NCBI RefSeq assembly: GCF_000427095.1
Contig: NC_021487.1
Coordinates: 1,116,710-1,180,709 of the forward strand
Length of the DNA: 64,000 nt
Origin: Chthonomonas calidirosea T49
GTDB taxonomy: Bacteria; Armatimonadota; Chthonomonadetes; Chthonomonadales; Chthonomonadaceae
Direction: 5' to 3'
The position numbers and the translations under genes were made by a program. The notes beneath the pieces were generated by a model. It was not told the origin of the DNA. It did not search any database and worked only from the letters and a program-made list of their open reading frames with translations. Shown here in pieces: positions 1 to 64,000 of the stretch (within the stretch, counting starts at the first letter, position 1; the number at the start of each line of letters is the position of its first letter).

Positions 1-1
1 C

Positions 2-259
2 AGTGCGGGAGCGTATGGAAACCCCAACTGTGCGCTGGCGCATTGGTCACACCGGCAGGTCAGTTTAGAGAGTTTGTTGTCTCGTGTAGGGGCTCGGATG
101 GATGAGCTAGGGACGCAACAGAGCCATCTTTTGCATCCAGCGGTTGGAGGGGAGAAAGGTTCGGAGGCGAGCCTGCTTCATCCGGTTGAGGGCGGTTCAG
201 CTTCGGGCAGCCCTTCCCCGTCCTCACAACCCGAAGAGGATGGGGAGGAGCGAGGGTAG
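2..259 (+). CDS. C-terminal part of an unrecognised protein (cut by window edge)
   Basis: The frame is open from the first bases of the window to a TAG at 257-259, giving at least 85 residues, so this is probably the tail of a longer gene. A TTG at 74 could start a 61-residue protein, but no convincing ribosome site precedes it. The tail contains two similar short segments (SLLHPVEGG and HLLHPAVGG) and ends in a Ser/Pro/Glu-rich stretch that is probably disordered. I do not recognise a family. The next gene on the same strand starts 27 bases later, so the two may be cotranscribed. Confidence 0.45.
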   Translation, partial: SAGAYGNPNCALAHWSHRQVSLESLLSRVGARMDELGTQQSHLLHPAVGGEKGSEASLLHPVEGGSASGSPSPSSQPEEDGEERG

Positions 260-286
260 TTAAAAGACAGAAAGGAGGAAAAGGGG

Positions 287-796
287 ATGCGCCTAAGACA
301 GCGTTTTGGGCGGTCTACGTCGAGAGGAGAACAGCTCCGTCAAGCGATCGGGCTATGTGGGGTGCTAGGTGTGTTGACGCTCGGCCTTTTGCAGTGGCGT
401 ATTGTTCAGTTCCAGCAGCGTTTACGGGAGGTAGAGAGGTTGCTGGCGAGCGGGTCACGTGCGGAAGGGGTGGTGCGGGATGTGGTAGCAGGGATGGAGG
501 GTGGGAAGACAATAGAGTATGAGTTTAGGGTAAAGGGTTCTGTTTACAGGGGTTCGAGCGGCCTGTTAGGGGATGAGGAGCCGGCGGTTGGGAGTGGAGT
601 GGAGATACGGTATTCGGAGGTATCCCCTCGGGAGAACACGTTAGCGGATGGGATGGAGCAGAAGTGGTTAGTTTCTATGTTGGTTAAGCTCCGGGTAGTG
701 GAGGGCCTTGTGTTGGTGAGTTGGATTGTGCTGTTGCTCTTACTGACGCAGATACGGAAGCGCGAGAAGCGTCGTCAGGAGGGCGGAGGGGCGTAA
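287..796 (+). CDS. DUF3592-like membrane protein, two transmembrane segments
   Basis: This 169-residue protein has a hydrophobic segment near residues 20-40, a soluble beta-rich middle, and a second membrane segment near 125-150 followed by a basic tail. The middle has the pattern usual for DUF3592 proteins: a G-x-V start, a YEF...V-x-G...Y-x-G stretch, then a V-x-I-x-YS-x-x-xP element, which suggests a small barrel between two membrane anchors. The function of that family is not established. A strong site (AAAGGAGG, about 273-280) precedes the ATG at 287. No enzymatic motif is visible. Confidence 0.6.
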   Translation: MRLRQRFGRSTSRGEQLRQAIGLCGVLGVLTLGLLQWRIVQFQQRLREVERLLASGSRAEGVVRDVVAGMEGGKTIEYEFRVKGSVYRGSSGLLGDEEPAVGSGVEIRYSEVSPRENTLADGMEQKWLVSMLVKLRVVEGLVLVSWIVLLLLLTQIRKREKRRQEGGGA

Positions 797-951
797 GGTT
801 GTGTGTGTTTATGCGCTTAGAGAGGGGTATTGGCGGTTCATGGAAGGTGTCTAGAAATGGATACAGGCCAAGAATGTGACAAATGGGACTAGCCGATCTA
901 CAAGGTTATACCCTCTGTTTTGGAATAATGATTTTTGGGACATTAGCTGAA
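797..951. other. Short non-coding gap at the left edge of the restriction island
   Basis: This stretch separates the rightward DUF3592-like gene from the leftward restriction-modification remnants. I see no credible gene, tRNA or strong terminator in it. It is AT-richer than the dcw region. Confidence 0.5.
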
Positions 952-1155
952 TCAATTGCGCGGTAAGGGAAGACGAGTCCAAGAAAGGACGCTAAAAATG
1001 AAGTCCGCTGAATGGTTTTTACGCGATTGCCTCGCAACCAATCGAGGCAAAAGGGGTACCCCACCGCCAACCTTCTGCCCGAAATATTCCTCAATCAGAG
1101 GCTCAGGGATTGAATCAATAAATTTCCTTAGATTTAGGCTTCGGTGTCGGGGCAT
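952..1155 (-). pseudogene. Probable remnant of a small gene downstream of type III res
   Basis: On the minus strand a good ribosome site (GGAGG) lies just after the res stop codon and about 7 bases before an ATG at 1155, as expected for the next gene of the operon. The first roughly 30 residues (MPRHRSLNLRKFIDSIPEPL onward to EEYFGQKV) look like a real protein start. The rest is rich in Arg, Leu and Pro and does not look like folded protein. The simplest reading is a gene truncated or recombined near 1060-1070, which would mark the left boundary of the island. A genuine short protein of 67 residues cannot be excluded. Confidence 0.35.
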
Positions 1156-1173
1156 TCCTTAACCTCCGTCAAT

Positions 1174-3093
1174 CTACTGCTCTAACTTTGCCTCAAGCTC
1201 GGATTTGAAGTCCTTGTAAGCGCCGTTCCTGAGCGCCTTAAAAAACAGGTCAAAGCTGCCAGGGGAGAGGAATTTGAAATAATACCTCTGCTCTTTCTGC
1301 AAGTCGTTGACTCGCTCAAAATGCTCTTTGGCATACCGGAGCTTGGCCCGGTTTTCGTCCGAGACATCGTTGTCCATTTTGATTTCCACCACAACAATAT
1401 CGTTGCCTTTTTTGATAAAGAAATCAGGGTTAAAACTTCCCTGCTTGGGGTGTTCCCCTTTGCGCCAGGAATACTCAATACTGTAGAAACCTACATCCGT
1501 GGACTTGATCCAGGCATCAATTGACTTCGCCGTCTCCTCGGAAGTCAATCCTCGGATAAACTTGCGCTCAGGCTCATAGGAAGCCAGGGCGACATTAAGC
1601 GGGGTCTTGAAATTGTATTTGTTCTCAACTTTTATCAAGGCCGATCTTGGCAGGCTCTCATCCTCTTCAAGCTCCTTCAACAGCTTTCTGTCCGTCGCCT
1701 CCCCCAGTCTCAAGGAATAGTCGTCGTAGAATATGGTGCAATCACGCCGGAGAGCGCCCACGCCGAGGCTGTTCTTTTTGATCTCCCTAGTGTTTATTTT
1801 GATGAGGTCCTTTGCCTCAATCCTGAGCCGAAGGCTCTTTGCTCCCTTTCTTCTGATGACGCCAAACGCCGCTAAGGTCTGGTTACGGTTTGTCTCGCTT
1901 ACCTTGCCACTTTTGTCTTTGATTCTTTCAAGGGAGTTTCTGATGATCTCTGCAATCTTTCCCTTGGGGAAGTTTTTGCTATATTCGGTTCCTGCCTCCT
2001 GATCAAAAATGAGAAGGCGATTGAAGACGTCCTGCGCCACCTCTTCCACAGAATACATCTTGAATTCAATCAGCGTCTTCTTGACTTCCTGCTCCCCGCT
2101 GACCGCCCTGGTGTAAGTCGTGCTCTTTTCAACCTCCTCAGCCTGGCTTGAATAGGTGATGTACCCTTTTTTGAGGAGTTCATAGGGGTCTTCTTGCGGA
2201 TACTCTACCTCCTCCTCGATCCGCTTGTAATCAATGTTGTAAAGGTCAAAGTTGTAGTCCTCTTTCTTCTCCACCGGGTAGGAGTGGATGCGCCTCTCGA
2301 TCTCCAAAACTTCATCTACCAGGTGCTTGATGCTACTGGACCACTTGTCGTGATTGAAGACGGTTACAACCGGCTGATTTCCCTTGTAAACCTCAGGCAC
2401 CCGCAAGCCTCTTCCCAAGACCTGGGCAATCAGAAGTTTTGAATTAAACGCCCGCTCCTCGTGGGGGACGATCTGAAAGACGTTTTTCACATCCCAGCCT
2501 TCGGAGAGCATACTGACCGAGGTAATCCACTCGATGGGATTGTCTTTGTCGTCCACCCGCCGCAGGATGGGAATGTTGCTTTTGTGCTCGTTGGCAGAGG
2601 TAACGATCAAGACCTTCGCCGCCGCCTGCTCCTTGCTGATCTTCTCCTTCTCGGCAAGGAAATCAATCAGTTTTTCGGTGAGGCGCTTGCAGGCGGCAAT
2701 GTTCTTCGTAACCAGGATAGTGATGGGTTTCACTGCCCGGTACTTGACGGTCTTGTTCTCAATGTGATTGTCGTAAATCTTTTGGAACTTCTCGTCCTCG
2801 CCTCCTGAGGAGTCCTCCGCCACATAGCGGATGGATTTGACAAACTTCTGCTCAATGGAATCCCTCAGGGAAAAGCGATGAATGACATCCGTAAAATAGT
2901 CGTCCCCGATATAGCAGGTGCCGGAGACATTCACGATGAATTTGAACCCGTATTTTGGATCAAGCAAAAATTCCTTCCACTTCTTGAGGGCGGTATCAGA
3001 AGGACTCATTAAATGGTGTGCCTCGTCATTCAAAACCAGGGTCCGCTTGCCTTTCCCGACAAGGCTGTCCTCAATGGCGGATTTGGTGCGGCG
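1174..3093 (-). pseudogene. Type III restriction enzyme Res subunit, N-terminally truncated
   Basis: This is the C-terminal two thirds of a type III restriction subunit, the ATP-dependent translocase/endonuclease that works with Mod. Visible parts are the DEAH box (LVLNDEAHH), the superfamily 2 motif VI (QVLGRGLRVP) and a C-terminal PD-(D/E)xK-type nuclease motif (FNPDFF...VVVEIK, near residue 550 of the remaining 619). The frame continues upstream of the DEAH box for only about 21 codons (SAIEDSLVGKGKRTLVLN) before a TGA at 3094-3096. The Q-motif and Walker A ATP-binding loop are therefore missing. Family members are usually about 900-1000 residues. The only start is a TTG inside the DEAH box with no good ribosome site. 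It is almost certainly inactive, cut by the type II cassette next to it. Confidence 0.85.
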
Positions 3094-3127
3094 TCAGGTG
3101 CAAGCGCGTGGTGGGCGGCGCTATGTT

Positions 3128-4084
3128 CTACAATCCGCATAGCCATCGAGATATTGATGCAACTTGTCTATGGTTATTCAGATTTGCAGCATTGCTGAGC
3201 AAGCCAGTCTCTAATTGATTCCAGATCTCGTCTGCCATTCTTCTTTCAATTGCTGCCCCAATGAAGAAAGTGTGAGGAGAGTAACCTGCTTTGGAAAATG
3301 CTTGGCGTATACGGTCGATGGCTGCGCGTGCGGTCTTCCAATGTTCATCTGCCCCTGCAGGATCTATGCCGCCTTTGAGTTCACCAAGGGCAAAGTATGA
3401 TTCGGGGATTTTAAACTCAGTAGCTTGTAATTCCTGCGGATCGAGGCTAAACAAGCACATATCTACATTGCTCTTAACCAACGGTACAGTCAGATTGTAA
3501 ATCAGGGTGCGATGTTTGCCTTGGATTCGCCAGCTCAGGCCACGTAAAGACAACTCTATTTCCGCATCATCACCACTTACATCAATCCACTGCCTGGTCA
3601 TTAAGTGCTGCCACCTGTATTCAATGCCAGCGATTCTGAGGGTTGAAACGATAGCGCGGGTGATTTTTCTCTGTGCTAATGCACCACCAATGTTTCGCAT
3701 TGAGCCGCCGAGCGCATCTCCACGTGTCAATAGAAACCTGTAAACCAATTCTTCAACAAATTTCTCTCCGGCCGGCTCGAGAAAATTCTTGATGAGACTC
3801 TTGATAGCTTCTATCTTGTCTTCGGACTGTAAGTGAACAAGAGCTTTGTCAGACAAACCAGCGGCTGTCAAAAGTCCAGTCTCTATGCCATTGATGTTAA
3901 GCAAGTCAATGGGTGTTTTTGCCTTTGATGCAGCTTCTTGTAGCGCTCTCGCTTCCACAACAAACGGCGTAGCGCGTCGGTTTTTCTCAAGGGCAAGCGC
4001 CACAAAACCAGTGCGAGTAGCTTCATAGGTGGTCACAAGGTCTTCACTGGATTCAAGATGGTCGTGGTACGGGCGTTTGATCAT
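3128..4084 (-). CDS. AvaI/BsoBI-family type II restriction endonuclease
   Basis: This 318-residue protein resembles AvaI and BsoBI, which cleave CYCGRG; BsoBI is about 320 residues long. The catalytic triad known for BsoBI (Asp212, Glu240, Lys242) matches Asp208 in NVDMCLF and Glu235/Lys237 in [18 protein letters not shown]. Other family-like blocks are [20 protein letters not shown] and [15 protein letters not shown]. The ATG at 4084 overlaps the methylase stop codon (ATGA) and has GGAGAAA upstream, so translation is probably coupled. An upstream in-frame ATG at 4111 lies inside the methylase and is less likely. The CYCGRG specificity is inferred from family membership. Confidence 0.88.
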
Positions 4085-5679
4085 TGCTGCTTTCTCCAAA
4101 CATAAATGCATTTTCTAAGCTCTTCGCGCCCATGCTCCCCCATTTGTTGACTGCTGTTGCCCTTGCCATTAGGTAGAACAAGGATATTCTCCACTTGAAA
4201 GCCCAGTTTCTCGCCGATGTTAGAGAGAATCATATCCACTGAAATGCTCGCACCCGCATATCGAACATTGTCATTGACCATAAAGAGCAATGCACCAGGC
4301 TTGAGGACACGTGCACACTCAGCAATGACACACGCCATCTCGTAGAAATAGCCTCTGACCATTCTGGGAATACCGTTGTTGTTCAGTTCTCCTCGCGCCT
4401 TTTGGGCTTCCAAATATTTCAAGATAGCCTGTAGCAGCTCTTGCTCATCAGCAGCAGCGAGCGCGGTTTTCCATTTTGGATTCATCTTAAGTAGTTCTTT
4501 CGCACGATTTTCGACTGTGCTGCTGAGCATTGCCTGGCGCAGATTCGACAACTCTTTTTCATTTATGCCAAGTATAGCCAGCTCAAGTGCGTATGTCCGC
4601 GTATAATCGTAGCGATTACAGTATGGTGGAGAGGTGACGATAGCATTATAAGAATTCTCCTGAAGCTTTGGTAAGACTTCGAGGCACGATCCAGCATACA
4701 GGCGAATTTCTCCCTGATATTTCTCCGGAGGAAGGAGACTAGTCGGGTGAGTGCGAGAAATATCGGATACAATTTCATTGATCTTCTCGCAAATGGCTTT
4801 CTCGAAACTCAAGATTTCACCTTTGTCAAAAGGTTTCTTCCCCTGGGTGCGCCCAGAACGATAATCCCAGCGCAAGTATTGTCCATCCTTACGTGTAAAA
4901 CTAACTGGCTCTAGAGCGCAAAGCAATGCAAAGCGTAACACCGCCTGAACTCGGACGTTCTCTTCTTGACAAGCGCCCAAATACTTCTGGATGGCTTCCC
5001 TTGTCCTTTCGGGATAAGCCCCCTGGGTGATGCGCAACTCTGGCAAGGGAACTCCCTTTTCTGATTTTTCCCAAACCCGCAAAGCAGACCATTGCCGTAA
5101 GCGTTCAAAGTCGTCAGGTGTAAACTCTGCGTCCAAGATTTTCTTCGTGGTAATGATCTGCTGACCTATGGGGAGAATTTCGATGCCATCTGCATTTATA
5201 CCCATCGCACTTGCGGCAAAAAGGGTTGTTCCACTCCCCGCGAAGGGGTCTAGAATTCTGCCCGCACGGATGTTATACCTTTGAAGCAGATACTCGACCA
5301 ATGAAGCTGAAAAGGCCTCTTTGAATTTGTACCAACGATAGATAGGTCTATTTTTATTGGCTTGAAAACTGACAAGAGAGCGATTGAGCATGGGTTGAAG
5401 AACGAACTTGCTCCTGAAATGCTCCAGCAGGTGCTGGTCAAGACGAGAAATATCGGACAAGCCACTGCCGTCCTCACCGTTACGGAAGGTCTTGATCGGC
5501 TGCAACGGCACGGCTATGGTGTCGGCCAGGATGTCCTCCTCCCGTTCCTTGTCGGCATAGACAAGCTCGTATTCCTTCTTGGTATCAAAAAGGCTTGTTT
5601 TGTAATCCTCCGGCAAGGGCTTGCCTTCCCTGAGGAGGCTTACGATTCGCTCGATCTCCTGCTCCGAAAGTTTACGCAT
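4081..5679 (-). CDS. N4-cytosine DNA methylase (AvaI-type) fused to type III Mod N-terminus
   Basis: This 532-residue chimera should protect the site cut by the neighbouring endonuclease. Residues 1-75 ([20 protein letters not shown], then [20 protein letters not shown] and VPLQPIKTF) read like the start of a type III Mod protein. From about residue 74 ([14 protein letters not shown]) it reads as an AvaI-like methylase. The AdoMet motif DPFAGSGTT is at 144-152 and the catalytic TSPPY at 349-353. TSPPY is typical of N4-cytosine methylases. The ATG at 5679 follows the stop of the small upstream gene by 5 bases; an ATG at 5718 would overlap that gene. A TTG at 5460, with GGTGAGG upstream, may be the ancestral methylase start and could still yield an unfused form. 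Confidence 0.87.
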
Positions 5680-5684
5680 GGCTG

Positions 5685-5855
5685 TTACCCTTGCCTTTCC
5701 TTCTGCTTGCTCTCCCACTCCTGCCGGTCTTTCTCAACCAGGTCACGGATGATGGAGACAATGGAGGCGTTCTGCTTCTGCTTCTGAAGCTCCAGGGCTT
5801 TCTCCTTTAGGAAGAAATACTGCTCCTCGGTAAGTTCGATCGTCGTCTTGCGCAT
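5685..5855 (-). CDS. Small ribbon-helix-helix type protein, first gene of the restriction operon
   Basis: This 56-residue protein reads [20 protein letters not shown], continues with a Gln/Lys-rich helix, then [17 protein letters not shown] and a charged tail. A beta-strand (TTIELT) followed by two amphipathic helices is the layout of ribbon-helix-helix (CopG/Arc-like) DNA-binding proteins. It ends 5 bases before the methylase start, so it is cotranscribed. It could be an autorepressor of the restriction operon or an antitoxin-like relic. No toxin gene is adjacent. The ribosome site before its ATG is weak, but a consensus promoter lies about 55 bases upstream. Confidence 0.72.
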
Positions 5856-5912
5856 ATTCGTTTTACTCCCGGTTTCCCTAAGACGGTCCCTCTGTTTAGC
5901 CCTATCGCAATA

Positions 5913-5941
5913 ATTATATGAATATGGGTGGAGAAAGTCAA
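5913..5941 (-). promoter_or_regulatory. Consensus sigma-70 promoter of the restriction operon
   Basis: On the minus strand TTGACT (5941-5936) and TATAAT (5918-5913) are separated by exactly 17 bases. It points at the ribbon-helix-helix gene and the methylase/endonuclease downstream. The base composition here is much AT-richer than in neighbouring genes. Confidence 0.8.
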
Positions 5942-6056
5942 GCGGAAAATCGCCTGTCTCCCGCCATACCCTTGAACCCCCACTATTAGTAGAGGGGAAA
6001 TCTGTGTTTGCCCCATGAAGGCTTGCAATCTGCGCTTTTAAGGAGGTGAGAAGAAT

Positions 6057-6386
6057 ATAGCAAAAGTAACCGGGCCTTTGATGTCCATTGATGCCAGCGG
6101 CGCCTTTGCAGATACGATGGTCTATGCCAAGTGGAAGGGGATCAACTACAGCAGGCAGTATGCCATCCCTTCCAATCCCAGGACGGCTAATCAGCTCTAT
6201 ATCAGGGACTACTTCACTACGGCTGTAGCGGCCTGGCAGGCAGAGGATCAGGCAACCAAAGACGCCTGGAATCAGGCGGCAAGCGGGAAGCCACCCTCCG
6301 GGTTCAACCTTTATGTGGGCGAATATGTAAGCTACAGGATGGCCAACGGCGGGGCAATGCCTCCGTCTCCGTTCATGCCAAGCTAA
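6057..6386 (+). CDS. Orphan phage-type protein, probably starting at an ATA codon
   Basis: The frame encodes a protein that, read from 6057, begins (M)AKVTGPLMSIDASGAFADT and continues with KWKGINYSRQYAIPSNPRTA. I recall this opening from small proteins of phage structural clusters, which start MAKVTGP or MARVTGP. An excellent ribosome site (AAGGAGG, 6040-6046) sits 10 bases before an ATA at 6057. The first ordinary in-frame starts are TTG 6078 and ATG 6081, both too far away and lacking the conserved opening. The rest has an ARG-poor, aromatic C-terminus (GFNLYVGEYVSYRMANGG). No other phage gene is near, so it is an isolated cargo or relic. Function unknown. Confidence 0.6.
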   Translation: MAKVTGPLMSIDASGAFADTMVYAKWKGINYSRQYAIPSNPRTANQLYIRDYFTTAVAAWQAEDQATKDAWNQAASGKPPSGFNLYVGEYVSYRMANGGAMPPSPFMPS

Positions 6387-6414
6387 TCATCCGGGCTGGG
6401 CGGCTCGGAACGAG

Positions 6415-6456
6415 GCCCTTGCATCACTGTTTGGGGTGCAGGGGCTTTTCTTTTTG
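6415..6456 (+). terminator. Rho-independent terminator after the phage-type gene
   Basis: GCCCTTGCA (6415-6423) pairs with TGCAGGGGC (6437-6445) with one G-U pair, and is followed by TTTTCTTTTT (6446-6455). The hairpin and T tract lie 29 bases after the stop codon. Confidence 0.7.
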
Positions 6457-7146
6457 TTAGGGAGACTTCCTCCGTTTCTTCTCCGATTATCTTTCGAAGA
6501 GGGAGCCCCTTGAGGGGCGGACGGGTGCGGGCACACCAAGGGCGCAGGCGCAAGACCGCAAAGTGGGCTGAAGCCGCCCAACTGTGAGCGCAGATCTGCG
6601 CTCCTATGGTCGCGATCCTTCTTGTTGTCTGGAGCAGTTCATCTGAGCGGTTTTTCCGAGAAGCAAGAGTTGGCAAAGGCTCTCTCCACCTGCTTGGAAG
6701 GCTGTGAAGAACCTCCATTACGCCAAGCGTTGACAGTGTCTTTACAGCGTTGAAAGGCTAGGGACGAGGAAGTCAAGACGCTGTTGCGGACGCCAGGTTC
6801 GAGCACAGCGGATCGAACGGAGCTGTTACGAGCGGAGTCCTCTGAAAGCAAGGCAGAGAACGATTAAGCAGAGAAGGGTTTAGTAGACATGGTTTAAAAG
6901 GAGGTTATCGTTGAGGTTGTAGGCTTTGTAAATAGAGTCCTAGCTCTATAGATTGGCTTCGCGTTGCCTGCAGCACGAAACAGATGGAGTAGCTTTATTT
7001 AGTTTGAGAGAGCTGTATGGTCTCACGTTGGAGTTGACAGGAGTTGACGGGTTTACAGGGCTCGTTGCATTCAGCTTTTGCCCTAAGTAGGATGTGAACG
7101 CACCGCTTCCTATCTCCTGTGCAAGCGGGCTTTAGGGCGGAATAAG
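6457..7146. other. Gene-poor spacer between the accessory region and the dcw cluster
   Basis: About 690 bases contain no frame I would call a gene: candidates are rich in Arg, Pro and Ser and lack ribosome sites. The stretch contains the palindrome at 6586-6603 and a doubled GGAGTTGAC (near 7030-7050). It ends at the inverted repeat at 7147-7212. I see no tRNA or integrase and no clear attachment site. Confidence 0.5.
6586..6603. repeat. 18-bp perfect palindrome, REP-like
   Basis: GAGCGCAGATCTGCGCTC reads identically on both strands. Just before it (6564-6580) is a second hairpin-like element with GGGCT and AGCC arms. Paired short palindromes in intergenic DNA are typical of REP-type repeats. 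Whether copies exist elsewhere in the genome cannot be seen here. Confidence 0.55.
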
Positions 7147-7212
7147 TCCCCCTCTCCCTCTGGGAGAAGGCTGGGTGAGAGAAACCTTCTCCCCTGGGAG
7201 AGGGTAGGGGGA
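7147..7212. repeat. Long imperfect inverted repeat in intergenic DNA
   Basis: The left arm (7147-7170, TCCCCCTCTCCC then GGGAGAAGG) pairs with the right arm (7185-7212, CCTTCTCCC then GGGAGAGGG and GGGGGA). Each arm is itself partly self-complementary. Similar CCCTCTCCC/GGGAGAGGG elements are frequent interspersed repeats in many bacterial genomes. It may be a small non-autonomous or REP-like repeat. Confidence 0.6.
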
Positions 7213-7231
7213 GGGAACAACCTCTACGAAT

Positions 7232-7522
7232 TCAAAGTATCGGCTGAGGACGCTTGGGGCGCCAGCCAGGCACTCGAAAAAGAGAGGGCGTGTACGATTC
7301 CTCCGGAATAGAGAGCACCGTGCAGTGGGGAAAACGCCGCGCCAAAGCCTTTGCAACCCTCCACTCGGGCTCAAACCAGAGCGTCAACTCGTACCTGGCA
7401 ATGAGAGAAGCGGAGTAGGTATAAGCGTCCCACCGGGCGAGAATGGCAGCCGGCGTTCGCCCCCCAAAAATGTTCCCGGTCATCCGAAAACCGTAGTTCG
7501 GCATCCATAACGATTCAAACAT
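7232..7522 (-). CDS. Hypothetical 96-residue protein divergent from mraZ
   Basis: A minus-strand ATG at 7522 has a good ribosome site (AGGAGGGGG) about 10 bases upstream. The product starts MFESLWMPNYGFRMTGNIFG, is rich in aromatic residues (LTLWFEPEW) and ends in a basic, Pro-rich tail. I do not recognise a family and see no membrane segment. It diverges from mraZ, and its upstream region abuts the mraZ promoter at 7588. The call rests on the ribosome site and plausible codon use only; it could be spurious. Confidence 0.4.
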   Translation of the reverse strand: MFESLWMPNYGFRMTGNIFGGRTPAAILARWDAYTYSASLIARYELTLWFEPEWRVAKALARRFPHCTVLSIPEESYTPSLFRVPGWRPKRPQPIL

Positions 7523-7587
7523 GGTATCTTTCCCCCTCCTCTTCTTTTTTACGTTCCCCAAAAAAGAAAATTTTTCCTGCTGTCCTA

Positions 7588-7616
7588 TTGACAGGCCTCC
7601 ACGAACCTGGTAGAAT
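7588..7616 (+). promoter_or_regulatory. Consensus promoter of the dcw cluster
   Basis: TTGACA (7588-7593) and TAGAAT (7611-7616) are separated by 17 bases. It lies about 110 bases before mraZ and is followed directly by the MraZ-box-like array. Confidence 0.82.
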
Positions 7617-7618
7617 TG

Positions 7619-7666
7619 TGGGGTAGAGTGGTAACTCGGTAGGAACTTGGTGGTAACGAAGTGGAG
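7619..7666 (+). promoter_or_regulatory. Five-copy direct repeat, probable MraZ operator
   Basis: TGGGG, TGGTA, TAGGA, TGGTA and TGGAG begin at 7619, 7629, 7640, 7651 and 7662, with periods of 10, 11, 11 and 11 bases. The middle units share a longer form resembling TGGTAACTCGG. In E. coli and other bacteria MraZ binds short TGGG-type direct repeats about one helical turn apart upstream of mraZ. The array starts 3 bases after the -10 box, where bound protein would block transcription. Autoregulation by the adjacent mraZ is inferred. Confidence 0.65.
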
Positions 7667-7726
7667 TTCTTATCCCAAAATTTCTAAATGAGGACTTCCT
7701 CTAACGAGGCAAGAGGACAGGGCGCT

Positions 7727-8269
7727 ATGCTGATCGACTCTCCCGCTTTGCGAATGTGGGGGCGCTTCGAGCACGCACTTGATGATAAAGGGCGTGTGAT
7801 CATTCCGCAGCGCTTCCGCGAAACGCTGGGGAGTAAATTCGTGCTTACCATAGGCCCCGATCACCATATTCGTGCCTACCCCTTGCCGGTTTGGGAAGCC
7901 CTTGAAAACCAACTGATCAGTTCCTCCCTCTACGATGAGCTTGATCCCGACCTTATCTTCCTCCAACGTATGTTCGGGAACTGCGAATTTGTTAGTCCCG
8001 ATCGCGAGTTCCGCCTCTCCATCCCCCGTCACTTCCGCGAGTGGGCCGGGATGGAGGAGGGCGACATTGTGGTGATTATCGGCAGCGGAACGCGCCTTGA
8101 GATATGGAGCCGTGCCGGATGGCGCGCTTGGAGCGAACACCTTACGGAACAGGAGGCGGGCATTGCGTCGCGCAATCGCTTGAGCCTCCAACCCGTGGCA
8201 GGAGTGTCCGCCGCCCCAACCCGCCCCACCCCAGGCGAAACCGTGCCGACACAGGAGGGTACCGCTTGA
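7727..8269 (+). CDS. mraZ: Transcriptional regulator MraZ
   Basis: MraZ is an AbrB-fold DNA-binding protein that controls the division and cell-wall cluster and is almost always its first gene. The 180-residue product has the typical FEHALDDKGRVIIPQRFRE block near residues 13-31 and a second copy of the fold around FVSPDREFRLSIPRHFREWA. The tail after about residue 145 is longer than usual and rich in Ala and Pro. The ATG at 7727 has AGAGGACAGG upstream. An in-frame ATG at 7688 lacks a ribosome site and would add 13 residues not usual for the family. It ends 1 base before rsmH. Confidence 0.93.
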   Translation: MLIDSPALRMWGRFEHALDDKGRVIIPQRFRETLGSKFVLTIGPDHHIRAYPLPVWEALENQLISSSLYDELDPDLIFLQRMFGNCEFVSPDREFRLSIPRHFREWAGMEEGDIVVIIGSGTRLEIWSRAGWRAWSEHLTEQEAGIASRNRLSLQPVAGVSAAPTRPTPGETVPTQEGTA

Positions 8270-8270
8270 T

Positions 8271-9254
8271 ATGATGACGAACTCGATTGAACGCTACAAC
8301 CACCAACCCGTGCTCCTCCAGGAGACGCTGCAGTTTCTTGCCCCGCGCCCAGGCGAAACGTTCCTCGACGCTACCGTCGGAGGCGGCGGTCATAGCCTCG
8401 TCATCGCGGAGCACATCCGCCCTCACGGCACGCTCGTCGGGCTTGACCGAGACGCCGAGGCGCTTGCCGCTGCCCAACGTACCTTAAAACAGTTTTCTTC
8501 GCAAAATCATATTCTCCTGCTTCATGGCGACTTTGGCCATCTCGGCCAAATCCTTGATACCACCATTGGCGCACCGACAACCTTCGATGGCATCCTCTTC
8601 GATCTGGGTGTCTCTTCCTATCAACTCGACGCCGCGCGCGGGTTTAGCTTTCGCCGAGATGAACCGCTCGATATGCGCATGGACAGAAGCAAGGGTGAAA
8701 CGGCCGCGCAGCTTCTTCGAAGGGTTTCGGAGACGGAGCTGGAGCGGATTTTGAAAGAGTACGGCGAGGAACCCTGGGCACGGCCCATTGCGCGCGCCAT
8801 TCACGCGGAACTCAAGAAAGGCCGCCCCATTCAAACAACCGGCCAACTGGCGGCGTTGGTGGAGTGCACCGTGCCACGCCGCGCTTGGCCACGCTCCATC
8901 CATGTCGCCACCCGCACCTTTCAGGCCCTTCGAATCGCCGTTAACGATGAGCTGAAACAGCTACAGACCGGGCTCGCCGCCGCCATCGAACGCCTGAACC
9001 CGGGCGGACGTATCGTTGTCATTAGCTTTCATTCCCTAGAAGATCGTATCGTAAAACGCCTGTTCGCCTATAAAGCCGGTAAGCATGTGGGCCTCGACGC
9101 CGCACCGCCCGTCGTTCCCAACCCCTCCTCTCGGACTCCCGTGCTCGAAATCCTTACAAAGAAACCGGTACGCCCCTCCGATGAGGAGCTGCGTCGTAAT
9201 CCACGGGCACGTAGTGGACGCTTACGTGCCGCACGACGCCTTCCATTACCTTAA
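8271..9254 (+). CDS. rsmH: 16S rRNA (cytosine-1402-N4) methyltransferase RsmH
   Basis: RsmH (MraW) methylates N4 of C1402 in 16S rRNA using AdoMet. The 327-residue length is normal. Family signatures include HQPVLLQET near the start, the AdoMet-binding FLDATVGGGGHS, GILFDLGVSSYQLD, GFSFRRDEPLDMRMD and VISFHSLEDRIVKR. A strong ribosome site (AGGAGGG) lies at the end of mraZ. Its position second in the cluster is standard. Confidence 0.96.
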   Translation: MMTNSIERYNHQPVLLQETLQFLAPRPGETFLDATVGGGGHSLVIAEHIRPHGTLVGLDRDAEALAAAQRTLKQFSSQNHILLLHGDFGHLGQILDTTIGAPTTFDGILFDLGVSSYQLDAARGFSFRRDEPLDMRMDRSKGETAAQLLRRVSETELERILKEYGEEPWARPIARAIHAELKKGRPIQTTGQLAALVECTVPRRAWPRSIHVATRTFQALRIAVNDELKQLQTGLAAAIERLNPGGRIVVISFHSLEDRIVKRLFAYKAGKHVGLDAAPPVVPNPSSRTPVLEILTKKPVRPSDEELRRNPRARSGRLRAARRLPLP

Positions 9255-9269
9255 AACCAGGAGCGTGAA

Positions 9270-9647
9270 ATGCCAACAGCAAGAAGTCCACTCGCAAGAC
9301 CACCGGCCCAGCGTCACGGTGTCGCTGCGCCTAAACGGCCTGTCCCAGCCCCGGCGAAAGCGGCCTCCGTCCCCATCGGGATTCAACTCCATCTCGTTCT
9401 GCTTGTGGCGCTGCCCACGTGCGCCCTCGGACTTCTCTATTTCGGCTGCTGTGCCTGGCTTAACCAAGAGAGCTTTCGGCGGGACCATCTCCTCGCCCAG
9501 ATCCGGATTGAAAAGGAGCGCGCCGTGCAGCTCGAACGCGCCCTGGCTCAGATCCGCTCGACATCGCGCATCGAAAAGGAAGCCACCCAACTCGGCCTGA
9601 CTCCGGCCGACCCAAGAAAAACCATCACGCTTGGAGCTACCCCCTGA
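9270..9647 (+). CDS. ftsL: FtsL-like cell division protein
   Basis: This 125-residue protein has a Pro/Ala/Arg-rich cytoplasmic N-terminus, one membrane segment near residues 38-62 (LHLVLLVALPTCALGLLYFG) and a periplasmic coiled coil (about 66-100). The C-terminal segment IEKEATQLGLTPADP resembles the I-x-x-x-A-x-x-L-G-L-x-x-P motif at the end of FtsL proteins. FtsL bridges FtsQ and FtsI/FtsW in the divisome. Sequence identity in this family is low, so the call rests on architecture, that motif and the position between rsmH and ftsI. Confidence 0.82.
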   Translation: MPTARSPLARPPAQRHGVAAPKRPVPAPAKAASVPIGIQLHLVLLVALPTCALGLLYFGCCAWLNQESFRRDHLLAQIRIEKERAVQLERALAQIRSTSRIEKEATQLGLTPADPRKTITLGATP

Positions 9648-9649
9648 GC

Positions 9650-11551
9650 ATGAAACGTACCCAGAGAAAAGGCGATGTCTTTTCGCAACGGCGGCTCCTT
9701 CTGGCCGGCGGCCTCATTACCCTTACCTACCTAGGCCTTATGGCACGTCTAACCTACCTACAGGGGTTTCAAGGTCGAAAAATTCGCGCAGCCGCCTTTC
9801 AAAGCCGTATCGAGGATATCCCCAGCAAAGCCCATCGCGGGGCCATCTTCGACGCCGAAGACCGCCCCCTCGCCATAGATACCTACAGCGGCACCGCGGG
9901 CTTCGACCCCGCCGTTCTGGCCAATCCCTTTATGGACAGCGCCACTCGCAAACGGCTGCAACAGCGCTTGACAAACGACCTCCCGCGCGCGGCCATGCTC
10001 CTAGGGATCCCCTTGTCGCAGCTGAACACTCAAATACAACAGGCCGTGGCCGCCTATCAACAACGTCTGGCGGAAGGGCACTATGCCGAACATGGTTTTT
10101 ATCCGCTGAAGTATGGCCTTACCCAAACGCAAGCGCAGCTTTTTAAAGCGGCACATCTCTGCGGGTTCGGCGTTCAGGATAATCGCGTACGACGCTACCT
10201 CTGCGGCGCCGATGCGGCGCAGGTCATCGGCTTTGTTAATCCGAGCGGACAGGGCGTCCTCGGTTTGGAACAGGGCTGCGACCGATGGCTTAAAGGCACC
10301 GATGGTTATGCGGAGGTGGAACTCGATGCCCATCGCCACGAGATACCAAACACCCTGCATCAGCTGCGCCTGGCAAACAACGGGCTGAACATCTACACCA
10401 CTCTCGATGCCGACGCGCAACATATTGCCACCGAAGAGGCCATGCGCATATGGAATCAGTTTCATCCACATGGCGTCTCTGTGGTCGTTGTAGACCCTCG
10501 TTCCGGCGATATTCGCGCCCTGGTCAGCCTACCTAGCTTTAACCCAAATCCACTGCCGAACGCCCCACAGAAACGTTCGCCTATACCCTTCGATTCCATC
10601 TATGATCGCTGCACCGCCTATTGCTATGAACCCGGGTCCACCATCAAGCCCCTGCTCGTCTGTGGGGCCTTGCAAGAAGGGGTCATCACTCCGCAGTCCT
10701 ACTTTCACTGCAGCGGCGAGTTTCGGGTGCAAGGACGCACCATCCATTGCGCTCATGGAGAAGTTCACGGCGACGAGGATGTCGCTAAAATTCTGCGTGT
10801 CTCCTGCAACATCGGGGCAGCTCAGATCGGTCTGCGGCTTGGCGGCCAACAACTGAAAGCGATCTATGCCCGCTTTGGCCTATTTACCCGTCCCGATCTG
10901 CCCTTGCCCGGCATCGCACGAGGACACTGGTCGCTAGATAAGTACGAGGCCCCCTACTGCGCCGCAAAAACCGCTCGTGCGGCCTTTGGCCAGTCCGTCA
11001 CGGTCACTCCTCTCGGCCTGGCAATGGCCTACGCCGCCATCGCCAACAACGGTCTCCTCATGCAACCGCGCCTCGTCACCGCGATGGTCTCCAGCGATGG
11101 CCGCGTTGTCGAACGTATTCCTCCAACCCCCGTACGTCAGGTGATATCTCCCAGCGTGGCCAGGGAGGTACGCCAGATGCTGTGCGGTGTTGTTACCTCG
11201 GGCACCGGCCAACCTGCCGCCATCCCTGGCTATATAGTGGCCGGCAAAACCGGCACCGCTACCAAATATCGCCCTGGCGCCTATATCGGATCTTTTATCG
11301 GCATGGTTCCCGCCGACCCAAATACCGTGCCCCGTGCTGTCATTCTGGTAATGGTGAATCAACCAACTACCGGCCGCTACTACGGGGCCGAGGTCGCCGC
11401 TCCGGCCTTTCACAATATCGCCGCGCGACTGATGGCTCTCTGGCGTGTTCCCCAAGACGACCCTCAAAACACACAGGCCATCGCCGCTGGGCAACTGCCG
11501 AAAGTCGCCTTTCTGCCGTCTACGCTGCCGACCAAAACGAATAGAAATTAG
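9650..11551 (+). CDS. ftsI: Septal peptidoglycan transpeptidase FtsI (class B PBP)
   Basis: This 633-residue class B penicillin-binding protein cross-links septal peptidoglycan with FtsW. An N-terminal membrane segment (about 20-40) precedes the dimerisation domain and the transpeptidase domain. The active-site motifs are all present: SxxK as GSTIKP with Ser330, SxN as SCN at 385-387, and KTG as GKTGTAT with Lys533. No PASTA domains follow, so it is of the FtsI rather than the SpoVD type. It starts 2 bases after ftsL. Confidence 0.95.
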   Translation: MKRTQRKGDVFSQRRLLLAGGLITLTYLGLMARLTYLQGFQGRKIRAAAFQSRIEDIPSKAHRGAIFDAEDRPLAIDTYSGTAGFDPAVLANPFMDSATRKRLQQRLTNDLPRAAMLLGIPLSQLNTQIQQAVAAYQQRLAEGHYAEHGFYPLKYGLTQTQAQLFKAAHLCGFGVQDNRVRRYLCGADAAQVIGFVNPSGQGVLGLEQGCDRWLKGTDGYAEVELDAHRHEIPNTLHQLRLANNGLNIYTTLDADAQHIATEEAMRIWNQFHPHGVSVVVVDPRSGDIRALVSLPSFNPNPLPNAPQKRSPIPFDSIYDRCTAYCYEPGSTIKPLLVCGALQEGVITPQSYFHCSGEFRVQGRTIHCAHGEVHGDEDVAKILRVSCNIGAAQIGLRLGGQQLKAIYARFGLFTRPDLPLPGIARGHWSLDKYEAPYCAAKTARAAFGQSVTVTPLGLAMAYAAIANNGLLMQPRLVTAMVSSDGRVVERIPPTPVRQVISPSVAREVRQMLCGVVTSGTGQPAAIPGYIVAGKTGTATKYRPGAYIGSFIGMVPADPNTVPRAVILVMVNQPTTGRYYGAEVAAPAFHNIAARLMALWRVPQDDPQNTQAIAAGQLPKVAFLPSTLPTKTNRN

Positions 11552-11649
11552 GCCACTCCGCCCGATTCTGGCACGCCATGCGGCAGCTCTTTGACGGAAA
11601 CACAGCGCCTGAAGCGATGATGCAGGAAACCTGTTCGGCGTTCTATACT

Positions 11650-11665
11650 AAAATAGAAATACTTA
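11650..11665 (+). promoter_or_regulatory. Inverted repeat and possible weak internal promoter before murE
   Basis: The 134-base gap between ftsI and murE contains an inverted repeat with arms TTCTAT and ATAGAA near 11641-11658. This includes TATACT- and TAAAAT-like hexamers that could serve as a -10 box. No good -35 box is visible. It could be a weak internal promoter or operator. Confidence 0.25.
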
Positions 11666-11685
11666 GCGATTTGGGAAACAAGCCG

Positions 11686-13230
11686 ATGTCTAAACCATTG
11701 CATCATTTGATAGCAAGACTGCCGAATGCTGCTGTCTCTTCCACAAACAACCCATCTATTGCAGGACTTACTCACGACTCACGGGCGGTTAACCCTGGGT
11801 GGCTTTTCGTATGCCTTATAGGCCAAAACTTCGACGGCCATCAGTTCGCCCCTCAAGCCGTTGAACGCGGGGCGGCAGCGGTGGTGGTGCAGCAGGACGC
11901 TCTTGAAAAACTTGGCATTACGCTGCCCCCGCATATCCCCATTGTGAAAGTGCCGGATACACGTAAGGCATTTCCTCTGCTCGCCTGTGCCTTTTACGAC
12001 GATCCTTCGCATACGTTGCGGGTCATTGGGGTTACGGGAACCAACGGTAAAACCACGACGACCCACATGATCGCCAACATTCTCCGCACCGCCGGAGAAC
12101 GCGTGGGCACCATAGGCACGCTCGGTGCCGAGCTCGATGGTGCCACCCTACCCAGCGAACATACCACCCCTGAGGCAGACCAACTGCAGGAGCTGCTGGC
12201 CACCATGCGCGACCAAGGTGCCGATTCGGTGGTGATGGAGGTCTCCTCTCACGCACTGGCTCTCTATCGCACGGATGGCATCGCCTTTAGGGCGGGAGTG
12301 TTCACCAATTTAACGCAAGATCATCTCGATTTCCACAAAACGATGGAGGCCTACTTCAACGCAAAGGCACGCCTCTTCACCGAATATCCGGTGCTCTATC
12401 CGCGCCCCGACAAAGCCGAGTTCATCTCCGTTATCAACGTCTCTCAGTGGGAGGGCAGAGAGTTGGTGACTTTGGCACGGGGCGACATCATTACCTACTC
12501 CGTAGATGCCAACGACCCGGCCGTGCTTCGCCCCGAGTCGATCACGCTCTCAGCCACCTCCACACAGTTTGTCGCCTGTTACGATTCCGGGACCGAGCGT
12601 TTTGAGCTGCCCATCACGGTGCCGCTCGGAGGCGCTTTCCAAGTAGGAAACGCCCTCGCCGCCATCGCTACCTGTCTTCGGCTCGGCGTAGATAGGCAAG
12701 CGATCGCACGAGGGCTAGCGAACTTACCGCCCGTGCCTGGCCGCTTCGAGCCGGTTCCAACAGCCCATAGGGGCTTCAGCGTGATCGTAGACTATGCCCA
12801 TACCCCGGATGGACTGCAGAACCTACTGCAATCCGCCTTACGTCTTCAGCCAAAGCGACTTATCTGTGTCTTCGGCTGTGGAGGTAATCGTGATAGAGGC
12901 AAACGGCCTATTATGGGCAACTTGGCAGCCACCATGGCCGACATCGCCATCGTCACTTCGGATAACCCACGTCATGAAGACCCAAACGCGATCATCCAAG
13001 AGATTCTCACCGGCATGAACCCAGAGCGCGACCCTCATATCAAAGCGCAGATCATCGTGGAGCCCGACCGACGTGCTGCCATCTATAAGGCCGTGGCGCT
13101 CGCCCAGCCCGGTGATATGGTGCTTATTGCTGGTAAAGGCCACGAAGACTACCAGATCGTTGGTGACACTAAGTTTCCCTTCGACGATCGTCAGGTAGCT
13201 CGAGAGGCCCTGCAAGGAGAGACGCCCTAA
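11686..13230 (+). CDS. murE: UDP-MurNAc-L-Ala-D-Glu:meso-diaminopimelate ligase MurE
   Basis: MurE adds the third amino acid of the peptidoglycan stem. The 514-residue protein has the N-terminal UDP-binding domain (THDSRAVNPGWLFVCLIG), the ATP loop GVTGTNGKTTTTHM near residue 115, and the C-terminal motif DNPRHEDP at 426-433. DNPR is associated with meso-diaminopimelate rather than lysine, which fits a diderm. The ATG at 11686 gives the normal N-terminus. An ATG at 11578 would add 36 residues with no family counterpart. The stop TAATG overlaps murF by one base. Confidence 0.93.
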   Translation: MSKPLHHLIARLPNAAVSSTNNPSIAGLTHDSRAVNPGWLFVCLIGQNFDGHQFAPQAVERGAAAVVVQQDALEKLGITLPPHIPIVKVPDTRKAFPLLACAFYDDPSHTLRVIGVTGTNGKTTTTHMIANILRTAGERVGTIGTLGAELDGATLPSEHTTPEADQLQELLATMRDQGADSVVMEVSSHALALYRTDGIAFRAGVFTNLTQDHLDFHKTMEAYFNAKARLFTEYPVLYPRPDKAEFISVINVSQWEGRELVTLARGDIITYSVDANDPAVLRPESITLSATSTQFVACYDSGTERFELPITVPLGGAFQVGNALAAIATCLRLGVDRQAIARGLANLPPVPGRFEPVPTAHRGFSVIVDYAHTPDGLQNLLQSALRLQPKRLICVFGCGGNRDRGKRPIMGNLAATMADIAIVTSDNPRHEDPNAIIQEILTGMNPERDPHIKAQIIVEPDRRAAIYKAVALAQPGDMVLIAGKGHEDYQIVGDTKFPFDDRQVAREALQGETP

Positions 13231-14639
13231 TGCCGCTTTTTTCCATTGAATGGGTATGCGAAGTGCTCAAATCACCGCCTGTCGGCAACCCAAACACCCT
13301 CGTCGAGAGCGTAAGCATAGATACGCGCACGCTCCAGCCGGGCGCCCTCTTCTTTGCCCTTACAGGCGAGCATACGGATGGACATCGTTTTCTGCAACAG
13401 GCTGCCGAACGCGGTGCAGTCGCCGCCATCGTCAAAATCCCTCTCCATGACCTCCCCATTCCACAGATCGTTGTGCCCGATACGCTTCGTGCTTTGGGCG
13501 ATCTAGCTGCCCACTACCGTCGTCGGTTTCCCATTCCTCTGGTAGGCATCACAGGTAGTGTAGGGAAAACATCCACGAAAGAGCTGACGGCAGCCCTCCT
13601 TCGTACGCGATACACAACTCTCTCCAACCCTAAAAACCTTAACACGGAGATCGGCGTACCGCTTACCCTCTTTCAGCTTGCATCCCATCATGAGGTGGCC
13701 GTTATTGAGATGGGAATGCGGGGACTAGGCCAAATTGACCGACTTGCCGAGATCGCCTCTCCCAACATCGGTGTCATCACCAAAATCGGCTATGCGCACA
13801 TCGAACTGCTCGGCTCTAGAGAAAAGATCGCTGAGGCAAAATCGGAGCTACTCGCGCGGCTTCCTGCAGATGGAATCGCCGTTTTACCGGCGGAGTGCGA
13901 CTTCCTCCCCTACCTTCGCAGCCGTGTTGCCTCCACCTGCCGTATCATCACTTTCTCCGGCACAGGCTCCCCGGCCGATGTTTCGGTAAAACCTCTTGAA
14001 GCGCGCGAAAAAGGGTCTTTGCGATTGGCCTTAGACCTTCATGGTCATCGTCATACGGTGCAGATGACAGCTTTAGGTAGCCACCAGGCGCACAATGCCG
14101 CCGCAGCTTTGGCGGTGGCTCTCGCGTTGGAGGTCCCTCTTGAAAAAGCGCTTACGGCTCTATCCCAGTGGCCAGGGGCAGAGGGGCGGATGACCTCACG
14201 GCGGGCGCAAAACGGAGCCTGCGTTCTTGACGACTGCTATAATGCTGGCGTTGAAAGCATGCTCGCCGCGCTGCAGACGCTCGCGAGCCTCACCGGCCCA
14301 GAAAACCGTGTTGCCGTGCTAGGCGACATGAAGGAGTTAGGCGACTTCGCGCTGAAAGCGCACCAGATGGTAGGGCAAGCGGTTGCCCAAATAGGCCTGC
14401 GTCTTCTTATCACCGTGGGAGACCTCGCCCAACAGATCGCGGAGGAGGCAAACAGGAATCTTCAACCAGGCGTGCCCCTCTTGCACCAGCACTTTCCCAC
14501 TTCCGAAGAGGCGGCCAAAAACATCGGGCTGCATATTCGTCCCTCGGACACGGTATTGGTTAAAGGCTCTCGCGCCATGCAGATGGAGCAGATCGTGAGC
14601 GCCCTCACAGGCACCCCTACAGGAGAGACTCATGCCTAG
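13230..14639 (+). CDS. murF: UDP-MurNAc-tripeptide:D-Ala-D-Ala ligase MurF
   Basis: MurF joins D-Ala-D-Ala to the UDP-MurNAc tripeptide, completing the cytoplasmic precursor. The 469 residues include the N-terminal SIDTRTLQPGALFFALTGE block, the ATP loop GSVGKTSTKEL near 107-117, GMRGLGQIDRLAEIASP, and the C-terminal DDCYNAG and LGDMKELG motifs typical of MurF. It shares one base with murE and overlaps mraY by 8 bases, which points to tight translational coupling. Confidence 0.95.
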   Translation: MPLFSIEWVCEVLKSPPVGNPNTLVESVSIDTRTLQPGALFFALTGEHTDGHRFLQQAAERGAVAAIVKIPLHDLPIPQIVVPDTLRALGDLAAHYRRRFPIPLVGITGSVGKTSTKELTAALLRTRYTTLSNPKNLNTEIGVPLTLFQLASHHEVAVIEMGMRGLGQIDRLAEIASPNIGVITKIGYAHIELLGSREKIAEAKSELLARLPADGIAVLPAECDFLPYLRSRVASTCRIITFSGTGSPADVSVKPLEAREKGSLRLALDLHGHRHTVQMTALGSHQAHNAAAALAVALALEVPLEKALTALSQWPGAEGRMTSRRAQNGACVLDDCYNAGVESMLAALQTLASLTGPENRVAVLGDMKELGDFALKAHQMVGQAVAQIGLRLLITVGDLAQQIAEEANRNLQPGVPLLHQHFPTSEEAAKNIGLHIRPSDTVLVKGSRAMQMEQIVSALTGTPTGETHA

Positions 14640-15660
14640 ACTTGTCTTTGCCTTCATTGTAACCTTTCTTCTCTCCTCGCTGCCTGGGTCAAAACTGATC
14701 GCACGCCTAAGGGCCATGCAAATCGGGCAAAACATCAGCGAAGATGCCCCCCAAACCCATACCAAAAAGCAGGGCACACCTACCATGGGAGGGCTTCTCA
14801 TCCATTTTGGGCTGACACTTGCCATGTTAGCCTATATCGGCTTTTTTCAGTGGGATATGCACCGACATCTCATCGGTGATTTAAAGCTACTTCCCCTCCT
14901 CCTTCTCACCCTGGCGTTTGGAGCCATCGGCTTTTTAGACGACTATCTTAGCCTCAAAAGAGGAAAGAACCTTGGCCTACGGGCGCGCGAAAAGTTCTTG
15001 GCACAGTGCCTTGTCGCCGCTCTCTTTGTCCTTTGGTTAGCGCTCACATCGAATTCCGACATCAATCTGGTCAACATCGCGCCGGTTCAACTAGGTTATT
15101 ACAGCCCCATCGCCCTCTACGGTTTCTACTATCTGCTTTGTCTTCTGCTGATTGTGGGGTTTTCCAATGCGACGAACTTCGCAGATGGTCTCGATGGTCT
15201 CTCCGCTGGGTTGAACCTCATAACAGCGCTGGCGCTGGCCGTGCTGGTCTACTCCACCGAGCCCACCATCGCTTTCTTCTGTATCGCGCTGGCGGGTTCG
15301 CTCGCCGGTTTCCTCTGGTGGAATGCCTATCCCGCACGCGTTTTCATGGGCGACACGGCCTCTTTAGCCATCGGTGCTGGCCTGGCCGGTGCGGCCATCA
15401 TGGGAAAACAGGAGGTGGGATTTGTGGTGGCCTCTCTTGTCTGCTGGGCAGAGCTGGTCTCCGTCATCGTTCAGGTGCTCGTTTTCAAATATCGCCGCAG
15501 GCGTCGTGGGTTAGACTACGCGAAAACCCATCGTGTGTTTCTTCGTACCCCCCTCCATCATCACTTTGAGGAGCTAGGTTGGCCAGAAACCCAGGTGGTA
15601 CTTCGCTTTTGGCTCGCAGGCCTCGTATGCGCTGCGCTCGCCTTGCTTTGGAGATACTAG
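14632..15660 (+). CDS. mraY: Phospho-MurNAc-pentapeptide transferase MraY
   Basis: MraY makes lipid I from UDP-MurNAc-pentapeptide and undecaprenyl phosphate. The 342-residue polytopic protein carries the family motifs KKQGTPTMGGLL near residues 44-55, FLDDYLSL near 102, NATNFADGLDGLSAGL near 180 and HRVFLRTPLHHHFE near 300. The Asp residues in the second and third motifs bind Mg2+. It starts inside the last codons of murF. Confidence 0.96.
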   Translation: MPRLVFAFIVTFLLSSLPGSKLIARLRAMQIGQNISEDAPQTHTKKQGTPTMGGLLIHFGLTLAMLAYIGFFQWDMHRHLIGDLKLLPLLLLTLAFGAIGFLDDYLSLKRGKNLGLRAREKFLAQCLVAALFVLWLALTSNSDINLVNIAPVQLGYYSPIALYGFYYLLCLLLIVGFSNATNFADGLDGLSAGLNLITALALAVLVYSTEPTIAFFCIALAGSLAGFLWWNAYPARVFMGDTASLAIGAGLAGAAIMGKQEVGFVVASLVCWAELVSVIVQVLVFKYRRRRRGLDYAKTHRVFLRTPLHHHFEELGWPETQVVLRFWLAGLVCAALALLWRY

Positions 15661-15661
15661 A

Positions 15662-17088
15662 ATGGAACCCGTCGGCAGCTGGAAAGGAAAGCGCGTTACC
15701 GTGGTGGGTGCCGGGAGAAGCGGCCTCGCCGCCGCCGAGGCCTTGCACCAACTGGGCGCGGCGGTGCTTGTCGCCGACCAGAAACCGCTTGAACAGCTAC
15801 CTGCCACAACGGTGACGAAATTGAGGGAGATGGGGGTCTTCCTCTGTGCGCCCGCCACCCCGGAGAACGCTTTCTACCCAGACACACAGCTCGTGGTTAC
15901 TAGCCCCGGCGTGCCGAAAGGGAATCCTCTTCTTCAGAGCGCCCTCCAAAAGGGTATTCCCATCTGGTCAGAAATAGAGCTGGCTTATCGTCTTACCAAC
16001 CTCCCTATCGTAGCGATAACCGGTACGAACGGCAAAACCACCACTACCCTGCTGATCGCCGATATGCTCCAACAGAGCGATATTCCAGCCATTCCCTGCG
16101 GCAACATCAGCGCCGATGAGATCAAAAAAACGTTGGTGGAAGCGGCAATGCAGCAAAACGTTCCCCCAAACACCACCCTCGTGGCGGAAGTATCGAGCTT
16201 CCAACTGGAATGGACGCAGAGTTTCCGGCCGAAAATTGGCGTGCTTACCAACATCACGGCCGACCATTTGGATAGGTACGCAAGCATAGAGGAGTACGCA
16301 CAGACAAAAGCGCGGCTATTTGCTTATCAAACGCCAGAGGATTTCGCCGTGCTTAATGCCGATGACCCCATCACACAAACGCTGAAGACAGCCGACTTTC
16401 AGGCCCAGCTCTGTTGGTTCAGTGCCCAGGAAGAGCCGAAGGGCTCCATTGCCGCATGGCGTAAAGGGGATCGGCTTTTCTATCGTTCTTCTGCGGCCAC
16501 AGCAACCCCTCTCTTGCCCATCACCGATTTTCCAACATCCTTGCCCGGCGTTCATAGCGTGGAGAACGTGCTGGCCGCCGCCATAACGGCTTTGCTCCTT
16601 GGCGCCACCCCAGAGGCCATAGCAGAAGCCGTCCGCCGTTTCAAGGGGGTTCCTCACCGCATGGAGATCGTTGCCGAGAGTGAGGGTGTACTCTACATCA
16701 ACAACAGCATGTGCACCAACATCGCGGCCGCCACGCGTGTGCTGGAAGCACTTTCGCGGCCAGCTATCGTGATCGCCGGAGGGGCAGAAAAAACTTGGAT
16801 TTTGCTCCGCTCACCCCGGCACTTGTTCGCCATGCGAAAGCCCTTGTGCTTATTGGTGAGGCGGCCGACCGTATGGAGCAGACTTTCAGAAGAGGAGGGT
16901 TTCAGGCCATCCATCGTGCGGCTTCGCTAGAGGAAGCGGTGCACACAGCGCACGCTCTCGCATCGCCCGGAGATATCGTCATCTTATCGCCTGCCTGTGC
17001 AAGTTTCGACATGTTTGCCAATTTCGAAGCTCGTGGGGCCGCTTTCCGCTCCGCCGTTAAGGCCCTTCTCAAGGAGCAAGAACCATGA
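15662..17088 (+). CDS. murD: UDP-MurNAc-L-Ala:D-Glu ligase MurD, with a -1 frameshift in this sequence
   Basis: MurD adds D-glutamate to UDP-MurNAc-L-Ala. The first frame (15662 to about 16793) has VTVVGAGRSGLAAAEAL, the ATP loop ITGTNGKTTTTLLIAD near 121, and INNSMCTNIAAATRVLEAL. It then runs out of family sequence and ends at 16930. The correct C-terminus (NLDFAPLTPALVRHAKALVL to SPACASFDMFANFEARG) continues in another frame to 17088. The switch falls at a run of six A at 16788-16793; one extra A would give GGAEKNLDF, the expected family motif. The gene is essential and both halves look intact. This suggests a sequencing or assembly error, a recent mutation, or slippage. It overlaps ftsW by 4 bases. 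Confidence 0.88.
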
Positions 17089-18290
17089 CGACATCGCGCC
17101 AGCCGGAGCTAGGGCTGTTCGTTACCGCTGTTATCCTTACAGTTATTGGGCTTTGGATGGTGCTAGATACCAGCTATGCCCAAGCGCTCTATAACCCACA
17201 CCTTGCTCACGATCCGTTCTTCTTTGTGAAACGGCAAGCGCTTGGCGCTTTCATCGGTTTCTGCACGCTAAGCTTGCTCCTCTATACCGATTACCGACGA
17301 CTGCGCGTCGCCGCCATCCCTGCACTGCTCGTGGGAATTGGGCTCCTTATAGCGGTTCATATTCCTCACGTAGGCATCCGAATGAACGGCGCCGCCCGGT
17401 GGATACGCCTCGGGCCCCTCAGTTTTCAACCCTCTGAAGTTGCTAAGCTCTGCTTGATTCTCTACGTGGCTGCCCGTCTCTCCGTACCGCGTCTTGAAAG
17501 CCAAAAAGAGCCGCGACGCTCGCGCCGAGCTAAAACTGCTGTTTCCCTAGAGCATCTAGCGCCCGTTTTGCTGGTAAGTCTGCTTTATCTTATGCTTATC
17601 GAGAGACAACCCGACCTCGGAACCGCCTTTGTGCTGTTCCTCACCTTGCTCACCCAACTTTTCCTGGCCGGCGTACGCAAACGGCACCTGCTGCTTTTCA
17701 CGGGCATGATCGCCTTTTTAGTGCTCATCACAAGCCTTTTTGGGAGAGCTAGTGGGAACCGACAAGAGCGCATTCTCGCCTTTTTGCATCCTCAAAAAGA
17801 CCTTCAGGGTATTGGCTATCAAATCTATCATGCGCGCCTAGCTGTAGGCTCTGGCGAATGGACGGGGCTTGGACTAGGAAATGGAAGGGAGAAATACTAC
17901 CTTCCACAAGCCGACTCGGATTTCGTTTTTGCAACCTATGCCGAAGAGACGGGGTTGGTGGGTGTGTGCATCTTATTGGTGCTCTTTGGCATTATCAGCT
18001 GGCGTGGCTTTGCCATCGCACGCCACACGCCTGATCGGTTCGGAGCGCTGCTGGCCGCGGGTCTAACAGCTCTTATCACCTGGCAAGCCATTGTAAACGT
18101 CGCGGTGGCGTCCGATTCGATTCCGGCAACGGGTGTCCCTCTTCCCTTTATCAGCTATGGTTCTACATCTCTTGTTCTAATGTTGGCCGATATCGGGCTG
18201 CTTATGAACATCGCACAACAGGCCGCCCTTTCCAAGCGGTCGGCCGTAGAGAAGATTTCCGCACCTCCAACATGGGAGGGTTCGTCATGA
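17085..18290 (+). CDS. ftsW: Septal peptidoglycan glycosyltransferase FtsW
   Basis: FtsW is the SEDS-family polymerase that works with FtsI at the septum. The 401-residue polytopic protein has the family motifs RWIRLGPLSFQPSEVAKL near residues 105-122, IERQPDLGTAF with the key Asp near 177, and PATGVPLPFISYGSTSLV near 347-364. The loop between TM4 and TM5 (about 138-155) is unusually basic (RRSRRAKT). The start codon overlaps the murD stop, and the end overlaps murG by 4 bases (ATGA). Confidence 0.95.
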   Translation: MTTSRQPELGLFVTAVILTVIGLWMVLDTSYAQALYNPHLAHDPFFFVKRQALGAFIGFCTLSLLLYTDYRRLRVAAIPALLVGIGLLIAVHIPHVGIRMNGAARWIRLGPLSFQPSEVAKLCLILYVAARLSVPRLESQKEPRRSRRAKTAVSLEHLAPVLLVSLLYLMLIERQPDLGTAFVLFLTLLTQLFLAGVRKRHLLLFTGMIAFLVLITSLFGRASGNRQERILAFLHPQKDLQGIGYQIYHARLAVGSGEWTGLGLGNGREKYYLPQADSDFVFATYAEETGLVGVCILLVLFGIISWRGFAIARHTPDRFGALLAAGLTALITWQAIVNVAVASDSIPATGVPLPFISYGSTSLVLMLADIGLLMNIAQQAALSKRSAVEKISAPPTWEGSS

Positions 18291-19432
18291 GAGTCGTGGT
18301 GACAGGGGGAGGAACCGGTGGTCATATCTTTCCTGCGCTGGCCGTAGCTGAAAGCCTCACCCAGCTTCGGCCCGCAGCGGAAGTGCTCTATATTGGTAGC
18401 GCTAACGGCATGGAAGCCCAGATCGTTCCAGAATACGGGTGGCCTTTTCAGCCTATCACCGCCCGTAAGCTTCGTAAGGTGCTTTCCCCTTCCACTCTGT
18501 TGGTTCTCTGGTCGCTTTGGAACGGCTATAAGGAGGCACGAACCTATCTTCGTCGGTTTCGCGCCGAGGCGGTTCTCGGCACAGGCGGCTATGTGGCCGC
18601 CGCCGCCGTGTTGGCCGCCGCACGTGAGGGCATTCCGTCGGTTATCTGCGCTCCCGACGTTGTGCCAGGTCGCACCAATCGTCTCCTTGCTCGATGGGCA
18701 CAACGTGTCTGTATCGCTTTTCCAGCCTCTGCCGCCTACTTTCCGCCGGATCGCGTGGTGCTTACGGGGTTGCCGCTACGACGGGGCATCATTGCTCCCA
18801 AACAGATCACGCCTCAGGAGGCAAGGCAACACTTTCCCAGTCTCTCTTCCGAGCGCTTCACCCTTCTCGTACTCGGCGGAAGCCAGGGCGCACGCGCCAT
18901 CAATCAAGTGGTTCTGCAGACGGTACCCGTTTTGCTGGAGGCCGGAGTGCAGATTCTTCATCAGATAGGAAAGCGCGACTTCCCTGAGGTTTCGAACCAG
19001 CTCGAAGCGCAGGGCCTAGCCCATAGGGAGGGCTACCATCCTTTTGCGTTTCTAGAAACGGAACAGATGGCCTACGCCTACCGTGCCGCCGATCTGGTGG
19101 TGTGCCGCGGTGGCGTTTCCAGCCTTTCGGAGATCTTAGCCAATGGGCTACCCTCCATCGTTGTGCCCCTGCCCACAGCGTATGCCGACCATCAAACCCA
19201 TAACGCGCGCGCCTTGGAGCAGGCTGGAGCCGCATTGTTGCTTCCTCAATTTTCGTTAACGCCCGAGCGACTGGTTCAACTTGTGTTGGGACTACAAAAC
19301 GAAGCGACCCGACGTGAACAGATGCGCAATGCCGCCTTGGCGTTGGGGCGCCCCGATGCGGCCGAATCGGTCGCCAATGAAATTCTCTCACTCGTCGAGG
19401 CCCGACAGGGTAAAATAGCTTCTTTAAAATAG
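18287..19432 (+). CDS. murG: Lipid II synthase MurG
   Basis: MurG transfers GlcNAc from UDP-GlcNAc to lipid I on the cytoplasmic membrane face. The 381-residue GT28 glycosyltransferase has the glycine-rich VVTGGGTGGHIFPALAVAE at its N-terminus, TGGYVAAAAVLAA, LLVLGGSQGARAIN and the C-terminal donor-binding CRGGVSSLSEILANGLPSI. The ATG at 18287 puts the GGTGGH loop at the usual position and overlaps the ftsW stop; an ATG at 18272 is less likely. A 15-base gap separates it from murC. Confidence 0.96.
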   Translation: MRVVVTGGGTGGHIFPALAVAESLTQLRPAAEVLYIGSANGMEAQIVPEYGWPFQPITARKLRKVLSPSTLLVLWSLWNGYKEARTYLRRFRAEAVLGTGGYVAAAAVLAAAREGIPSVICAPDVVPGRTNRLLARWAQRVCIAFPASAAYFPPDRVVLTGLPLRRGIIAPKQITPQEARQHFPSLSSERFTLLVLGGSQGARAINQVVLQTVPVLLEAGVQILHQIGKRDFPEVSNQLEAQGLAHREGYHPFAFLETEQMAYAYRAADLVVCRGGVSSLSEILANGLPSIVVPLPTAYADHQTHNARALEQAGAALLLPQFSLTPERLVQLVLGLQNEATRREQMRNAALALGRPDAAESVANEILSLVEARQGKIASLK

Positions 19433-19447
19433 GGATCTCTTAGCGCC

Positions 19448-20866
19448 ATGATCAGCGAGCTGCCAAAACATATTCATTTCATCGGTATTGCCGGTGTGGG
19501 GATGAGCGCCCTCGCCCAGGCGGCACTGCGACGCGGGGTAAAGGTGAGCGGGTCCGACCCTCACGCCCAGGCCGACTCCAACCCAGCTGTGGCAAGGCTT
19601 TTAAAGGAGGGCGCCGAGATATTCGATTTTCATGCACGTGAAAACCTCGCGCCGTCCGTTGACATGGTAGTTGCCTCTGCTGCTGTTCCAGAAGACAACC
19701 CGGAGTTGCAAGAGGCCTACCGAAGAGGGATTCCCGTCCTTTCGCGCGCGGCCTTTCTCGGCGCCCTAATGGATGAACATCGTGGCCCCACCTTAGCTGT
19801 CGCCGGCACCCATGGAAAAACCACCACGACAGCGATGATCGGCGTGATGTTGCAACAGGCCGGTAAAGACCCCACCGTTTTCGTAGGCGCAGAGGTGCCT
19901 CAGCTCGGCGGAAATGCCCGCATAGGTGCCCCATCGGCTCCTTTTATCACAGAAGCTTGCGAAGCCTATGGCTCTTTTCTACATCTTCACCCTCACTATG
20001 TGGTGATCACCAATATCGAAGCCGATCACCTAGACTACTATCAGACCCCAGAAAATGTAGTGAACGGCTTTCGGAACTTCGCATCCCAAATCCGCTCTGC
20101 CGATGGAGCGCTTATCGTCTGCCGAGACGACCCAGGGGTGCAACAGCTTCTCAAGGACTTCCATCCGCCTTGCGCTCTCTACACCTACGGCCTCAGCGAT
20201 GTTAGAATTTTAGAGGAGGGCCAGCACACCCGCTTTCTTTGGAACTTTGAAGGGCGTGAGTTAACCCTAACCCTTCATCTTCCTGGCCGGCATAACCTGT
20301 TGAACGCCCTTGCGGCCGCTCTATCGGGGCAGCTTCTCGGCCTCACCGAAACGCAGATCGCAGAAGGACTAGCGGCTTTTACGGGAGCGGAACGGCGACA
20401 AGAACCGATTGGCACAGTGCGCTTGCCAAATGGCACCATCCAGATTATAGATGACTATGCCCACCATCCAACAGAAATACGCGCGACTCTTGCGGCGCAG
20501 CGTCAAGTCCATCCTCGTTCTCGCCTTATCGTTGTGTTTCAACCTCACCTCTACAGCCGAACCCGCGACTTTCTGAACGAGTTTGCTACGGCCCTTTCTG
20601 AGGCCGACGCGGTCATCGTCACCGATATCTATCCGGCACGCGAGCGCCCTATCCCCGGCGTGCGCGCCGCCGATATCGTGCACGGCATCGTGCGTCTAAA
20701 ACCTTCTATGCCGGCCATCTTTCTTCCAGATAAAACCGACGCTCCCAAGATGCTGCGCGCGCTAGCGCAACCAGGTGATGTCGTGCTGTTTCTTGGAGCC
20801 GGCGATATTCGTGACGAGGCCATCACCTTCTTCCATCTCCTTCAAAAGGCAGGGCTTGCCGAATGA
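19448..20866 (+). CDS. murC: UDP-MurNAc:L-alanine ligase MurC
   Basis: MurC starts the peptide stem by adding L-Ala to UDP-MurNAc. The 472-residue protein has the N-terminal IHFIGIAGVGMSALAQ, GSDP, the ATP loop VAGTHGKTTTTAM near 119-131, and IIDDYAHHPTEIRATL and VFQPHLYSRTRDF in the C-terminal half. All are MurC hallmarks. Its stop overlaps ddl by 4 bases. murB, often next to murC, is not in this cluster. Confidence 0.96.
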   Translation: MISELPKHIHFIGIAGVGMSALAQAALRRGVKVSGSDPHAQADSNPAVARLLKEGAEIFDFHARENLAPSVDMVVASAAVPEDNPELQEAYRRGIPVLSRAAFLGALMDEHRGPTLAVAGTHGKTTTTAMIGVMLQQAGKDPTVFVGAEVPQLGGNARIGAPSAPFITEACEAYGSFLHLHPHYVVITNIEADHLDYYQTPENVVNGFRNFASQIRSADGALIVCRDDPGVQQLLKDFHPPCALYTYGLSDVRILEEGQHTRFLWNFEGRELTLTLHLPGRHNLLNALAAALSGQLLGLTETQIAEGLAAFTGAERRQEPIGTVRLPNGTIQIIDDYAHHPTEIRATLAAQRQVHPRSRLIVVFQPHLYSRTRDFLNEFATALSEADAVIVTDIYPARERPIPGVRAADIVHGIVRLKPSMPAIFLPDKTDAPKMLRALAQPGDVVLFLGAGDIRDEAITFFHLLQKAGLAE

Positions 20867-21951
20867 GCTCAACCGGTAGAAAATACAGGGTCCTGGTTCT
20901 AATGGGTGGCAGCTCCTCCGAACGCGCCGTCTCCTTGTCTAGCGGCCAGATGATCCTTGAGGCGCTCGATCCATCGCGTTACGACGCCGTAGGCGCCGAT
21001 ATGGATGCCCTGTTCTATTTAGCCTCACAGCATCTCGTGAGCCTTTCGGAAACGGGAGTATCGCTGCCGGGCCTCGAATGGCTAGAAAAACAGCGACAGC
21101 GTCTTTTGCCCGCCTCCGCTGTCGTGCGTCCCGATGTCGTTTTTATTGCTTTACACGGGCGAAACGGCGAAGATGGCAGAGTTCAGGGTCTTCTGGATCT
21201 CCTCGGCATCCCCTACACGGGCTCAGGCGTTCTGGCTAGCGCTTTGGCAATGAATAAGCATCTCTCCAAACAGCTTTTTCGAGCCGATGGCCTGCCAATC
21301 GTTCCTGACATTGCCGTTGTGCGTGGCAAAATGCCCTCGCTCACTTCGCTATTGGAAGACATCACCGCACAATGGGGTGGCCTCCCTGTTTTCGTAAAGC
21401 CCAACGAGGAAGGCTCTAGTGTGGGCTGTACCCTGGTAGAGCGCCCAGAACAGCTTGAGACCGCTATTGAAACCGCCCACTGCTACGACGCTTTGGCACT
21501 TATTGAACCGTATGTATCCGGGACCGAGATAACGGTGGGCGTTCTGGAACATCCGGAGACTGGCGATGTAGAGGCGTTGCCGGTGGTGGAGATCGTTCCG
21601 AGATCGACTTTTTATGACTATGACAGTAAATATACTATGGGTGGTAGCGAACATATCATCCCGGCACGACTGCCCGCAGAGGTGCTTTCAAAAGCCCAGC
21701 AGGTCGCCACGCGCTGCCATATGCTGTTAGGATGCCGTGGGATGTCCCGCACCGACCTGATCGTCGCGAACCAGGAACCGCTGATCTTAGAAGTGAACAC
21801 GATACCTGGAATGACGCCTACAAGCCTCTTGCCAGATGCTGCGGCCTCTGCCGGAATTTCGTTTGCTGAGCTAGTGGAACGGCTTATCCGCTGCGCCCTT
21901 CGCCACACGATCCCTCCAAAACAGGAGGTCACCACGGCTTATGATAGCTGA
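20863..21951 (+). CDS. ddl: D-alanine:D-alanine ligase
   Basis: Ddl makes the D-Ala-D-Ala dipeptide used by MurF. The 362-residue ATP-grasp enzyme shows MGGSSSERAVSLSSG at the N-terminus, ALHGRNGEDGRVQGLLDLL, YTGSGVLASALAMNK, FVKPNEEGSSVG, the YDYDSKYTMGGSEHI loop and the catalytic LILEVNTIPGMTPTSLLP. The length fits the family. It overlaps murC by 4 bases and ftsQ by 11, so it is cotranscribed. Confidence 0.95.
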   Translation: MSSTGRKYRVLVLMGGSSSERAVSLSSGQMILEALDPSRYDAVGADMDALFYLASQHLVSLSETGVSLPGLEWLEKQRQRLLPASAVVRPDVVFIALHGRNGEDGRVQGLLDLLGIPYTGSGVLASALAMNKHLSKQLFRADGLPIVPDIAVVRGKMPSLTSLLEDITAQWGGLPVFVKPNEEGSSVGCTLVERPEQLETAIETAHCYDALALIEPYVSGTEITVGVLEHPETGDVEALPVVEIVPRSTFYDYDSKYTMGGSEHIIPARLPAEVLSKAQQVATRCHMLLGCRGMSRTDLIVANQEPLILEVNTIPGMTPTSLLPDAAASAGISFAELVERLIRCALRHTIPPKQEVTTAYDS

Positions 21952-22789
21952 TCTTCCTCCCAAAAGTTATCGTTCCACAGCCAAAAAACGCCGGTTGGTG
22001 GTGGGGACACTATCCCTACTGCTTTGTATTGAGGTTGCTTGTGCCCTTTTCACCTCGCCCTATTTGAGGGTAAGCGACGTTGTGGTCAAAGGGCTAGCCG
22101 ACTTGTCTCCCCAAGAGATAGACCTAACCCAACAAACAGCCGCGAAGCTTTTAAGACATAACTGGTTTATTGCGCCCACGCACTCGGTTCGCCAAGCGTT
22201 ACATCACTTGCCGTGGGTGCGATCGGTGCATATCGTTCGTCATTTTCCGCACACGCTACGGTTGGTCATTGGGCTACGTCAGCCCTTCTGTCGCCTCGTG
22301 GTTGGCTCGACAACTTATGAAATGGATGACGAAGGAGTGCCCATTCGATTAGCACGCAGCTCCCTGCCCCCTTTGCCTACTATCCATCTTCCACAAGAAG
22401 CTATTGTCTGCGGCAGACCGCTTGAAGACATCGAGATCGGCGCCCTGCTCACTATTCTCAAGCAGAGTCGAATAGAAAATCATCCTGCCATTGCAGACGT
22501 GGAGGTTGATTCTGAGCGAAATATATGCTTAAATATGTCTGACGGTATGCGCGTGCTCTTCGGCCAGGCGGAGGAAATAGAGCAGAAGATCGCTCTCCTG
22601 AATCGGATTTATGAACTACAGCCCAATGTTGCACAACTACTTTCTGTTGTCAATCTTACGTGTCCATCGCATCCAGCGGCAATTCCGCGGCTCGCCTATC
22701 TGAAAGCGACCTCCCAACCGGAGGCGTCGAGCCCATCGCATTCCATACCATCGCCGCCAAGAAACGAACGGAGCAAAATCCAAGGATGA
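21941..22789 (+). CDS. ftsQ: Cell division protein FtsQ/DivIB
   Basis: This 282-residue bitopic protein has a short basic cytoplasmic N-terminus, one membrane segment near residues 20-38 and a periplasmic POTRA-like domain starting around YLRVSDVVVKGLADLSPQEI. The FtsQ segment WVRSVHIVRHFPHTLRLVI follows. FtsQ links the FtsL/FtsB pair to the divisome. The last 30 residues are Pro/Ser-rich and probably disordered. It overlaps ddl and the next gene (ATGA). Confidence 0.88.
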   Translation: MIADLPPKSYRSTAKKRRLVVGTLSLLLCIEVACALFTSPYLRVSDVVVKGLADLSPQEIDLTQQTAAKLLRHNWFIAPTHSVRQALHHLPWVRSVHIVRHFPHTLRLVIGLRQPFCRLVVGSTTYEMDDEGVPIRLARSSLPPLPTIHLPQEAIVCGRPLEDIEIGALLTILKQSRIENHPAIADVEVDSERNICLNMSDGMRVLFGQAEEIEQKIALLNRIYELQPNVAQLLSVVNLTCPSHPAAIPRLAYLKATSQPEASSPSHSIPSPPRNERSKIQG

Positions 22790-23559
22790 ACATTTTTACC
22801 TCGAACATAAGTCACAGGTCCTTTATTTGGCAGCTTACGGCGCTCTGCTTCATTCTAGGACTTATTCTTTCGGCCACTTGGCGCGTTGTTACCCAGTTTT
22901 CTCGTGCCGGCACAGGCCCACAGCGCGAAGGGTTTGTCTATGGTAGCAGCATGGATACCGCCAAAAAACTTGAGGACTACCAAAGCGAAATCAAGCACCT
23001 TCGAGACGAAAACCAAAAACTCAACGATGAGCTTGCCCGCAGAAAGGGCGGTGCCGACACCATTAATCAGGAGCTGAAGGATGCCCGCAAATTCGCAGGG
23101 CTAACCGATCTGGTTGGCCCTGGCGTTGAGGTGATCCTCAACGACAACACAAAGCAGTCGGTCTCCGCAGATTCACCTTATACCCTGCAAAACCTCATTC
23201 ACGATACCGACATTGCGGAGGTTGTGAACGAACTGCGCGCCTCCGGTGCCGAAGCCATTGCTGTGAACGGCCAGCGCATCGTGGCCACAAGCGCCATTCG
23301 CTGTGTGGGGCCAGTTATCCAGGTCAACGGTGTACCAACCACTCCTCCCTATGTGATTCAGGCCATTGGAGATCCAAACGCACTTTGGGGAGGTTTGAAT
23401 CTGCCGGGCGGCCTTTTGCAACAACTGCGCGAAGTGAGCCCCAGCATGGTGCGGGTAGAACGGGTGCAGAAACTTCATATTCCTGCCTACGCGGGCAGCA
23501 CCCAGATGCGCTATGGTCGTGTTCCAACAACTTCCGATGTAAACGAGACAACGAAATGA
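22786..23559 (+). CDS. DUF881 family membrane protein
   Basis: This 257-residue protein has a membrane anchor near residues 13-31, a coiled coil (about 58-100, with DYQSEIKHLRDENQKLNDEL) and a DUF881 domain (GLTDLVGPGVEVILND, then ELRASGAEAIAVNGQRIVA and VIQAIGDP). DUF881 proteins occur between ftsQ/divIB and ftsA in many Gram-positive and related lineages. Their role is not firmly known but is presumed to concern division or wall synthesis. The ATG at 22786 overlaps the ftsQ stop and fits the anchor. Its stop overlaps sbp. Confidence 0.88.
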   Translation: MNIFTSNISHRSFIWQLTALCFILGLILSATWRVVTQFSRAGTGPQREGFVYGSSMDTAKKLEDYQSEIKHLRDENQKLNDELARRKGGADTINQELKDARKFAGLTDLVGPGVEVILNDNTKQSVSADSPYTLQNLIHDTDIAEVVNELRASGAEAIAVNGQRIVATSAIRCVGPVIQVNGVPTTPPYVIQAIGDPNALWGGLNLPGGLLQQLREVSPSMVRVERVQKLHIPAYAGSTQMRYGRVPTTSDVNETTK

Positions 23560-24014
23560 AATCTTGGCAAGTCCTTTTACCGGTAACCGGTCTTATTGCC
23601 GGCGCCGCGATGGGAATGGAGGCCTTCTCCTTGTTTAAATGGCACGTTCCCCCCCAACTGGCGCCCTACCTGTCGCTGGCCGCCCTCGCCGGGCTAGATA
23701 CCGTGTTCGGAGGCATACGCGCAGGCATTGAAGGCCGCTTCCAAAACGATATCTTCACAAGCGGCTTCATTCTTAATACCTTGCTGGCTGCTCTGCTCGC
23801 CTGGATCGGCGATCACCTCGGCATTAACCTGGCCTTTGTGGCCGTTCTCGTTCTGGGGGCACGGGTGTTCAATAACCTCTCCCTCATCCGGCGCTACTAC
23901 CTGAACAATCTCGCGCTAGCCAGAAAACGCCAGCAGGAAGAGGCCGCCGCCCAGCAAGCCGGCTACAACCCCACCCCGATCGCCTCTAAATCGGAGATCG
24001 GTGAAGGAATCTAA
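23556..24014 (+). CDS. sbp: Small basic protein Sbp (DUF1290)
   Basis: This 152-residue membrane protein has about four hydrophobic segments and the DUF1290 signature (LAALAGLDTVFGGIRAGIEG, then FTSGFILNTLLAALLAWIGD). In Bacillus sbp lies between ylxW (DUF881) and ftsA, the same order as here; its function is unknown. The C-terminal 40 residues are cytoplasmic, charged and longer than in Bacillus. The ATG at 23556 overlaps the DUF881 stop. Confidence 0.9.
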   Translation: MKSWQVLLPVTGLIAGAAMGMEAFSLFKWHVPPQLAPYLSLAALAGLDTVFGGIRAGIEGRFQNDIFTSGFILNTLLAALLAWIGDHLGINLAFVAVLVLGARVFNNLSLIRRYYLNNLALARKRQQEEAAAQQAGYNPTPIASKSEIGEGI

Positions 24015-24038
24015 ACCTTATGACTCGGAAAAGATAGC

Positions 24039-25274
24039 GTGCCAAAACAGCCAACAATTGCCGCACTCGACATAGGAACAACCAAAATATGCGCGCTTAT
24101 CGCCGAACTGCATGGTCCCCAAGAGATCGTGGTGACCGGCGTAGGGCTGGAGCCATCTCAGGGGATAAAGCGGGGTGTCGTCGTAGATTTAGAGGCAACC
24201 GCTCGCGCGGTGGAACAGGCCCTTTCGAAAGCCGTACAGCAGGCCGGCTATGACATTGAGGCTGCCTATGTGGGGGTAACAGGGGAACATATCGCCTCTC
24301 TCAATACGGAAGGCAGCATCACGATTACCCATCCTAACCAGGAAATAACGCCGACGGACGTTGCCCACGTCATTCAGGTAGCCCGTACCATTACCCTGCC
24401 GCCGGACAGACGTATTCTTCACACCATTCCGCGCGGCTTTACAGTAGACGGTCAATGCGACATTCGCGATCCGATAGGCCTAAGTGGAAAGCAACTCGAG
24501 GTAAGCCTGCATATCGTTCATGGGGCAACGACCCTCCTGGAGAACGTTGAGAAGTGCGTGACGCGGGCAGGAGTTGCCATCATCGAGTCGGTACTTGAAC
24601 CGATCGCTACTGCAGAGGCCGTGCTGCTGGAAGCAGAGAAGGAACTAGGCGTCTGTTTGGTGGATATTGGAGGGGGTACGTCGGATGTGGCCGTGTTCCA
24701 AAATGGGGCTATCTGCCACTCATCCGTCGTGCCAATCGGCGGCAACCATGTGACGAATGACCTTGCCTATGGCTTAACCGTCGCCCCAGAAGAGGCTGAA
24801 AGGCTCAAAACCGAGAGCGGCAGCGCTTCGCCAAAACTCGTCGTTGAGGAAGAGCTTGTGCAAGTGCATCAGTTGGGGCGGGAAAAGTCGAGGCGACTTC
24901 CTCGCATGGAGCTTGTACACATTATCGAGCCTCGCATGCAAGAGCTGTTTGAGATGGTACGAGACGATCTAAAATCAGAGGGCCTGCTAGGGCAGGTGCC
25001 TGCGGGGCTCGTGCTGAGCGGTGGTGGAAGCCTTTTGGCCGGTTGTGAAGAGGTAGCTCATGACGTGCTGGCGCTGCCGGTTCGGCTTGGTACTCCGGCG
25101 CGACTTGGCGGCTTGGGAGAGACGCTAACCCACCCCATGTACGCCACGGCAGTAGGGCTTTTGCGTTATGGAGCCGCACGCCAATCGAAAGCGCCCGTGC
25201 AGGCCGCTTATCGCCGGGCGACAGGGCTACTGCCCAACCTGATCAAATGGTTTCGTAGGTTCTTCGATGTGTAG
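24039..25274 (+). CDS. ftsA: Cell division protein FtsA
   Basis: FtsA is the actin-like protein that tethers FtsZ filaments to the membrane and recruits later division proteins. The 411 residues include the phosphate-1 loop AALDIGTTKICALIAEL, the 1C domain (GVTGEHIASLN), the phosphate-2 loop CLVDIGGGTSDVAVF and GLVLSGGGSLLAGCEE. A C-terminal amphipathic segment (PNLIKWFRRFFDV) should bind the membrane, as in other FtsA proteins. It starts with GTG. Confidence 0.95.
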   Translation: MPKQPTIAALDIGTTKICALIAELHGPQEIVVTGVGLEPSQGIKRGVVVDLEATARAVEQALSKAVQQAGYDIEAAYVGVTGEHIASLNTEGSITITHPNQEITPTDVAHVIQVARTITLPPDRRILHTIPRGFTVDGQCDIRDPIGLSGKQLEVSLHIVHGATTLLENVEKCVTRAGVAIIESVLEPIATAEAVLLEAEKELGVCLVDIGGGTSDVAVFQNGAICHSSVVPIGGNHVTNDLAYGLTVAPEEAERLKTESGSASPKLVVEEELVQVHQLGREKSRRLPRMELVHIIEPRMQELFEMVRDDLKSEGLLGQVPAGLVLSGGGSLLAGCEEVAHDVLALPVRLGTPARLGGLGETLTHPMYATAVGLLRYGAARQSKAPVQAAYRRATGLLPNLIKWFRRFFDV

Positions 25275-25343
25275 CTTATCTGACGCAAACGGATAGGGGC
25301 GCAAACCAAACATACGAAATATTAAAGGGGGATATACCTGCCG

Positions 25344-26456
25344 ATGATAAATAATAACCTGATTGGAAGCAATCTGCCCGACCTCGGTTCTGCACGTATC
25401 AAAGTCGTTGGTGTTGGCGGTGGTGGCACCAATGCGGTGAACCGCATGATCGAGGCGGGTCTTACTGGAGTCGAGTTCATCGCAATGAACACGGACGTCC
25501 AGGTACTGAATATCTCTAAAGCTAATCGCAAACTTCAGCTTGGTGAAAACTCCACGCGCGGCTTAGGAGCCGGAGGTGACCCGAATCTGGGGCGCATGGC
25601 CGCCGAAGAGAGCAAGAGCGAGATCAAAAAAGTGCTCGACGGAGCCGACATGGTCTTTATTACCGCGGGTATGGGCGGTGGCACGGGCACGGGCGCGGCA
25701 CCTATCATCGCCGAAATTGCACGGGAAATCGGTGCCCTTACCGTGGCTGTCGTCACAAAACCTTTTAAGTTTGAAGGCCCCCTGCGGGAACGCCTTGCCG
25801 AAGAGGGCATCGAGACCCTGAAAGCCCGCGTGGATACCATTATCGTGGTGCCAAACCAACGCCTACTCTCGATAAGCGATCGCCATATGACGTTGGTAGA
25901 CGCCTTTAAAACCGCCGATGATGTCCTCCGACAAGGTGTTCAGGGCATTTCCGACATCATTACCATCCCCGGCATGATCAACGTGGACTTTGCCGATGTG
26001 AAGGCCATTATGACCGGCGCCGGCCCAGCGCTTATGGGCATCGGTATGGCCGAAGGCGACCATCGTGCCGTCGAAGCCGCTCAGATGGCTGTCTCCTCCC
26101 AGCTTCTAGAGACCAGCATTAACGGAGCTACCCGTGTGCTCGTGAACGTGACCTCCGGCAACGATCTCACTCTCTCCGAGTTCAATGAGGCCGCCGACCA
26201 GATCGCGCAACTCTGCGACCAACGCGATGCCAATATCATCTACGGATGGGTTCCAGACCCCAGTATGGAGGGTGCTGTGCGCATCACGGTGCTCGCCACC
26301 GGTTTTGGGAGTATGGACAGCCGCCCGCAGCAGCCGACGGGGCAACAACCGACCTCGGCTCAGAAACCAGCCCCACCCCAGCCAACCAAACCGCAGGAGC
26401 CAGAGCGGGTTACGCCCGAAGATATTGATATTCCCGCCTTTCTGCGCCGACGCTAG
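25344..26456 (+). CDS. ftsZ: Cell division GTPase FtsZ
   Basis: FtsZ polymerises into the division ring. The 370-residue tubulin homologue has [17 protein letters not shown] near residue 17, the GTP-binding [10 protein letters not shown] near 109-118, and the T7 loop [13 protein letters not shown] near 214. A linker rich in Pro, Gln and Thr (about 320-352) leads to the conserved C-terminal peptide [11 protein letters not shown] that binds FtsA. A GGGGG-containing ribosome site lies 11 bases before the ATG. A terminator follows about 60 bases downstream. Confidence 0.97.
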
Positions 26457-26495
26457 CGATTGCGCGGGAACAACTCTCTCGGCTCATGAGTAGAG

Positions 26496-26507
26496 TATAC
26501 CGGTATA
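26496..26507. repeat. 12-bp perfect palindrome between ftsZ and the desulfurase gene
   Basis: TATACCGGTATA is fully self-complementary. It lies between the ftsZ stop and the terminator, so it could be an operator for a weak promoter of the downstream gene or part of the ftsZ 3-prime end. No good -35 box accompanies it. Confidence 0.4.
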
Positions 26508-26513
26508 TTCTAA

Positions 26514-26538
26514 AGGGCTTAATGGCCCTATTGTTTTT
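26514..26538 (+). terminator. Rho-independent terminator after ftsZ
   Basis: AGGGC (26514-26518) pairs with GCCCT (26525-26529) around a 6-base loop, followed by TTGTTTTT (26531-26538). The stem is short, so termination may be partial and allow read-through into the desulfurase gene. Confidence 0.6.
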
Positions 26539-26558
26539 GTGTTGCTGGAAAACCTGCT

Positions 26559-27710
26559 GTGGGAACGAAAGAGATAATCTATCTAGATCATGCAGCTACC
26601 ACCCCTATCGAGCCAGAGGTGTTAGAGGCGATGTTGCCCTGGCTTCAAGAGGGCTTTGGTAACCCCTCCAGCATTCATCGGCTTGGACGTGAGGCGCGAG
26701 CCGCGCTCGATTCGGCTCGCGATTCGGTGGCCGCTCTTATCGGCGCCGATTACAGTGAAATCTACTTCACCTCAAGCGGCACCGAGGCCGACAACCTAGC
26801 CATCATCGGTACGATGCTCGCTGCGCCCCCCACTAAAAACCATCTGGTGGTCTCCGCCATTGAACACCATGCGGTGCTTCATTCCGCACACTTTCTGGAA
26901 ACGCTGGGCTATCAAGTAACGGTCGTACCGGTAAACTCTGACGGGCAGGTAGAACCGCAGGCCGTTGCCGAGGCCATTACAGACTCTACGACACTTGTCT
27001 CCATAATGCATGCAAACAACGAGATCGGAACGATTCAGCCGATAGCGGAGATAGCCGCGATCGCGCATGAGCGGGGGGTGCTCTTTCACACCGACGCCGT
27101 GCAAACGGCGGGGCTGCTTCCGATCCACGTGCACGAACTAAATTGCGACCTTCTTTCTCTTAGCGCCCACAAACTCTACGGGCCTAAAGGGGCTGGCGCT
27201 CTCTACATTCGTCAGGGACTTAAAGTATCCCCCATCCTCCACGGAGGTGCACAGGAAAGAGAAAAACGAGCCGGCACCGAGAATGTGGCGGCCCTCGTTG
27301 GCTTTGGTAAGGCGGCAGAGCTTGCGCGGACGCGGCGTCCAAAAGACGCCGTAACCATCGCCGCGCTTCGCGATAGGCTCCAGCAGAAACTCCTAGAGGG
27401 GTGCTCGGAGCTCCGTATCAATGGCCATCTCAGCCACCGCCTTCCTAGCATTCTTAACGCTTCCGTGGAAGGCATCGAGGGTGCGACCTTGCTGATGAAC
27501 CTCGACCGACTTGGTATCGCTGTCTCTAGCGGTGCCGCCTGCTCTTCTGGCTCCATTGAGCCTTCTCACGTCCTGCTAGCTCTCGGACTTCCGCCCTCTC
27601 TTGCAGCCAGCGGCATTCGCTTTAGCATTGGCCGTCACAATACCTTCGATGAGATAGACCGCGCTGCCGAGGCCTACCTCTCCATCGTTCATCGCCTTAG
27701 GAGGAACTGA
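26559..27710 (+). CDS. iscS: Cysteine desulfurase (IscS/NifS family)
   Basis: This PLP enzyme removes sulfur from cysteine for Fe-S clusters and thiolated tRNA. The 383-residue protein has YLDHAATTPIEPEV at the N-terminus, HHAVLHS, the PLP lysine in SAHKLYGPKGAGALYI near residue 204, and the active cysteine in SSGAACSSGSIEPSHVL near 327. The Cys loop is the class I (IscS/NifS) type. No iscU, iscA or thiI is adjacent, so its exact pathway is open. The GTG start has only a weak ribosome site. Confidence 0.9.
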   Translation: MGTKEIIYLDHAATTPIEPEVLEAMLPWLQEGFGNPSSIHRLGREARAALDSARDSVAALIGADYSEIYFTSSGTEADNLAIIGTMLAAPPTKNHLVVSAIEHHAVLHSAHFLETLGYQVTVVPVNSDGQVEPQAVAEAITDSTTLVSIMHANNEIGTIQPIAEIAAIAHERGVLFHTDAVQTAGLLPIHVHELNCDLLSLSAHKLYGPKGAGALYIRQGLKVSPILHGGAQEREKRAGTENVAALVGFGKAAELARTRRPKDAVTIAALRDRLQQKLLEGCSELRINGHLSHRLPSILNASVEGIEGATLLMNLDRLGIAVSSGAACSSGSIEPSHVLLALGLPPSLAASGIRFSIGRHNTFDEIDRAAEAYLSIVHRLRRN

Positions 27711-27733
27711 GCATCGCGTGGCACGTTCTCTCC

Positions 27734-27763
27734 CCGACTCGTCTATCCGAGTCGGAGACATTT
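27734..27763 (+). terminator. Hairpin between the desulfurase gene and xerD
   Basis: CCGACTCG (27734-27741) pairs perfectly with CGAGTCGG (27748-27755) around a 6-base loop, with TTTT at 27760-27763. It lies between two convergent genes and could end transcripts from the desulfurase side. The T tract is short. Confidence 0.6.
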
Positions 27764-27789
27764 TGCATTGACAACAGGTCTGCTGTTCG

Positions 27790-28758
27790 TTACCTCGCTC
27801 GCGGGTGCTTCTGTTTGTAGACCTCTTTTAGGCGAAGATTGCTGACGTGGGTATAGATTTCGGTGGTGGTAATTTGGCGATGCCCTAAAAGCTCTTGAAT
27901 GGTGCGCAGATCGGCCCCTTGCGACAACAGGTGGGTGGCAAAAGAGTGGCGGATGACGTGAGGGGAGACTGGCTCATTAATCTCCGCTTTGGCAGCCCGT
28001 TCACGTAATATCAGCCGAACCTGCACACGGGTTAACATGCCGCCGCGCTGGTTCGGGAATAGATAAGGGCTTGCTGCCTCCTTCAGCCCGATTCCGGTGG
28101 CGCGTGGTCGTCCCCGCCTACGCTCGCGTGGAACGGGCTCCTGACCGGTTTGCAACACCTGTCGCCTCTTTTCCAAATAGAGCGCTAGATATTCGGCAGC
28201 TGTCTTTCCCATCGGCACGAGTCGCTCTTTGCGCCCCTTGCCGTAGCAGCGGATCATGCCTGCCTCCCAATCCACATCGTCTACAGTGAGAGCGCAAAGC
28301 TCGGAGACTCTTAGCCCCGTGGCATACAGCAGCTCACAAAGCGCCTGATCACGCAAGGAACGAGGGTCTTGAGGGTCTGGAATATGCAGCAAGCGCTCCA
28401 CGCTATCCATCGAAAGCGCACGTGGCAACCTCGCTGGGCGTTTTCGGCTAGGGATGTTAGCCATGAAATCGTCTTTGCGAGCGCCGGCCACTACCAGATA
28501 GCGAGCGAAAGAGTGCAGAGCCCCAAGCTTTCGCGCAATGCTGTTTTCAGAAAACTTCTGCTCCTGCATCTGTGCAATCCAAGCCAGCACATGTGTCTCT
28601 GTTAGATCGGCCACGGTGCGGACACCTCGCTGCATGGCTAAGAGGAGAAACTGCCCTAAATCGTTACGATAGCCTGCCACCGTGTTTTGTGAAAAGCCAC
28701 GTTCCCGCGCAATATAGCTCAGAAAATCTTCCATATAGCTGTGTAACTCACTTGGCAT
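27790..28758 (-). CDS. xerD: Tyrosine recombinase XerD/XerC
   Basis: Xer recombinases resolve chromosome dimers at dif. The 322-residue protein has an N-terminal core-binding SAM-like domain (RGFSQNTVAGYRNDLGQFL) and the catalytic residues: Arg in TGLRVSEL, Lys in GKGRKERLVP, His-x-x-Arg in HVIRHSFATHLL, His in LGHRQITTTEIY and the nucleophilic Tyr in that last motif. A basic insert of about 25 residues (ERRRGRPRATG) before SPYLFPN is longer than usual. The ATG at 28758 follows GGAGAG and lies 5 bases after the upstream stop. It is the last gene of the pgpH operon and is more likely housekeeping than an integrase. Confidence 0.88.
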   Translation of the reverse strand: MPSELHSYMEDFLSYIARERGFSQNTVAGYRNDLGQFLLLAMQRGVRTVADLTETHVLAWIAQMQEQKFSENSIARKLGALHSFARYLVVAGARKDDFMANIPSRKRPARLPRALSMDSVERLLHIPDPQDPRSLRDQALCELLYATGLRVSELCALTVDDVDWEAGMIRCYGKGRKERLVPMGKTAAEYLALYLEKRRQVLQTGQEPVPRERRRGRPRATGIGLKEAASPYLFPNQRGGMLTRVQVRLILRERAAKAEINEPVSPHVIRHSFATHLLSQGADLRTIQELLGHRQITTTEIYTHVSNLRLKEVYKQKHPRAR

Positions 28759-28762
28759 GGCT

Positions 28763-30361
28763 CTATCTCTCCAAACCGCTCGGTTTTCCTTCATTCTCAT
28801 CGTTCATCAATGCATGCTCGTCATCCATCACCTCGCCCTCCTCTTGACGTGGCATTGGCAACTCCATTTTCACTTTGGTAATACGCCGCCCATCTGTGGC
28901 TTCCACACGGAATCGAATATCCTCGTAAGCGACCTCTTCTCCTGCTTGTGCCTGCCGCCCTAAAAGGGCAAAAACAAACCCACCGATGGTATCGGCCTCT
29001 TCCTCAGGCAAATGGAGTTCAAATCGCTCGTTGATATCCTCTAGGCTCATGCGTCCATCGAGAAGATAGGTATGACTATCAATCTCATGAACCATAGGCT
29101 CTTCCGTATCGTACTCATCCTGAATATCGCCCACTATCTCCTCGAGGAGGTCTTCGATGGTGACCAATCCAGACGTGACACCATATTCATCGCGCACGAT
29201 AGCGATCTGTTGGCGGCTTCTACGGAACTCCGACAGCAGCTCCCCTATCTTCTTGGTCTCTGGAATGAAATAGGCCGGACGCATGATGCGTCGTATGTCC
29301 TGCTCACCCACCTCCGTGTTTACGGCGAGACCAAGCAGATCCTTCGCATGGACGATGCCGATAATGTTGTCCATATCTCCTTCATAGATCGGAATACGCG
29401 AATGTCCCGACTCGCCGATAAGGCGAATAAGCTCCGATAGCGATCCTCCTATCTCAAAGGCCGTAATGTCAATGCGCGGGGTCATTACCTTACGTACTGG
29501 AGTATCGCCGAAATCGAGGATCGACTCGATCATCTCGGTCTCTTCGGCTTCCAGAACTCCTTGCTTTTCGCTGGCTTCCACCAACAGCTTGATCTCCTCT
29601 TCGTTAATCGCCGGTGGGGAGAAGCTCGCCGTCCCGCCAAACGGCTTTAGCACGAAGTTAGAGAGGATGGTAAGCAGCGAGACGGCGGGCACAAGTAGGG
29701 TTTGCAACCAGCTAAGCGGATAGACGGCCACCAGCGCAATGCGCTCCGCATACTGCAGGCCTAAACTCTTCGGCGCAACCTCTCCGATAACGAGCGTTAA
29801 TACCGCAACAGGCAATGTAACGACCAGCAGGGCAACGGTACCCGCATAGGGGGTAAACTCTGTAGGAAGATGCGTTCGTAACCAGTGAGCTAGGGGTGCC
29901 ACTGTGCTACTAGCGGCCAGCCCCGAGGAGAGTGTAGCGACCACGGTAACCCCGATCTGTATCGTGGCCATAAGCCGAGTGAGCTGTTCCCCCGATGTCA
30001 TCTTCAGCGCCAGCTGGGCGCTTCGCACCCCCTCGTCTGCGAGCTGATGTAGCCGGGTTTTACGTACCATGATGAGCGCATACTCAGCCATGGCAAACAG
30101 ACCGTTTACCAGAATGAACAGGAACGCGATAACAAGCGCGATGAGCATTTGAGAAGGTCTTAGGGAGGTTGCAACCTCTACAGAAGAGACCGTAAGATGA
30201 TCGTTTGGATGAGCCAGTAACGCCTGAGTCGCCCCTATAAGCACCATCCCCACCACAACGCCCCATATCCAGCGCATGCCGGTTTGGGGCTGCGGACTCG
30301 GAACCTCTTTCTCTGATGGTCGTTCAGAACGATGTCTCTTTTTTCGGTTCATGGCAAACAT
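28763..30361 (-). CDS. CorC/HlyC-type membrane protein (CNNM-CBS-CorC)
   Basis: This 532-residue protein has an N-terminal extension with a first hydrophobic segment. It then has a DUF21/CNNM membrane domain (about 70-260, with [18 protein letters not shown]-like and [14 protein letters not shown] motifs), two CBS domains ([12 protein letters not shown], then [20 protein letters not shown]) and a C-terminal CorC_HlyC domain ([14 protein letters not shown]). Relatives are linked to Mg2+/Co2+ efflux or tolerance. The old hemolysin name is not evidence of toxicity. It lies between the kinase-phosphatase fusion and xerD. Confidence 0.88.
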
Positions 30362-30363
30362 GG

Positions 30364-31374
30364 TTAATGGCTCGAAGCCGGATCTAAACCGCTCTCACGT
30401 ACTCTATGCAGATTCTGCGAAAGCTGGCCAGAGGTCTTACCGACGTTGTGCACCGCTGCAGCAGGCGATGTTATGCGATGCATTGTCCAGCTACGAACGA
30501 GCGGCATGAGTCGAAAGACCAAGGAGGTCAGAAAAATGGCGATAACCGCACCGAGGATGACTTCTCGCACGGAATGAACTCCTGCTTCTACTCGGCTATG
30601 CGCGATGAGCACAGCCAACAACACGGCGAGCACAGCAATATAGGAGTTGGCAGCCGTAAAGAAGATGGTCATAGCCAGGAGAAAGCCCAGCGCCGTATGT
30701 CCACTGATGATGCCCCCATGCCAAGGGGAGCCCGTATTGCTGAGCAGTTTGGAGATAATGACTAATAAAGCGAGCGCTACCACCCCAATAACGACCACTT
30801 GCACGATGTCGGGCCCTGTGTTCTGACGCATCTGCTCTTGAATCTGCACCAACTTTTTCTGACCAAAGAAGATGAGAGTCCCGGCAATGATAGCGTTCAT
30901 AGCAGAAAGCAGCACTGCCCCAGCGGCCACATCCTTTGCCAGCTTCGCTGCCGGGCTATAGTGCTCGGTCACCATATCCACGATGATCTCGACCGCCGTA
31001 TTGAACATCTCTGAAACGATAACCAGCGTAATGGCAAAAAGTAGAACGAGCATGTCGCGGTTATCAAAATTAAGCAGCAAACCCGAAAGCAGAACGGCCA
31101 CGAGCACGATGAAGTGAATTCGCATGTTTCGCTGGGTACGAAAGCAGTGCAAAATGCCGTCCTGTGCGTTCCGAAAACCGACGAAAGCGCCCGCACGCCG
31201 CGCGGTTGAACTGTCATCGTTCCCGAAATAGTTGAGAAGCGATCGTAGAGCCGATAGGGGCCTTATTGCTGGTTCAACCTGGTCTGAACCATCGATGCGT
31301 TTAGGACGAGAGCGGCGCGTTGGCACTGCAAGCTCCCGATCCACAGAAGACGTCTCTATCTTTTCTTGGCTCAT
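30364..31374 (-). CDS. Fused undecaprenol kinase (DgkA family) and PAP2 phosphatase
   Basis: This 336-residue membrane protein joins two domains. Residues about 60-180 match the prokaryotic DAGK/UdpK family: GFRNAQDGILHCFRTQRNMR, FNTAVEIIVDMVTEHYSP and AKDVAAGAVLL. The Gram-positive members phosphorylate undecaprenol. Residues about 190-310 form a PAP2 phosphatase with IISGHTALGF (motif C2) and HSRVEAGVHSVREV (motif C3, with Glu where Asp is common). Motif C1 is degenerate (KLLSNTGSPWHGG). The fusion could balance undecaprenyl phosphate for wall synthesis. It overlaps ybeY by 4 bases. Confidence 0.87.
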   Translation of the reverse strand: MSQEKIETSSVDRELAVPTRRSRPKRIDGSDQVEPAIRPLSALRSLLNYFGNDDSSTARRAGAFVGFRNAQDGILHCFRTQRNMRIHFIVLVAVLLSGLLLNFDNRDMLVLLFAITLVIVSEMFNTAVEIIVDMVTEHYSPAAKLAKDVAAGAVLLSAMNAIIAGTLIFFGQKKLVQIQEQMRQNTGPDIVQVVVIGVVALALLVIISKLLSNTGSPWHGGIISGHTALGFLLAMTIFFTAANSYIAVLAVLLAVLIAHSRVEAGVHSVREVILGAVIAIFLTSLVFRLMPLVRSWTMHRITSPAAAVHNVGKTSGQLSQNLHRVRESGLDPASSH

Positions 31375-31838
31375 AACTTCTCCACTGGGTCTAGGGAGAC
31401 TCCCAGGATTTCACGCTCTTTCAGGCGCATGATAGCAGCTCCTTGCTCCGTTTCGTCCTCATAACCAAGAAGATGAAGCGTGCCGTGTACGGCTAACAAG
31501 GCCAGCTCATCCGCGAGGGCAAGGCTGTGCTGTTGCGCCTGGCGAATGGCCGTATCCACAGAGATAACGACGTCGCCTAGCAGCAGAGGAAGACCATCGG
31601 TAGACAGAAGGGACACCCGATCTGACGGCGCGGTGTACTGGCCAAATGAGAGCACATCGGTCGGGGAGTCTTTTCCTCTATATAGGAGGTTAAGCTGATG
31701 CACTTCGGTATCATTTGTCAGTAGAATGCTCACTTCGGCGCGACTCCTTCCTTCGCTTTGAAGGAGTTGACGAACGGCGCGTCGAAGCGGCAGTGTCGGA
31801 ACTCTCTTGGGATAGTTGCGACAAATCACGATGGGCAT
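31371..31838 (-). CDS. ybeY: Endoribonuclease YbeY
   Basis: YbeY is a metal-dependent endoribonuclease involved in 16S rRNA 3-prime processing and ribosome quality control. The 155-residue length, YRGKDSPTDVLSF, LGDVVIS and HGTLHLLGYEDETE are family marks, and MRLKEREILG is the usual ending. The zinc motif is normally H-x3-H-x5-H; here the third position is Asp (GYED), so metal binding may be altered. The first 42 codons overlap the end of pgpH in another frame. Confidence 0.9.
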   Translation of the reverse strand: MPIVICRNYPKRVPTLPLRRAVRQLLQSEGRSRAEVSILLTNDTEVHQLNLLYRGKDSPTDVLSFGQYTAPSDRVSLLSTDGLPLLLGDVVISVDTAIRQAQQHSLALADELALLAVHGTLHLLGYEDETEQGAAIMRLKEREILGVSLDPVEKL

Positions 31839-34170
31839 AGGTTTCTCGTTCGGCCTCCGCTGCTTCAGGGACGATCGAGGAGAGTACCGATGCTTCGGTA
31901 TCTACATAGGGTTCAAGCAGCAACGAAGAGCTAACATCCTTTCTCTCGATCTCCTGCTCAATGGGAAGGTTTGCATCAAAAGTTGCAAGTGTGTCCGGTT
32001 TCACGACGGCGTTACCTTGGTCCGGATAGGGTACGCGACGATGACAAATGGCTTGAAGGATTCGCAAAAACGCATCAGAAATCAAGCGCATGTCCCGAAA
32101 TGTTAAGGGGCATTCGTCGAACTGCCCATCCTCGGCTTTATGATGAAGGATCTCTTCCACAAGCCGATGCAGCTGTTCTGGATCGGGGTTTTCCAAGCTA
32201 CGCGCTGCCGCTTCCACCGAATCTGCCATCATGACAATGGCAGCTTCTCGGGTCTGTGGCTTGGGGCCGGGGTATCGGAATCGCTTTTCAAAACCGAGGG
32301 GTATCTCATCGCCTCCCCCATTATCCATAAGAGCACGATGATAAAAATAACTAATGAGCGTCGTGCCGTGATGCTGCTCGATAATGTCGCATATCTCCTG
32401 TGGTAATCTTGCGGCTTTGGCGATCTTCACGCCATCACGCACGTGAGCGATGATGATAATCGCAGATAAAGAGGGACTTAAACGACTATGAACGTTTTCA
32501 CGCCGCTGGTTCTCCACGAAGAACTCCGGGTGATCCATCTTACCGATATCGTGATAGTAGCCCCCAATCCGACACAACAGTGCATCGGCTCCTATGGCTC
32601 TTGCCGCTGCTTCCGCCAGCGTCCCCACCATCATGCTGTGAGCATAGGTGCCTGGGGCCAGTGCACAAAGTTTCTGTAACAGAGGATGATCGGTGGAAGA
32701 GAGCTCCATAAGAAGAAAAGGAGTTAAGAGACCAAAAGGTTTTTCGAGGGCCAACGTGCCGATCCAATAGAGGAAAGTGGCTACTGGCGCCGTTAAAATA
32801 ACCGCCCATAAGGTGCCCCGCAGCATATCTGCCGTCTCGTCGTCGAAGAGCATTCCCAGTAGCCATACCATAGCCACATTCACGATGGCCAAGGTGAGGA
32901 GCAACATGAGCAGTCGGTTTTTGCGCTTCGTTACCTGCACGCCCATAATCCCAACAAGCCCACTCACCAAGGTCATTACGGTAAAGCGCACCTCATGATT
33001 CATCAAAATGCCGGTTAATGCGGCCATCACAGCCACTAACAGCACAGCCAAGTTCATATCAATAAGGGCACATACTAACATGCCCATTGCCGTTACGCTT
33101 GCGATGCTGAGATAGCCAGGCTGACCGTTAGCCACGGTCATGCCGAACAGCACCGCTCCTGCTTTGAGACCAAACACGGCCAGTACGACGATCGTCCACA
33201 GCAGCGCCATGCGCCTGCGGTTTCTATAGACCTGAGGTAGGTTCACAGCGATGTAGTAGTTAATGGCCAGAACCATAAGAACGGTCAATATAGCAATCGC
33301 CACGTTCGTTGCTAACTCTTCGCGCGGGTTCACCAGACCGAGCGCAGTGAGCTTATCCAAAGCCTGTTGGGTAACGATCTCGCCCGGCGCCAGAATGCGA
33401 TCGCCCATGAAGACGCGGTCAATATAGGGACGCACAGAGTGCATAGCGGCCTCACGCGCTCGCGCTGTTTTCAGCGCGTTGAAATGCAGATTGGGCCGCA
33501 GAGCATGTGCGATGACCATACGAGCTATCACGCGGTCTTGGGCGTCTGGCAGGGCGTTGTCGAGCGCTTCACTGGTTTGGACGATAGCATCCTTTAAGTC
33601 CGTCCCTTGGTCTCGTATTTCGCGCTCCATTGCTGTGCTCACGAGGCGACTCGTGACCTGTTGCAGGCGCTGAAACACCGGTTCGGGCAGTGTCAGCATA
33701 CGACGCAAGGCATCGGAAGGCAGTAAGGAGGTAAATTGAGAAGAGACAACCGCATTATGAAGGTTTACTGCATGAATAGGGTTATGCGCTTGGAGGGCAG
33801 CACGCTCGGTCTGCATCCGTTCAAAGAGCTGTGCCACCGTGCGCATCGCCTCCACATTGGCCTTGTCGTCGGGGTCAAACACGGGGTGCACCGCCTCGGC
33901 AGCGGCTTCTTGAAGACGGTGTGTTTTAGTGGTATCGACATAGAACACACTGCGGCTGGCGCGTATTTCTCGAGGGCTTACCTCGCCAACGCGCAGATAG
34001 ATATGCCCTGCTCCCGGCTGATAGGCCAGCAGAAGCGTCAAAAGGAGAATGGTGCCAACGATCAGGAGGGGCGAGAAGATACGGTTCAGGTTTCGTTCCT
34101 GATTCTTTTGGCGCTCATGGAATGCGAGAAGCGGCCGCGAACGCAGCAGTCTGTTAAAAGGTTTTATCAT
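31711..34170 (-). CDS. pgpH: 7TM-HD family phosphohydrolase, PgpH-like c-di-AMP phosphodiesterase
   Basis: The product is about 819 residues. Regions in order are a cytoplasmic N-terminus, a membrane segment near 32-50, a large extracytoplasmic domain (about 55-270), seven clustered membrane segments (about 280-480) and a cytoplasmic HD domain with GGYYHDIGKMDHPEFF near 535. That is the layout of Listeria/Bacillus PgpH (YqfF), which hydrolyses c-di-AMP. A disordered Ser/Arg/Lys-rich tail follows and is encoded partly over ybeY. The ATG at 34170 is preferred to a TTG two codons earlier. The order pgpH, ybeY, kinase is conserved in Firmicutes. No c-di-AMP cyclase gene lies in the window. Confidence 0.88.
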   Translation of the reverse strand: MIKPFNRLLRSRPLLAFHERQKNQERNLNRIFSPLLIVGTILLLTLLLAYQPGAGHIYLRVGEVSPREIRASRSVFYVDTTKTHRLQEAAAEAVHPVFDPDDKANVEAMRTVAQLFERMQTERAALQAHNPIHAVNLHNAVVSSQFTSLLPSDALRRMLTLPEPVFQRLQQVTSRLVSTAMEREIRDQGTDLKDAIVQTSEALDNALPDAQDRVIARMVIAHALRPNLHFNALKTARAREAAMHSVRPYIDRVFMGDRILAPGEIVTQQALDKLTALGLVNPREELATNVAIAILTVLMVLAINYYIAVNLPQVYRNRRRMALLWTIVVLAVFGLKAGAVLFGMTVANGQPGYLSIASVTAMGMLVCALIDMNLAVLLVAVMAALTGILMNHEVRFTVMTLVSGLVGIMGVQVTKRKNRLLMLLLTLAIVNVAMVWLLGMLFDDETADMLRGTLWAVILTAPVATFLYWIGTLALEKPFGLLTPFLLMELSSTDHPLLQKLCALAPGTYAHSMMVGTLAEAAARAIGADALLCRIGGYYHDIGKMDHPEFFVENQRRENVHSRLSPSLSAIIIIAHVRDGVKIAKAARLPQEICDIIEQHHGTTLISYFYHRALMDNGGGDEIPLGFEKRFRYPGPKPQTREAAIVMMADSVEAAARSLENPDPEQLHRLVEEILHHKAEDGQFDECPLTFRDMRLISDAFLRILQAICHRRVPYPDQGNAVVKPDTLATFDANLPIEQEIERKDVSSSLLLEPYVDTEASVLSSIVPEAAEAERETYAHRDLSQLSQESSDTAASTRRSSTPSKRRKESRRSEHSTDK

Positions 34171-34322
34171 AGGCAATCGGGCCTATCCACTCATACGCCC
34201 CTCTTGAAAGGCTAAGACGTGCACTGCCTACGTCTATTGTCGGTAGCCCTCGTCGCTCTATGCAGAAATCGGCACTCAGGCCGAGCTTGCAACATTGAAT
34301 CGCACATAACGTACATAATGGC

Positions 34323-34351
34323 ATTATACACTCCGCAACAAATTCCGTCAA
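34323..34351 (-). promoter_or_regulatory. Consensus promoter of the pgpH operon
   Basis: On the minus strand TTGACG (34351-34346) and TATAAT (34328-34323) are 17 bases apart. Transcription would start near 34316, leaving a leader of about 145 bases before pgpH. The kdsD start lies only 35 bases beyond the -35 box, so the two genes share this control region. Confidence 0.8.
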
Positions 34352-34385
34352 GTGTGGCTGCGCTCGGGCTGCACATCGGGGTACA

Positions 34386-35402
34386 ATGAGAAGTATGCAA
34401 CAAGAGGACAGATTCTCCCAGGAAGAGAACGAGGCTCTCCAGTTCGCGAGAGAGGCGCTCCGTGTTGAGGCGGAAGCGGTGCATCGTCTCTCGGCACGCA
34501 TTGGAGAGACCTTTGCTCAGGCGCTTTTCCTTCTCGAAGCCTGCCAAGGCAAGGTGATCACAACCGGTGTTGGTAAATCCGGTATCATCGCTCGCAAGCT
34601 GGCAGCTACGCTCACCTCTATTGGACAGCCCGCCGTGTTTCTCCACCCCACCGAGGCGCTCCACGGCGACTTAGGGCTGGTAACCCGTGAAGATGTGGTG
34701 ATCGCGTTGAGCAATAGCGGTGAAAGTGAAGAGCTTCTTACCCTCCTTCCTCTGCTACGAGCACGTGATATCCCCCTTATCGCCATCACCGGCAATCTTC
34801 ACTCCACCCTTGCACGCTACGCTCATGTTACTCTCGATGCCTCGGTGGAGCGCGAAATATGTCCACTGAATCTCGCCCCCACCACAAGCGTTGTCGCCGC
34901 ACTTGCCCTCAGCGACGCGCTCGCCATGGCGCTTCAACGCCGACGTCATCTAAGCCCAGAGGAGTATGCTCGCAATCACCCCGGCGGGCGCCTTGGGCGC
35001 CGCCTCACCCTGCGCGTCCAGGATCTGCTGCCCCCCAACGGGAGCGCCTTGCCCCACGTGGCACCCAACGCCTCCTTTCAAGAGGTTGTCTGCGAACTTA
35101 CCGCCGGGCATATGGGAGCTGTGTGCGTACTTGATGATACCAACCACCTGCTCGGATTGATCGCCGAATCGGACTTGCGTCAAGCCTTTCTAAAGTATCA
35201 ACAAGAGAGCTTCAAATTAACCGCAGCGGATATGATGAACCCAAATCCTATCTTAACCCTTGCGCCTGACCAGCTCGCCTATGAGGCCCTCCAAAAAATG
35301 ACCCAGCGTCCACGTCCCATTTCGGTAGCCCCTGTTCTTACAGAGGAGGGCATCTGCCTAGGGCTGTTACGGGTAAACGATCTTGTTAAGGCCGGGCTTT
35401 AG
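34386..35402 (+). CDS. kdsD: D-arabinose 5-phosphate isomerase KdsD/KpsF
   Basis: KdsD converts ribulose 5-phosphate to arabinose 5-phosphate, the first step of Kdo synthesis for lipopolysaccharide. The 338-residue protein has a SIS sugar-isomerase domain (TTGVGKSGIIARKLAATLTS, then HPTEALHGDLGLV and SNSGESEELL) and two C-terminal CBS domains (GHMGAVCVLDDTNHLLGLI, then MTQRPRPISVAPV). Its presence supports a Kdo-containing outer membrane. A TACAAT overlaps the first ATG, so the ATG at 34395 may be the true start. It ends convergent with the next gene, overlapping by 4 bases. Confidence 0.92.
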   Translation: MRSMQQEDRFSQEENEALQFAREALRVEAEAVHRLSARIGETFAQALFLLEACQGKVITTGVGKSGIIARKLAATLTSIGQPAVFLHPTEALHGDLGLVTREDVVIALSNSGESEELLTLLPLLRARDIPLIAITGNLHSTLARYAHVTLDASVEREICPLNLAPTTSVVAALALSDALAMALQRRRHLSPEEYARNHPGGRLGRRLTLRVQDLLPPNGSALPHVAPNASFQEVVCELTAGHMGAVCVLDDTNHLLGLIAESDLRQAFLKYQQESFKLTAADMMNPNPILTLAPDQLAYEALQKMTQRPRPISVAPVLTEEGICLGLLRVNDLVKAGL

Positions 35403-36913
35403 AGGGATTCCTGGCGTTTGGCCTCTTCCCACAAAGTATCAAGCTCCTCGAGATTCATCTCCTTTAGGGAACGGCCCATCTCTGCTGCACAGCGCTCCAT
35501 ATAACGAAACCGCATCTCAAACCGTCGCAACATCGTCCGCAGCGCATCCTCGGCATCGAGGTTCTGTTTACGCGCTACCTGGACTAGGGTAAACAGCAGA
35601 TCCCCTAACTCGGCGGCCACTCGCTCCTGATCGGGTTCGGCAGCCGTCAGCTCTCTCTTGAGCTCTTCCCACTCTTCATCCACTTTAGCCAGCACCTGCG
35701 CCAGACCCGGCCATTCAAACCCCACTTTTACAACCCGCTTGCTCAGCTCCATCGCGTACATCAACGCCGGCAATCCCTTCGGGATTCCGTCCAGAAGCGA
35801 TTTGGCTTGTGCGACATTTTCACTCTTTTCCGTCTGCTTAATGCGTTCCCAATTGCGCAGCACCTCCGCGCTATCGGCAACCTCTGTCGTTCCAAAAACG
35901 TGCGGATGACGGCGAACTAGCTTCTCCACAATATGTGCTGTAACGTCATCTATGGTGAACAGTCCCTCCTCACGAGCAAGTTGGGCATGAAAAACCGTCT
36001 GCAGCAAGGCGTCGCCAAGCTCTTCACAGAGGGCATTCGGGTCATTAGCATCTATCGCATCAAGAACTTCATAGGTCTCCTCGACGAAATACCGCTTCAA
36101 TGTGGTGTGCGTCTGCTCGCGGTCCCAGGGGCATCCATCAGGCGCACGCAATCGTGCCATAACTCCTACGAGCGCGTAGAAATCCTTGGGACGCAACGAG
36201 GGCGGAAGTGGCGGCACATAGACAGCGGTCAGATGATCGATGGAGAGACGATCGAGCTGATGAAGCGGTATGGTCTGAACGCTCTCCATAGCGGGCACAC
36301 CGGCATTGCGCACGAGCAGTACCTGCCAATCGTCAGGATAGTAGCGCATGAGGGCCAGTTTGGCATGAGAGGCCGAGGCTCTATCGAACACCTGAAAAAG
36401 CAGTAGACCTCGCGAAGTGTCAATGCGTCCTCCTAACGGATAACCCTCAGGGCTCACCCGATCATCGAGCTGCAGAGACAGTGCATCCCGCACATCACAC
36501 CCTTCCGATAGAGGGAGATGGGCTGCCGCTAGCACCGCCTCGATGAAGCTACAGGAGGAGACAATGCGGTAGGCAATGTTTTCAGCGTTAAGTCGTTCGA
36601 GCAACAGGCGCACGCTCTCCTCACCGAGCAGCGGGTGCCCTGGAACGGCATAGGCCACCGAATCTCCCGCATGGACCCTATCTAATAGCCTGTTGACAAT
36701 GGACCGATAGACCTCTTCAAAGCTTGTGGCCGTGTCGTAAAAGCTATCGAAGGTCTCAAACGTAAGCCCCCACTCCTTTAGAGCGGCCACGCACGGATGA
36801 CGTTCAGTACGTAGATAGAGTGCGCTTTGAGCTGAGGCCTCGCGCAGGGTACGTTCGGCCCCGCGCGAGATGAGATCGGGATCGCCAGGCCCCAAACCGA
36901 TCAGAGTCACCAT
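35399..36913 (-). CDS. mazG: YabN-like fusion: tetrapyrrole methylase domain and MazG pyrophosphohydrolase
   Basis: This 504-residue protein combines an N-terminal SAM-dependent tetrapyrrole methylase-like domain (LIGLGPGDPDLISRGAERTL, VPGHPLLGEESVRLL) with a MazG NTP pyrophosphohydrolase (LRAPDGCPWDREQTHTTLKR, VEETYEVLDAI, EELGDALLQTVFHA and a second AAELGDLLFTLVQVAR). This is the layout of Bacillus YabN. MazG removes non-canonical NTPs; the role of the methylase half is not settled. It follows the lipoprotein gene by 11 bases. Confidence 0.93.
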   Translation of the reverse strand: MVTLIGLGPGDPDLISRGAERTLREASAQSALYLRTERHPCVAALKEWGLTFETFDSFYDTATSFEEVYRSIVNRLLDRVHAGDSVAYAVPGHPLLGEESVRLLLERLNAENIAYRIVSSCSFIEAVLAAAHLPLSEGCDVRDALSLQLDDRVSPEGYPLGGRIDTSRGLLLFQVFDRASASHAKLALMRYYPDDWQVLLVRNAGVPAMESVQTIPLHQLDRLSIDHLTAVYVPPLPPSLRPKDFYALVGVMARLRAPDGCPWDREQTHTTLKRYFVEETYEVLDAIDANDPNALCEELGDALLQTVFHAQLAREEGLFTIDDVTAHIVEKLVRRHPHVFGTTEVADSAEVLRNWERIKQTEKSENVAQAKSLLDGIPKGLPALMYAMELSKRVVKVGFEWPGLAQVLAKVDEEWEELKRELTAAEPDQERVAAELGDLLFTLVQVARKQNLDAEDALRTMLRRFEMRFRYMERCAAEMGRSLKEMNLEELDTLWEEAKRQESL

Positions 36914-36924
36914 ACCATGTCTTC

Positions 36925-38112
36925 CTATGGACCGCTCTTAGGAGGAGCACTGCTCTGCGGCGTCTGAGGTGTAGGGACCGATTGCGAGGGCGCATGCATC
37001 GGCACGCGATAGACACGATACTCTCCACGAATTGATGGAGGTGTAGGGACCGATTGCGCGGGCGCAGGCGTCGACACGGGTGGAGGCTGATTCAACAGCT
37101 GGTTCAGGTGTACTAACACGATACTTGCATATCGTTGGTTGTAGATGACGATCTTATTTTGTGCCAAAAGCCCTTTCAGATACTCCGTGAGAGTTTGGTA
37201 GAAATGCTGCTGGTACTGTGGGAAGGCCTGTTGAAGGTACTGCTCTACCAGCAACGGACGTACCTGCTCGTAACTCATAGACTTGGCAGGCATTTTATGC
37301 GTGAGCTGCACCAGCACATACAGAGGTGTTGGAGCCCCTGGCTGCTTGAGAGGTATCGGTGCATCGGCAAACTGGCCGGGAGAGAGCTTTTCAAGAGCCT
37401 CGTAAAGTTGCGGTTGTTGCTGCTTCACCTGTTCGGCGCTTACTGTTATCTCTTCTCCGTCGAAGGGTGGGGCATCCCGTTCGCGTTGAGCCTCCGCCGC
37501 GAAATTCCCTGTGGCTTTCAACCGGTTCAGCGTTTCAATGCCATCTTGTTCGTTCTTAACCAAGAGCATCCTCACAACAAAGCGCTCCGGCAGATCGAGT
37601 TGGCTCTTTTCTCGGGCATACATCTGTTTCAGTTGGGATTCATCTACATGGTCTGTATCGGCACCAATGGTGAGAATCTCGTAAAGAAGTATGAGTTGCT
37701 TTTTTAGCTGGCTTTCCGAGATTAGACCACGTCTAATGTTATCGTCGAGATTGGGGTCTTTTTCTCGTTGATACTCTAAAATTCGATCGATGAAATCGTC
37801 CGACGGAATGAACCCCTTCTGTTGTGCAAGCTGTTGGGTAGCCGCTTCACGAATGAGATACAGCAGAGCTAGGGGACCGGCCTGCAGATCGGGAGCGTTG
37901 CTAAAATCGGCCTGTGTAAGGTTTTCAAGGGTATCGTAATAGCGCTTCATGCTAATACTCTGACCGCCCACTTGGGCGATAATGCTATCGCCTTGGCATC
38001 CTGTCAGCAGAGGTAGCAATAGTAGACACAGAGTTCCAGCGACCTGTCGAAGAGAGAGACGCCAGCCACAACAAGCAAGGCCTTGGCCTTGACGAAAGGA
38101 AACGGAAGCCAA
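36925..38112 (-). CDS. SurA/PrsA-like peptidyl-prolyl isomerase lipoprotein
   Basis: This 395-residue protein has a hydrophobic signal ending in the lipobox LLTGC, so it is probably a lipoprotein. A SurA/PrsA-type N-terminal chaperone region follows (VGGQSISMKRYYDTLENL ... LIREAATQQLAQQKG). The middle resembles a weak parvulin domain (FVVRMLLVKNEQDGIETLNRLKATG, then LSPGQFADAPIPLKQ). The C-terminus carries a Pro-rich repeat (APAQSVPTPPS and APSQSVPTPQT). It should assist folding of exported proteins. The TTG start has AAGGAG 11 bases upstream. The isomerase domain is divergent and may lack activity. Confidence 0.75.
   Translation of the reverse strand: MASVSFRQGQGLACCGWRLSLRQVAGTLCLLLLPLLTGCQGDSIIAQVGGQSISMKRYYDTLENLTQADFSNAPDLQAGPLALLYLIREAATQQLAQQKGFIPSDDFIDRILEYQREKDPNLDDNIRRGLISESQLKKQLILLYEILTIGADTDHVDESQLKQMYAREKSQLDLPERFVVRMLLVKNEQDGIETLNRLKATGNFAAEAQRERDAPPFDGEEITVSAEQVKQQQPQLYEALEKLSPGQFADAPIPLKQPGAPTPLYVLVQLTHKMPAKSMSYEQVRPLLVEQYLQQAFPQYQQHFYQTLTEYLKGLLAQNKIVIYNQRYASIVLVHLNQLLNQPPPVSTPAPAQSVPTPPSIRGEYRVYRVPMHAPSQSVPTPQTPQSSAPPKSGP
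36968..37058. repeat. 19-bp direct repeat inside the lipoprotein gene
   Basis: GGTGTAGGGACCGATTGCG occurs at 36968-36986 and 37040-37058, 72 bases apart and in frame. It encodes the doubled AQSVPTP-type segment of the Pro-rich tail. Confidence 0.8.
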
Positions 38113-38175
38113 AGGTAGAATGTCTCCTTAATGAAGGATTTTGTTTAGAAAGAGATGGCCGCTTGGAATGGCTTC

Positions 38176-38691
38176 TTAGCGATGGGTCAGTTTCAGCCCC
38201 AACAACGTCTCCACCTCGCCCTCGGATACGCCTACTTCACGGGCTATAGTAGCCGGAGGGATACCTTTTTCCGCTAAGGCATAGATGGCCTCTTTTGGAG
38301 CGGTGGTTTTAGTAGGCGTTGGTGAAGATTCGATGGGAGCGCCCTTGAGGTCGTGGTTTACCGCTCCCTCTTTTTGGGACTTGCCGCTCCTCTGCGTCAG
38401 CGCAGCTGTTGGCTCCGCAAGCTCCTCATATCGTTTTATCTGGCGCTCTAAGGAGGCCAACAGCTCACGCGCTTCTTCGCAGCTGCGCTCGAGCCGAACA
38501 GAGGCCTCTAACGACGCCTCCTCCAGCTGCTCGATGAGCCGATTCACATTCCGCTGCAAGCCCTTTAGCTCCGAAAGCACAGGCGCCTCGATAGCACGAA
38601 CGGAAAGCTCGGCGCGAGCTTTTTGAAACAAAACCCATCCTACCGTGAGCAGGAGTATCTGCAGAGCAAAACCTATGGCCTGCCACTCCAT
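38176..38691 (-). CDS. Membrane-anchored coiled-coil protein with C-terminal HTH, SwrB/DUF6115-like layout
   Basis: This product of about 171 residues has an N-terminal membrane segment (ALQILLLTVGWVLF), a long coiled coil (about 30-95), a Pro/Thr/Lys linker and a C-terminal helix-turn-helix-like segment (IYALAEKGIPPATIAREVGV, then SEGEVETLL). Bacillus SwrB (YlxL), encoded right after sigD, has a membrane anchor and coiled coil, and DUF6115 proteins end in a similar HTH. The location two genes after fliA fits such a role in flagellar export or expression. The ATG at 38691 has GAAAGG 9 bases upstream; the ATG at 38700 is too close to it. Confidence 0.62.
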   Translation of the reverse strand: MEWQAIGFALQILLLTVGWVLFQKARAELSVRAIEAPVLSELKGLQRNVNRLIEQLEEASLEASVRLERSCEEARELLASLERQIKRYEELAEPTAALTQRSGKSQKEGAVNHDLKGAPIESSPTPTKTTAPKEAIYALAEKGIPPATIAREVGVSEGEVETLLGLKLTHR

Positions 38692-38773
38692 ACGGAACAT
38701 CCTTTCTCAATACGAATAATATGGCACAAAACGGCGTCGAAAAACATCTCTCTTGCAGGCAGTTCTCTCATGA

Positions 38774-39043
38774 CTAGGTGATAATATCTATATGAGGAGT
38801 TTTGGAGAGAACCGGGGCCTCTTCTGACACGATCGTCTCATCCGTCGCCATGGTGGTTCCTGCAAGTGCATCGGCACTTAGCTCTACCACGTCCTCCTCA
38901 GCTGTGGTGTCCTCTTCCTGCTTCTTTGGCGGTTTCTCTTGATGCTGCTCCGGAGAAGGGCGCTGGCGCGGCTCTCGCCCCACTTCGCGAATGCTTTCTG
39001 TATTTTCGATTCGGTGAATAGAAAGTAAATCGCTTTGATCCAT
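38774..39043 (-). CDS. Small acidic protein in the fliA cluster, unknown function
   Basis: This 89-residue, highly charged and probably disordered protein has a strong ribosome site (AAGGAGG) and lies between fliA and the coiled-coil gene. The phrase EEDVVELSADAL near the middle resembles the D-x-VELS segment found in short proteins of other flagellar gene clusters. No enzymatic motif is visible. It is presumably translated, as ribosome site and spacing are excellent. Confidence 0.6.
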   Translation of the reverse strand: MDQSDLLSIHRIENTESIREVGREPRQRPSPEQHQEKPPKKQEEDTTAEEDVVELSADALAGTTMATDETIVSEEAPVLSKTPHIDIIT

Positions 39044-39087
39044 TTGTTACCTCCTTCACCGATGCCCGCCGCGGAGAGCGGAGGCCA

Positions 39088-39858
39088 TCAGTGAAAAAGC
39101 TCCTTATCTCGCTGCAAGTACCCCTGCAATCGAACGACCGCCTGGGTATGCAACTGATAAACTCGAGACTCCGAGATCGAAAGGATACGACCGATCTCTT
39201 TAAACGTCAATCCCTCATAGTAGTAAAGGGATATCACCAAACGCTCCCGTTCTGGCAGACGATCGATCGCCTTGCCAAGCATATGTTTGCGTTCCTGTAG
39301 CTCCGCCTCAACAGAGGGCAAGAGACGCTCGTCTTGAATAACATCGGAGAGGTGGAGGTTCTCGCCGTTTTCACTGCCAACGAGAACATCCTCTAAGGAT
39401 AACAGAGAGGACCTCCCTGCCTCGATGAGCAGCTTGTGGAACTCATCCATCTCCATATGGAGTTCGGCGGCCACCTCCTCTTCTGTGGCAGGGCGCCCAA
39501 GTCTTGCCTCCAAAAGGTTGTAGGTTCGTTCCAACATTTTGATGCGCTCACGAGCCGAACGGGGTACCCAGTCGTCCTCACGTAGCATTTCAAGAATAGC
39601 ACCACGAATAAGGGCAATAGCATAAGTTTCGAACTTTACTTGCCGCGAGGGGTCGTACTGGTCAACGGCTTTGATCAAGCCTAAAGCTCCCGCGCTCACC
39701 AGATCTTCTCGATCCAGGCTAGGCGGAAGATTCGCTATCACCCGTCCCGCTGTGATCTTCACCAAGTAAGCGAAATGTTGTATTAAACGCGCTCGAGCGT
39801 TCTCATCTTGAAACTCTTTGAAACGATACCAATCCCTTTGCACATCTTCTGGTCTCAT
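39088..39858 (-). CDS. fliA: Flagellar-type sigma factor FliA/SigD (sigma-28 family)
   Basis: This 256-residue sigma-70 family protein lacks region 1.1. It has region 2 (DREDLVSAGALGLIKAVDQY, FETYAIALIRGAILEMLREDDW), region 3 (ATEEEVAAELHMEMDEFHKL) and region 4 (LPERERLVISLYYYEGLTFK, then EIGRILSISESRVYQLHTQA). The short region 2 and WVPRSARERIK segment are typical of FliA/SigD/WhiG. The ATG at 39858 follows AAAGGAG by 8 bases; an upstream ATG at 39903 would add 15 residues. No anti-sigma flgM is seen. Confidence 0.9.
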   Translation of the reverse strand: MRPEDVQRDWYRFKEFQDENARARLIQHFAYLVKITAGRVIANLPPSLDREDLVSAGALGLIKAVDQYDPSRQVKFETYAIALIRGAILEMLREDDWVPRSARERIKMLERTYNLLEARLGRPATEEEVAAELHMEMDEFHKLLIEAGRSSLLSLEDVLVGSENGENLHLSDVIQDERLLPSVEAELQERKHMLGKAIDRLPERERLVISLYYYEGLTFKEIGRILSISESRVYQLHTQAVVRLQGYLQRDKELFH

Positions 39859-39934
39859 CGGGTTCACTCCTTTATTGCGAAACGCCGACGTCAAAGCTCT
39901 CACGTACGGCGCTCCGGTATGACTTTAGTAACGA

Positions 39935-40261
39935 TTATTGTTTGGAATTTCCTTCCCTCTGATTTTCCGACTTAACTCCCAACAGGTCTGCCACCGTTGT
40001 GCCTGGCACAATGACATCCAGCTTAGGCTCTGTCTCTTCCCTTCCTTCCTCAAGCAGAGCAGAATCTAACGTCCCCTCTCGCGTTCCTTCGGTAAGCGCA
40101 TAGCGCAGCACAAGGCCGAAACCGGCGAACACGAGAAACGCCGCCGTCGAACGAGCGAGGCAAGTTCCCGGCGAGGTGCCATTTAGCAGACTTAAAAAAG
40201 AGACTAACATGGCGGAAAATGCACCTAATATAGTTGGTAGTTGGGAGGTCAACGACTTCAC
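39935..40261 (-). CDS. Small membrane protein between flhG and fliA, unknown function
   Basis: This 108-residue protein has two hydrophobic segments (about 9-24 and 34-52) and an acidic cytoplasmic tail (EEGREETEPKLDVIVPGTTV). The start may be the GTG at 40261 (AAGG 5 bases upstream) or an ATG at 40210, which would leave one full segment. Small membrane proteins of unknown role occur at this position in several flagellar clusters. I cannot name a family with confidence. Confidence 0.5.
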   Translation of the reverse strand: MKSLTSQLPTILGAFSAMLVSFLSLLNGTSPGTCLARSTAAFLVFAGFGLVLRYALTEGTREGTLDSALLEEGREETEPKLDVIVPGTTVADLLGVKSENQREGNSKQ

Positions 40262-40295
40262 ACGCCTTATCCCTGTGGATAAAATTTTGGAAATA

Positions 40296-40347
40296 GATAC
40301 ACCCCAATGGGGTATATCTATGAATCTTTACTTTGAATCTTTACTTT
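40296..40347. repeat. Inverted repeat and 13-bp tandem duplication after flhG
   Basis: GATACACCCC and GGGGTATATC (40296-40318) form arms with one mismatch around AAT. They are followed by GAATCTTTACTTT twice in tandem (40322-40347). Together they fill most of the 119-base gap between flhG and the small membrane protein. They could form a transcript end or an operator. Confidence 0.5.
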
Positions 40348-40380
40348 GTGATCGTTCGGACTCCTGCTTACCCGACGAGC

Positions 40381-41343
40381 TTAACGCCCTCCAAGATGCC
40401 TGTTAAAGAAACGTTGCATGCGATTTAGGAGTCCTCCTACCCCTTCCACTTCCGCCGGTGCCGGGGCAGAGTAGGTAAGCTGATGGGCTATCTTTCGCAC
40501 GGCGCGTGCCGCAGGCGAGGAGGGATAGCTCAATAAAAACGGTTTGCCGTTTCGCACAGCTTGCCCCACTACAGGGTCGTGAGGAATGCTTCCAAGAGAC
40601 ACCACCTCTGTTCCCAGAAAACGGCGTGCGATGGAGACGACGCGCTCCTGGGCGGAACGGGCTTCTGCCTCGTTTTGCGCCATATTGACTGCCAGCATAA
40701 GGCGCGACTGGGGGTTCTCATGATAGACCGTTTTGATAATTGCGTAGGCGTCGGTTAGGGCCGTTGGCTCCGGCGTGGTAACCACCAACACCTCTCCGGC
40801 AGCACAGAGGAAAGCCAGCACATTTCGGGCCAAGCCGGCTCCTGTGTCTATAAGCACGACGTCTGCTAACGCATCAAGCTCTCCTAGGCTCTCAATAAGG
40901 GCTTCACGACGGATGGCATCGAGATCGGCAAGTTCCGCTAATCCCGAGGCGCCAGCCACAATGCGAATGCCGTTAGGACCTGGGCAAAGTACCTCGCGCA
41001 ACGACCGATCGCCGTGCGTTACGTGCTCTAAGTTATATTGTGGGTAGATGCCTAACACCACATGGAGATTGGCCAAGCCGAGATCGGCATCCACAACGAT
41101 CACACGGTTGCCGGTTTCGGCTAGAGCAAGGGACAGGTTGGAAGAAAAGTTCGTTTTGCCAACCCCTCCTTTACCGCTCGTAACAGCGATAACGCGCGCT
41201 CTGCGCACCTGCGCGGGTGGGGTGACGACGGCCTGCGCAAACGTCTCGGAGCTCTTCTCGGTAAGAGATGGACTTGTAGCTGCCTTTCTCTCATCCCGAT
41301 TCTGACTTGCCAAAGCCCGAAGTCCATGCGCTTGGTCTAGCAT
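40381..41343 (-). CDS. flhG: MinD-like flagellar number regulator FlhG (FleN/YlxH)
   Basis: FlhG is a ParA/MinD-type ATPase that, with the GTPase FlhF, controls flagellar number and position. The 320-residue protein begins MLDQAHGLRALA, the DQAxxLR motif by which FlhG activates FlhF. It has the deviant Walker A TSGKGGVGKTN at 56-65, VVDADLGLANLHVVLG and VVLIDTGAGLARNV. The C-terminal amphipathic LLNRMQRFFNRHLGG is a likely membrane-targeting helix. FlhF would be expected upstream but is not in this window, which has a rightward gene instead. Confidence 0.9.
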   Translation of the reverse strand: MLDQAHGLRALASQNRDERKAATSPSLTEKSSETFAQAVVTPPAQVRRARVIAVTSGKGGVGKTNFSSNLSLALAETGNRVIVVDADLGLANLHVVLGIYPQYNLEHVTHGDRSLREVLCPGPNGIRIVAGASGLAELADLDAIRREALIESLGELDALADVVLIDTGAGLARNVLAFLCAAGEVLVVTTPEPTALTDAYAIIKTVYHENPQSRLMLAVNMAQNEAEARSAQERVVSIARRFLGTEVVSLGSIPHDPVVGQAVRNGKPFLLSYPSSPAARAVRKIAHQLTYSAPAPAEVEGVGGLLNRMQRFFNRHLGGR

Positions 41344-41537
41344 AGGTGAGCGTCTCCTGCGTAGAATTTACCTTGGTAGAGTTTCCGCATGAGGTGCCGA
41401 AACCCTGATGGCAAGTACCTATCTCTCATAGGCACTGTGAAGAAGCTATAGTCTTCCCAAATTATCGGCATTATCGGCACGGAAATGTAGGATCAAGAGG
41501 GCTTTTTAGAGCGCTGCCCAAAAGACTTCGCTTCGGC

Positions 41538-41567
41538 TTGACAGAGCTAGCTAATACGAAACATAAT
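41538..41567 (+). promoter_or_regulatory. Likely promoter of the DUF6785-type gene
   Basis: TTGACA (41538-41543) and CATAAT (41562-41567) are 18 bases apart, about 78 bases before the ATG at 41646. Confidence 0.6.
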
Positions 41568-41645
41568 GAGCACGGCTCAAGCCCACAGCTCTGGTTTGTC
41601 GCCCAGGCCCTCGTATTACAGAAGTTAGCGCTCCTGGAGGAAAGC

Positions 41646-43679
41646 ATGGCGGTTTCGCCCAGCAATCTTTCACAATCTAAAGAGACACCCGCGCGAAGTG
41701 CCCTTAGCTTGAAAGCGCTTCTCATTGGGCTTATCTGCGTGGGTGTTACTTGTGTGCTTGTTTGCTACGCCGAACTCGTCGTCGGGAAAATTCAGATAGG
41801 CTACCTGCAGCTTCCCCCTGTCGTAGTGGGCATGTTGGCCCTGATCTTAGGCATACAAGCCATCCTCCGCAAGCTTTCGGAGCGCCTCAGTTTGGCTCAA
41901 CATGAACTCTACACCATCTACGTCATGATGCTGTTGGCATCCATGGTCTCTTCTCGCGGCATTATGGAGAAGCTCATCCCTCTCCTCGTGGTGCCAAACT
42001 ACTTTGCTTCTCCCACAAACGGGTGGGCCAGCATGTTTTTTAAATGGATTCCGAAATGGGCGGTTCCCTGGGATCCGCACGGCCCTCCAAAACAGTTTGT
42101 TGCCGCCCGCTTTTTCGATGGCCTACGCCCAGGAGAGCACATCCCTTGGGCACTCTGGGCTTTTCCTCTTGCAGCTTGGGGGCTATTTGTCGGGCTGCTC
42201 TTCACTGCTTTTCTCTGCCTTGCCGCCCTCCTAAGACGCCAATGGGCCGATAATGAGCGTCTCACCTTTCCTCTTGCGCAACTTCCCTTAGAGATGATCC
42301 GTGGAGAGAACATCACCATAGGGGGCAGTACTCAACCAAGCTTCCTTAAGAATCGCCTCATGTGGCTGGGCTTCGCCATCCCAGCTTTTGTATTTGGCCT
42401 TAAAGGGCTACATCAGTACGCCCCCGCTGTGCCCGACATCACAACCGACTTCGATCTTAACAGCTTGCTTTTTTCGCAACCGCCCTACAATAGCGCCATT
42501 GGCTTTTTTCATGTCTATATCTCGTTTATGGCCATTGGCTTTTTCTACCTACTGCCTTCCGACCTTCTCTTTTCCCTGTGGTTCTTTTTTCTGCTGACCC
42601 GTCTGGAGGACATTCTCGGAGCCCGCTTCGGCTATCAGTTTCCTACCATGCCCATGTACGGCTGTAAAACCTATCAGGGCTACCAGTTTATAGGCTGTTA
42701 TCTCACGCTCGTGGGCTACATGATCTACACCGCACGTCCCTATCTTCGAGCTATCTGGAGCGCTTTGTGGACATGGAGGCGGCCCGTCTGTTTGCCGGGT
42801 GAAGAGAACGAGTTGCTACCCTATCGCTTTGCTACCTTCGGCCTCGTAGGCAGTGTACTGCTGCTCGCGTTATGGCTGCACCTGCTGGGCATGAGCTACT
42901 GGCTTGCTCTCTTCGAGCTCGGAGTCGGCATATTCGTTATCGCCCTCGTCATGGCACGTAGTACCTCCGAGGCAGGCATGTTGATGACCGAAACCTGCTT
43001 TCGTCCCACCGATATCTATCGAATGGTAGGTGATCTACGCAACCTAGGTCCGGCGAATCTCACCTCCTTAGCCTTTCTAGATGCGGTGATGCTACGTGAC
43101 CAACGCGGACTGATTCTTACCGGCTTCCTCGACTCGATGAAACTTGCCGATGGTCTATCTGTGCGCCGTCGAACTCTTGTGCCGGTTTTCCTACTGGCAT
43201 TCATCACAGCCCTGCTTGTTTCCGGCTACTACAGCATCCACCTGCCCTACACCTACGGCGCTGTTCAAATGTATAGCTACGTCTATCAGGGCAATCCGGT
43301 TTGGGCTTTCACCGATGCGGCCTCTACCATGAACCACACCAACCCCAATATTCAGTTCTTCGATATACTCAATTTTGGGATAGGAATTTTGGTAACGGTG
43401 CTGATAGTCGCATTGCGTAGCCGCTTGCCTTGGTTTCCATTTCATCCTCTAGGCTATGCGCTCTCCGGTAGTTGGACGATGATGGTGTTTTGGTTTCCTT
43501 GTCTTGTTGCGTGGGTTTTAAAATCGCTGATCATCCGGTATGGCGGCATGAAGCTCTACGCACGCCTGCGCCCTCTCTTTCTGGGAGCTGTGTTGGGCGA
43601 GTTCATCATGGCTATTCTCTTCACCGTACCGGCCATCTTCAACCGCTTTACACCCACTCCTACCTTCCCTTGGCCATAG
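41646..43679 (+). CDS. DUF6785/DUF6784-type polytopic membrane protein
   Basis: This product of about 677 residues has some 14 hydrophobic segments. The block ALLRRQWADNERLTFPLAQL near residue 200 and the loop HYxYxHQ-like region near IFVIALVMARSTSEAGMLMT recall the large DUF6785 membrane family of Planctomycetota, Verrucomicrobiota and Armatimonadota. The family is thought to be related to OPT-type transporters; no substrate is known. The ATG at 41646 has CTGGAGG 7 bases upstream. It is convergent with the PII gene, 4 bases apart. Confidence 0.72.
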   Translation: MAVSPSNLSQSKETPARSALSLKALLIGLICVGVTCVLVCYAELVVGKIQIGYLQLPPVVVGMLALILGIQAILRKLSERLSLAQHELYTIYVMMLLASMVSSRGIMEKLIPLLVVPNYFASPTNGWASMFFKWIPKWAVPWDPHGPPKQFVAARFFDGLRPGEHIPWALWAFPLAAWGLFVGLLFTAFLCLAALLRRQWADNERLTFPLAQLPLEMIRGENITIGGSTQPSFLKNRLMWLGFAIPAFVFGLKGLHQYAPAVPDITTDFDLNSLLFSQPPYNSAIGFFHVYISFMAIGFFYLLPSDLLFSLWFFFLLTRLEDILGARFGYQFPTMPMYGCKTYQGYQFIGCYLTLVGYMIYTARPYLRAIWSALWTWRRPVCLPGEENELLPYRFATFGLVGSVLLLALWLHLLGMSYWLALFELGVGIFVIALVMARSTSEAGMLMTETCFRPTDIYRMVGDLRNLGPANLTSLAFLDAVMLRDQRGLILTGFLDSMKLADGLSVRRRTLVPVFLLAFITALLVSGYYSIHLPYTYGAVQMYSYVYQGNPVWAFTDAASTMNHTNPNIQFFDILNFGIGILVTVLIVALRSRLPWFPFHPLGYALSGSWTMMVFWFPCLVAWVLKSLIIRYGGMKLYARLRPLFLGAVLGEFIMAILFTVPAIFNRFTPTPTFPWP

Positions 43680-43683
43680 CAAA

Positions 43684-44906
<1,223 letters not shown>

Positions 44907-44914
44907 CGTGTTCT

Positions 44915-44952
44915 AAAAGGCTTTGCTCACACGGATATCTCTCTGCAAAGCC
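44915..44952 (-). terminator. Hairpin with T tract before the transglutaminase gene
   Basis: On the minus strand GGCTTTGC (44952-44945) and GCAAAGCC (44926-44919) form an 8-bp stem followed by TTTT (44918-44915). It lies between the alpha-E and transglutaminase genes, just before the latter's start. It may partly terminate or modulate expression. Confidence 0.5.
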
Positions 44953-45005
44953 CGCTTTCCTCTGGATGTCCCATCTCACCTCTCAATAGGCTCTCCTCTC
45001 CCGTC

Positions 45006-45968
45006 CTAATACGCAAGATACTGCGCAGAAATCGCCTCGCCTATCTCGGCGCATCGTCGTTGCACGTCCCGTAAAAAGGAATGAAGCCCTGCTGCCACAA
45101 CCTCTTTAGCGCGACTATAGGTGAGATCGGCGAGGAGACGCCCTACCCGCAGCTCGGCTTCATTGTGCGGCTGGGCTTGTGAGTTTCCACCGATGCGCCG
45201 CAAACAGCCTTCCACACGTGCAATGCCATGACGTACCGAGGCGGGGAAACGGATGTCGAACACCAGAAAATCCACCACGCCCTCCGGGTGAATGCCCTCC
45301 TGATGCACTTTTCGGTACATTTCAAAAGCGCTTACGGACTTCAAAACGGCGATCCATTGATGGATATCGGTGGCCACCTCCTGCAACGGAGAGCGATCAC
45401 CCAGCAACTCCTTGTACTTTATATCGAGCAGACGTGGTGTTTGCGAGGCACGTTCTAAAAAACGACCGGCATCAAGCCAGTCTCGAGCCTCATCCATGAG
45501 CATCGTCCGGTTCAAAAGGCCCTGGAACAGGTGCGAGGCATCTTTCACCATCTGGAAGAAGATGTGGGGCGTATCAGCTAGCATCTTGTCCACGCTCCAC
45601 TCCCGCATTCTAAGGTAGGCGGCATTAAGGCTTTCCCACATCTCGGATGAGAGCTGCTCCCGTACCACGCGCGCATTGTGGCGTGCTCGTTCCCAACAGG
45701 AAAGAATGGAGTTTGGGTTCTCCACATCGAAGGCGAAAAAATGCAGCACGTCGCGGTCGTTTTGCCCCGCATACCGAGCCGCATACGCCTCGGTGCTTCC
45801 AGCAATGGCTAACAAAGGCTCCCAACGCAGCGCTTCATCCTGAGCGGGCGAACCTATCTCCAGCGCTGTGGCATAGTGCACATCTACCATACGAGCGGTG
45901 GCTTCCGCACGTTCTACATAGCGCCCTATCCAAAAGCAGGCATCCGCCTCGCGACACAACATCGTCAC
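45006..45968 (-). CDS. Alpha-E domain protein
   Basis: This 320-residue, mostly helical protein begins [20 protein letters not shown], the hallmark of the alpha-E family. It continues with [17 protein letters not shown] and [20 protein letters not shown]. Alpha-E proteins accompany permuted ATP-grasp and transglutaminase proteins and are proposed to help make or process peptide-like molecules; the chemistry is not proved. The start is GTG 45968 (overlapping the previous stop) or ATG 45962, both served by GGGAGG. Confidence 0.92.
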
Positions 45969-47512
45969 TGTGCCTCCCCACTCTGTCTCGGTAAAGCCCC
46001 CGACCGCTGTCGTTGGCTTAAACAGATCGGCTCAGCAAGCTCACCTACAGGCATCTTACCCCCTCGATGCTCGCCGGCTAGCACCCATGTATCCTTACTG
46101 CCCCCGCCTTGCGAGCTGTTCACCACAAACGAGCCTTTCTGCAATGCAACGCGTGTCAGGCCTCCCGGAATAACGGTAACCCCTTTGCGTCCATAAAGCG
46201 TATAGGGTCGCAAGTCCACATGCCGCCCCTCAAAATGATCTTCTACAAAGGTGGGCATACATGAAAAACGGACGAGAGGCTGGGCAACGTAGTTGCGAGG
46301 GTTTGCCTCGATCTTACGCGCAAACTCCTCTCGCTCCTGCGCACTTGCCTGAGGACCGAGGAGCATGCCATAGCCGCCCGACTCGTTGGCAGCTTTGACG
46401 ACAAGCGCATCGAGATGCGCTAAGATATGCTTCCTCTGTATCTCTTCATAGGCTACATAGGTCTCTACATTCGGAAGAATCGGGTCTTCCTGCAGATAGT
46501 AGCGAATAATGCGCGGCACGTAAGCATAGATCACTTTATCATCTGCGACACCGGTGCCTATCGAGTTTGCCAACGCCACGTTACCAGCCCTGTGGGCGTT
46601 GACTAACCCAGGAACACCCAGCAGCGAATCGGGCCGGAAAACAAGCGGATCGAGGAAGTCGTCATCCACCCGCCTGTAGATCACATCCACCCGCACCGGG
46701 CCACGCGTGGTTTTCATAAACACACAGTTATCTTCCACAAAAAGGTCTCGTCCTTCCACTAACACGATGCCAAGCTGCTGGGCAAGAAAAGCGTGCTCAA
46801 AGTAGGCGCTGTTGTAAGAGCCTGGAGTTAGAAGCACGACACACGGGTTCTCTCTACGATCCTCTGGGGAAAGCTCCCTCAGGTTTTCAAGCAGCTGGGT
46901 TGTATAGTGATCTATCGAGCGTACGCTGTAGTCCTGGAAAAGCTGTGGAAACACCCTGGTGAGCGTGACGCGGTTCTGTAAAACATAGGAGACGCCCGAC
47001 GGGCAACGTAGATTGTCTTCAAGCACCAAATAGCGCCCATCGGTATCTCGTAGAATGTCCGTTCCGCAGATATGAATGTAGATACCGCCAGGGGGGTTGG
47101 CTCCCAAAAACTCCCTTCGGAAGAAGGTAGCGCTTAGCACAAGCTCCCAGGGCACGACATGATCGTGTAGAATTTTCTGTTCATGATAGATATCCTGCAG
47201 AAAGAGGTTAAGCGCCACAACGCGTTGAGTTAGCCCCTTCTCGAGGATCTCCCACTCATGCGCTGGAATAATACGCGGCACGAGATCCATAGGAAAAGGG
47301 CGCTCGCCTCCCGATTCATCCCCGTAGACAGCAAAAGTAATCCCTTGTTCCATAAAGCTGCGTTCGGCCAGACGGCATCTACGGCGATACTCCTCTAACG
47401 GCATCTGAGCTAGGCGTAAAAAGAGCGGCCGATAGTGAGCGCGCGGACTTCCATTCGGCTCGAACATCTCATCAAAACAATCTTCGATTAAATAGGAGCT
47501 GAAAAGCGACAT
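45965..47512 (-). CDS. Circularly permuted ATP-grasp protein (type 2)
   Basis: From the ATG at 47512 the product is 515 residues. It carries the CP_ATPgrasp signatures: [100 protein letters not shown] and [17 protein letters not shown]. Relatives are predicted to form amide bonds between small molecules or peptides with ATP, and are encoded with alpha-E and transglutaminase genes as here. An in-frame TTG at 47560 is a weaker start. It overlaps alpha-E by 4 bases. Confidence 0.93.
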
Positions 47513-47800
47513 GGGACCGAAAATCTCCTCAAGGTGTGTCGGCCCGCCGTTGCGCCGCAAGGTCCTGGGGGTGGACGAGAGTTAAGCAGCCGAACCTTCT
47601 CTTTGAAATACGAAGAGAGGGCAGAAACTAGACATCATTTTACCCCCCAACTTCCCTCTTCTGCTGTAAGTAAGTATCGCTTTATGGAAAAAGAGATATT
47701 GCCTACCTTATATGGAGATAGTTCCGGTCTACACATGGTGTGCTTTCTCCACATAAGTCTCACACAATAAGGAAGCAATTTGTCTATGCGCAAAAAATTG
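47513..47800. other. Leader and spacer between the ATP-grasp cluster and the porin gene
   Basis: This AT-rich stretch contains no convincing gene. It would be the long leader of the leftward ATP-grasp transcript if the promoter at 47801-47828 is used. A TAAAAT lies near 47640 on the minus strand but lacks a matching -35 box. Confidence 0.45.
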
Positions 47801-47828
47801 TCTATAAGTGGTTGACACCTTGTCACAA
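47801..47828 (-). promoter_or_regulatory. Possible leftward promoter of the ATP-grasp cluster
   Basis: On the minus strand TTGTGA (47828-47823) and TATAGA (47806-47801) are 16 bases apart. The site overlaps the rightward porin promoter, so polymerase could occupy only one at a time. Confidence 0.4.
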
Positions 47829-47840
47829 CTGTGTTACAAT
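47812..47840 (+). promoter_or_regulatory. Consensus promoter of the porin gene with an embedded palindrome
   Basis: TTGACA (47812-47817) and TACAAT (47835-47840) are 17 bases apart. TGACA-CCT-TGTCA (47813-47825) overlaps the -35 box and could be an operator. The leader to the porin ATG is about 110 bases. Confidence 0.78.
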
Positions 47841-47957
47841 GAAGCTGCCAAGGGCGCTCCCATGCGACTTCAGCGCTTCTATCGCCCTTTGCGCTCGCAG
47901 AAGCAGCAGGTCTTCTGAAATCTATTCCCAAATTAAACTCACTGTAGGAGAGAATCT

Positions 47958-49241
47958 ATGCGTTTCCCATGTTTGAAGAGGTTAGTACTTTTATGCAACA
48001 TATTCATCATTCAGTTTTTTACTGTAAATGCTTTCCCGCAAACTCTTTTGTCGTCAAATGGGCATGGATTCTTCTTTAGCCCTGAATGGCGCGTTCGTAA
48101 CGATGAAAGCAATAGCTCTATCGTCAGCACCGGTAACACTGCCTACAACCAAGAGTGGATCAGCCGCCTTCGCCTCGGTTTTGGGTGGAGCGACCCATCT
48201 GGCCTTACCCTCTTCCTTCAGCCACAATATAGTTGGGGCAATATCACAGCAAGCGGCCATATCGCTGTTGTCAACGACTACGATATCTTTCAAGGCTACG
48301 CGCAAGGAGGCAAAGGCCGCTATCAGTGGAGATTAGGACGTCAGGTGCTGGCCTTCGGCGATAGTCGCCTCATCGCCTCGCCCGAATGGAACAACTATGG
48401 GCGCACGTTCGATGCTGCTCGGTTTACTTTTAAAAGCTCACACCAGACCACCAACCTCTTCTTTGGCAAACTCGGTTTCGCCAACGGGGTTACCACAGTG
48501 CCAACGCTCTACGGAGTCTACCGGGTGGAGAAGTTTACGCCCAAGCTCAGTTCTGACTTCTACACTCTGCTTAAAAACGATCGCGTTTCAGGGTCGAACC
48601 TCAGCGTATTTACTCTTGGCGCCAGACCAGTGATTGACCTGATTCCCCATACTCACATCACCATCGAACCGGCCTTCCAGTTCGGGCACTTTGGCGGCAA
48701 AGCGATTGGTGCATGGGCCTACGCGGCTGTGGCCACTTACACCTTTCCGGGCCCTACGGCCCTCCACTTCGTCGTAGAACACGACTTCGCCAGCGGTGGC
48801 AACCCCACCGACCCCGCGCATTACGAAACTTTCGATCAGCTCTATCCGTCCACCCACGGTAAATCGGGTATTTTGGATTACATGGGTTGGCGAAATATGC
48901 GACACTGGCACGTGGGCATGGGGTTTGCCGCCACAAAACGCCTTACCTTTTCCGTAGACGGCCACTTTCTCTCTCTTGCCGATGGGCGAGACTACTGGTA
49001 TGGTGTGAACGGTGCACCGGTAAAAGGCAGCAACGGCAAACCGCTCTGGAGCCCTACCGGCGCCGCTGGGCGTGATATTGGTTCGGAAGTAGACATCGTC
49101 GCCGACTATCGAGTAAGCGCCTATCTCGGCCTCTCCATCGGCTACAGCCACTTCTGGCCAGGGCACTACATTAAAACGCTCGATCCAACACAGGGGCATG
49201 AAGCTAACTGGTTTTACGTGCAGCCCACCTATCGCTTCTAA
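47958..49241 (+). CDS. Outer-membrane porin, alginate-export family
   Basis: This 427-residue protein has a signal peptide (basic start, hydrophobic core, cleavage near NAFPQ). It has alternating beta-strand sequence throughout and a C-terminal WFYVQPTYRF ending in Phe, as in outer-membrane barrels. The segment YQWRLGRQVLAFGDSRLI followed by WNNYGRTFDAARF is typical of the Alginate_exp family. Substrate cannot be read from sequence; members pass alginate or other solutes. It is strong evidence for an outer membrane. A leader of about 110 bases precedes its ATG. Confidence 0.82.
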   Translation: MRFPCLKRLVLLCNIFIIQFFTVNAFPQTLLSSNGHGFFFSPEWRVRNDESNSSIVSTGNTAYNQEWISRLRLGFGWSDPSGLTLFLQPQYSWGNITASGHIAVVNDYDIFQGYAQGGKGRYQWRLGRQVLAFGDSRLIASPEWNNYGRTFDAARFTFKSSHQTTNLFFGKLGFANGVTTVPTLYGVYRVEKFTPKLSSDFYTLLKNDRVSGSNLSVFTLGARPVIDLIPHTHITIEPAFQFGHFGGKAIGAWAYAAVATYTFPGPTALHFVVEHDFASGGNPTDPAHYETFDQLYPSTHGKSGILDYMGWRNMRHWHVGMGFAATKRLTFSVDGHFLSLADGRDYWYGVNGAPVKGSNGKPLWSPTGAAGRDIGSEVDIVADYRVSAYLGLSIGYSHFWPGHYIKTLDPTQGHEANWFYVQPTYRF

Positions 49242-49258
49242 CCCATAGCCGACCGAAG

Positions 49259-49291
49259 CCCTCCTTGGTTCTCTTGAAGCACCAAGGAGGG
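49259..49291. terminator. Shared hairpin between porin and CcrM-like genes
   Basis: CCCTCCTTGG (49259-49268) pairs perfectly with CCAAGGAGGG (49282-49291). It lies between convergent genes and could end transcripts from both sides. T tracts are short on either strand. Confidence 0.6.
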
Positions 49292-49298
49292 TCTCGTT

Positions 49299-50420
49299 CT
49301 ACTCCAGACCGTTCTCCGCTCTATAGCGCGCCCGCAACACATCAATGCTTATCAGCTGCCCATCCTCGTCTTCATAGTACCAATATTCCCATCCGTTACA
49401 GGCCGGCTTTCCCTCCGCAAGAGCGGCGATCTGGTGAATAGAGCCTTCTTTGCTGTCCCATCGCAGCAGCGAATCGGCCTTTACATAGGCTACGATCCGC
49501 CTATCGCGTGAATAGAGCACCGTGCCCACCTTAAGATATCCCGCCTCCACAAGCTGGCCAAAGGCCACGCGCGGCGCCGCGCGTTTCGAAGGCGTTATCA
49601 GAAGCTCTCGTTCGTCCACGCCACAAAAGGGCGTATTCTTCAAACGTTCTTGTGCCAACCCTATGTACCTGGGGTCCCGCTCGATGCCGATAAAGTGGCG
49701 TCCCAACCGCTTTGCAACTACTGCGCTTGTACCGGTGCCCAAAAACGGGTCCAACACCACATCTCCCGGCTTGCTCGACGCCAAAATCACTCGATAGAGC
49801 AACGCCTCTGGTTTTTGGGTGGAGTGCGCCTTCTTCCCATCAATCTTCATACGCTCGGCACCAGTACACAAAGGCAGATGCCATACATTTTGCATCTGCT
49901 TGCCTTCATTGAGATTCTTCATGGCCTGGTACTGAAAAGTATAACCGCGCGCTTCCCGTGACCTCTTAGCCCAGAGCAGTATCTCGGTCGCATTCTGAAA
50001 TCGAGCCCCTCGAAAGTTGGGCATCGGGTTCGTTTTATGCCAAATGACATCGTTCAAAATCCAAAACCCTAAATCCATCATAATCTTTCCAACGCGATAG
50101 ATGTTGTGATAAGACCCGATCACCCAAAGCGTGCCTGTTGTTTTAAGCACCCTCCGACACTCACTTAACCATCGCGTCGTGAAGTCATCGTAATCCTCAA
50201 AGTTGGCAAACCTGTCCCACTCGTCGTCAACACCTACAACAGGCGTCTGATTGGGACGCCAAAGCTCCTTCTGTAGTTGAAGATTATAAGGTGGATCGGC
50301 GAAGATAAGGTCTATGGAATGAGAGGGAAGTTTCGGCAAAATATCTAGACAGTCACCGAAGAGAATTTGATTAAGAGGTAAATCGGCAAAGATAGCCTCT
50401 TCTCTCTTCACGGATGCCAT
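49299..50420 (-). CDS. ccrM: CcrM-like GANTC adenine methyltransferase, orphan
   Basis: This 373-residue N6-adenine methylase follows Caulobacter CcrM closely in layout: DLIFADPPYNLQL near residue 37 (catalytic DPPY at 42-45), VIGSYHNIYRVG, NPMPNFRGARFQNATEILLW, AHSTQKPEALLYRVIL and the AdoMet motif LDPFLGTGT near 222. A C-terminal RAMA-type domain follows (PRVAFGQLVEAGYLKVGTVL, then PACNGWEYWYYED and IDVLRARYR). CcrM and HinfI methylate GANTC; the same target is inferred here. No restriction gene is adjacent, so the role is probably regulatory. The ATG at 50420 has AAGGAG 6 bases upstream; the ATG at 50426 overlaps that site. Confidence 0.9.
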   Translation of the reverse strand: MASVKREEAIFADLPLNQILFGDCLDILPKLPSHSIDLIFADPPYNLQLQKELWRPNQTPVVGVDDEWDRFANFEDYDDFTTRWLSECRRVLKTTGTLWVIGSYHNIYRVGKIMMDLGFWILNDVIWHKTNPMPNFRGARFQNATEILLWAKRSREARGYTFQYQAMKNLNEGKQMQNVWHLPLCTGAERMKIDGKKAHSTQKPEALLYRVILASSKPGDVVLDPFLGTGTSAVVAKRLGRHFIGIERDPRYIGLAQERLKNTPFCGVDERELLITPSKRAAPRVAFGQLVEAGYLKVGTVLYSRDRRIVAYVKADSLLRWDSKEGSIHQIAALAEGKPACNGWEYWYYEDEDGQLISIDVLRARYRAENGLE

Positions 50421-50509
50421 TCCCATCTCCTTGAGCCCGAATGCGCAAAAAGCTGCCGGTAATGTGGAAGATACCTATCTGAGTAACCCACTATGTTGAC
50501 GCCTCTTTT

Positions 50510-50538
50510 TTGACAATTTCGTTGCCACTCAGTATACT
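50510..50538 (+). promoter_or_regulatory. Consensus promoter of the radical SAM gene
   Basis: TTGACA (50510-50515) and TATACT (50533-50538) are 17 bases apart, 45 bases before the ATG. Confidence 0.8.
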
Positions 50539-50583
50539 AAAACCATCCTGTAGAAAGGTTGGAGCACAGGAGGGATTTTGACG

Positions 50584-52578
50584 ATGTGGACTCGCGAGCA
50601 GATAGATGCTGTGTTAGAGGATATTTTACCGCGTGTTAGCAAACCCGGTCGCTACACGGGCGGGGAACTGAACAGCGTTGTGAAAGATCATCGGACCGTG
50701 GATGTGAAATTTGCCATTGCTTTTCCCGATGCCTACGAAATTGGCATGAGCAATCTCGCTTGCAGCATTATTTACCACCTTCTCAATAAACGGGAAGATT
50801 GCGTTTGCGAGCGCGTCTACGCCCCTTGGCCCGACATGGAGCGCGAAATGCGTGCGGCCGCGCTTCCCCTTTACACGTTGGAGACCCACACGCCCCTCTC
50901 GGACTACGATTTCATCGGGTTTGCCCTCTCCTACGAACTCTCTTACACCAACGTGCTCAACATGCTGGATCTCGGTGGCATTCCGGTGCGCTCTCGCGAC
51001 AGAGATAGGCTCCAACCCAACGGAAAACCCTACCCCATCATCATTGCCGGGGGCCACTGCGCGTTTAACCCAGAGCCGATGGCGCCCTTTATAGACCTCT
51101 TCGTTATCGGAGAGGCCGAAGAGGTGCTTCACCCACTTATAACATGTTTTAAACGCTATCGCCACCTTTCACGTGAGGAGCTGCTGCTGCAGCTTGCCCA
51201 GATTCCAGGCTGCTACGTGCCTCGCTTCTATGAACCCGAATACGAAAGCGACGAGGCTAGGCTGGCGCGACTTGAAAGCAGAGGCATCTCGCCAGAAGAG
51301 GCGGAACGCCTTGGTGATACCATGCCGCACCTGTTAGCGACCCGACGCCTTCACCCGGAGGTGCCCGCAAAAGTTGAGCGCGTATGGGTGAAGGATGTAG
51401 ACGCTCTTGAGTACCCCACTAAACCCATCATCCCCTATATCGAAGTTGTGCACGACCGCATCTCTTTGGAGGTCATGCGCGGCTGCACTCGAGGTTGCCG
51501 ATTCTGCCAAGCCGGCATGATCACTCGGCCGGTGCGCGAAAAGAGCCCGGAAAAGCTGATGCAACTTGCCGAGGAGTTGGTAAAGAACACTGGTCACGAG
51601 GACATCTCCCTTGTCTCTCTCTCCACCGCTGACTACAGTCGCGTGGAGGAGGTTGTTCAGGCGCTTATAGACAAATATGCCGGCAGTCGCGTGGGCGTGT
51701 CGCTGCCTTCTCTGCGCGCCGACCGCGATTGCGTAAAGCTGGTACAGGAGATCAACAAGGTTCGTAAAACCGGGTTGACTTTTGCCCCCGAAGCTGGCTC
51801 CCAACGGATGCGCGACGTTGTCAACAAAGGCGTTACCGAAAAAGATCTTTTTGCTGCTTGCGAGACGGCCTTCCAAAACGGCTGGCAGCGCATTAAGCTT
51901 TATTTCATGATCTCGCTGCCTACCGAAACCGATGAGGACGTTTTAGCCATTGGAGAGCTTGCCCATAAATGTGCCGAGATCGCCCGTAAGAACGGCGTGA
52001 AGAACCCGACCATTACCATCGGTGTGTCGGCTTTTGTGCCCAAACCCTTTACCCCCTTCCAGTGGCACGGGCAAGATTCGCTTGAGGAGATTGATAGGAA
52101 ACAGCGACTACTTAAGCGCTCCCTAAAAGACCGAGCCATCTCCTATCGCCCCAACGAGGCGGCGAGCGCTCAGCTTGAGGCCGTGCTTTCCTTAGGTGAC
52201 CGACGTATCGCCGATGCCATCGAGCTAGCCTGGCGGCGCGGCCAGGTGTTTGACGCTTGGGACGAGTATCTGGACTATGAGCGATGGAAGCAGGCCTTTG
52301 CGGATGCTGGCATTGACCTGCGTTTTTACGCGAACCGGCATAAAGACTACGAGGAAACCCTACCATGGGACCATATTGACTGTGGGGTCTCCAAGTCTTA
52401 TCTGCGTGCAGAGGACAAACGCGCACGGTCTGCGCAGCTAACAGCCGACTGCCATACGGCGCCCTGCACCTTCTGCGGGGCTTGCGATAGGTCTTACCTT
52501 GAAAGCGGAAAGGCCAAACGAGAGAATCGCGCCTTTGTGCCCAACGCCTTGCCCATCATTCCGCTAACAGCCCGATAG
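50584..52578 (+). CDS. Radical SAM protein, TIGR03960 type
   Basis: This 664-residue protein has an N-terminal region (FPDAYEIGMSNLACSIIYHL, GFALSYELSYTNVLNMLDLG, IIIAGGHCAFNPEPMAPFID) similar to a cobalamin-binding-like domain. A radical SAM domain follows with the cluster motif CTRGCRFCQ near residue 300 and LTFAPEAGSQRMRDVVNKG. The tail has extra cysteines (CHTAPCTFCGAC). That order is typical of the TIGR03960 family, often found with a TIGR03936 partner, which is absent here. The reaction is unknown. The ATG at 50584 has AGGAGGG at the right distance. Own promoter and terminator suggest a single-gene transcript. Confidence 0.88.
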   Translation: MWTREQIDAVLEDILPRVSKPGRYTGGELNSVVKDHRTVDVKFAIAFPDAYEIGMSNLACSIIYHLLNKREDCVCERVYAPWPDMEREMRAAALPLYTLETHTPLSDYDFIGFALSYELSYTNVLNMLDLGGIPVRSRDRDRLQPNGKPYPIIIAGGHCAFNPEPMAPFIDLFVIGEAEEVLHPLITCFKRYRHLSREELLLQLAQIPGCYVPRFYEPEYESDEARLARLESRGISPEEAERLGDTMPHLLATRRLHPEVPAKVERVWVKDVDALEYPTKPIIPYIEVVHDRISLEVMRGCTRGCRFCQAGMITRPVREKSPEKLMQLAEELVKNTGHEDISLVSLSTADYSRVEEVVQALIDKYAGSRVGVSLPSLRADRDCVKLVQEINKVRKTGLTFAPEAGSQRMRDVVNKGVTEKDLFAACETAFQNGWQRIKLYFMISLPTETDEDVLAIGELAHKCAEIARKNGVKNPTITIGVSAFVPKPFTPFQWHGQDSLEEIDRKQRLLKRSLKDRAISYRPNEAASAQLEAVLSLGDRRIADAIELAWRRGQVFDAWDEYLDYERWKQAFADAGIDLRFYANRHKDYEETLPWDHIDCGVSKSYLRAEDKRARSAQLTADCHTAPCTFCGACDRSYLESGKAKRENRAFVPNALPIIPLTAR

Positions 52579-52583
52579 CAGTG

Positions 52584-52630
52584 CCCGCTCTCCAAGCGAA
52601 CCGTACTTGGGTGAGGAGAGCGGGGTTTTT
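52584..52630 (+). terminator. Strong rho-independent terminator after the radical SAM gene
   Basis: CCCGCTCTCC (52584-52593) pairs perfectly with GGAGAGCGGG (52615-52624), followed by GTTTTT (52625-52630). Confidence 0.85.
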
Positions 52631-52651
52631 CTATGGGCCAAAAGAAATCGC

Positions 52652-52680
52652 TTTACTTTTGGCTCACATAGCGCTATAAT
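52652..52680 (+). promoter_or_regulatory. Likely promoter of rpoN
   Basis: TTTACT (52652-52657) and TATAAT (52675-52680) are 17 bases apart, about 125 bases before the rpoN start. Confidence 0.65.
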
Positions 52681-52804
52681 CATAGGTGTTTCACCAGCAC
52701 AACTGAAACATTCGCGAGCTGATGCCATGCTTACTTTTATCCGATAATTCATCGCATTTTCGATTGCCTGTCCGAGCTGCCCAAAAGGAGAAGAGAGGCT
52801 CGTT

Positions 52805-54199
52805 ATGGCGTTTTTGCAGAACGAACAGAAGCAGGTTCAAACCCAAAGGCTCGATCCAAAAGTCTTTCTCACACAAAGGCTCCTGCAGCTCAATGTGCAA
52901 GAAAGGCTACAGAGCATTGAGAACGAGCTTCTGGAAAACCCTGCCCTCGAACTTACAGAATATCTCGAATCGGCCGGCGACGGGGGGGATAGACCCTATA
53001 CCGCAGATGGGGAGGCAGCTCGTACCGATCTAAAAGAACGCGCGGACCCCTTCTTATCTCTGCAAGACTCCGAGAACTCTCTCGCCAGCCATCAGACGCC
53101 TATCGAGTTACGCGACCATCTTACCAATCAACTTCACCTGCTTCCGCTCTCTCCTAAGGAACAGAGGGTGGCCGACTACCTCATCGGCAACTTAGACGAC
53201 AATGGCCTGCTAACCGAGCCCATCCAGAGCATTGCCCATGACCTAAAAGTTCCTCTAGAGACAGTTGAAAAGGTTTTAGCCAAACTACAAACGCTAGATC
53301 CACCTGGCATTGCCGCACGAAGTCTGCAAGAGTGCTTAATCCTTCAAATTCAACATCTTTTACCCGACACCCCTCCGAGCACGACGGCATGGGAGACCGC
53401 GCAAACGGCCTATCGTATCCTCAAAGAGTGCTTTGACGACTTCGTGTCCCACCGTCATCACCGAATTTGCCGACGCCTCCTTCTCCCACGCAAAACCGTG
53501 CAAGCCGCTGTGGATTTCATCACCAATCGCCTTACTCCTTACCCCGCTGCCCGCTTCGGCACGCTCTGGAGCCGTCCCTTTGGAGAGGCTGTTATCCGGC
53601 CCGACGTCATCATCCACCGTACAGAAACCGGTTTCCAAATCGAGATCGCCGGCTACGCCCCAGAGCACCTACGCATTAGTCCCATGTGGCAAGAGGCCTT
53701 TGAGAAGTATCAAGGCGTTCGAGTCGAAGCGGAAGAGATAAACCACGTGCGTGAGTATGTTCGCAGGGCCAGCCTCTTTATAGAATGCCTGCGTAACTGC
53801 CACAAAATCTTGCGCGCCATCACGCGCGAGCTCATCCTCTACCAAACGGCCTTCATTGAGACCGGGCAAGTGCAGTTTCTTCGACCTCTCACCCGCAACA
53901 CACTGGCCGAAAAACTGGGCGTGCATCCGTCTGTAGTTAGTCGAGCTACTTTCAATAAGTACGTGCGCCTTCCTAATCTCGAAATACATCCGTTCGACAT
54001 CTTCTTCGACTACTCCCTTGTCGTTAAAACCGCCCTGCAGCAGATCATTGCAGAGGAAGACCCCAAAGCACCCTTCACCGATAACGAGCTAACGGTAAAG
54101 CTCTGCGCTATGGGCTTTGATGTGGCACGGCGAACCGTGGTAAAGTATCGAGAGCAGTGCCGCATTCTTCCCTCCCATCTTCGCAGGCGTTATAACTGA
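52805..54199 (+). CDS. rpoN: RNA polymerase sigma-54 factor RpoN
   Basis: RpoN directs polymerase to -24/-12 promoters that need an ATP-dependent activator. The 464-residue protein has the Gln/Leu-rich region I (TQRLLQLNVQERLQSIENEL, then LENPALEL), an acidic region II, and the core-binding domain (YLIGNLDDNGLL, LDPPGIAARSLQECL). The DNA-binding domain has an HTH (LAEKLGVHPSVVSRATFNKY) and the RpoN box as ARRTVVKYREQ near 440-450. All signatures are intact. No activator gene or obvious -24/-12 promoter is seen in the window. Confidence 0.94.
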   Translation: MAFLQNEQKQVQTQRLDPKVFLTQRLLQLNVQERLQSIENELLENPALELTEYLESAGDGGDRPYTADGEAARTDLKERADPFLSLQDSENSLASHQTPIELRDHLTNQLHLLPLSPKEQRVADYLIGNLDDNGLLTEPIQSIAHDLKVPLETVEKVLAKLQTLDPPGIAARSLQECLILQIQHLLPDTPPSTTAWETAQTAYRILKECFDDFVSHRHHRICRRLLLPRKTVQAAVDFITNRLTPYPAARFGTLWSRPFGEAVIRPDVIIHRTETGFQIEIAGYAPEHLRISPMWQEAFEKYQGVRVEAEEINHVREYVRRASLFIECLRNCHKILRAITRELILYQTAFIETGQVQFLRPLTRNTLAEKLGVHPSVVSRATFNKYVRLPNLEIHPFDIFFDYSLVVKTALQQIIAEEDPKAPFTDNELTVKLCAMGFDVARRTVVKYREQCRILPSHLRRRYN

Positions 54200-54294
54200 C
54201 CTTTTTCCTCTCTCAAGCCGATAATTTGTACAGGCCACGGTTCAATAAGTCTGTACAAGACATTCGGCATCTCATCTCTTAGAGAGGAAGTTTC

Positions 54295-55062
54295 ATGGAA
54301 GAAACAAACCCCCATCCACGCGTGCTCGCCATCGTGCAGGCGCGCATGGGAAGCTGCCGACTACCCGGCAAACCGCTATTGTCCTTAGGTAACTCAACCA
54401 TTATCGAGCAGACCCTACACCGTATTCGCGCTGCAGAGATCGTTTCTGAGATCGTCGTTGCCATTCCCTCTCATCCTGAGAATCGGCCCCTACTCCAGCT
54501 GTGTCGCAAGCAAAACATTCCCTGTTTTGCCTACGAGGGTTCCGAAGAGGATGTGCTATCGCGCCTGCTGCAGGCCGCCACGACCTTTCATGCCGACGTT
54601 ATCGTGCGGGCTTTTGCCTGTGACCCGCTTCTCGAGCCCAAAATGCTCTGGGCCGCCACCCGTTATCAACTTGACACCGATATGGATATCGTCACCGTGG
54701 GGCGATTGCCAGAAGGGACCGCCTGCGAGGTGATGCCCCTTCGCACTCTTATCCATCTCGACAGCTTTTGCAAAAGCCGAGAGGATCGAGAGGAGGTAAC
54801 CTCTTTTTTATGGCGTCATCGAGAGTTGTTCGACTGTGCTATTCTACCGGCCCCACTCAGTTTGCGAATGCCAGGAATCCGCTTACGCGTCCAAACAGAA
54901 GAGGATTACGAGCTGTTGCGCTGGATTTTTAGCACAGTTGCCCCTCGACCAAACGGGCTGATCGCCGTGCGCGACGTGCTTGATCGGCTTCTGCATCACA
55001 CCGAACAGCTGCACAAAGCTATCGGAAGCTACGCCGTGGTTCACGACCCAAAAGCCGCTTAG
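54295..55062 (+). CDS. SpsF-like cytidylyltransferase family protein
   Basis: This 255-residue protein has the nucleotidyltransferase start VLAIVQARMGSCRLPGKPLL, then EIVVAIPSHPENRPL, YEGSEEDVLSRLLQAA and VRAFACDPLLEPKM. It resembles the CTP_transf_3 group that includes SpsF (spore-coat or surface polysaccharide) and is related to KdsB/NeuA. It probably activates a sugar acid or similar substrate for surface glycans; the exact substrate cannot be assigned. The GDPL motif is written as CDPLL. Its stop overlaps the convergent gene by 4 bases. Confidence 0.78.
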   Translation: MEETNPHPRVLAIVQARMGSCRLPGKPLLSLGNSTIIEQTLHRIRAAEIVSEIVVAIPSHPENRPLLQLCRKQNIPCFAYEGSEEDVLSRLLQAATTFHADVIVRAFACDPLLEPKMLWAATRYQLDTDMDIVTVGRLPEGTACEVMPLRTLIHLDSFCKSREDREEVTSFLWRHRELFDCAILPAPLSLRMPGIRLRVQTEEDYELLRWIFSTVAPRPNGLIAVRDVLDRLLHHTEQLHKAIGSYAVVHDPKAA

Positions 55063-56270
55063 CGAGGCGCTTTCATCTTAGGAGGAACCGTACGCACCAC
55101 CCCAACACCGTGGGCCCATTGAGGGCGCAGGCGCATCGGCTCCAAAACAGGCAACGCAACCTCCTGCACAGGTTCCTCCGGCAGCGCCTCCTCCGCAAAA
55201 ACGAGGAGAACCATCAGACCGATCAGCGCTCCAACAAGCGTCGCTGCCAGCAAGCGCCCCATCGCATCGCTCCCCACTCTCAGAGCATCATTCAGACACC
55301 ATGCCGCCAGCAACCCCGCCAGCCCACCTGCATTACGGGTGGCTCGCAGTGGCCAGTGCGGAATCCATCGGGAGCACTTCACCCCAACCAACAGCCCTAC
55401 CACCAACCATCCAGCATAACGACCGAAGTTTTCCCAAAGCGGCGGCATTCCCATCCCCGCGCGCACACCGCCCCACAACAGCAGATGAAAAACCAGCTGC
55501 CCACAGCCGCCGGCCAGAAAGCCCCACCCTGCCATACGTCCAGCCCTTAATAGCAACTGCAGGCGGGTAAAAAGAAACGGCACGCCCTGTCGCCGATAGA
55601 CCCACCACAAACCGCCAAGAAACGCCAACGCCATTAGACCTACAATCAACCCAACCCACAGCCCAACGATAACGAACTCCTCCAGCAGAAAATTGGAAAG
55701 TGCCGTCAATGGGGTTGTGGTGGCAGGCCTCACGGTAAAATCGGTTACCTCCACTGTTTGGTGAGGCCAAAGGCTCCCTTGATACTGCTTTATGTGCCCC
55801 CGCACCATCACCCGACAGCGAAAAGCGGTTGGGTCGGGGTCACCATGATTCGCATAGTAGTGGACGAAGACTCGGTAGGTTCCTAACGGAGCCTCTCCGT
55901 AGGGCCAAAAGATGTTTTCAACTGGGGTAGAGGTCAGATGTTCAACGCTCGCGTTGGCATCTACATCGAGCTGCCCACCTGTTGGTGAACGCCGATGCAT
56001 AAACCAGATTCTCACACCGGAAGGGTCTACACACCAGAGATCGAGATCGTTACGGTTGTTCCACGACAGCGAGATCTGTACCTCACCGCTCTGTCCTCCG
56101 GCCTGCTCAACACGGCGCGAAATATCGCTGCGATAGATCAGCAGAGGCCACATGCTGCTAGCAAGGAGGTTGGCTACCGGCCGGGTCTGCAGAACCATTT
56201 CAAGCAGTAGAGCGGTCAACAAACAGGCCGCACCGCCTATCAGAGCAAAAAGCACCCGAAATCGCCACAT
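55059..56270 (-). CDS. Membrane protein with extracytoplasmic YfaP-like (DUF2135) domain
   Basis: This 403-residue protein has an N-terminal membrane segment, an extracytoplasmic beta domain (about 60-180: VQISLSWNNRNDLDLWCVDP, MHRRSPTGGQLDVDANA, ENIFWPYGEAPLGTYRVFVH) and about five C-terminal membrane segments. The beta domain resembles DUF2135/YfaP, a fold found in secreted proteins linked to VWA proteins. Fusion to a polytopic domain is unusual. The ATG abuts the stop of the upstream gene, so the three genes form one operon. Function unknown. Confidence 0.7.
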   Translation of the reverse strand: MWRFRVLFALIGGAACLLTALLLEMVLQTRPVANLLASSMWPLLIYRSDISRRVEQAGGQSGEVQISLSWNNRNDLDLWCVDPSGVRIWFMHRRSPTGGQLDVDANASVEHLTSTPVENIFWPYGEAPLGTYRVFVHYYANHGDPDPTAFRCRVMVRGHIKQYQGSLWPHQTVEVTDFTVRPATTTPLTALSNFLLEEFVIVGLWVGLIVGLMALAFLGGLWWVYRRQGVPFLFTRLQLLLRAGRMAGWGFLAGGCGQLVFHLLLWGGVRAGMGMPPLWENFGRYAGWLVVGLLVGVKCSRWIPHWPLRATRNAGGLAGLLAAWCLNDALRVGSDAMGRLLAATLVGALIGLMVLLVFAEEALPEEPVQEVALPVLEPMRLRPQWAHGVGVVRTVPPKMKAPR

Positions 56271-57812
56271 CTACCACCGTCCCGCCAAAAAACCGTTTCG
56301 CGAGGCTGGGGCTGGCTTCGCGATCTCCGGCTGCTCCGGTAGCGGTTCCATCGCCCCTACAAGGTTTTCGAGCATCTGCTGCAATCTAGTCGCCTCGCCC
56401 ACGGCGGCAGCGCGCGCAGCCTGCCGTCGCTCACTTATCACACTTGGCAATGTGGGGGTGCTCAAATTCAACCGCTGCTGTTCCATATCGGCCAACTCCG
56501 TCCGTAGCTCCTGCAGCGTCTTCTCCATGCCTTCCAAAGCATAGGCATGTTGCAGAAGCTCCTGAACGACCGGATCTTTGGAACGCGCCTCCATCACGGC
56601 CCTTTGTTGGTGCCTCAACCATGCCCGTCGCATCTGTTCTTCGACCTCCGACCAGCCCTTTGTGCTCTTATACAGAAGATAAGGGCCGCTAATCAGCAGC
56701 CCTATCAACATGTAGATGGGCAAGGGCATCTCGTGGTCTTGATCAGAGCGCCTATCCTGCACACGCTCTTCGCGCAGTATCTGCTGGTGGTGCAACATAC
56801 GCAGCCCCATGCCTTCCGCCGTGACTTCGGCCAGCCCCAACACCAGCGCCCCCACCAAGCAGAGAACAGCTATGGTGGTCTGCTTATGTAGGCGCGGCAC
56901 CCGCACCGCAGAATCGTAGGCCTCCAAGCTTCGGCTCAGCATGCCCACGACCGCATGGTATATCTCTCCCATAAGGTACACGATAACAAAGCCCAGCGCC
57001 GCAGCCACTCCCAGCCGTGGCAGCCCGTCGGCCCTAAGCAGCGTATCCAAGTCAAGCAACCCCACCAACGTTCCCAAACAGAGGGCCAGCAGAAGGCCTG
57101 CCACCAACGGGGCCAATATCTGCATAAACATATTGAGGAGCAGCGCAAAAAAGCCCTTTTGCTCTTCCGGCCGCACACCGTGCTCTCCGGCAATCTCGTC
57201 TAGGTCGGGTATCTCTTCAAGCGCCTCGATCACCTTGCGCGGCTCAACCGCAGCACTAGGACGCTGTTCTCCCCCCTGCGAGGCCATTTCCTGCTTTAGC
57301 AGCCCGTCCGGCAAACGTAGGCCGGCGCGCCCCACGCTCTCGGCAAAACGGCGTCGCTCCTGCAAAAGCTCTATTCTCAGCTCCGCTTCGCGCTCACGCA
57401 ACAACTCGATCTGCTTCGCCAGCCGCGCCTGTTCTTTAGCGTTTTCAGCTTTCAGCTGCTCCAGCAGCTCCTGAACCTCATGTTCTACCGCACGCTGCTC
57501 CTCCGTGGCCGCCACCGCACGCGTCCAGTAGTTCCAACGCAGCAGCCAAAATCTTCTGGGAAAATCGCGACAATGTCCCTCTAGCTGGTTCAGCAAGGCC
57601 TCTTGGCGCGCTCTCTCCTCCGGAGACAAACCGATAGGCGGCACGTGCCAAACCATGTCACTCGCAAACCCACTCGGCCAAAAGAGAGCCTGCTTTGTTG
57701 CCTCCGAGGCCCCTTTCACCTCCATGGAAGCTGAGGAAGGTTCCTCAACGCGCCCATTCACAACGGCGCGTCCCTCTTTTTCTAATCCCGCAACCACATC
57801 CGGATCGTCCAT
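56271..57812 (-). CDS. Large membrane protein with two coiled coils, unknown function
   Basis: This 513-residue protein has a soluble N-terminal half with a long coiled coil (about 95-160: VEHEVQELLEQLKAENAKEQ, LLREREAELRIELLQERRRF). About four membrane segments follow (about 230-265, 278-300, 320-340 and 368-390), then a second coiled coil (about 430-470) and a Pro/Ala-rich end. I do not recognise a family. It lies between the VWA protein and the YfaP-like protein with 11-base and 0-base gaps and likely forms a membrane complex with them. Confidence 0.65.
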   Translation of the reverse strand: MDDPDVVAGLEKEGRAVVNGRVEEPSSASMEVKGASEATKQALFWPSGFASDMVWHVPPIGLSPEERARQEALLNQLEGHCRDFPRRFWLLRWNYWTRAVAATEEQRAVEHEVQELLEQLKAENAKEQARLAKQIELLREREAELRIELLQERRRFAESVGRAGLRLPDGLLKQEMASQGGEQRPSAAVEPRKVIEALEEIPDLDEIAGEHGVRPEEQKGFFALLLNMFMQILAPLVAGLLLALCLGTLVGLLDLDTLLRADGLPRLGVAAALGFVIVYLMGEIYHAVVGMLSRSLEAYDSAVRVPRLHKQTTIAVLCLVGALVLGLAEVTAEGMGLRMLHHQQILREERVQDRRSDQDHEMPLPIYMLIGLLISGPYLLYKSTKGWSEVEEQMRRAWLRHQQRAVMEARSKDPVVQELLQHAYALEGMEKTLQELRTELADMEQQRLNLSTPTLPSVISERRQAARAAAVGEATRLQQMLENLVGAMEPLPEQPEIAKPAPASRNGFLAGRW

Positions 57813-57823
57813 TGTTTCCCTCG

Positions 57824-58543
57824 CTATTTCGCCTTATTGGGGGACTCCAGCAGTAGGCGCAAGCGTTGCAGCCCCTCCGCTGCATCCTGGCGCCCGGTTA
57901 CAATTAACCTGTTGCCAAAAATCGGCATCAACCTTCTTTCAAGTTCCGAGCGGAAGCCGTTTCGCGATGTCACCCCACAAAACCACACCGCTTTTAAAGA
58001 GCTGATCTGCGCAAGCTTTTTGGCCTCCTCAACGGTCGTGCGCGGGTTTTCATCCTCTCCATCGGTCAGCATTAAAATAGCGGCCGGCTCGCCTTGCGAC
58101 TGATCGGCACTAACCTCGCGCACCATCTCTTTAAATGCCACTGCAGGAAAGGTGCCCCAGCTCGTGGGGTGCAGCGCCATCACCTCATCCTCTGTCGGCC
58201 ATAGGTCTTCTGGACGCACTGGCACGAGGTCGGCAAACTTATGCGCATTCACATCAAACGACCATATCTCCACATGCGATCCTTGCGGTAGCACCTCCGC
58301 CACCGTTTCATCCAGTACGCCGAACATCTGTTTGCGCGACTGCATGTGAACACTGCCTGTGACATCGGCCCCCACCAGGAGGTCTACCCTCTTACCCGAA
58401 CGCGCATGAGAAAACATATAGGCGCCGGCTCCCACAAGCCCTGCCAAAAGCGCGAGAGCGGCCACAGCGGCGATCATTTCAGAAGGTTGGAACGAGCCCA
58501 GTTTTCGCCCGTTCTGGCTTCCTCGTTCGCTCCATCGAGCCAT
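57824..58543 (-). CDS. Membrane-anchored VWA-domain protein
   Basis: This 239-residue protein has a membrane segment near residues 24-45 and a von Willebrand A-type domain with a metal-site motif (LLVGADVTGSVHM, D-x-T-x-S) and the late motif ILMLTDGEDEN. VWA domains bind protein partners through a divalent metal. A good ribosome site (AAGGAG) precedes the ATG. It is the first gene of the three-gene cluster. Partner and role are unknown. Confidence 0.78.
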   Translation of the reverse strand: MARWSERGSQNGRKLGSFQPSEMIAAVAALALLAGLVGAGAYMFSHARSGKRVDLLVGADVTGSVHMQSRKQMFGVLDETVAEVLPQGSHVEIWSFDVNAHKFADLVPVRPEDLWPTEDEVMALHPTSWGTFPAVAFKEMVREVSADQSQGEPAAILMLTDGEDENPRTTVEEAKKLAQISSLKAVWFCGVTSRNGFRSELERRLMPIFGNRLIVTGRQDAAEGLQRLRLLLESPNKAK

Positions 58544-58598
58544 AATGCCTTGTCTCCTTCCAGCAGATGAAAACAGTGCCTCAACAGGAAAGTATACG

Positions 58599-58612
58599 GC
58601 CGGATATCCGGC
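58599..58612. repeat. 14-bp perfect palindrome, possible operator of the VWA cluster
   Basis: GCCGGATATCCGGC is fully self-complementary and lies between TTGAGA and TATACT hexamers of a possible leftward promoter with a 21-base spacer. A palindrome inside a long spacer is the arrangement used by MerR-type regulators, but no such gene is near. Confidence 0.45.
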
Positions 58613-58711
58613 TCTATTCTCAAGATATAGAAAAGTTCTTGCTTAAAACGGCAAAACCCTCTTTCTTTTAAAGACGTTTGGCAATGCGAACTGTTTCCAT
58701 AAACTCCCTCC

Positions 58712-58741
58712 TTGACAGAAGTCCCTATAAACAGGTAGATT
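58712..58741 (+). promoter_or_regulatory. Likely promoter of der
   Basis: TTGACA (58712-58717) and TAGATT (58736-58741) are 18 bases apart, about 110 bases before the der ATG. Confidence 0.6.
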
Positions 58742-58853
58742 CGCAGGTAGAGTTGCCTCTTCGTCGGTTGGAACGGTTTTATTTATCGTATGACTTTCCA
58801 CCTTGGCTGCCCTATCGCATTGATGTTTTAACCTTTATCGCGTCAAATGAGCT

Positions 58854-60245
58854 ATGAACCAGATAAAGCCAAACCGTCCTCTTGTTGCTATTGTGGGTCG
58901 TCCCAATGTAGGCAAATCGGCCCTCTTTAATCGGCTCGTGGGGCGTCGTGTTGCCATCGTGGAAGATACGCCGGGTATTACCCGCGATCGGCTTTACCAA
59001 CCGGCCCAGTGGCGTGGGCATCACTTTACTGTGATAGATACCGGGGGAATCCTTTTCAGCGACCAAGACCCTCTTACCGTTCAGGTCCGCGCGCAAGCTC
59101 AGATCGCTATGGAGGAGGCGGCTCTCATCCTCTTTGTCGTGGATGCCGCCAGCGGCCTTACGCCTACCGACCAAGAGATCGCCGACACTCTACGGGCCTC
59201 CCTCCGCCCCGTTCTTCTCGTCGTCAACAAAACCGATAATACGCGACTGGAACAACATGCCGCCGAATTCTACGCCCTAGGCTTTGCCGAGATCTACCCC
59301 GTCTCCGCCATTCACGGTCACGGGGTGGCCGATCTGCTCGATCGAGTCATCGCGCTTTTACAGCAAGAGAAGGCACTTGTGCCCAGCGATCTCAAGGAAG
59401 AGGAGGAGTCCATTCGTCTGGCCATCGTCGGCCGACCTAACGTGGGCAAGTCGTCTCTACTTAATGCCATCCTCGGCGAAGAGAGGGCCATTGTAAGCCC
59501 TATGCCTGGCACCACACGCGACGCGCTCGACACGCATTTCACCTGGAGCGAGCAACCGCTTACTCTCATAGATACCGCCGGCATTCGTCGCAGCGGCAAG
59601 GTGCAGGGCACCGTGGAGTACTACATGGTGCTTCGCGCCCGAACCGCCATGGAGCGCAGCGACGTGGCCTTGGTGGTGGTAGATGCCGAGGCCGGTATTA
59701 CGGATGGCGACAAACGCGTGGCACAGCTCGCCCAAGAGGCTGGCCGCGCGTGCGTGATCGTCGTCAACAAATGGGACCTTGTTGACCCCCAAATTCTAAA
59801 CTCAAAAGGGAAACTCTCGGCGGCCTCACGCAGCCGTATTTTGAAGTTTACCGAACAGTTCCGTCGCGAGTGCTCTTTCCTGGACTACGCTCCCCTCGCG
59901 TTTGTATCGGCGAAAGAGAGATTTGGAGTGACCAGTGCCATTGAAACCGCCATCGAGGCCGCGCAAAACCATGCCCATCGCATTGCGACCGGTGAACTAA
60001 ACCGGCTGATTCATGAGGCCATATCGAAGCATCCGCTGCTCGACAAAGGGCGCGCCTTCAAAGTCTACTACGCCACCATGGTGGGCGTACGGCCCCCCAC
60101 CATTGTGTTGTTCTGCAACGAACCGGAGATGTTTCACTTCTCCTATCGCAACTATCTGGAGAACCAACTGCGCGCGGTCTATCCGTTGGAGGGTACCCCC
60201 ATACGTTTCCTTACCCGCAAGGCCGAAAACCGTCCCAAGGTGTAA
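58854..60245 (+). CDS. der: Ribosome assembly GTPase Der (EngA)
   Basis: Der is an essential tandem GTPase for 50S ribosome assembly. The 463-residue protein has two G domains with P-loops GRPNVGKSALFNR near residue 15 and GRPNVGKSSLLNA near 190. It also has DTPGITRDRLYQP and MPGTTRDALDTHF, DTGG and DTAG switch motifs, NKTD and NKWD base-specificity motifs, and the C-terminal KH-like domain (KVYYATMVGVRPPTIVLFCN). Length and order match the family. The ribosome site is weak. Confidence 0.96.
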   Translation: MNQIKPNRPLVAIVGRPNVGKSALFNRLVGRRVAIVEDTPGITRDRLYQPAQWRGHHFTVIDTGGILFSDQDPLTVQVRAQAQIAMEEAALILFVVDAASGLTPTDQEIADTLRASLRPVLLVVNKTDNTRLEQHAAEFYALGFAEIYPVSAIHGHGVADLLDRVIALLQQEKALVPSDLKEEEESIRLAIVGRPNVGKSSLLNAILGEERAIVSPMPGTTRDALDTHFTWSEQPLTLIDTAGIRRSGKVQGTVEYYMVLRARTAMERSDVALVVVDAEAGITDGDKRVAQLAQEAGRACVIVVNKWDLVDPQILNSKGKLSAASRSRILKFTEQFRRECSFLDYAPLAFVSAKERFGVTSAIETAIEAAQNHAHRIATGELNRLIHEAISKHPLLDKGRAFKVYYATMVGVRPPTIVLFCNEPEMFHFSYRNYLENQLRAVYPLEGTPIRFLTRKAENRPKV

Positions 60246-60284
60246 CCTGCCGCATAGGTGACCGAATGGGTGGTTAGCCTGCAA

Positions 60285-62186
60285 CTACCCCCGCACAAAA
60301 AACGGACGGCGATGGAACAGGTACCACTCGAACCCCAACGCGATGAGAGCCAGTAGAACAAGCCATGGCAAAAAGGGGTGTAGGACGACAACCGGTTTCC
60401 CACGCTCTGCTTGTGGATTGGGCGCCTCAAACGGCAACTTCTTAACCGGCGCAATGTTGGAGGCTTCGGGGTTGTTCAAGCTAATGGCAAAAAGCCCCCT
60501 ATCGTTCGCGGTGCGCCCCCCTATGCCTACCGGATAACCACTTGTTACCGAATAAAACCCGCACTGGTCGGTGTCGTTAAACAGAGCCCGCCCGTCCGGC
60601 CCTAAACCCACCCGCCTTGCAGAGCCATCTGGCAGACGCACCAACACAGATGTAGCCCCAGGCGCTGCCGCCAACGTCACCGGCTGCCCAGCGCGCGAGG
60701 GCAAACCTTCCGTCGCCTCCCCCGTCGCCAGCCAACGGACGCTCTCAGAGATCAAAATGGGAAAAGCAACCGATAACGGAAGCCGAGACTGATCGGGGTC
60801 AAAGGCAAAGAAGAGCGATCGCGTTGGGCCATCCTCCCCCTCCACGATCAACGGCCCTGAATCGCCCGTTACCACCTCGCGCGCCCACGGTTTGGGGGTA
60901 GACAAAAGCACGTCATCAAAACGCTGGTTGGTTAAATCCACATAGCGCATCACGGGGTCGGTATGCTGCCAGTCCACCGTCTCCACGCTGGCTGTTGCCC
61001 CCGTCAGCTGTGCTGGGCTGCGGTCGCCAGAGCAGTGGATAAAAAGGTAGTGCCCTGGCGGAAGCGTTTTTGGCGCCGCGTTATAGAAAATGACCACATC
61101 GTATTTTTGCGCCACGGCATCGCCCGGATAGTTCGGCGACACATCTACCTGAAGATCGGGGTCTACCTCCAAAGCGTTCTCTAAAAAGATGTTCTCCGCC
61201 CCTGTCAGCAAAACTTTAAAAATGCGTTTGGGCGCCAACACCAGGTAGGCCGTATTGTCGGTGCTAAGGTCGTCCTTTACATCCAAATGAAACTTCAGCG
61301 GCAGCGCCCCTGGCGGCTCCTGCATCGCGTAGGTGTCGGTATGCGTAGCGCCAGGGCCTAAAGAGATCTCGCGGGCATCCACCAACTGCTTGCCCGCATA
61401 CAGCTCCTCAATAAACTTGCGGGGATGCGAGGAAAAATTCTGGGTAGAGGCCAGCACCTCGAGCCCATGCTGATAGCCCACCAACCTACGGTAGTCAAAA
61501 GCCACAATGCCCACGTTGTCATCGCTTTTGCCGACGATGTAGGCGCGCAAACCGATGTTGTTGCCCAGACTAAGAGAGGCGGTATCCATGTGCGAAAAAC
61601 AGCCATCGGTAACCAGCTCGATAAGCCCCCCGTTCCCCGTCGTCTGGGCCAGCTCCGAAGCCAGTTGCAGGGCTGTATGCATATCGGGGGGCGCCTCCGA
61701 GGCCTGCAGGGTACCGATGGCACGCCGCAGCTCGGTGCGATTATCGGTAAAACCGGTAAGGGCTTGCGGCGAGCTACCGGCCGCGATAACGATCATCCTG
61801 TCTCCCGGGCGCAGCTGGGATATCAGGCGATAGGCCACCTCTTTCGCTTGGTCAAGACGGGTGGGAGAGCCATCGGTGGCTCGCATCGTCACGCCGGTAT
61901 CCACCACCAAAACCAGCGTACGTCCCCCTCGCGTAAGCAACCGCAGCACCGGTTGGGAGAGCGCCAAAATAAGCAGTAGAGCGATGAGAAGCTGCATCAA
62001 CAACAGCGGATTATAACGAAGTTTTTGGAAAGGCGCGTTGGCCTGCACATCCCGAATGACCTGCTGCCAAAGGTAGAGTGAGGAGACCTCCACATCCTTG
62101 CGACGCAGTTTCAAAATGTAGAGCAAAATAATGGCACCCCAGATGAGAGGCAACCAAAGCAGGCTCCAGGGGCTGAGCAGGTGCAT
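60285..62186 (-). CDS. BatA-like membrane protein with VWA domain
   Basis: This 633-residue protein opens with the BatA/DUF1550-type segment LLSPWSLLWLPLIWGAIILL, LYILKLRRKDVEVSSLYLWQ and a second membrane helix near residue 65. A VWA-like domain (about 85-250) follows. Its metal-site motif is LVVDTGVTMRATDG, so D-x-S-x-S reads D-T-G-V-T, and ELVTDG is kept. A beta-rich region and a C-terminal membrane helix (VLLALIALGFEWYLF) follow. Relatives occur with MoxR ATPases and DUF58 proteins, absent here. It starts 2 bases after the upstream gene. Confidence 0.82.
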   Translation of the reverse strand: MHLLSPWSLLWLPLIWGAIILLYILKLRRKDVEVSSLYLWQQVIRDVQANAPFQKLRYNPLLLMQLLIALLLILALSQPVLRLLTRGGRTLVLVVDTGVTMRATDGSPTRLDQAKEVAYRLISQLRPGDRMIVIAAGSSPQALTGFTDNRTELRRAIGTLQASEAPPDMHTALQLASELAQTTGNGGLIELVTDGCFSHMDTASLSLGNNIGLRAYIVGKSDDNVGIVAFDYRRLVGYQHGLEVLASTQNFSSHPRKFIEELYAGKQLVDAREISLGPGATHTDTYAMQEPPGALPLKFHLDVKDDLSTDNTAYLVLAPKRIFKVLLTGAENIFLENALEVDPDLQVDVSPNYPGDAVAQKYDVVIFYNAAPKTLPPGHYLFIHCSGDRSPAQLTGATASVETVDWQHTDPVMRYVDLTNQRFDDVLLSTPKPWAREVVTGDSGPLIVEGEDGPTRSLFFAFDPDQSRLPLSVAFPILISESVRWLATGEATEGLPSRAGQPVTLAAAPGATSVLVRLPDGSARRVGLGPDGRALFNDTDQCGFYSVTSGYPVGIGGRTANDRGLFAISLNNPEASNIAPVKKLPFEAPNPQAERGKPVVVLHPFLPWLVLLALIALGFEWYLFHRRPFFVRG

Positions 62187-62188
62187 CG

Positions 62189-62512
62189 TTAGACGTTCCG
62201 CTGATACTGAGGGCTTTCCGTTTCTTGAAGGGGCCTGACAATGCGCTGCTCAAGAGTCTGCACACGGCGCTCCAGAGTCTGCATACGGCGCTCCAGAGTC
62301 TGCAACGCGGTATCGAAACTCAGATCGTACTGTGTGGTTGTATCCCGAAGCGACTGCAGCTCCTGGCGCAAGGCAGCGATCTCGGCGAGAACTTCATCGT
62401 TCATTCGCCCACGCGTCTCCAACTCCATCTGCCTAACCTGTCGCAGGTGCTCCGTCCAAATAGCCGACAACGGCACCGCAAAAATAATCAGGACAATAAG
62501 AACGCCTATCAT
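62189..62512 (-). CDS. Small membrane-anchored coiled-coil protein
   Basis: This 107-residue protein has an N-terminal membrane segment (GVLIVLIIFAVPLSAIW) and a coiled coil ending in tandem heptads (LERRMQT, LERRVQT, LEQRIVR). The layout recalls small envelope proteins such as PspB, but no family is certain. It immediately precedes the BatA-like gene and probably works with it. Confidence 0.65.
   Translation of the reverse strand: MIGVLIVLIIFAVPLSAIWTEHLRQVRQMELETRGRMNDEVLAEIAALRQELQSLRDTTTQYDLSFDTALQTLERRMQTLERRVQTLEQRIVRPLQETESPQYQRNV
62246..62308. repeat. Three 21-bp tandem repeats encoding coiled-coil heptads
   Basis: Units related to GCGCTCCAGAGTCTGCATAC lie at 62246-62266, 62267-62287 and 62288-62308. 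Each unit encodes seven residues, so copy number change would add or remove whole heptads. Confidence 0.8.
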
Positions 62513-62595
62513 TCTCTTATTCCTCCCTGCAAAGCGTGTTGCTTACCTAACATTGTAGACTAAAAGCAGCCTTTTTCGGTTTCGAAAGATCCCTT

Positions 62596-63498
62596 TTAAG
62601 CAAGATGATACTCGGCCATCTTCGCGCGTAAGAATTGCGCCGACCGTTGTAAATGCTCGATGCCCCGCTCGGCATCCTCCCCATCCTCAATGCTGATCCA
62701 CCCCTGAAAGCCCACGGACGACAGCAGCGAAAAGATCTTGTCGTAGTCGTTCATGCCTTGTCCCACGACGCCGTGTCGCAAGAAAGGAGCGTAGCCCTGT
62801 TGAGGCGAATAGGCCATACGGCGCAGCTCGGCCAGAGAACCGCCCTCCAGATAGCGATCGCTAGCGTGCATGCTGATGACCCGATGTTTTACCTGCTCTA
62901 GGAGGACGATAGGGTCGTCTCCGGCCAGAAGGGCGTTGGAGGGATCGTAGTTTACGCCAAACCATGGGGAGGGAGGAATAAGCGAGAGCAGTTCCAAAAA
63001 GCGTTCTTGTTGCCAGGCCAGTTCGGGGTACTGCCAGAAACCATCTTTATAGTGGTTCTCTAAGGCCAGCTTCACCTGAAAACGCTCGGCCGTGGGCAAC
63101 AGTTCGGTGATGGCCTGGGCCGCAAGGCTCAACCCCATCGGCACATCTAGGCCGGGGCGTGCCTGTCCACTGAGCACGCGGCAGGTCTCCGCCCCAAGCC
63201 GTGCGGCCACCTCCACGGCCCATTTCGCCCTCTCAACCTCGGCCCTCCAGGCTTCGCGATCCGGCTGCGTAAAGTCGGGCGAGTAGCACAGCATGGCGAT
63301 CCGAAGTCCTCGTCTCTCGGCTTTACGGCGCAACGGCTGCAGCGCTTGGGGCGAATCGTGGGGCAGAAAACCCCAATAGAGCTCTAATCCATCAACCTCC
63401 AAATGGGTCGCTGCCAGATCGATCCACTCCTCTGGGGTCATCGTGCGAGCGACGCAGAGGGCGTGGAGAAAACATTTCGGAAAAGCTGCCAACGGCAT
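62596..63498 (-). CDS. Sugar phosphate isomerase/epimerase family protein (TIM barrel)
   Basis: This 300-residue AP endonuclease 2-type barrel has family features: VDGLELYWGF near residue 35, KLALENHYKDGFW near 145 (metal-binding Glu), FGVNYDPSNALLAGDDP near 180, VISMHASDRY near 208 and a final WISIEDGED. Such enzymes isomerise or epimerise sugars and inositols. The substrate cannot be told. A very good ribosome site (AAAGGAGG) precedes the ATG. The divergent oxidoreductase gene is a frequent partner in carbohydrate pathways. Confidence 0.85.
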   Translation of the reverse strand: MPLAAFPKCFLHALCVARTMTPEEWIDLAATHLEVDGLELYWGFLPHDSPQALQPLRRKAERRGLRIAMLCYSPDFTQPDREAWRAEVERAKWAVEVAARLGAETCRVLSGQARPGLDVPMGLSLAAQAITELLPTAERFQVKLALENHYKDGFWQYPELAWQQERFLELLSLIPPSPWFGVNYDPSNALLAGDDPIVLLEQVKHRVISMHASDRYLEGGSLAELRRMAYSPQQGYAPFLRHGVVGQGMNDYDKIFSLLSSVGFQGWISIEDGEDAERGIEHLQRSAQFLRAKMAEYHLA

Positions 63499-63662
63499 AG
63501 AGGCCTCCTTTATGTTAGAGGTTCGTCATGGCTTGTTTTTCCTCCTGCCATCTCTTTTCAGGGGGCTTCTTCAAACCGGCTCAAAACGACGGCATAAGCG
63601 ATCGCGTTCTACCGCACCTTGTATAGAGGGTATCCTAAATAGAGATAACTTGTTGAGGAAGG

Positions 63663-64000
63663 ATGGACTTCGTAGTGAACGTGACGACAGACACAACGCC
63701 CACCCGCATCGGCATCATCGGTTGCGGCAACGTTAGCGGCATCTATTTTGGGGCGGGAAAACGTTTTCAGAACCTTGAAATCGTTGCCTGCGCCGACATG
63801 CTCATGGAGCGTGCGAAAGCACAGGCGGAAAAATACGGCGTACCCAAGGTGCTCTCGGTAGACCAACTCTTGGCCGACCCGGAGGTGGAGATCGTTGTTA
63901 ATCTCACTATTCCCAAAGCGCACGCTGAGGTGGCTTTAGCGGCGTTGGAGGCGGGCAAACACGTGTACTGCGAAAAGCCTTTAGCCGTCTCGCGAGAGCA
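63663..64000 (+). CDS. Gfo/Idh/MocA-family oxidoreductase, N-terminal part (cut by window edge)
   Basis: The frame runs off the right end. It shows the NAD(P)-binding Rossmann start RIGIIGCGNVSGIYF, then LEIVACADMLMERAKAQAEK, LLADPEVEIVVNLTIPKAHA and the family's GKHVYCEKPLAV with the lysine of the EKP motif. The ATG at 63663 directly abuts GAGGAAGG, so a GTG at 63675 may be the real start. It is divergent from the sugar isomerase gene. Such enzymes oxidise or reduce sugars and inositols. Confidence 0.88.
   Translation, partial: MDFVVNVTTDTTPTRIGIIGCGNVSGIYFGAGKRFQNLEIVACADMLMERAKAQAEKYGVPKVLSVDQLLADPEVEIVVNLTIPKAHAEVALAALEAGKHVYCEKPLAVSRE

Follow-up and report, generated by a model that had tools for sequence, protein, structure and literature searches.

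Three adjacent genes of the hot-soil bacterium Chthonomonas calidirosea T49 encode a VWA protein, a four-transmembrane (4-TM) coiled-coil protein, here called CC, and a YfaP/DUF2135-type membrane protein. The trio is kept as a unit in 22 genomes of Armatimonadota and matches no characterised complex. We propose, with a probability of roughly 0.4, that it encodes an inner-membrane receptor-like complex with a sensory or signalling role, in which MIDAS-dependent binding on the outside is relayed by CC to the cytoplasm. VWA-based membrane complexes are broadly of a known kind; new in this work are the CC family and the unit formed by the three genes.

Organization of the locus

The analysed DNA, a stretch of 64,000 nucleotides referred to as the window, belongs to a contig of 3,437,861 bp. 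The published T49 genome has the same length and a G+C content of 54.41% (PMC4959169). All three genes are on the minus strand. The VWA gene (58543-57824, ORF of 239 aa) encodes an N-terminal TM anchor and an extracytoplasmic VWA domain with a complete MIDAS; it is followed by the CC gene (57812-56271, 513 aa) and by the YfaP-type gene (56270-55059, 403 aa), which encodes a beta domain and a 5-TM module. According to the ORF coordinates, 11 bp separate the VWA and CC genes and 0 bp the CC and YfaP-type genes, and the description of the locus in the sequence-only reading, as three adjacent genes at 55059-58543 with gaps of 11 and 0, is therefore correct.

Upstream of the VWA gene, 310 bp lead to a divergent gene at 58854, encoding an EngA/Der-like GTPase by sequence. 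At the other end, the YfaP-type gene overlaps by 4 bp the 3' end of a convergent cytidylyltransferase-like gene. A promoter search returned sites at chance level only, and none on the minus strand upstream of the VWA gene. A single operon is the best explanation of this arrangement. As the T49 genome has been published as unusually operon-poor (PMC4959169), the presence of an intact trio operon suggests that the three genes are strongly coupled. Just past the GTPase gene, the region 60285-62186 encodes a BatA-type VWA protein (PF07584 and VWA_2), with no MoxR gene adjoining it.

The VWA protein

The TM anchor of the VWA protein spans residues 23-41 by hydropathy (58421-58477, minus strand). 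Domain and profile matches, together with conservation, place the VWA domain at about residues 53-193 (57965-58387, minus strand). The protein carries all the DxS/TxS, T and D residues of the VWA superfamily, and its MIDAS is complete, consisting of D60-x-T-x-S64 (D60 codon, 58366-58364), T131 and D161. Positions D60, S/T62, S/T64, T131 and D161 are kept in 17/17 sequences, with one S to T change at 64. Single-sequence searches gave weak matches: the Pfam model VWA_3 was found at 8.8e-5, below its cut-off, no Pfam model scored above cut-off, and the sole NCBIfam match (TIGR00868, 4e-6) was far below its own. When 17 relatives were combined in a profile, the closest solved structure was the integrin alpha-1 I domain (7.5e-6).

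A lipoprotein-like (lipobox-like) signal takes the place of the TM anchor in one relative (G009) and in distant relatives. This exchange indicates that the VWA domain lies outside the cytoplasmic membrane, and it supports both the membrane assignment made by the sequence-only reading and the extracytoplasmic side of the domain that follows the N-terminal TM segment.

The CC protein

CC has no relative in Pfam, NCBIfam, PADLOC or PDB sequences, and Foldseek comparisons with the PDB gave no match at E below 0.001 for either CC or the YfaP-type protein. The AF2 model of CC is of moderate quality (pLDDT 78.5, pTM 0.53). It features a long N-terminal helix (residues 85-163; 57324-57560), a four-TM region, also outlined by conservation (residues 221 to about 383; 56664-57152), and C-terminal helices (residues 414-488, split into 414-451 and 457-488; 56349-56573), all encoded on the minus strand. 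The model thus agrees with the earlier picture of a four-helix membrane protein with long coiled coils on both sides. The coiled coils at both ends are probably cytoplasmic, an orientation that the loop charges fit weakly.

Within the four-TM region of CC, the acidic residue at position 333 is kept in 18/18 sequences. Acidic residues of the short external loops would be candidate partners of the MIDAS. In these loops, D/E occurs at position 262 in 14 of the 18 sequences, but no acidic position proved strictly invariant, which counts against the docking proposed below.

A marginal PHROGs match of CC (0.008) lies within the coiled-coil part. We rejected a phage or plasmid origin, as CC is encoded by no viral contig or plasmid record searched. 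CC was also rejected as a MotA/ExbB/TolQ-type protein, given that searches revealed no MotA_ExbB Pfam match, no PDB sequence match and no significant fold match.

The YfaP-type protein

The AF2 model of the YfaP-type protein (pLDDT 85) consists of a first TM helix, a beta domain at residues 64-180 (55731-56081, minus strand) and five further TM helices. The latter form the 5-TM module, residues 187-351 (55218-55712, minus strand). The C-terminal tail, residues 361-403 (55062-55190, minus strand), is modelled with low confidence and is cytoplasmic by helix count. The extracytoplasmic beta domain is defined by the model, by conservation and by a profile that finds E. coli YfaP with an i-E of 3.7e-14 in a six-sequence test; DLDL and LDxD motifs are common to the two proteins. 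Model and profile match together bear out the assignment of a polytopic protein with an extracytoplasmic YfaP-like domain. Scores against PF09906 (16 bits for the window protein, 20.2 and 19.1 for relatives) are below the curated cut-off of 22 bits. Seven residues of the beta domain, N74, D75, D77, D102, D104, N106 and E118, do not vary among the sequences compared (15/15) and look like a metal site.

E. coli YfaP (DUF2135, PF09906), which is encoded in the yfaA-T-S-Q-P cluster, resembles the T49 protein in its homologous beta domain. In contrast, it lacks the 5-TM module, and its gene has yfaQ, yfaS, yfaT and yfaA as neighbours, not VWA or CC genes. No paper on the function of YfaP was found in the literature searched.

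The YfaP beta domain is also present in 412 phage records. In large phages, such as MZ520832.1 (L183) and KT151959.1 (L184), it is found inside proteins of ~670 aa (phrog_1735). On a Cereibacter plasmid, a YfaP-domain gene (L185:5131-6399) overlaps the start of SrfB, and SrfC comes next.

Given that the integrin I domain is the solved structure nearest to the VWA profile, the trio could be viewed as a device for surface adhesion or matrix anchoring, in which the VWA and YfaP domains bind a polymer or neighbouring cells and CC and the 5-TM module provide the anchor. We consider this improbable, as the two domains are small and tethered near the inner membrane, neither repeats nor outer-membrane components were seen, and an anchor needs no conserved cytoplasmic coiled coils.

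Distribution and conservation of the trio

A strong CC profile match was obtained in 24 of 291 genomes of the phylum. These genomes belong to the family of the window (f1, seven genomes), f29 (14), f3 (one), f6 (one, G198) and f9 (one, G036). The full trio is present in 22 of the 24, which represent at least three Armatimonadota families. Reciprocally, a full-length YfaP-type protein occurs in exactly 22 genomes, and CC is present in every one of them. In the two other CC genomes, one of which carries the locus on a 4-kb contig, VWA and CC were found and the YfaP-type protein was not. The order VWA, CC, YfaP on one strand is constant (22/22), and the CC and YfaP-type genes are usually a few bases apart. 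In one locus (G183), CC is in two frames in its assembly; ORF starts in some relatives were picked mechanically. No conserved extra operon members or neighbour cluster were detected at the trio loci, the flanks of which vary between genera. The sequence-only reading had made co-occurrence in relatives the test of its proposal, and the trio passed it, with all three genes retained amid unrelated flanks. Within f1, 10 of 17 genomes lack all three genes; the unit is thus accessory, yet all-or-none.

The hypergeometric value for the co-occurrence is 4e-31, a figure that ignores shared ancestry and is a guide only. A stronger argument is that gene order and spacing hold at 23-30% protein identity. 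Across the trio genes, pN ranges from 0.12 to 0.33 and pS is about 0.8; both are used in place of Ka/Ks, which is not computable as synonymous sites are saturated. Judged from these values, the trio genes are under purifying selection. The constrained amino-acid sites, along with the gene order kept in 22 genomes, place the trio beyond chance.

Phylogeny inflates co-occurrence, and two families supply most of the 22 genomes, as would be expected if the genes were adjacent by descent only and functioned separately. This is very improbable, given the order and spacing held at such low identity in front of flanks that differ between genera, and given that VWA-CC adjacency survives order swaps. 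We consider it likely, from these genomic patterns, that the three proteins would form a physical complex.

In the CC tree, f1 and f29 separate, and the f6 sequence (G198, L091) nests in f29, a placement that may reflect gene transfer or a binning error. Beyond the phylum, CC was absent from ~106 genomes searched and from the matches of one scan of genome contigs; the scan found Chthonomonadales-type relatives only and, having missed f29, is of short reach.

A wider family of VWA and CC pairs

Two groups of distant CC relatives were identified by profile comparison, with probabilities that are to be read knowing that composition can inflate matches between membrane proteins. The first (probability 99.0) includes long forms of ~740-850 aa encoded beside VWA genes, several of which specify lipoproteins, in six genomes (G001, G007, G010, G011, G014 and G057). 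The second (probability 99.2) includes forms of ~410-530 aa in family f14, where 12 of 85 genomes gave a CC match and three of them (G105, G126 and G156) carry two or three copies each. Distant adjacent pairs occur on chromosomes as well as on integrative elements; in several of the f14 loci the order is CC then VWA, and adjacency is retained.

Inspection of the f14 loci revealed about 13 in which a VWA gene adjoins CC. A TrwB/HerA-type ATPase is found near 7 of these ~13 pairs, accompanied by Replic_Relax in 5 of the 7 and by a zinc-ribbon TM protein in 6. Other pairs are near genes for tyrosine integrases, for serine recombinases or for ArdC antirestriction proteins. The seven ATPase loci (L132, L134, L101, L202, L203, L205 and L206) are integrative-element-like, and some contain an integrase or a serine recombinase; the parts of these loci that were read revealed no classical T4SS genes. 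At L201, L204, L207 and L208, VWA and CC are near ArdC genes, with an integrase or a serine recombinase in three of the four.

VWA and CC look like the core of the system, with YfaP as a partner specific to the chromosomal trio. The pair also exists without YfaP, on mobile elements among other places, which makes the trio one form of a broader family. The pairs near ATPase, integrase, recombinase and ArdC genes, and the multiple copies in several genomes, would fit a different history, in which VWA and CC were at root a mobile-element apparatus for cell contact or DNA transfer, and the chromosomal trio arose from it by domestication and acquired YfaP. We regard this history as rather unlikely. 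Replic_Relax is absent from all nine trio genomes tested, the trio loci contain no recognised integrase, and the CC tree follows family lines, G198 excepted. The trio is accordingly independent of that mobilisation gene, and reliance on Replic_Relax mobilisation genes is rejected for the nine genomes. Among the loci inspected, the features of a conjugative or mobilisable module are found with the distant f14 pairs only.

In four f14 genomes (L172, L180-L182), an operon of four genes parallels the trio in layout: the gene for a VWA lipoprotein is followed by those for a 4-TM protein, another VWA protein and a 167-aa 5-TM module. Compared with the window profiles, its VWA and 5-TM proteins match at probabilities of 94.8% and 90.4%, the latter being the least secure. 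The operon differs in that the second VWA stands where the trio has the YfaP domain. Its 4-TM protein was rejected as a CC homologue (probability 0.4%).

Domain fusions and the FHA/kinase setting

Parts of the trio are fused to one another or to FHA domains elsewhere in the phylum. A membrane module homologous to the 5-TM part of the YfaP-type protein is present in FHA proteins (probability 97.8, E 1e-12); GxxxGQxxF and RxxGW motifs occur in both. The same module is found in a VWA-5TM-FHA fusion (G061, L169). In another genome, the YfaP domain is located within a VWA protein, and a Ser/Thr kinase gene adjoins it (G069, L171); in a third, a YfaP-TM-FHA protein is encoded next to a Ser/Thr kinase gene (G045, L096). 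These fusions argue for joint action of the VWA domain, the YfaP domain and the 5-TM module across the membrane and suggest a signalling context. The kinase/FHA association is confined to such fusions and to neighbours of related domains in other genomes. No kinase, PP2C, FHA or Ter genes are present within the trio, which is not a Ter (TerY-P)/kinase-FHA system.

A VWA-FHA partnership in signalling is exemplified by archaeal ArnA-ArnB (PMC6509490). The likeness to ArnA-ArnB (FHA and vWA) and to Ser/Thr-kinase-FHA clusters lies in the VWA, YfaP and 5-TM parts being joined to FHA or near kinases elsewhere in the phylum. In contrast, the trio has no FHA or kinase, and ArnA-ArnB has no YfaP or CC parts.

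Fusions of a glycine-rich 5-TM module with one or two FHA domains are found repeatedly in Armatimonadota (L097, L167, L170, L173 and L174); a scan of L097 revealed no Pfam family of its own for the module. At L167:904-8547, genes for ThiF, two JAB proteases, RING-like zinc proteins and an E2-like protein precede those for a YfaP-domain lipoprotein and a 5-TM-FHA protein. These genes probably form a bacterial cluster for ubiquitin-like conjugation, linked to the YfaP and 5-TM-FHA modules.

Comparison with known systems

Comparison of the trio with characterised complexes in Pfam, NCBIfam, PADLOC, PHROGs, PDB sequences and PDB folds revealed no match. The suggestion that this gene set resembles no described system has thus stood up to family, sequence and fold searches. 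No PADLOC match at E 0.01 was obtained for any of the three proteins, and an anti-phage defence system was rejected. No paper on this gene set was found in the literature searched, which covered few subscription papers.

The trio shares with the vWA/MoxR ternary systems (VMAP, RavA-ViaA and Bat) a vWA domain with an intact MIDAS and a multi-gene organization. It differs from them in lacking a MoxR AAA+ ATPase, in the extracytoplasmic position of its VWA domain and in having a 4-TM coiled-coil protein as partner. By inspection, no MoxR-type AAA+ ATPase adjoins the trio in the window, and the locus does not qualify as a vWA-MoxR system. Calcium-channel alpha2-delta and CLCA-type VWA proteins are similar in having a VWA MIDAS on the cell exterior and a multi-pass membrane protein next to it, a likeness to which the sub-threshold TIGR00868 match of the VWA protein also belongs; in contrast, CC has no sequence relation to channels and no significant PDB fold match.

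These systems raise the alternative that the VWA protein is an assembly factor, that is, a metal-dependent chaperone or docking subunit for folding, inserting or stabilising a membrane complex, with CC and the YfaP-type protein as client or scaffold. Alpha2-delta for calcium channels and the vWA proteins that act with MoxR ATPases are the models for such a role. That vWA proteins bind peptides and serve as co-chaperones alongside MoxR ATPases is well known (PMC7159879), and calcium-channel papers treat multi-pass partners with an external VWA (e.g., PMC4042065). However, no neighbour gene is conserved at the trio, so there is no linked ATPase or client, and the BatA-type VWA gene close by (60285-62186) has no adjoining MoxR gene in the window either. 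An assembly role is unlikely on this evidence, albeit the alternative we would consider first.

Proposed function

In the receptor-like complex that we favour, the VWA domain would make, outside the cytoplasmic membrane, a regulated contact between the MIDAS metal and an acidic residue. Candidate partners are a short external loop of CC or of the YfaP-type protein, the YfaP beta domain or an outside ligand. With its four TM helices and inner coiled coils, CC would relay the resulting change, in conformation or in assembly, to a partner in the cytoplasm. The YfaP-type protein would contribute another domain outside the membrane, which probably binds metal and is carried by a 5-TM base with a tail in the cytoplasm. 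The complex, the metal-dependent docking, the direction of the signal and the sensory role are all four what we infer from the data above. As the trio includes no FHA, kinase or other recognised cytoplasmic output, the signalling step is drawn by analogy. Moreover, the distant VWA and CC pairs beside a DNA-pump-like ATPase on mobile elements suggest another use, which counts against the receptor reading.

More speculatively, VWA and 4-TM coiled-coil proteins might be an as yet unnamed class of metal-gated transmembrane coupling devices, partnered by a YfaP/5-TM receptor on chromosomes or by a TrwB/HerA-type DNA-pumping ATPase on integrative elements, and serving both envelope sensing and DNA transfer in Armatimonadota. 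We regard this reading as unlikely. To our knowledge, little is known of the envelope biology of the phylum. The trio offers a small, conserved and experimentally tractable unit, which combines an undescribed membrane family with an integrin-like domain on the outer face. If the coupling idea is true, the trio would be a bacterial instance of a MIDAS-controlled transmembrane switch, and its mobile-element versions would indicate a transfer or entry apparatus assembled without a classical type IV secretion system.
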